Source: Candidatus Woesearchaeota archaeon (GTDB taxonomy: Archaea > Nanobdellota > Nanobdellia > Woesearchaeales > WAPJ01). From it: 14,082 nucleotides of DNA. The stretch lies in NCBI GenBank assembly GCA_015520785.1, contig WAPJ01000007.1, positions 1 to 14,082 on the forward strand, written 5' to 3'. The notes beneath the pieces were generated by a model. It ran no database searches. It saw only the letters and a list, made by a program, of their open reading frames with translations, and had not been told where the DNA came from. Positions 1 to 14,082 of the stretch are shown here, piece by piece; the stretch's first letter is position 1, and each line of letters opens with the position of its first letter. The position numbers and the translations under genes are program-made.

Positions 1-146
1 GGATTCTCCACGCTCTCGTTCCATCTTCTCCCATCCTTTCTAAGGGAAAAGTTGAGGGAAAATGGGTTGATGAAGAAATGAGATGGAGAAAGAAGGGAGG
101 AATGTGGAAGAGGAAAAGAAGGGAGAAGGAGGAGGGGGGAGGATGC
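1..146. terminator. Gene-end tract with pyrimidine-to-purine switch
   Basis: Positions 1-41 are pyrimidine-rich on the plus strand; 42-146 are purine-rich, so the minus strand just after the MCM-like stop is pyrimidine-rich. By analogy with the two complete convergent regions in the window, 42-146 probably terminates the MCM-like gene, and 1-41 the end of a plus-strand gene lying to the left of the window. Confidence 0.35.
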
Positions 147-1265
147 TTATTCTACCGGGATGACGCCGAGGAGGCGGGCGTACTGTTGGCGCGCGTAGCG
201 GATATCCTCCTCCATGACTTCCTCGCGATGATTGATCTTCGCATGCATCTTGGCAAGCCTAACAAGACCGATCATGAACTGGTCGTGCATGCTCAGGAGC
301 TTGTTCGTCCTCCGTTCTTCGAGTTCCTTCTGGATGGTGATGAGCTGTTCACCCCAGCGTTTACTCATGTATACGCGCTTCGCATGGACATGCTCAATCA
401 GTCCGCGGAGGAAGACGTACTCGTCCTTGCGGAGGGTGACGCGCTTCCGCTCTTCGCGCTTTGCTTTGTCCGCGCGGCTGATGATGACCGCGTGGAAACT
501 CGTGAGGACTTCCTGGCTGAGGGGGATCTGCCGGCTGAGCACGTCCAAGGTCTTGCCGACGAAGCGATTCCCGATGGGGAGTGCGTGCGCGATGATCTGC
601 ACGCTCGTCGGAAGCTTCTTCCGCCCGTCATAGAAGAAGCCCTCACGCAGTGCGAGCTTCAAATTTTCGCGTTCCTTCTTGGGGAGGCGATCAGCATGCT
701 GCATGCCCACGAGACCATCGCGGTATTGCCAGTAGACGTGCCGGCTCTCATCCGCGTCCTCCACTGGCTTCTGGAGGTGTAAGGGCTGCCGTCGGCCTTC
801 GGGAATGTCAACGAGAATGGCATGATGCCTGAGCATGACACTATACGCGGGATACTCGTGCATGCCGAGCGTATCATCCGCGATGATGAGCACGCTCACA
901 TTCCCCGCGAGGAGTGCTCCGGCGAGGAATTCCTTCCCCTCACTCGTGGGCGTGAAGGGTGCGATCCGCCGCGCGATCAGCTGGATACTCTGCGGGAGGA
1001 CGCGATCATACGCTTCCAATGCTGCTGCTTCCCGGAGGAGCCGGTTGAGGGATTGCACGTCCCGCTGGGCTTCGTAATGCTCGCGGAGGAGGACGAGCTG
1101 CGGATAGGTCATGTCCAGGTGGAAGTCTTCGCCCAGGTCGAATGACTCGTACGTGAGGCCTGCAGCCTTCTGCCTGAGCAGGCGGAGGGCTTTACGAGCA
1201 TCCTCCTCGCCCAGGTAGTGTTTGAGCACGCGCGCCTGATGCGCCATGCGGTTGAAAAAGAACAT
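147..1265 (-). CDS. Degenerate, probably ATPase-dead MCM helicase paralogue
   Basis: This 372-residue protein follows the AAA+ half of archaeal MCM helicases in order. Residues about 84-121 match the segment before the ATPase core (IARRIAPFTPTSEG, compare SIAPSIYGH of MCM). Residues 124-136 (VSVLIIADDTLGMH) lie where MCM has the Walker A loop GDPGxAKS. Residues 184-194 (GLVGMQHADRL) lie at Walker B, IDExDKM. Residues 225-235 lie at sensor 1, AAxNPKFGRF. Residues 246-261 (QIPLSQEVLTSFHAVI) match INLPPxLLSRFDLIF, and 327-367 match the C-terminal helical lid. The residues that bind or hydrolyse ATP are lost: no Walker A Gly-Lys-Ser, Gln189-His190 for Asp-Glu, Leu229 for the sensor 1 Asn, Ser256 for the arginine finger, and Asp for the sensor 2 Arg. 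The N-terminal zinc/OB domain is also missing; full MCMs are about 600-700 residues. The frame is intact, so a structural or regulatory role is more likely than decay. The start is chosen for its TATA box 23 nt upstream; a second ATG lies at codon 7. The match is by eye, but the motif order is hard to explain otherwise. Confidence 0.72.
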   Translation of the reverse strand: MFFFNRMAHQARVLKHYLGEEDARKALRLLRQKAAGLTYESFDLGEDFHLDMTYPQLVLLREHYEAQRDVQSLNRLLREAAALEAYDRVLPQSIQLIARRIAPFTPTSEGKEFLAGALLAGNVSVLIIADDTLGMHEYPAYSVMLRHHAILVDIPEGRRQPLHLQKPVEDADESRHVYWQYRDGLVGMQHADRLPKKERENLKLALREGFFYDGRKKLPTSVQIIAHALPIGNRFVGKTLDVLSRQIPLSQEVLTSFHAVIISRADKAKREERKRVTLRKDEYVFLRGLIEHVHAKRVYMSKRWGEQLITIQKELEERRTNKLLSMHDQFMIGLVRLAKMHAKINHREEVMEEDIRYARQQYARLLGVIPVE

Positions 1266-1287
1266 ACTCAGCGCGGAGAAGAGAGAA

Positions 1288-1295
1288 TTTATAAA
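1288..1295. promoter_or_regulatory. Shared palindromic TATA box for two divergent genes
   Basis: TTTATAAA reads the same on both strands. It lies 23 nt from the start codon of the MCM-like gene on the minus strand and 23 nt from the ATG at 1318 of the HD-domain gene on the plus strand. Archaeal TATA boxes sit about 25 nt upstream of the transcription start, so both transcripts would be leaderless or nearly so. A single TBP site serving both directions would tie the two genes together. No clear BRE was judged on either side. Confidence 0.55.
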
Positions 1296-1317
1296 GGTAT
1301 GGTGCGTGAAGGCGTGT

Positions 1318-1974
1318 ATGCGTCCCCCCGCGGATGGGAATGCTCAGCGGATCCGTCGTGAAGCGCGCAGACTGCTTGAACACGCGGAGGGCGCGCATGA
1401 TGCTTCTCACGCGGAGCGCGTTGAACGACTCGCCTTCTGGATCATCCAGCAGGAGGGATTACAGGTTGAACCTCTCCTCGTCACGGCGCTCGCCTGGCTG
1501 CATGACACGCTCGACCCCAAGCTTCGCGTGGCGGATGAAGCCTTCATCAACCAGCTGCTCGAAGAAACCATCCCTGGGGAGGCGCGGGAACGCTTCTGGC
1601 AGAGCCTAAAGCATGTCTCCTATCGGGAGCGTCGGCAAGGCTTACAGCCTCTCACGCGGGAAGGCTGGCTCTTGCATGATGCGGATAAGCTTGACGCGCT
1701 CGGCGCGATCGGGATTGCAAGGGCGTTCGCGTATGGTGGGAGCGTGAAGCGACGCCTCTACACGCCCGGCGAGAAGGGTATCCGCACTGCGTATCCAGCG
1801 TTTGAGAGTGGCTTCATGCACTTGTTCGAAAAACTCCTCCACCTGCCAGGCCTTATCCATTATCCCTCCGCGAAGCGGCTTGCCGAGCAGCGCGCACGGT
1901 TTATCCGCCTCTACGCGAAGACCTTCCTCAAGGAATGGTACCTCAGGGATGCGGAACGCCTCAGTGGAGAGTAG
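1318..1974 (+). CDS. HD-domain phosphohydrolase, YedJ/YpgQ type
   Basis: This soluble protein of 218 residues carries the HD-superfamily metal ligands: an H-D-x-x-H motif near the N-terminus (HDASHAERV), an LHD pair in ALAWLHDTLD, and a downstream LHDADKLDALGAIGIARAF segment typical of the YedJ/YpgQ subfamily. The C-terminal part (FEKLLHLPGLIHYPSAKRLAEQ) also fits that subfamily. B. subtilis YpgQ is a nucleotide pyrophosphohydrolase, and a metal-dependent nucleotide or phosphoester hydrolase is the safest call; the substrate cannot be read from sequence. The frame is open upstream to an ATG at 1246, but that would overlap the divergent gene and the TATA box. The ATG at 1318 matches the subfamily length and sits 23 nt after the TATA; a GTG at 1306 is an alternative. 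It is transcribed divergently from the MCM-like gene, so a shared role in nucleotide or DNA metabolism is possible but unproven. Confidence 0.85.
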   Translation: MRPPADGNAQRIRREARRLLEHAEGAHDASHAERVERLAFWIIQQEGLQVEPLLVTALAWLHDTLDPKLRVADEAFINQLLEETIPGEARERFWQSLKHVSYRERRQGLQPLTREGWLLHDADKLDALGAIGIARAFAYGGSVKRRLYTPGEKGIRTAYPAFESGFMHLFEKLLHLPGLIHYPSAKRLAEQRARFIRLYAKTFLKEWYLRDAERLSGE

Positions 1975-2077
1975 CATGGCATACTCTTCTACCACTTCCC
2001 TCATCTCTTCTCCTCTTCACTTCTGTTAATCTCACCAGCATCTTTTCCTTCTTCAGCATCATCACTATCCATCCTAC
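1975..2077 (+). terminator. Pyrimidine-rich 3' flank of the HD gene
   Basis: Directly after the HD-gene stop codon the plus strand becomes strongly C/T-rich, with T-rich runs such as TCTTTTCCTTCTTC around 2041-2054. There is no hairpin. Archaeal termination typically uses U-rich tracts without a stem, so this probably holds the termination sites. The basis is composition only. Confidence 0.35.
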
Positions 2078-2220
2078 AAAGGAGAAAAGGAGAGGTGCGC
2101 ATGATGGAGGAGATGAAGAAGGGGTGAGGGTAGATGAGAAACGAGACGTGAAGGAGAAGGAATGAGGAGGAAAAGGTGGGGGAGAGGATACGGGAAGGGA
2201 AGAATAGAGGAATGAATGGC
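2078..2220 (-). terminator. Pyrimidine-rich 3' flank of the Lon-like protease gene
   Basis: The plus strand here is almost entirely purine (for example GGAGAAAAGGAGAGG at 2083-2097), so the minus strand is pyrimidine-rich just downstream of the protease stop codon. This mirrors 1975-2077. The region 1975-2220 contains no convincing gene; the ORFs that cross it have purine-tract composition and no homology I recognise. Confidence 0.33.
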
Positions 2221-3915
2221 TTATCGCTTCCGCTTCTTCAATGGCTTGACACGGTAAGTCTCTGTGCGTGTGAAGAGACAAGGGATGAGGAGGATGCTCG
2301 CGAGGAGCATGCCGAGGCCGATCATGCGTGGTATAAGCCTCATGCTCGGCAGAAGAGTGTTCTCATCACGGAAGAGTGTGGCGAGCTCGGTAGCATACGT
2401 GTCGTAGAGGATGATCGTTGCGGGACTGCTCAGATTCTCCCTGAGGAGGCTCCCGGCATACTCATAGTACGAGTAGGCCATGATGGGAAAAACGCTGCCA
2501 GCCTCGAGGCTGAGGAGGGATCGTGTCGCATCATGATTCACGCGCGCATAGTCTTCCAGCACGCCCGGGGGGAGCATGCTGAAGAGAATGACCAGTTCTG
2601 CCTCGGCGCGTGTCTTCGCAGCTTTAAACGCACAATAGGCGGGATCAGACGTGCGTGCTGATTCTGCTGCTTGCATGCCCTCCCGGAGGCTCGGATCCAG
2701 GAGGAGTGCATACGAGACCTTCTCACGCGCATGCTCGAGCTGCTCCTGGCAGGCTTCTCTCAGCCGTGTCTCAGCAATGCGAGGATGATCAGGCAAGTAG
2801 GGGAGGAGCATGAGCCAGCCGTGAATACTCGCTGCACGCGCCTCTGCAATCGCGAGCATGTCAAGGAAGCTACTCGTATCATTCTCTTCTAATGCTTTCC
2901 GCGCGTCATCAAGCGCCTTGTCCATCTCGCGTACGCGTTCTTTAAGGATGCTGGCAAGCTGGACGCGTTCAACGCTCGTCCTGAGGAGTGGTTCATGCCG
3001 GCTGAGATTCTCGCGAGCGGCTTGAGCAATGCGCTCCCCCTCATCGAGGAGGATATGCAGGCTTGTCTCATTCATTCTCTGGGCGAGGCGTGCATGCAGT
3101 CCATCCCGGAGGGCGGTGAAACAGTATGACGCGGCAGCATAGTATGCTTCTTCTCTCAGGCTGAGGTTTGCCGCATGGAATTGTCGGCTGAGATTGGTCT
3201 CATTCGCATACAGTCTTGCTTCATGGCAGATGGCTTCTGCAACACGCCGCATCCCCACCCTATAGGCGGATGGTGGATTGAGGGGTTTCTCGCGCGGCCA
3301 GATGCTGTTGAAAGCAGGATTGAACGCGGATGCCGCTTCGCGAAGGGTTGAGACGGGAATAACTTCTACTCCCTCCGGGGGAGTAATGTTCGTCAGGTTC
3401 GTAAAGGTGGAGATGACCACGCGATGAATCCCCTCCTCGGCTGCCGCGTCGAGCTTCTCCTGCACGCCACCCACAGGGCCGATGAGACCGTCCTCGCTCA
3501 GCGTTCCCGTAATGGCTACGCCCTCCTCGAGGGGAATGCCCGTATGGAGGCTTAAAGCACTCAAGGCTATTGCCGCGGACGCGGATGGTCCGCTAATCAC
3601 GGGGGCTTGCGCGTGAATGCTCAGGAGGATGTCAGCATGCGCACAGTCCAGCCGGGCAAGCCTGCACGCTGTTTTAACGGCGAACATGCTCGTAGCCTGC
3701 GTGTCAAGGCGGCTGAGCGTCCCACTATCCGCATAGACGCGTCCAAGACCGGGAGTGATGCGTGCCTCGAGCCATGCGATGACACCCTTGCTCGTATTCT
3801 CATCCTGGCTGACGGCGAGGAGGGGGAGGCTCGCAGAGCGGGGAATGCCAATCGTAAGAATGCTCGCGCCAAGAATGATGAGAAGACTAAGGAGGATGAG
3901 ACACTGCTTCCGCAT
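2221..3915 (-). CDS. Membrane-anchored extracytoplasmic Lon-like (S16) protease
   Basis: This 564-residue protein has an N-terminal hydrophobic signal/anchor (MRKQCLILLSLLIILG), a Lon-type proteolytic domain in its first 190 residues, a long helical region and a C-terminal hydrophobic segment (MIGLGMLLASILLIPCLF) followed by a basic tail. The Ser-Lys dyad is visible: Ser111 in GPSAS, and Lys154 in GPVGGVQEKLDAA (numbered from this start). There is no AAA+ ATPase domain, so it is neither bacterial-type Lon nor archaeal LonB. It belongs to the ATPase-less S16 proteins with a signal anchor that are common in archaea, and the catalytic domain should face outside. The role is unknown; envelope protein turnover or processing is likely. 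An in-frame ATG at 3966 would add 17 residues before the hydrophobic segment. The start at 3915 is preferred because a TATA-like GTTTATGA (plus-strand reading) lies 25 nt upstream, AGGAGG is close by, and the signal then begins at residue 1. Confidence 0.85.
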   Translation of the reverse strand: MRKQCLILLSLLIILGASILTIGIPRSASLPLLAVSQDENTSKGVIAWLEARITPGLGRVYADSGTLSRLDTQATSMFAVKTACRLARLDCAHADILLSIHAQAPVISGPSASAAIALSALSLHTGIPLEEGVAITGTLSEDGLIGPVGGVQEKLDAAAEEGIHRVVISTFTNLTNITPPEGVEVIPVSTLREAASAFNPAFNSIWPREKPLNPPSAYRVGMRRVAEAICHEARLYANETNLSRQFHAANLSLREEAYYAAASYCFTALRDGLHARLAQRMNETSLHILLDEGERIAQAARENLSRHEPLLRTSVERVQLASILKERVREMDKALDDARKALEENDTSSFLDMLAIAEARAASIHGWLMLLPYLPDHPRIAETRLREACQEQLEHAREKVSYALLLDPSLREGMQAAESARTSDPAYCAFKAAKTRAEAELVILFSMLPPGVLEDYARVNHDATRSLLSLEAGSVFPIMAYSYYEYAGSLLRENLSSPATIILYDTYATELATLFRDENTLLPSMRLIPRMIGLGMLLASILLIPCLFTRTETYRVKPLKKRKR

Positions 3916-3939
3916 GAGGCCTCCTGGCAGGGGAAGCGT

Positions 3940-3947
3940 GTTTATGA
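3940..3947 (-). promoter_or_regulatory. TATA-like box of the Lon-like protease gene
   Basis: On the minus strand this reads TCATAAAC. It lies 25 nt upstream of the preferred start at 3915, the same spacing seen for other first genes in the window. The match to TTTATA is imperfect. The AGGAGG just before that ATG offers another route to the same start. Confidence 0.35.
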
Positions 3948-4069
3948 GGCTTTTCCTTCCGCTCATCAGCCCGTCTGACGGAGTGGGCGTGTGAAACGCT
4001 GAGATGGAGGAAGGAGACCGCGCGAGGGTGATGGTAGAGAAGAGCGAAGAGCAGAGAGGAGAGCGTATG

Positions 4070-4118
4070 CTTAATAAGCAGGGAATGCGTACGCGTCATT
4101 CCACCACCCCCTGGGGGG
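4070..4118. promoter_or_regulatory. Divergent intergenic control region with inverted repeats
   Basis: Between the protease gene and the 220-residue protein lie three elements: an AT-rich near-palindrome (CTTAATAA, 4070-4077) that could act as a TATA box; an inverted repeat with 6-bp arms GGAATG (4082-4087) and CATTCC (4097-4102) around a core containing CGTACG; and a C-run/G-run dyad (CCCCCTGGGGGG, 4107-4118). For the plus-strand gene, a start site about 25 nt after the TATA would fall near 4100. The first dyad would then sit between TATA and start site, where archaeal repressors commonly bind. The regulator is unknown, and the assignment rests on layout alone. Confidence 0.3.
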
Positions 4119-4156
4119 ATGCGTAGGGGAGAATGGGCTGTGCGGCTCATACGAGA

Positions 4157-4162
4157 GGGAGG
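4157..4162 (+). promoter_or_regulatory. Ribosome binding site of the 220-residue protein
   Basis: GGGAGG lies 5 nt before the ATG at 4168. There is no TATA at leaderless distance, so this transcript probably has a true 5' leader, unlike most first genes in the window. Confidence 0.5.
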
Positions 4163-4167
4163 CGTGT

Positions 4168-4830
4168 ATGCGTGACGCGTTTGAAGAACTAGAGGAGATT
4201 ATCCAGCATCTCATGGACGAGGAGGATCATGCCGCGCGGAAGATCATCCCACGGATTGTACGTGTCATGCGCGCGAAGCGTCATGAGACGCAAGAGGAGC
4301 GCATCTTCCAGACGGTCGAATTCATCCTGCAGAAGCCACCCCTCCTCCTCATGGGAGAACTCCTCCCCACAGGGATGATAGGCCAGTATGCTCTCGCATA
4401 CGATCCGCGTGGCAGGGGAAGCATCTCCCCCTTCCCGCGTGAGAAGCGTGACGAGCCGGGCATGATTGGGGGTGTACGCTTCTCGTATCCACCCCTCCTC
4501 ACCATTGATGATGTGAATGGGATCTCCCTCTCATTCACGGACAAGCTGGAAGGGAGTGCATACCGGTTGTATGTGGCATACCAGCGCGCGTACGGGCCTG
4601 ACGCGGAGCATGCGCTCATCATCCGATCAACACACTGGTTTACGTATGCAACGCGTAACGATGAGGACCCATTCACCCTCGGCCTAGCCGTGAACATCAC
4701 GTATTATGCGAATGGGAGAATATACACGCTCCCGTCAGACGTGGAACGCCTCAGCAAGGAGAAAGATGCACACCTTCATACTATTCTCGGCATCCTCTAC
4801 ACGCATCCCATACGAGTCGAATGGGGGTGA
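4168..4830 (+). CDS. Unrecognised 220-residue soluble protein, coupled to YjbQ
   Basis: I do not recognise this family. The first 50 or so residues are charged and should be helical (acidic then basic). The rest, from about residue 58 ([22 protein letters not shown]), alternates hydrophobic and polar residues with many Tyr, Thr and Gly, suggesting a beta-rich domain. There are no membrane segments, cysteine clusters or recognisable catalytic motifs. It has a good ribosome binding site (GGGAGG, 5 nt from ATG). Its final codons contain the GGGGTGA that serves as ribosome binding site for the next gene, so the two are translationally linked and probably work together. Codon use matches the neighbouring genes, which argues against recent transfer. 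That it is a real gene is well supported by length, ribosome binding site and coupling; its function is not. Confidence 0.75.
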
Positions 4831-4838
4831 AAAGGCTG

Positions 4839-5255
4839 ATGAAATCCTATCGGAAGACGCTCACGTTCACGACACGGCGGAAGATGGAACTCATTGATAT
4901 CACGGAGGAGGTTGAAAAGGCTGTTGAGGAGAGTGGTGTGAAGGAAGGCTTATGCCTCGTGAATAGTATGCATATTACGAGCAGCGTGTTCATTAATGAT
5001 CATGAGCCAGGCTTGTGGGAGGACTTCCTCCGCTGGCTTGAAGAACTCGCACCCTATGATCCAGAAAGGTATAAGCATAACCTGACGGGAGAGGATAATG
5101 CGCATGCGCATTTGAAACGACAAGTCATGGGACGCGAAGTCGTCATCGCGATAACGAACGGGCGGCTTGACTTCGGCCCCTGGGAGCGCGTGTTTTACGG
5201 CGAGTTTGACGGGCAACGTCCAAAGAGAGTATTAATCAAGATTATCGGCGAGTAG
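4839..5255 (+). CDS. yjbQ: YjbQ-family (UPF0047) protein
   Basis: This 138-residue protein spans the whole YjbQ family. Conserved blocks are [15 protein letters not shown] (from residue 44), [16 protein letters not shown] (residues 78-93, with the conserved Glu85-Asp86-Asn87 and nearby His residues) and [18 protein letters not shown] (residues 108-125). The family forms compact trimers. E. coli YjbQ has a weak thiamine-phosphate synthase activity, but the physiological role is unsettled, so an enzyme name would overstate what is known. An ATG at 4821 is in frame, but GGGGTGA at 4824-4830, overlapping the upstream stop codon, sits 8 nt before the ATG at 4839, and this start also fits the family's N-terminus. 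It is the second gene of a two-gene unit and is followed by a pyrimidine-rich tract. Confidence 0.93.
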
Positions 5256-5373
5256 AGGGATAATGTTTTCTTTCAGCCGCTCCTAAAAAGATTCTTACCT
5301 TAACGCTTCTCATACATTCTTTCATTATTTCTCCTTCCCCTCTCATCTTCTTCTTATTATCTAATCCTTTCCT
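5256..5373 (+). terminator. Pyrimidine-rich 3' flank of the yjbQ unit
   Basis: The plus strand carries a T-run (TTTTCTTT at 5266-5273) soon after the stop, then a long C/T-rich stretch up to 5373. This fits archaeal U-tract termination. No gene is visible in it. Confidence 0.4.
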
Positions 5374-5395
5374 AGAGGGTTAAGTCTTAACCTCT
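5374..5395. repeat. Near-perfect palindrome between convergent genes
   Basis: Arms AGAGGGTTAAG and CTTAACCTCT pair over ten bases with one bulged G around a single central T. It lies exactly where the intergenic region switches from pyrimidine-rich to purine-rich, midway between the convergent yjbQ and NUDIX genes. With almost no loop it is better read as a DNA-level dyad (protein site, or barrier to read-through from both sides) than as a classic RNA hairpin. Confidence 0.45.
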
Positions 5396-5514
5396 GTGAT
5401 AAGGCTTCTGAGAATGAAAAAAATAAAAATGAGAGGTAAGGGAAAGAAAAAGAAGAAGACCCCCAATGTGAAGAGGAAGACTAAAAAGAAGATGAGACGC
5501 GAGGTTACGGTTCA
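5396..5514 (-). terminator. Pyrimidine-rich 3' flank of the NUDIX operon
   Basis: On the minus strand this region is T/C-rich. The A-rich run at 5414-5430 reads as long T-runs on the coding strand, roughly 85 nt past the NUDIX stop codon, and is the strongest U-tract in the window. It is the probable end of the DprE1-DprE2-NUDIX transcript. Confidence 0.45.
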
Positions 5515-6000
5515 CTATCCCTTGCTCGTGATGAGCGTATGCTCTTTCAGCTTCCAGTCGTGAAAGGTGAATCGTCCCGAGACCCGCTTTCCTTCAAGCA
5601 CATGCGTGAGCCAGTAGGCGTCATCCTCCCACATTTCCTCGAGTGGGAGCTGGCTGATGGGATGCCATGCGGGCAGTGCCTCGTCAGATTCTTCAAGCTC
5701 ACCCTCCCACGCGTCCGCAGTGTAAACGTGGACGAGCATATCCTCCCACGCATCCCGGTGTGGATCATAATTCTCGAAGAAGAGCATGCCCTTCCATTCC
5801 GGGTTGAGGGGTGTGAGGCCACACTCTTCATGACTCTCACGGATGACTGCTTCACGAATCCTCTCCGTGTCTTCCACCTTGCCACCCACGCCATTCCACT
5901 TGCCACTCCCGAAGCCGCGTTTCTTCCTGATGAGGAGAACCTCCTTCTTGGCATGGTTGATGATGAAGAGGAGCGTGTACACGCCAGCCTTCCGAACCAT
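5515..6000 (-). CDS. MTH1-like NUDIX hydrolase (oxidised nucleotide clean-up)
   Basis: This 161-residue protein has a NUDIX box at residues 40-62: Gly40, five residues, Glu46, then REsHEECGL, with Ser replacing the usual hydrophobic residue after RE. Around it are features of MTH1 (NUDT1): KKRGFGSGKWNGVGGK before the box and EEMWEDDAYW (residues 121-130) after it, matching the Trp-Asp-Asp patch by which human MTH1 reads oxidised purine bases. The C-terminal GRFTF also matches. The likely job is hydrolysis of 8-oxo-dGTP or related damaged nucleoside triphosphates to monophosphates in the cytoplasm. It is the third gene of an operon, 20 nt after the DprE2-like gene. Its place beside a sugar pathway may be only housekeeping. 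Action on a nucleotide-sugar pathway intermediate is possible, but the MTH1 signature argues against it. Confidence 0.88.
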   Translation of the reverse strand: MVRKAGVYTLLFIINHAKKEVLLIRKKRGFGSGKWNGVGGKVEDTERIREAVIRESHEECGLTPLNPEWKGMLFFENYDPHRDAWEDMLVHVYTADAWEGELEESDEALPAWHPISQLPLEEMWEDDAYWLTHVLEGKRVSGRFTFHDWKLKEHTLITSKG

Positions 6001-6020
6001 ACAAGCATCAACTCAGTCTC

Positions 6021-6746
6021 TTAGAGTTTCATCCGATCATACACACGTGCAGGTAAACTCCGGAGGATGAGCATGGTATAATACCACCAGCCTGGCGTGT
6101 AGAGCACGTGCTTCCGCTTGTCTAATGCCGTGAGGATGTGCCGTGCCGCGCGCTGGGGTGGTTCTTTGAGGGGGACGCTGACATGCTCGCTCATGCGCGT
6201 CTTGAGGATGCCCGGACGGACTTCAAGCACGTGCACTCCATGCTGTCGGCCATACTGGCGGACTGCTTCCGCATAGTGCGTGAGTGCTGCCTTGCTCATC
6301 CCATACAGGGCATTCCGCTGCTTCGCGCGCAAGGCTGCAACGCTCGAGACGAATACGAGATCACCCTTGAATCCCTCCTTGGTGAGGATGCTGGTGAGCG
6401 TGATCATGCTGAGCGTATTCACCCTGCAGATTCGTTCCGCGAGGCGTGGGTCGAGGAGATCCTCGGGGGGCATGATGCCGTGCGTGAGGATGACAAGGCT
6501 AGGCATATCCTTACGCGCTGCATCGCGGAGGGCTTTCACGCGTGGCTTTTCAGCGTTAAAAGAGATGACGCGCGTCTGGATACCATACCGATAGGCGAGG
6601 TCCTTCGCGGTCCGCTCTGCTTCGCCGGGCGTGTGGCTGAGGAGTGTGAGCTGTCTGACACGCTTCTCACGTGCCAGCTGATAGGCGATACTCTTTCCTA
6701 ATCCTCCCGTCGCGCCTGTAAGCCAGGCATGCTCCCATCGTCTCAT
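6021..6746 (-). CDS. DprE2-like short-chain dehydrogenase/reductase
   Basis: This 241-residue SDR has a nucleotide-binding Gly-rich loop (TGATGGLG, residues 10-17), conserved Asn110, catalytic Ser134/135 in FVSSVAA, and Tyr148 and Lys152 in YGMSK. The C-terminus (HVLYTPGWWYYTMLILRSLP, residues 213-232) is the feature that points to DprE2 (Rv3791), which ends with a comparable hydrophobic amphipathic segment after a WAP motif. In mycobacteria DprE2 reduces decaprenylphosphoryl-2-keto-ribose with NADH to decaprenylphosphoryl-arabinose, working with DprE1. The start codon overlaps the DprE1-like stop (ATGA), and GGGGTGA lies 6 nt upstream, so the pair is translationally coupled, as expected for two halves of one epimerase. 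An SDR alone would be weak evidence; the coupling and C-terminus raise confidence. The exact lipid and sugar are inferred. Confidence 0.85.
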   Translation of the reverse strand: MRRWEHAWLTGATGGLGKSIAYQLAREKRVRQLTLLSHTPGEAERTAKDLAYRYGIQTRVISFNAEKPRVKALRDAARKDMPSLVILTHGIMPPEDLLDPRLAERICRVNTLSMITLTSILTKEGFKGDLVFVSSVAALRAKQRNALYGMSKAALTHYAEAVRQYGRQHGVHVLEVRPGILKTRMSEHVSVPLKEPPQRAARHILTALDKRKHVLYTPGWWYYTMLILRSLPARVYDRMKL

Positions 6747-8056
6747 ACACGCTCACCCCTGATGAGGCCGAGCCGCAAAGCCTGATCGCTCACAAGCTTA
6801 TGCGTTGGATCATACGTTTTCTTGAGGCGTTTAAACCTCGCAGTCTCGCGCGAGTACATGCGCTTAAAGACTTCGGGCGTGAGGAGACTATCCTTCGTCA
6901 AGTAGACTCTTCCCGCATGCTTGAGGATGATCCGGTCAAGCTCCTCAACGAGTCTTCCCGTGCGATTCGTGAGAGGGATATCCACTGCGAAGCTCACGCC
7001 CGGCTGCGTGAAGTCAAACACGCCCCGTAAGCGTTCCCGGCCTGTTGTCTTGAGCACGCTGACAAAACTCAAGAGATGATACTCTTGCATGGTCTTGATC
7101 ACACGGCTCACCGCGGCTTCCGCATGCGCGCGTGGAACGCTAAACTGGTATTGTACAAAGCCACGACCATACACGCGATTCCAGTCGCGGAGCGCGTCAA
7201 GCGGATAGAAGAAGCTGTCAACACTCTCCACACGCCTCCCCGCGGGCTGGAGGGCATAATACGCCCTGTTCGCGAAGCGCATAAACCGTTCGGAAGCCAT
7301 CACCCATCCTGGCAGGCTGAAGGGGACGCGCTTGACACGCTTCAAGGGGAGGCGGCCGGGGATGAAACGCCCACCCATCACAATCCCACGGCCAAGCGCA
7401 GTGCCACGCGCGCTCGTATCGATCCACGCGACCGTGTAGGGCAGTGAGGCTTCCATCCGGTAGAGGATGCGGAGCGTCTCCCTGAGATTACGCGTCTTGA
7501 CATGCTCGGCGAGGATGCGCGTGCCAGGAATCCGCTTCACGCGAAGGGTGACCGTAAGAATAATCCCGAGGAGGCCGTACGAGGCGAAGAAGTGTGTGAA
7601 CGCCCGGTCACGCTTCGTATACGTTCGGATGCTCCCATCAGCGTGGAGGATGGTGAGGGCTTCAACGCTATGAATAAAGCTGCCATGCACGTGATGGTCC
7701 TTCCCATGCACGTTGCTTGCCACGGCCCCGCCGAGCGTGATCCCCTTTGTCCCGGGTGTTATGAGGTAAAAACGCCCCCGGTTGAGGAGCCAGGGGAGGA
7801 GTTCTGCCAGCGTCATGCCCGCCTCGACCGTGAGGAGATCCTGCTCATCATCCCAGTGGAGGATACGCTTTAATCCCCGCATGTCAAGGAGAATCCTATT
7901 CAGGCTGGAATCACCATAACTATAATGATTCCCCGCGGGGAGGATCACGTCAGCCTCGCGCACCGCGCGGACAGCCTCCCCCCATGAAGCGGGTTTAATG
8001 ATGCGTGCCTTCCGGCAGCGTGAACGACTAAAACCACACACGACCTCTTCACGCAT
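6743..8056 (-). CDS. DprE1-like FAD-dependent polyprenylphosphoryl-ribose 2'-oxidase
   Basis: This 437-residue protein, close to mycobacterial DprE1 in size, aligns along its length. FAD-binding blocks are AGNHYSYGDSSLN (41-53), PGTKGITLGGAVASNVHGKDHH (starting at 101, with His117 of the flavin-contacting His-Gly) and ASYGLLGIILTVTL (158-171). The substrate domain has TVAWIDTS (208-215), FFYPLDALRDWNRVYG (282-297), FVQYQFSVP, and TKDS with Lys388 matching the active-site lysine. DprE1 oxidises the 2'-hydroxyl of decaprenylphosphoryl-ribose, at the membrane. The cysteine hit by benzothiazinones (Cys387 in M. tuberculosis) is Ala357 here. It is the first gene of an operon with the DprE2-like gene, with its own TATA box. 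Other VAO-family oxidases such as aldonolactone oxidases are alternatives, but the C-terminal matches and the partner gene favour DprE1. No signal or membrane segment is present. Confidence 0.9.
   Translation of the reverse strand: MREEVVCGFSRSRCRKARIIKPASWGEAVRAVREADVILPAGNHYSYGDSSLNRILLDMRGLKRILHWDDEQDLLTVEAGMTLAELLPWLLNRGRFYLITPGTKGITLGGAVASNVHGKDHHVHGSFIHSVEALTILHADGSIRTYTKRDRAFTHFFASYGLLGIILTVTLRVKRIPGTRILAEHVKTRNLRETLRILYRMEASLPYTVAWIDTSARGTALGRGIVMGGRFIPGRLPLKRVKRVPFSLPGWVMASERFMRFANRAYYALQPAGRRVESVDSFFYPLDALRDWNRVYGRGFVQYQFSVPRAHAEAAVSRVIKTMQEYHLLSFVSVLKTTGRERLRGVFDFTQPGVSFAVDIPLTNRTGRLVEELDRIILKHAGRVYLTKDSLLTPEVFKRMYSRETARFKRLKKTYDPTHKLVSDQALRLGLIRGERV
6753..6759 (-). promoter_or_regulatory. 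Ribosome binding site of the DprE2-like gene
   Basis: On the minus strand GGGGTGA lies inside the end of the DprE1-like gene, 6 nt before the overlapping start codon. The same GGTGA-type site precedes yjbQ and the second GT-C gene. It appears to be the working Shine-Dalgarno of this genome for operon-internal genes. Confidence 0.6.
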
Positions 8057-8079
8057 GCAGAGCGTGGAATGACGAGGGG

Positions 8080-8087
8080 CTTTAAAG
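8080..8087. promoter_or_regulatory. Palindromic TATA box of the DprE1 operon
   Basis: CTTTAAAG is a perfect palindrome 24 nt upstream of the DprE1-like start codon, giving a leaderless transcript. Because it is symmetrical it could also fire on the plus strand, toward a 41-codon reading frame starting at 8108. Confidence 0.5.
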
Positions 8088-8329
8088 GCTTCTGCAGGCT
8101 ATTCACGATGAAGGAGATAGAATCACAGCAGCAGTCCTCTCCACTCCTAAAGGATGAAGAAGAGGGAGAGATAGGCGTTCTTTTTTCTCTTCACCACTCT
8201 CTTCTCAGCATACCCATCTTTCCATTCTTCTGAAGGAGAGATTCATCAGCCTTTTCACGAGCCGGAATGAGGAGAAGGGATTGGAGAGAAAGGAGAGGGA
8301 TAATCGGGAGATGACTGAGAAATACCCTC
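8088..8329. other. Tandem-gene spacer with no firm gene
   Basis: The spacer lies between two minus-strand genes. Positions about 8238-8329 are purine-rich on the plus strand, giving the GT-C gene a pyrimidine-rich 3' flank like other gene ends here. Positions about 8180-8233 are pyrimidine-rich on the plus strand, a pattern seen elsewhere only where a plus-strand transcript ends. A 41-codon plus-strand frame (8108-8233, starting MKEIESQQQSS and ending in IFPFF) covers this part. Its C-terminal half is dictated by the C/T tract and there is no ribosome binding site, so I do not call it a gene. Confidence 0.4.
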
Positions 8330-10093
8330 CTACCAGAATGTTTTCACCCGGTCGCGTGGCGTGGGAATACCATTCAGAATAATCTCTGAGAAGTTCACAT
8401 TCTGGATGCAGGGACTCTTCTTCCGTGCGTACACTGCATAGTAGCCGCGATACGCGTCCTGGCGTTGCTTCCGCCAGACTTCCACGTATTCCTCGCGAAA
8501 ACGGGGATGGGCGAAGAGGAAATAGTTTGGCGGGTTGAGGATGGCGAAGACCATGTCCGGCTCCTCCTGAAAGAAATGAGTGTAGAATGGTTGCATGCTT
8601 GGAATGCTCGTGAGAATACGAGGATCCATACGGATAATCCTGGGGAAGGCTGGTTCTTCAAGCCATTGCTTATTCTCACGCCAGATGCGCGCGTACGTGT
8701 AATTCGCGAGGCCGGACAGGTCGAGGAAGCGTCGCTCACTATAATAGGCTGGAGCGCCAACCTCGCTACTCGCGACGAGGCCTGATGGGCAGAGGTGATC
8801 ACGCATCCACTCGCCAGCGGGAATATACGCGTAGCGGAATGGTGTTTTGGTAATACTCTCCTCCCAGAGGGTAATGCCTGCTTTTGCCTGTGGGATGAAG
8901 ATGATGAGGAAGCCGAGCGTGATGATAAATGGGAGTATCTGCTGCCAGAGAGTGATGCGGGTGAAGCGCTGGGCGAGATGGGTGAGCATGATGAATGCGA
9001 AGGGAATGAGGGGTGTGAGGAAGTAGTCCGCATACCTGCCGAGATCATGGCTGAAGAGGCTTCGGAAGAGGATGCTTGCAAGCGCATAGGCGAGGAGGAT
9101 GAGTGACGTGATCGTGAGGGATGATACGTCCCGCTTCTTCAATGTGGAGAAAAGTTGCTGGGAGAAGAGGATGAACGCGGGGATGAGGATATACCAGGTT
9201 TTGAAGAAGAGCTTCCAGAGGTAGGAGAGCGTACCAGTGAGGGTTATCTCACTCAGCTGAAGGGTCTTCCGATAGGCGGGTGGTGGAGTAATATGGCCAA
9301 AGGTGACTATTTTGAAGAGGAAGTACCAGGCGAGGAGGCTTCCCGCGAGAAGCGTGATGAGCAGATAGGCGTTCCTCTTCTCCTTCTGGAGGAGGGCGAG
9401 GAAGCTCGTAGTGAGAAGGATGCTTGTAATGAAGAATACGCCTTCAGGTCGACTATAAAGCGCGGCAAGCATGCTGAGCGTGAGGAGAAACCACCGCCAC
9501 CAGACGGGCTTGTTGAGCGTGTCGAGAAGGAGGATGAGCGTGGTGAAGATGAACGTGAGGAAGATAGGATTTGCAACGCCCAGCATACTATACTGCAGGT
9601 AAACTGGACTCGCGAGGACGAGTATGCCAGCGAGGATGCTGATGAGATGGGATTGTCCGAGGCGGAGGAGGAGGCTTCGCGTTGCGAAGAAGCTTGCCAG
9701 GTAGAAGAGGAAGGGGATCAGCTTGGAGAGGAGATAGAGATCAGCATGCGTAAGCAGACGTGCGAGTGCGATGAGGATGACAAGGAGGATACTGGAAGCA
9801 CCCTCATCAGGCCCATACGATGGCGTGTATGAGAGCATGTGTGAGGTGATGAGGTTTTCCGCGTAGCGGAGGATCATGAAGTGATCATCATTCCACACGG
9901 CCAGGTAGAGTGACTGCCAGAGGCTCACCAGGAGGGGGAGGATGAGGAGGAAGACAATCCAGGGAGTGAAGGGATGGGCTGCAAGCGTTTCAATCCGTTC
10001 AAGAGGAGGAAGGGTTGGTTTTCCACTCTCCTCTCCTCGCGCTTGCCGTTTCTGCTTCTTCCACTTCTTCCGCTTCACCATACGTGTGATCAT
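8330..10093 (-). CDS. GT-C fold membrane glycosyltransferase, AftB-like features
   Basis: This 587-residue protein has a basic cytoplasmic N-terminus (about 20 residues rich in Lys/Arg), some 10-12 hydrophobic helices, and a soluble C-terminal domain after about residue 400. The first outer loop carries WNDDHFMILRYAENL (residues 67-81), then YTPSYGPDEGASSILLV. This matches the D-D ... RYAxNL ... G.xEGxSS layout of GT-C enzymes such as mycobacterial AftB, where the Asp pair is catalytic. The C-terminal domain (AGEWMRDHL, EVGAPAYYSERRFLDLSGLANY) is also typical of this group. GT-C enzymes take sugars from polyprenyl-phosphate donors on the outer face of the membrane. AftB uses decaprenylphosphoryl-arabinose, which fits the DprE-like genes downstream. 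The start overlaps the GT2 stop (ATGA), so the two form an operon. Donor and acceptor are inferred; a mannosyl- or glucosyltransferase is possible. Confidence 0.82.
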   Translation of the reverse strand: MITRMVKRKKWKKQKRQARGEESGKPTLPPLERIETLAAHPFTPWIVFLLILPLLVSLWQSLYLAVWNDDHFMILRYAENLITSHMLSYTPSYGPDEGASSILLVILIALARLLTHADLYLLSKLIPFLFYLASFFATRSLLLRLGQSHLISILAGILVLASPVYLQYSMLGVANPIFLTFIFTTLILLLDTLNKPVWWRWFLLTLSMLAALYSRPEGVFFITSILLTTSFLALLQKEKRNAYLLITLLAGSLLAWYFLFKIVTFGHITPPPAYRKTLQLSEITLTGTLSYLWKLFFKTWYILIPAFILFSQQLFSTLKKRDVSSLTITSLILLAYALASILFRSLFSHDLGRYADYFLTPLIPFAFIMLTHLAQRFTRITLWQQILPFIITLGFLIIFIPQAKAGITLWEESITKTPFRYAYIPAGEWMRDHLCPSGLVASSEVGAPAYYSERRFLDLSGLANYTYARIWRENKQWLEEPAFPRIIRMDPRILTSIPSMQPFYTHFFQEEPDMVFAILNPPNYFLFAHPRFREEYVEVWRKQRQDAYRGYYAVYARKKSPCIQNVNFSEIILNGIPTPRDRVKTFW

Positions 10094-10824
10094 GCCTTTA
10101 TTTCAAACTTCCATCGTGGCTGGATGCGGAGCCAGAGGAGGATGAGCGCGGTGCGGATGCCATCCCGTACGCGGACTTTCTTCCCCTCCTTGAAGGTACG
10201 GCCCGTATACTTGATAGGCACCTCGTAGATGGTATGACCGCGGCGCATGACCTTCGCGCTAATCTCAGGGTCAAAGCCGAAGCCCTTCTCCGTCAGCTTA
10301 AGGCCTTGGATTGCCTCGCGGCGGAACATCTTATAGCATGTGAGTAAGTCCGTGATCCGTTGGAGGTAGAGGATGCGTGCAAGCATTGTCAGAAAGCGAT
10401 TGCCGAAATAGTAGAGCCAGTAGCTCTCGCGGAGGGGGATGAGATACCTGCTCCCATACACGACCTGGGCGCGCGTGTTGAGGAGCGTGTAGAGCATTTG
10501 GAGCATGTCCTCAGGATAGTATTCCAGGTCTGCATCCTGGATGACGATAATGCTTCCCGTGGCATGCTTGAGAGCGGTTCTCACGGCTGCGCCTTTCCCC
10601 ATGTTCTCCGCATGCTGATAGACGCGGATGAGCTGTGGGTGTGCTGCCTGGAGGCGTTGCATGATCTCCCAGCTCTTGTCATGGCTTGCATCATCAACGA
10701 TGATCAGCTCGATTGGGATGGGCCAGTCAACCCTGAGGACGCGCCGGACGATCTCTTCGAGCGTAGCCTCCTCATTATAGACGGGCATGAGAATACTCAG
10801 TTTTTCCTGACTATAGGATGGCAT
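10090..10824 (-). CDS. GT2 polyprenyl-phosphate glycosyltransferase (DPM1-like)
   Basis: This 244-residue GT-A fold enzyme has PVYNE (14-18), VDDAS (43-47), GKGAAVRTAL (76-85), the metal-binding DADLEYYPED (97-106) and GSRY. This is the DPM1 pattern: transfer of a hexose (mannose or glucose) from a nucleotide sugar to dolichyl phosphate on the cytoplasmic face. It lacks C-terminal transmembrane helices; the last 25 residues form a short amphipathic stretch, as in single-domain DPM1 enzymes. It is the first gene of a unit with the GT-C enzyme, overlapping it by 4 nt. The simplest reading is that it makes a lipid-linked sugar, which may be the donor for that very GT-C enzyme or for another. This weakens any one-to-one link between the GT-C gene and arabinose. 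Its own TATA box lies 25 nt upstream of the ATG. Confidence 0.9.
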   Translation of the reverse strand: MPSYSQEKLSILMPVYNEEATLEEIVRRVLRVDWPIPIELIIVDDASHDKSWEIMQRLQAAHPQLIRVYQHAENMGKGAAVRTALKHATGSIIVIQDADLEYYPEDMLQMLYTLLNTRAQVVYGSRYLIPLRESYWLYYFGNRFLTMLARILYLQRITDLLTCYKMFRREAIQGLKLTEKGFGFDPEISAKVMRRGHTIYEVPIKYTGRTFKEGKKVRVRDGIRTALILLWLRIQPRWKFEIKA

Positions 10825-10848
10825 GCGATGAGCGTTGCAGGGATGGGA

Positions 10849-10860
10849 CTTATAAAAATA
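10849..10860 (-). promoter_or_regulatory. TATA box of the GT2/GT-C operon
   Basis: On the minus strand this reads TATTTTTATAAG, the most AT-rich box in the window, 25 nt upstream of the GT2 start codon. It lies in the 56-nt gap after the nucleotidylyltransferase gene, so GT2 and GT-C can be expressed on their own as a leaderless transcript. Confidence 0.55.
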
Positions 10861-10880
10861 CGGTTTTTGTTGAATACGCT

Positions 10881-12026
10881 TTAGGGGAGGAGGTGATACT
10901 TCCGATAGGTTGGTCGCAGATCATTCCTCACTGGATTAAGACTTCTTAGCGGATACGTAATGATACGCCCGTTCCGCTCCGCGATGATACTATTCTCCAC
11001 ATCCCTTTCGGGATACCATTCAATGCCTGGGAGGATGACGACACGGTTAAGCCTGACGGGACGGGTTGAGTCCGTGGGGAGGATTGTTACGCCCGGGCCG
11101 ATAATTGTCTGTCGGGCATGCACGCCTTCCACGTGCGCGTTGAAGCCGATGATACTCGCTTCAAGCATGCTCTCCCAGACGTGGTCTGTTTGAATAATAC
11201 TCCTTCTCCCCGTGAGGGCTTCTGCCGTGTGGAGCATGCCTTTCACGGTGCCCGTATCATACCATTCCTCTACGCGTACTGGCTGGAGGCATGCGCATGT
11301 CCTCCCGAGATAGGTGAGGAGCTGGTCAAGCCCATATTCTCGCCAGGATGGTGGTGGAACATGATTGAATGCTTCTCGGAGATGCTTGAGAGGGAAGCTG
11401 TAGATGCCGATGAGCGCATCCCCACTCTCAAAACGGTCGGGTTTTTCCTTAACATACCGTTGTCCCCGATCATCCTCGCGGAGAACACCGTACGCCCTGA
11501 CGTCAGGCACGCGCTTCACGCCCACGAGGACAGCATCATCCCTGCTGAAGAATGCTGCTGGCACGCGCCACACGCCGTTCGTTTTGACGAGCGTATCAGC
11601 AAAGTGGATGACGACGCGCGTCTCCTCGGGGAGGGGTGCTGCCTTAAGTGCTTGCTGGACGGCACTCGCATTCCCTTCGGGTGGTTGTTGGACGAGCGTC
11701 CGATACAGGGCAGGATGGGATGGCTGATGGAGGAATGCTGACAGCCGTTCTACAGCATAATGGTTGAGATTGCCAGTGACGATGCGGACCTCGTCAAACG
11801 GGAAGCCCTCCTCAAAAGCATACTGGTCAAGGATGTGTTCGAGCATGCTCTTCCCGGCTATGGGCTGGAAGAGCTTGGGCAGACCATACGCTGCATCCGT
11901 GAGGGGCCAGACGCGCGTACCCTTCCCACCCGCGGGGATGATAAGAACCGTATACGCCTTCTTTTCAAGGCGCGGGACTGGCTGGTATGCGGGTTGGATA
12001 GGGGGAGAGGATACGGTTTCCAGCAT
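10881..12026 (-). CDS. Sugar-1-phosphate nucleotidylyltransferase with C-terminal extension
   Basis: This 381-residue protein has the nucleotidyltransferase signature AGGKGTRVWPLT (32-43) followed by PKLFQPIAGKSMLEHIL (50-66), a HFADTL segment with the metal-binding Asp (Asp144), VKEKP (192-196), GIYSF (207-211) and EWYDTGT (254-260). It would join a sugar-1-phosphate to an NTP, giving an NDP-sugar in the cytoplasm. Glucose-1-phosphate is the commonest substrate in the RmlA-like group, but the base and sugar cannot be read here. Residues about 280-350 look like a short left-handed beta-helix (ASIIGFNAHVEGVHARQTIIGPGVTI is cut short in this quote to ASIIGFNAHVEG), as in archaeal bifunctional or allosteric members. 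The first 25 residues are an unusual Pro-rich extension before the first strand. It probably supplies the nucleotide sugar for the GT2 enzyme next door. A weak TATA lies 25 nt upstream of the start. Confidence 0.87.
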   Translation of the reverse strand: MLETVSSPPIQPAYQPVPRLEKKAYTVLIIPAGGKGTRVWPLTDAAYGLPKLFQPIAGKSMLEHILDQYAFEEGFPFDEVRIVTGNLNHYAVERLSAFLHQPSHPALYRTLVQQPPEGNASAVQQALKAAPLPEETRVVIHFADTLVKTNGVWRVPAAFFSRDDAVLVGVKRVPDVRAYGVLREDDRGQRYVKEKPDRFESGDALIGIYSFPLKHLREAFNHVPPPSWREYGLDQLLTYLGRTCACLQPVRVEEWYDTGTVKGMLHTAEALTGRRSIIQTDHVWESMLEASIIGFNAHVEGVHARQTIIGPGVTILPTDSTRPVRLNRVVILPGIEWYPERDVENSIIAERNGRIITYPLRSLNPVRNDLRPTYRKYHLLP

Positions 12027-12050
12027 ACGCGCATGGCAGGGGAAGAGGAG

Positions 12051-12058
12051 TATTTGAA
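12051..12058 (-). promoter_or_regulatory. Weak TATA-like box of the nucleotidylyltransferase gene
   Basis: On the minus strand this reads TTCAAATA, 25 nt upstream of the start codon at 12026. The sequence is a poor TATA match; the spacing is what supports it. Confidence 0.3.
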
Positions 12059-12078
12059 GGTTTACCCCTAGCAGGGCG

Positions 12079-12088
12079 TTTTATAAGG
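12079..12088 (+). promoter_or_regulatory. TATA box of the UbiA/GT-C operon
   Basis: GTTTTATAAG ends 22 nt before the ATG at 12110, giving a leaderless or very short leader. It sits in an 83-nt gap with the divergent nucleotidylyltransferase promoter, so both directions of the locus start within about 30 nt of each other. Confidence 0.55.
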
Positions 12089-12109
12089 AGAGGAGGGTTC
12101 ACACACACC

Positions 12110-12967
12110 ATGCACGCTCAGGATATCATCCGCCTCCTGCGTGTCAAGCAGTGGGTGAAGAACCTGCTCGTCTTCACAGGTGTCTTCTTCGCTGGGAGGC
12201 TCACGGACCTGCACCTCCTCCTTCAAGCAGTGCTAGTGTTCATCGCGTTCAGCCTTGCGGCAAGCATCGTGTATATCTTGAATGATCTAAAGGATCGGGA
12301 AGCGGACAGGCAGCATCCCGCCAAGAAGAACCGGCCATTGGCGAATGGGCGCGTCACGCCACGCCAGGCAAGCCTGATCATCATCATCCTCCTCATCCTC
12401 CTAGGAGTAGTCTTCGCATTCCTCCCGTGGAAGGTGCATGCCATTATCACCACGTACATCCTCTTCAACCTCGCCTACACCTTCTGGTTGAAGCATATCG
12501 TCCTCCTCGACGTGTACAGCCTCAGCCTGAATTATCTCTTCCGCATCCTCGCCGGAACCACGGGGCTTGGCATTCCACCCTCCGCCTGGCTCCTCCTCTT
12601 CTTCTTCTTCGCCAGTCTCTACTTCGCGTTCGAGAAGCGTGAGCATGAGCTTGACACGCGCGCCGCGAAGCGCGTCCTCAGAGTCTACACGCGCGCATAC
12701 CTGCAGGGGATGCGCCTGGTCATGCTCGGCCTCCTCATCATGACCTATGCGATTTACGTCATGTTCAAACACAAGGCTGGATTCTGGTTCCTCACGAGCA
12801 TCCCCCTCCTCCTCGCCATCTTCGCCTGGCATGAACTGCATGAGGACAAGCTCAACTTTTTCGAAGAAGCCGTCATGGATCCCCTGCTCATCATCCTCAT
12901 CATCCTCTGGCTGCTCAGCGTGAGCCTCGGCTTATACGCTGGCTGGCAGCCACTCCACCTCGCCTAA
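12110..12967 (+). CDS. UbiA-family polyprenyl-phosphate phosphoribosyltransferase (DPPR synthase-like)
   Basis: This 285-residue integral membrane protein has about nine hydrophobic helices. Near the N-terminus it reads RLLRVKQWVKNLLVFTGVFF, close to the RPRQWVKN start of Rv3806c. The Asp-rich motif NDLKDREADRQHPAKKNRPLA begins at Asn58 (NDxxDxxxD, then HPxKxxRP), and LAYTFWLKH (121-129) follows, both as in DPPR synthase rather than in menaquinone or haem prenyltransferases. In mycobacteria this enzyme transfers phosphoribose from PRPP to decaprenyl phosphate, the first committed step to the arabinose donor. In an archaeon the lipid would be a dolichyl-type phosphate. It is the first gene of a plus-strand operon; a second GT-C gene starts 30 nt after it. 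Codons are strongly C-ending (CTC, ATC). UbiA enzymes making archaeal lipids are the main alternative, but they lack the HPxKxxRP stretch. Confidence 0.9.
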   Translation: MHAQDIIRLLRVKQWVKNLLVFTGVFFAGRLTDLHLLLQAVLVFIAFSLAASIVYILNDLKDREADRQHPAKKNRPLANGRVTPRQASLIIIILLILLGVVFAFLPWKVHAIITTYILFNLAYTFWLKHIVLLDVYSLSLNYLFRILAGTTGLGIPPSAWLLLFFFFASLYFAFEKREHELDTRAAKRVLRVYTRAYLQGMRLVMLGLLIMTYAIYVMFKHKAGFWFLTSIPLLLAIFAWHELHEDKLNFFEEAVMDPLLIILIILWLLSVSLGLYAGWQPLHLA

Positions 12968-12984
12968 AAAAGAATGAAGGGAAT

Positions 12985-12990
12985 GGGTGA
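12985..12990 (+). promoter_or_regulatory. Ribosome binding site of the second GT-C gene
   Basis: GGGTGA lies 7 nt before the ATG at 12998. It decides this start over the in-frame ATGs at 12974 and 12983. Confidence 0.5.
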
Positions 12991-12997
12991 AGAATGT

Positions 12998-14082
12998 ATG
13001 ATTGTCGTGAACGTGATCATCCTCCTCCTTACAGCGCTCGGTCTCGGCCTCCTCATCCTCCCACAGCCCGCGGAGCGGAAGACGCGTTTCACCCTGCTGA
13101 GCGTGAGCCTCCTCACCGGGCTCCCCGTGACGAGCATCCTCCTCGTCATCCTCGGTCTCTTCCACCTGCCCGTGGCATGGTGGAGTCTCCTCCCACTCGT
13201 GATCCTCGGCTATTGGCGGGGCCTGCGCATCCTTAAGGGAAGACCCTGGTATGCGCGTGATGATGCCTATTGGCTTGTCGCATGGCTCGTCATGCTCGGC
13301 ATGATGCTCCTCATGCTCTCCGGGAGTATGCAGTACCCCTGGCTGGAGGATGGGGATCCCTGGGAGCATGCGCTCACAGCCAGCTATGTGCGTGACACGC
13401 ACAGCATGCTCAAGCCTGAGGGCATGTATATTGCGCATTACCTCCCACCATACCCGCCCGGCATGGCCGTCCTGGAGGGAGCATTCTGGCTGACGGGCAC
13501 GAGTATTGCTTGGCTGAAAGTCTTTATCAGCCTGATTATAGGACTCATGTATCCCGCATTCTATCTCTTCATGCGCAGGCTCACAAGGAACCCGCTTATC
13601 AGTATTATTGCTGTTATTCTTGCTGGGATGCTTCCGGGCGTGACGCATTTCATCTACGCGCAACAACCAGCCTTACTCTTCACACTCGTCGGTCTCGCGT
13701 GGCTCCCACCAGCCGTGAGGCGGGGGAAATGGTTGCCCTACGCGCTCGCGAGTAGCGCGGTGCTCGTCACCCAGCAGATTACAAGCATCTTCCATATTGG
13801 GAGTAGCATCCTCCTCTACGCCTCCATCCTCCTCGAGGATGAGTGGAGGAAGAATATGAGACGGGATACGAATATGGGGGAGGGACGTGAGCGGAATGCA
13901 TCCGCACGAGAAGAAGGAGGAGTATCATCAGGAAAAGGAGGGGAAAGCACAAGAGGAGGAGAGAGGGAGGATACTGCGCGTGTAGCAGCAGGCCATGAAG
14001 CACGCGTGGAGGAGAAGGATAATGATCCACGGCAGGATAAAGGAGAGACGGATAGTATTCCATCTCAAGATAAGAAGAGGAA
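12998..14082 (+). CDS. Second GT-C-like membrane glycosyltransferase (partial, runs off the end)
   Basis: The frame is open from 12998 to the end of the window (361 codons seen; no stop). The start MIVVNVIILLLTALGLG is hydrophobic. Several further membrane segments follow, and a large outer loop carries YPWLEDGDPWEHALTASYV (residues 114-132; Glu117-Asp118, Asp120) and then HYLPPYPPGMAVLEG. An acidic pair in the first large outer loop followed by a P-P-x-x-P-x-G segment is the layout of GT-C enzymes that use polyprenyl-phosphate sugars, though I cannot place the family. From about residue 279 the protein changes abruptly into a long charged, Gly/Glu/Arg/Lys/Ser-rich stretch that still continues at the window end, between membrane segments as far as can be told. 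It shares an operon with the DPPR synthase-like gene, so a pentofuranosyltransferase role is plausible but inferred. In-frame ATGs at 12974 and 12983 are alternative starts. Confidence 0.75.
   Translation, partial: MIVVNVIILLLTALGLGLLILPQPAERKTRFTLLSVSLLTGLPVTSILLVILGLFHLPVAWWSLLPLVILGYWRGLRILKGRPWYARDDAYWLVAWLVMLGMMLLMLSGSMQYPWLEDGDPWEHALTASYVRDTHSMLKPEGMYIAHYLPPYPPGMAVLEGAFWLTGTSIAWLKVFISLIIGLMYPAFYLFMRRLTRNPLISIIAVILAGMLPGVTHFIYAQQPALLFTLVGLAWLPPAVRRGKWLPYALASSAVLVTQQITSIFHIGSSILLYASILLEDEWRKNMRRDTNMGEGRERNASAREEGGVSSGKGGESTRGGEREDTARVAAGHEARVEEKDNDPRQDKGETDSIPSQDKKR

Follow-up and report, generated by a model that had tools for sequence, protein, structure and literature searches.

A putative DPPRS-DprE1-DprE2 gene set for a lipid-linked pentofuranose in a woesearchaeal genome

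Based on its gene content, a Candidatus Woesearchaeota archaeon probably makes a polyprenyl-phosphoryl (probably dolichyl-phosphoryl) pentofuranose, most likely D-arabinofuranose, by the chemistry used in mycobacteria. The window, that is, the whole stretch of 14,082 nucleotides that was analysed, is the entire contig WAPJ01000007.1 of an archaeal metagenome-assembled genome (MAG; GCA_015520785.1) that is 77% complete. An earlier note had proposed a pathway resembling that of mycobacterial decaprenylphosphoryl-arabinose at this locus. All the genes it named are found there, with family similarities far in excess of chance, and its placement of the UbiA and DprE1 proteins holds. The co-occurrence of the three genes in related genomes, which it had set as a test, is not seen in the phylum, and its arabinose product, its surface glycan and the part it gives to the GT-C enzymes are best worded as predictions.

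Gene layout of the locus

The features of the locus are as follows.

5515..6000, minus strand: NUDIX hydrolase, on the strand of the SDR gene and 20 bp downstream from it
6021..6746, minus strand: putative DprE2-like SDR reductase (overlap with DprE1, profiles, PDB, columns, tree)
6743..8056, minus strand: DprE1-like FAD oxidase, putative polyprenyl-phosphoryl-ribose 2'-oxidase (profile, PDB, columns, tree)
8330..10093, minus strand: multi-TM protein, GT-C-like glycosyltransferase candidate (9 hydropathy segments, weak NCBIfam match)
10090..10824, minus strand: GT2 glycosyltransferase (best NCBIfam family AglJ)
10881..12026, minus strand: sugar-1-phosphate nucleotidylyltransferase (best NCBIfam family Arch_glmU)
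12110..12967, plus strand: predicted UbiA-fold polyprenyl-phosphate phosphoribosyltransferase, DPPRS type (profile, PDB, pocket, trees, fold)
12998..14082, plus strand: second GT-C-like multi-TM frame, truncated by the contig end (7 hydropathy segments)

The start of the DprE2-like gene and the stop of the DprE1-like gene overlap by 4 bp (6743-6746). The UbiA gene (12110-12967, plus strand), which reads NDLKDREADRQHPAKKNRP, lies on the opposite strand at a distance of 4 kb from the DprE pair, and this counts against the pathway reading.

The DPM1-like enzyme and the nucleotidylyltransferase of the earlier note are both present, as the GT2 protein (110.6 bits to AglJ, cut-off 325) and its neighbour (73.8 bits to Arch_glmU, cut-off 292.1). 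As for the two GT-C enzymes it placed within 6021..12967, two multi-TM frames do exist, but the second begins beyond that interval and their classification is poor. No Pfam family was found in either protein. The protein at 8330-10093 has one distant database relative and a single NCBIfam glycosyltransferase match, at 7.7e-5 and under the cut-off, and its structure model, built on 2 sequences with a pLDDT of 36.8, is useless. The GT-C label is therefore a weak one, drawn from topology and that sub-cut-off match. Close or identical proteins occur on a database contig of 18,030 bp.

Family placement of the three proteins

In the NCBIfam profile search the UbiA, DprE1-like and SDR proteins all score below the NCBI curated cut-offs. 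The UbiA protein matches the decaprenyl-phosphate phosphoribosyltransferase (DPPRS) family at 4.2e-56 and 190.5 bits against a cut-off of 234; the archaeal relatives that were scanned are likewise under it, and a Flammeovirgaceae UbiA clears it at 241.9 bits. Mycobacterial Rv3806c is the best solved match both by sequence (best PDB match 8j8j, 3.5e-35, vs 2.2e-5 for a prenyl-type UbiA) and by fold (TM 0.86, vs 0.64-0.71 for the prenyl-type UbiA chains at ranks 3-15). Of the PRPP-Mg pocket residues listed in PMC10994848 (R22, K28, Y70, N73, D77, K87, R90, Q135, Y138, K143, Y157), 10 of 11 are retained; the sole exception, Q135, is Asn here and in 19 of 21 bacterial rows. Lys at position 28 is absent from all nine other archaeal UbiAs compared and from 4tq3. 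One tree groups the DPPRS-type enzymes with the protein and sets other UbiAs apart with a support of 98, one long-branched non-DPPRS row (G035) also falling on the DPPRS side; in a second tree the DPPRS-type side receives 100/100 against 3 outgroup rows. The protein thus sits with DPPRS-type enzymes and not with lipid-modifying UbiAs, as the earlier note had expected. It is of the DPPR-synthase type by family, fold and pocket residues, and its activity and lipid substrate are predicted accordingly from sequence. The data do not establish a bacterial origin of the gene. In the best tree it pairs with the UbiA from another genome, G095 (97/90), and falls outside the main archaeal group, but a topology that keeps it with the 32 archaeal rows is not rejected either (p-AU 0.207).

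The DprE1-like oxidase matches the NCBIfam DprE1 family at 1.4e-90 and 304.7 bits (cut-off 500), with the next family at 70.9 bits, and its best PDB match is at 1.2e-54. In a tree of 24 rows with 5 other FAD oxidases as outgroup it branches with mycobacterial and rhodococcal DprE1 (100/100), thus bearing out the proposed placement, as a deep and separate lineage. Identity to Rv3790 extends to 14 of 21 active-site columns, including His132, Lys134, Gln334, Gln336 and Lys418, residues with catalytic or binding roles. The other seven columns differ (R58Y, C129S, S228V, Y314F, G321R, N385S, C387A), and five of these are also altered in most bacterial rows. No relatives of the oxidase were found in a phage collection (E 1e-20) or in viral contigs (pattern scan); when genome contigs were scanned with a pattern, a single Planctomycetota contig matched, at 35% identity.

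For the SDR, the earlier assignment as DprE2-like stands in part. In its favour are the overlap with the DprE1 stop and the best NCBIfam family, PRK07102 (138.7 bits, cut-off 267), which is also the best family of all five SDR partners scanned from bacterial operons; the DprE2 model itself gives 98 bits against a cut-off of 250. The best PDB chain is that of DprE2 (21gq_C, 1.2e-17), followed by another SDR at 1.6e-9, and the YxxxK motif is retained. The tree places the protein with DprE1-partner SDRs (99/99), but with only 2 outgroup SDRs and on a long branch (3.54), and its identity to the compared rows is 29% at best.

Proposed pathway and its alternatives

The pathway would proceed via the following steps. 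The UbiA-fold enzyme would transfer 5-phosphoribose from PRPP to polyprenyl phosphate, and a phosphatase encoded outside the window would remove the 5'-phosphate. The DprE1-like flavoenzyme would then oxidise C2' and the DprE2-like SDR would reduce it from the opposite face to give the arabino epimer, a step suggested by the clade, motifs and gene overlap of the pair. Finally, the lipid may be flipped and serve a GT-C-like enzyme encoded nearby as donor for a surface glycan, as the gene neighbourhood suggests. Several parts were searched for in the 77%-complete MAG. PRPP synthetase was not found there (the same search was positive in 14 of 14 controls), nor was GtrA; PAP2 gave two matches, one with an internal stop and one weak (3.9e-5). 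NUDIX enzymes cleave diphosphates, and for this reason the NUDIX hydrolase was set aside as the missing phosphatase.

The mycobacterial pathway (Rv3806c, Rv3807c, DprE1 Rv3790, DprE2 Rv3791) has three enzyme families in common with the window, as well as adjacent DprE1 and DprE2 and glycosyltransferases close by. In contrast, the window is archaeal, its UbiA gene is on the other strand, all three proteins are under the NCBI cut-offs, and no Rv3807c-like gene, GtrA or Emb/Aft family member was found within it. The same UbiA, FAD oxidase and SDR (PRK07102) families also stand together, often next to a membrane protein, in five bacterial plasmid regions (Ruegeria, Azospirillum, Rhizobium, Sinorhizobium and a Flammeovirgaceae bacterium). 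Unlike the window, four of the five (all except the Flammeovirgaceae region) carry GtrA, and some of the UbiAs are fused to another domain, that of Ruegeria being a protein of 476 aa (PRK08238). In the three-component pentofuranose systems of Citrobacter O antigens, as described in PMC11127046, PPPRS makes a lipid-linked ribofuranose, which an epimerase can alter and which is used by a GT-C enzyme. These bacterial systems carry a HAD phosphatase domain, a MATE flippase and GT136, and none of these was found in the window.

Enzymes of this kind could instead yield a different lipid-linked sugar, or the pathway could halt at ribose or at a keto sugar; the divergent SDR could carry out its reduction elsewhere on the sugar or from the other side, or the substrate of the pair could be some other polyprenyl-phosphoryl sugar. 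Taken together, we regard these outcomes as unlikely. They gain from the long branch and sub-cut-off score of the SDR and from the deep separation of the DprE1 lineage, and passages of PMC11127046 describe xylofuranose arising from the same ribose entry through a different epimerase. However, the catalytic columns are retained, and the same paper links an adjacent DprE1-DprE2 pair to arabinofuranose glycans.

There is little chance that a bacterial contig was misbinned into the archaeal MAG. Two close relatives aside, the DprE1 matches that carry a name are bacterial, and the third-position GC of the UbiA gene exceeds that of all 51 reference ORFs; DprE1 and DprE2 nevertheless rank 27 and 32 of 51 in GC and codon scores, in the middle of the range, and at 0.559 the GC of the contig falls inside the span of 11 other contigs (0.523-0.578). 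The GT2 neighbour is nearest to archaeal AglJ. Searches for archaeal SSU rRNA and S19e, intended to place the genome, gave no match. An S16 protein encoded on the contig has some match in 59 of 59 other genomes, and in 29 of the 59 one match covers at least residues 41-530. Contamination is judged unlikely on the codon use and on this phylum-wide neighbour gene.

It is hardly credible that the UbiA protein merely prenylates lipids or quinones while the FAD oxidase and the SDR do unrelated redox work: generic UbiA and SDR families match too, and PMC8204110 presents the UbiA of Woesearchaeota as a lipid-type prenyltransferase, but sequence, fold, pocket residues (Lys28 among them) and trees speak against it.

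Distribution in the phylum and implications

Of 371 genomes in the phylum, 1 yielded DprE1, namely the window's own, and the co-occurrence in related genomes that the earlier note envisaged is thus not seen. DPPRS-type UbiA is found in 72 of the 371, the window's genome included; most of those aligned belong to a single archaeal group, in which DUF362 and GT-C genes are frequent neighbours. Therefore, the arabinose branch is rare in the phylum and was probably acquired, and a route to lipid-linked ribose could be widespread there. The rarity is read as acquisition and not as wrong assignment because the three genes stand together in the five bacterial plasmid regions. PHP-domain genes lie within two places of UbiA in five cases and farther away in four (p 0.11), which makes the PHP-domain protein only a lead as a candidate 5'-phosphatase.

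An archaeal DPPRS annotation is already in print. In the haloarchaeon Halanaeroarchaeum, the relevant part of PMC4866403 reports a gene annotated, by similarity only, as decaprenyl-phosphate phosphoribosyltransferase; it adjoins a PHP-domain gene and is near an epimerase gene, without DprE1 there.

It is possible, and we offer it tentatively, that the phylum has its own, mostly inherited polyprenyl-phosphoryl-ribofuranose pathway in which DPPRS-type UbiA is associated with DUF362 and with PMT-like GT-C enzymes, a PHP-domain protein being the candidate 5'-phosphatase, the window's DprE1 and DprE2 marking the sole sampled genome that would convert the donor to arabinofuranose. Lipid-linked pentofuranose donors are regarded in the papers considered here as a bacterial device. 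If the arabinofuranose reading is true, the DPPRS-DprE1-DprE2 set would extend them to a second domain, and arabinofuranose would be predicted on an archaeal surface. The phylum's wider group of DPPRS-type UbiA genes would also alter how such genes are usually read, namely as membrane-lipid prenyltransferases, and it offers a context for DUF362.

Identity of the three pathway proteins

The proposed lipid-linked arabinofuranose (DPA-like) pathway involves the following genes:
12110..12967, plus strand, UbiA protein
6743..8056, minus strand, DprE1-like FAD oxidase
6021..6746, minus strand, DprE2-like SDR

The closest solved relative of the UbiA protein is Rv3806c, the mycobacterial decaprenyl-phosphate phosphoribosyltransferase (DPPRS; 8j8j, 3.5e-35), and the next kind is a prenyl-type UbiA (4tq3, 2.2e-5). 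Decaprenyl-phosphate phosphoribosyltransferases account for three of its four best-scoring NCBIfam models, and PRK08238, a UbiA family, ranks third; none of the four reaches its cut-off. The available part of PMC10994848 gives the residues binding Mg, ribose, 5'-phosphate, and pyrophosphate, and 10 of the 11 pocket residues taken from it are retained. The exception is Q135, where Asn stands instead; 19 of 21 bacterial rows also have Asn at this position. Lys at position 28 is absent from the nine other archaeal UbiAs compared and from 4tq3. An AlphaFold model (41 rows, pLDDT 92.2) resembles donor-bound Rv3806c best (TM 0.86), then its acceptor-bound form (0.81), with prenyl-type UbiA chains at ranks 3–15 (0.64–0.71). 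Kinship to mycobacterial DPPR synthase, as the earlier note claimed, is borne out by sequence, predicted fold, and pocket residues.

Against the DprE1 model the oxidase reaches 304.7 bits, short of the cut-off of 500; the next family gives 70.9. In a phylogeny built from 24 DprE1-like rows and five other FAD oxidases, it falls on the DprE1 side (100/100), in favour of a DprE1-like identity over those five. It forms one lineage with two database proteins, 75% and 67% identical, and matches Rv3790 in 14 of 21 checked columns. A natural DprE1-DprE2-like fusion exists in the database protein P0101 (671 aa), which contains FAD_binding_4 and adh_short.

The SDR gene does overlap that of the oxidase, by 4 bp. 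The best family of the SDR is PRK07102, below cut-off, with DprE2 second. As a guide to the function of PRK07102, we examined five of 25 listed plasmid regions surrounding DprE1 matches (63 records matched at E 1e-30). UbiA, oxidase, and SDR occur together in all five, with GtrA in four, and an acyltransferase gene separates oxidase from SDR in one; all five SDRs are PRK07102, above cut-off. Two further regions were added as tree rows, both without UbiA in the stretch examined: Granulicella has the oxidase and SDR, and Rhodococcus ruber groups GtrA, DprE1, an annotated DprE2, and an annotated galactan arabinofuranosyltransferase. The window SDR groups with the oxidase-partner SDRs (99/99), on a long branch and with an outgroup of two SDRs only. 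On a Sinorhizobium alkalisoli plasmid (L092), the UbiA-GtrA-oxidase-SDR set has nodA and nodB at a distance of about 4–5 kb, a proximity that hints at arabinosylated Nod factors.

Genome setting and missing parts

The window is one entire contig (14,082 bp) of a MAG that comprises 691,636 bp in 139 contigs and is 77.46% complete and 0.46% contaminated. Its archaeal nature is based on two genes of other contigs, a TyrRS of family PRK08560 (above cut-off), which we take to be the archaeal type, and a CCA transferase for which cca_archaeal is the sole family at 1e-15 (223.2 of 281.3 bits), and on its relatives; in one of these, for example, the UbiA gene adjoins a gene of aMBF1 type, which scores 102.3 of 110 bits. 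Searches for archaeal SSU rRNA and S19e gave no match. The small size of the genomes and the large number of families would fit a DPANN group such as Woesearchaeota.

The GC content of the window's contig is 0.559, compared with 0.523–0.578 in 11 other contigs that could be used, 68,197 bases in total (eight further contigs were masked and left out). Against 51 reference ORFs, DprE1 and DprE2 rank 27 and 32 in codon score. The UbiA score is the most typical, and its third-position GC (0.80, z 2.1) exceeds that of all 51. The contig also encodes a protein with relatives across the genomes searched:
2221..3966, minus strand, Lon-like protein of 581 aa with an S16 (Lon-type) protease domain

No ATPase family match was found in this protein. 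Each of the 59 other genomes searched contains a match of some kind, in certain cases only to LonB-like proteins; one match spans at least residues 41–530 in 29 of the 59, and the best match is shorter in the rest. From GC, codon scores, and S16 relatives, we conclude that the window genes are in all likelihood native to this genome. The second GT-C-like frame is truncated at the contig end (14082), and three proteins of the window have close or identical counterparts on a database contig 18,030 bp long.

Two PAP2 matches occur elsewhere in the MAG, one with an internal stop and one weak. GtrA and PRPP synthetase were searched for in the MAG without a match, the latter by a search positive in 14/14 controls; since the MAG is 77% complete, each absence is weak evidence. 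PRPP supply is a real gap.

UbiA relatives and their neighbours in the phylum

With the window UbiA as query, 14 of 60 genomes match, and with PF01040, 29 of 60, own genome counted in both. An archaeal DPPRS-type UbiA matches 72 of 371 genomes at 1e-20 (own included), at least two matches being fragmentary (G350, G167). At the same threshold, DprE1 is found in the window's own genome alone (1/371) and in none of 243 good-quality genomes, so the co-occurrence of the three genes in related genomes does not hold. Its absence from the other genomes sampled favours acquisition of DprE1; many losses are also possible.

The comparison took in 32 archaeal loci. Twelve came from the 13 other genomes matched by the window UbiA (G035, without the pocket Lys, was omitted) and 20 from the wider survey, 15 from near the top of the list and five from near the bottom. 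All 32 share R22, K28, Y70, N73, D77, K87, and Y138. R90 is present in 30 and K143 in 29, Thr occupies position 135 in 21, and Y157 is Phe in all. DprE1 was detected at 1e-8 in none of these loci. In the careful tree, whose bootstrap had not converged, all but one of the 32 fall into a single group (31 rows, 81/85), with a firm group of 27 (100/98), and the window UbiA pairs outside the 31 with the remaining one, that of genome G095 (97/90). An earlier quick tree placed 12 archaeal rows in one group (94) and the window among bacterial rows. A tree constrained to place the window with the archaeal rows passes the AU test (p-AU 0.207), so its UbiA may be of either archaeal or bacterial origin. 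The G095 UbiA, with no DprE1 nearby, lies amid metal-transport-like genes and no evident sugar genes (names read from sequences).

A DUF362 family, assigned by scanning one member, is present at most four genes away from UbiA in 15 of 33 loci, none of which is the window:
L052:9303..10379, DUF362 protein near an archaeal DPPRS-type UbiA (14 other loci likewise)

Nine neighbour clusters were compared in the 32 loci; p values are uncorrected, and counts are given for within two genes versus beyond. DUF362 is enriched (15 vs 1, Fisher p 1.8e-7), as are PMT-like GT-C (8 vs 2, p 0.002), DUF2304 (5 vs 2, p 0.03), and the aMBF1-type gene (5 vs 0, p 0.003); GT2 shows no excess (3 vs 11). As the aMBF1-type gene has no evident sugar role, the neighbourhood is partly plain conserved gene order. 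A PHP-domain protein is a candidate for the missing 5'-phosphatase. It is encoded within four genes of UbiA in eight loci (L124, L125, L130, L132, L136, L139, L140, L142), its excess is not significant (5 vs 4, p 0.11), and in a table on the haloarchaeon Halanaeroarchaeum (PMC4866403) a PHP gene adjoins an annotated decaprenyl-phosphate phosphoribosyltransferase gene.

A probable pathway of known type in Archaea

Bacterial three-component systems are described in PMC11127046, in whose available text 'archaea' appears in the reference list only. In their accessible parts, PMC8204110 presents a UbiA of Woesearchaeota as a prenyltransferase of the lipid type and nothing else, and PMC9258230 mentions a haloarchaeal carotenoid UbiA. 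No DprE pair or lipid-linked pentofuranose in archaea appears among the titles and abstracts listed from open-licence literature. The genes observed and the core of the pathway proposal in the earlier note stand, and the probable pathway, itself of a familiar type, would extend to a further domain, Archaea. Beyond the known pathway, putative DPPRS-type UbiA proteins, as judged from sequence, occur in roughly one in five of the genomes sampled from the phylum, and to these the DprE pair of the window seems to be an uncommon extra.
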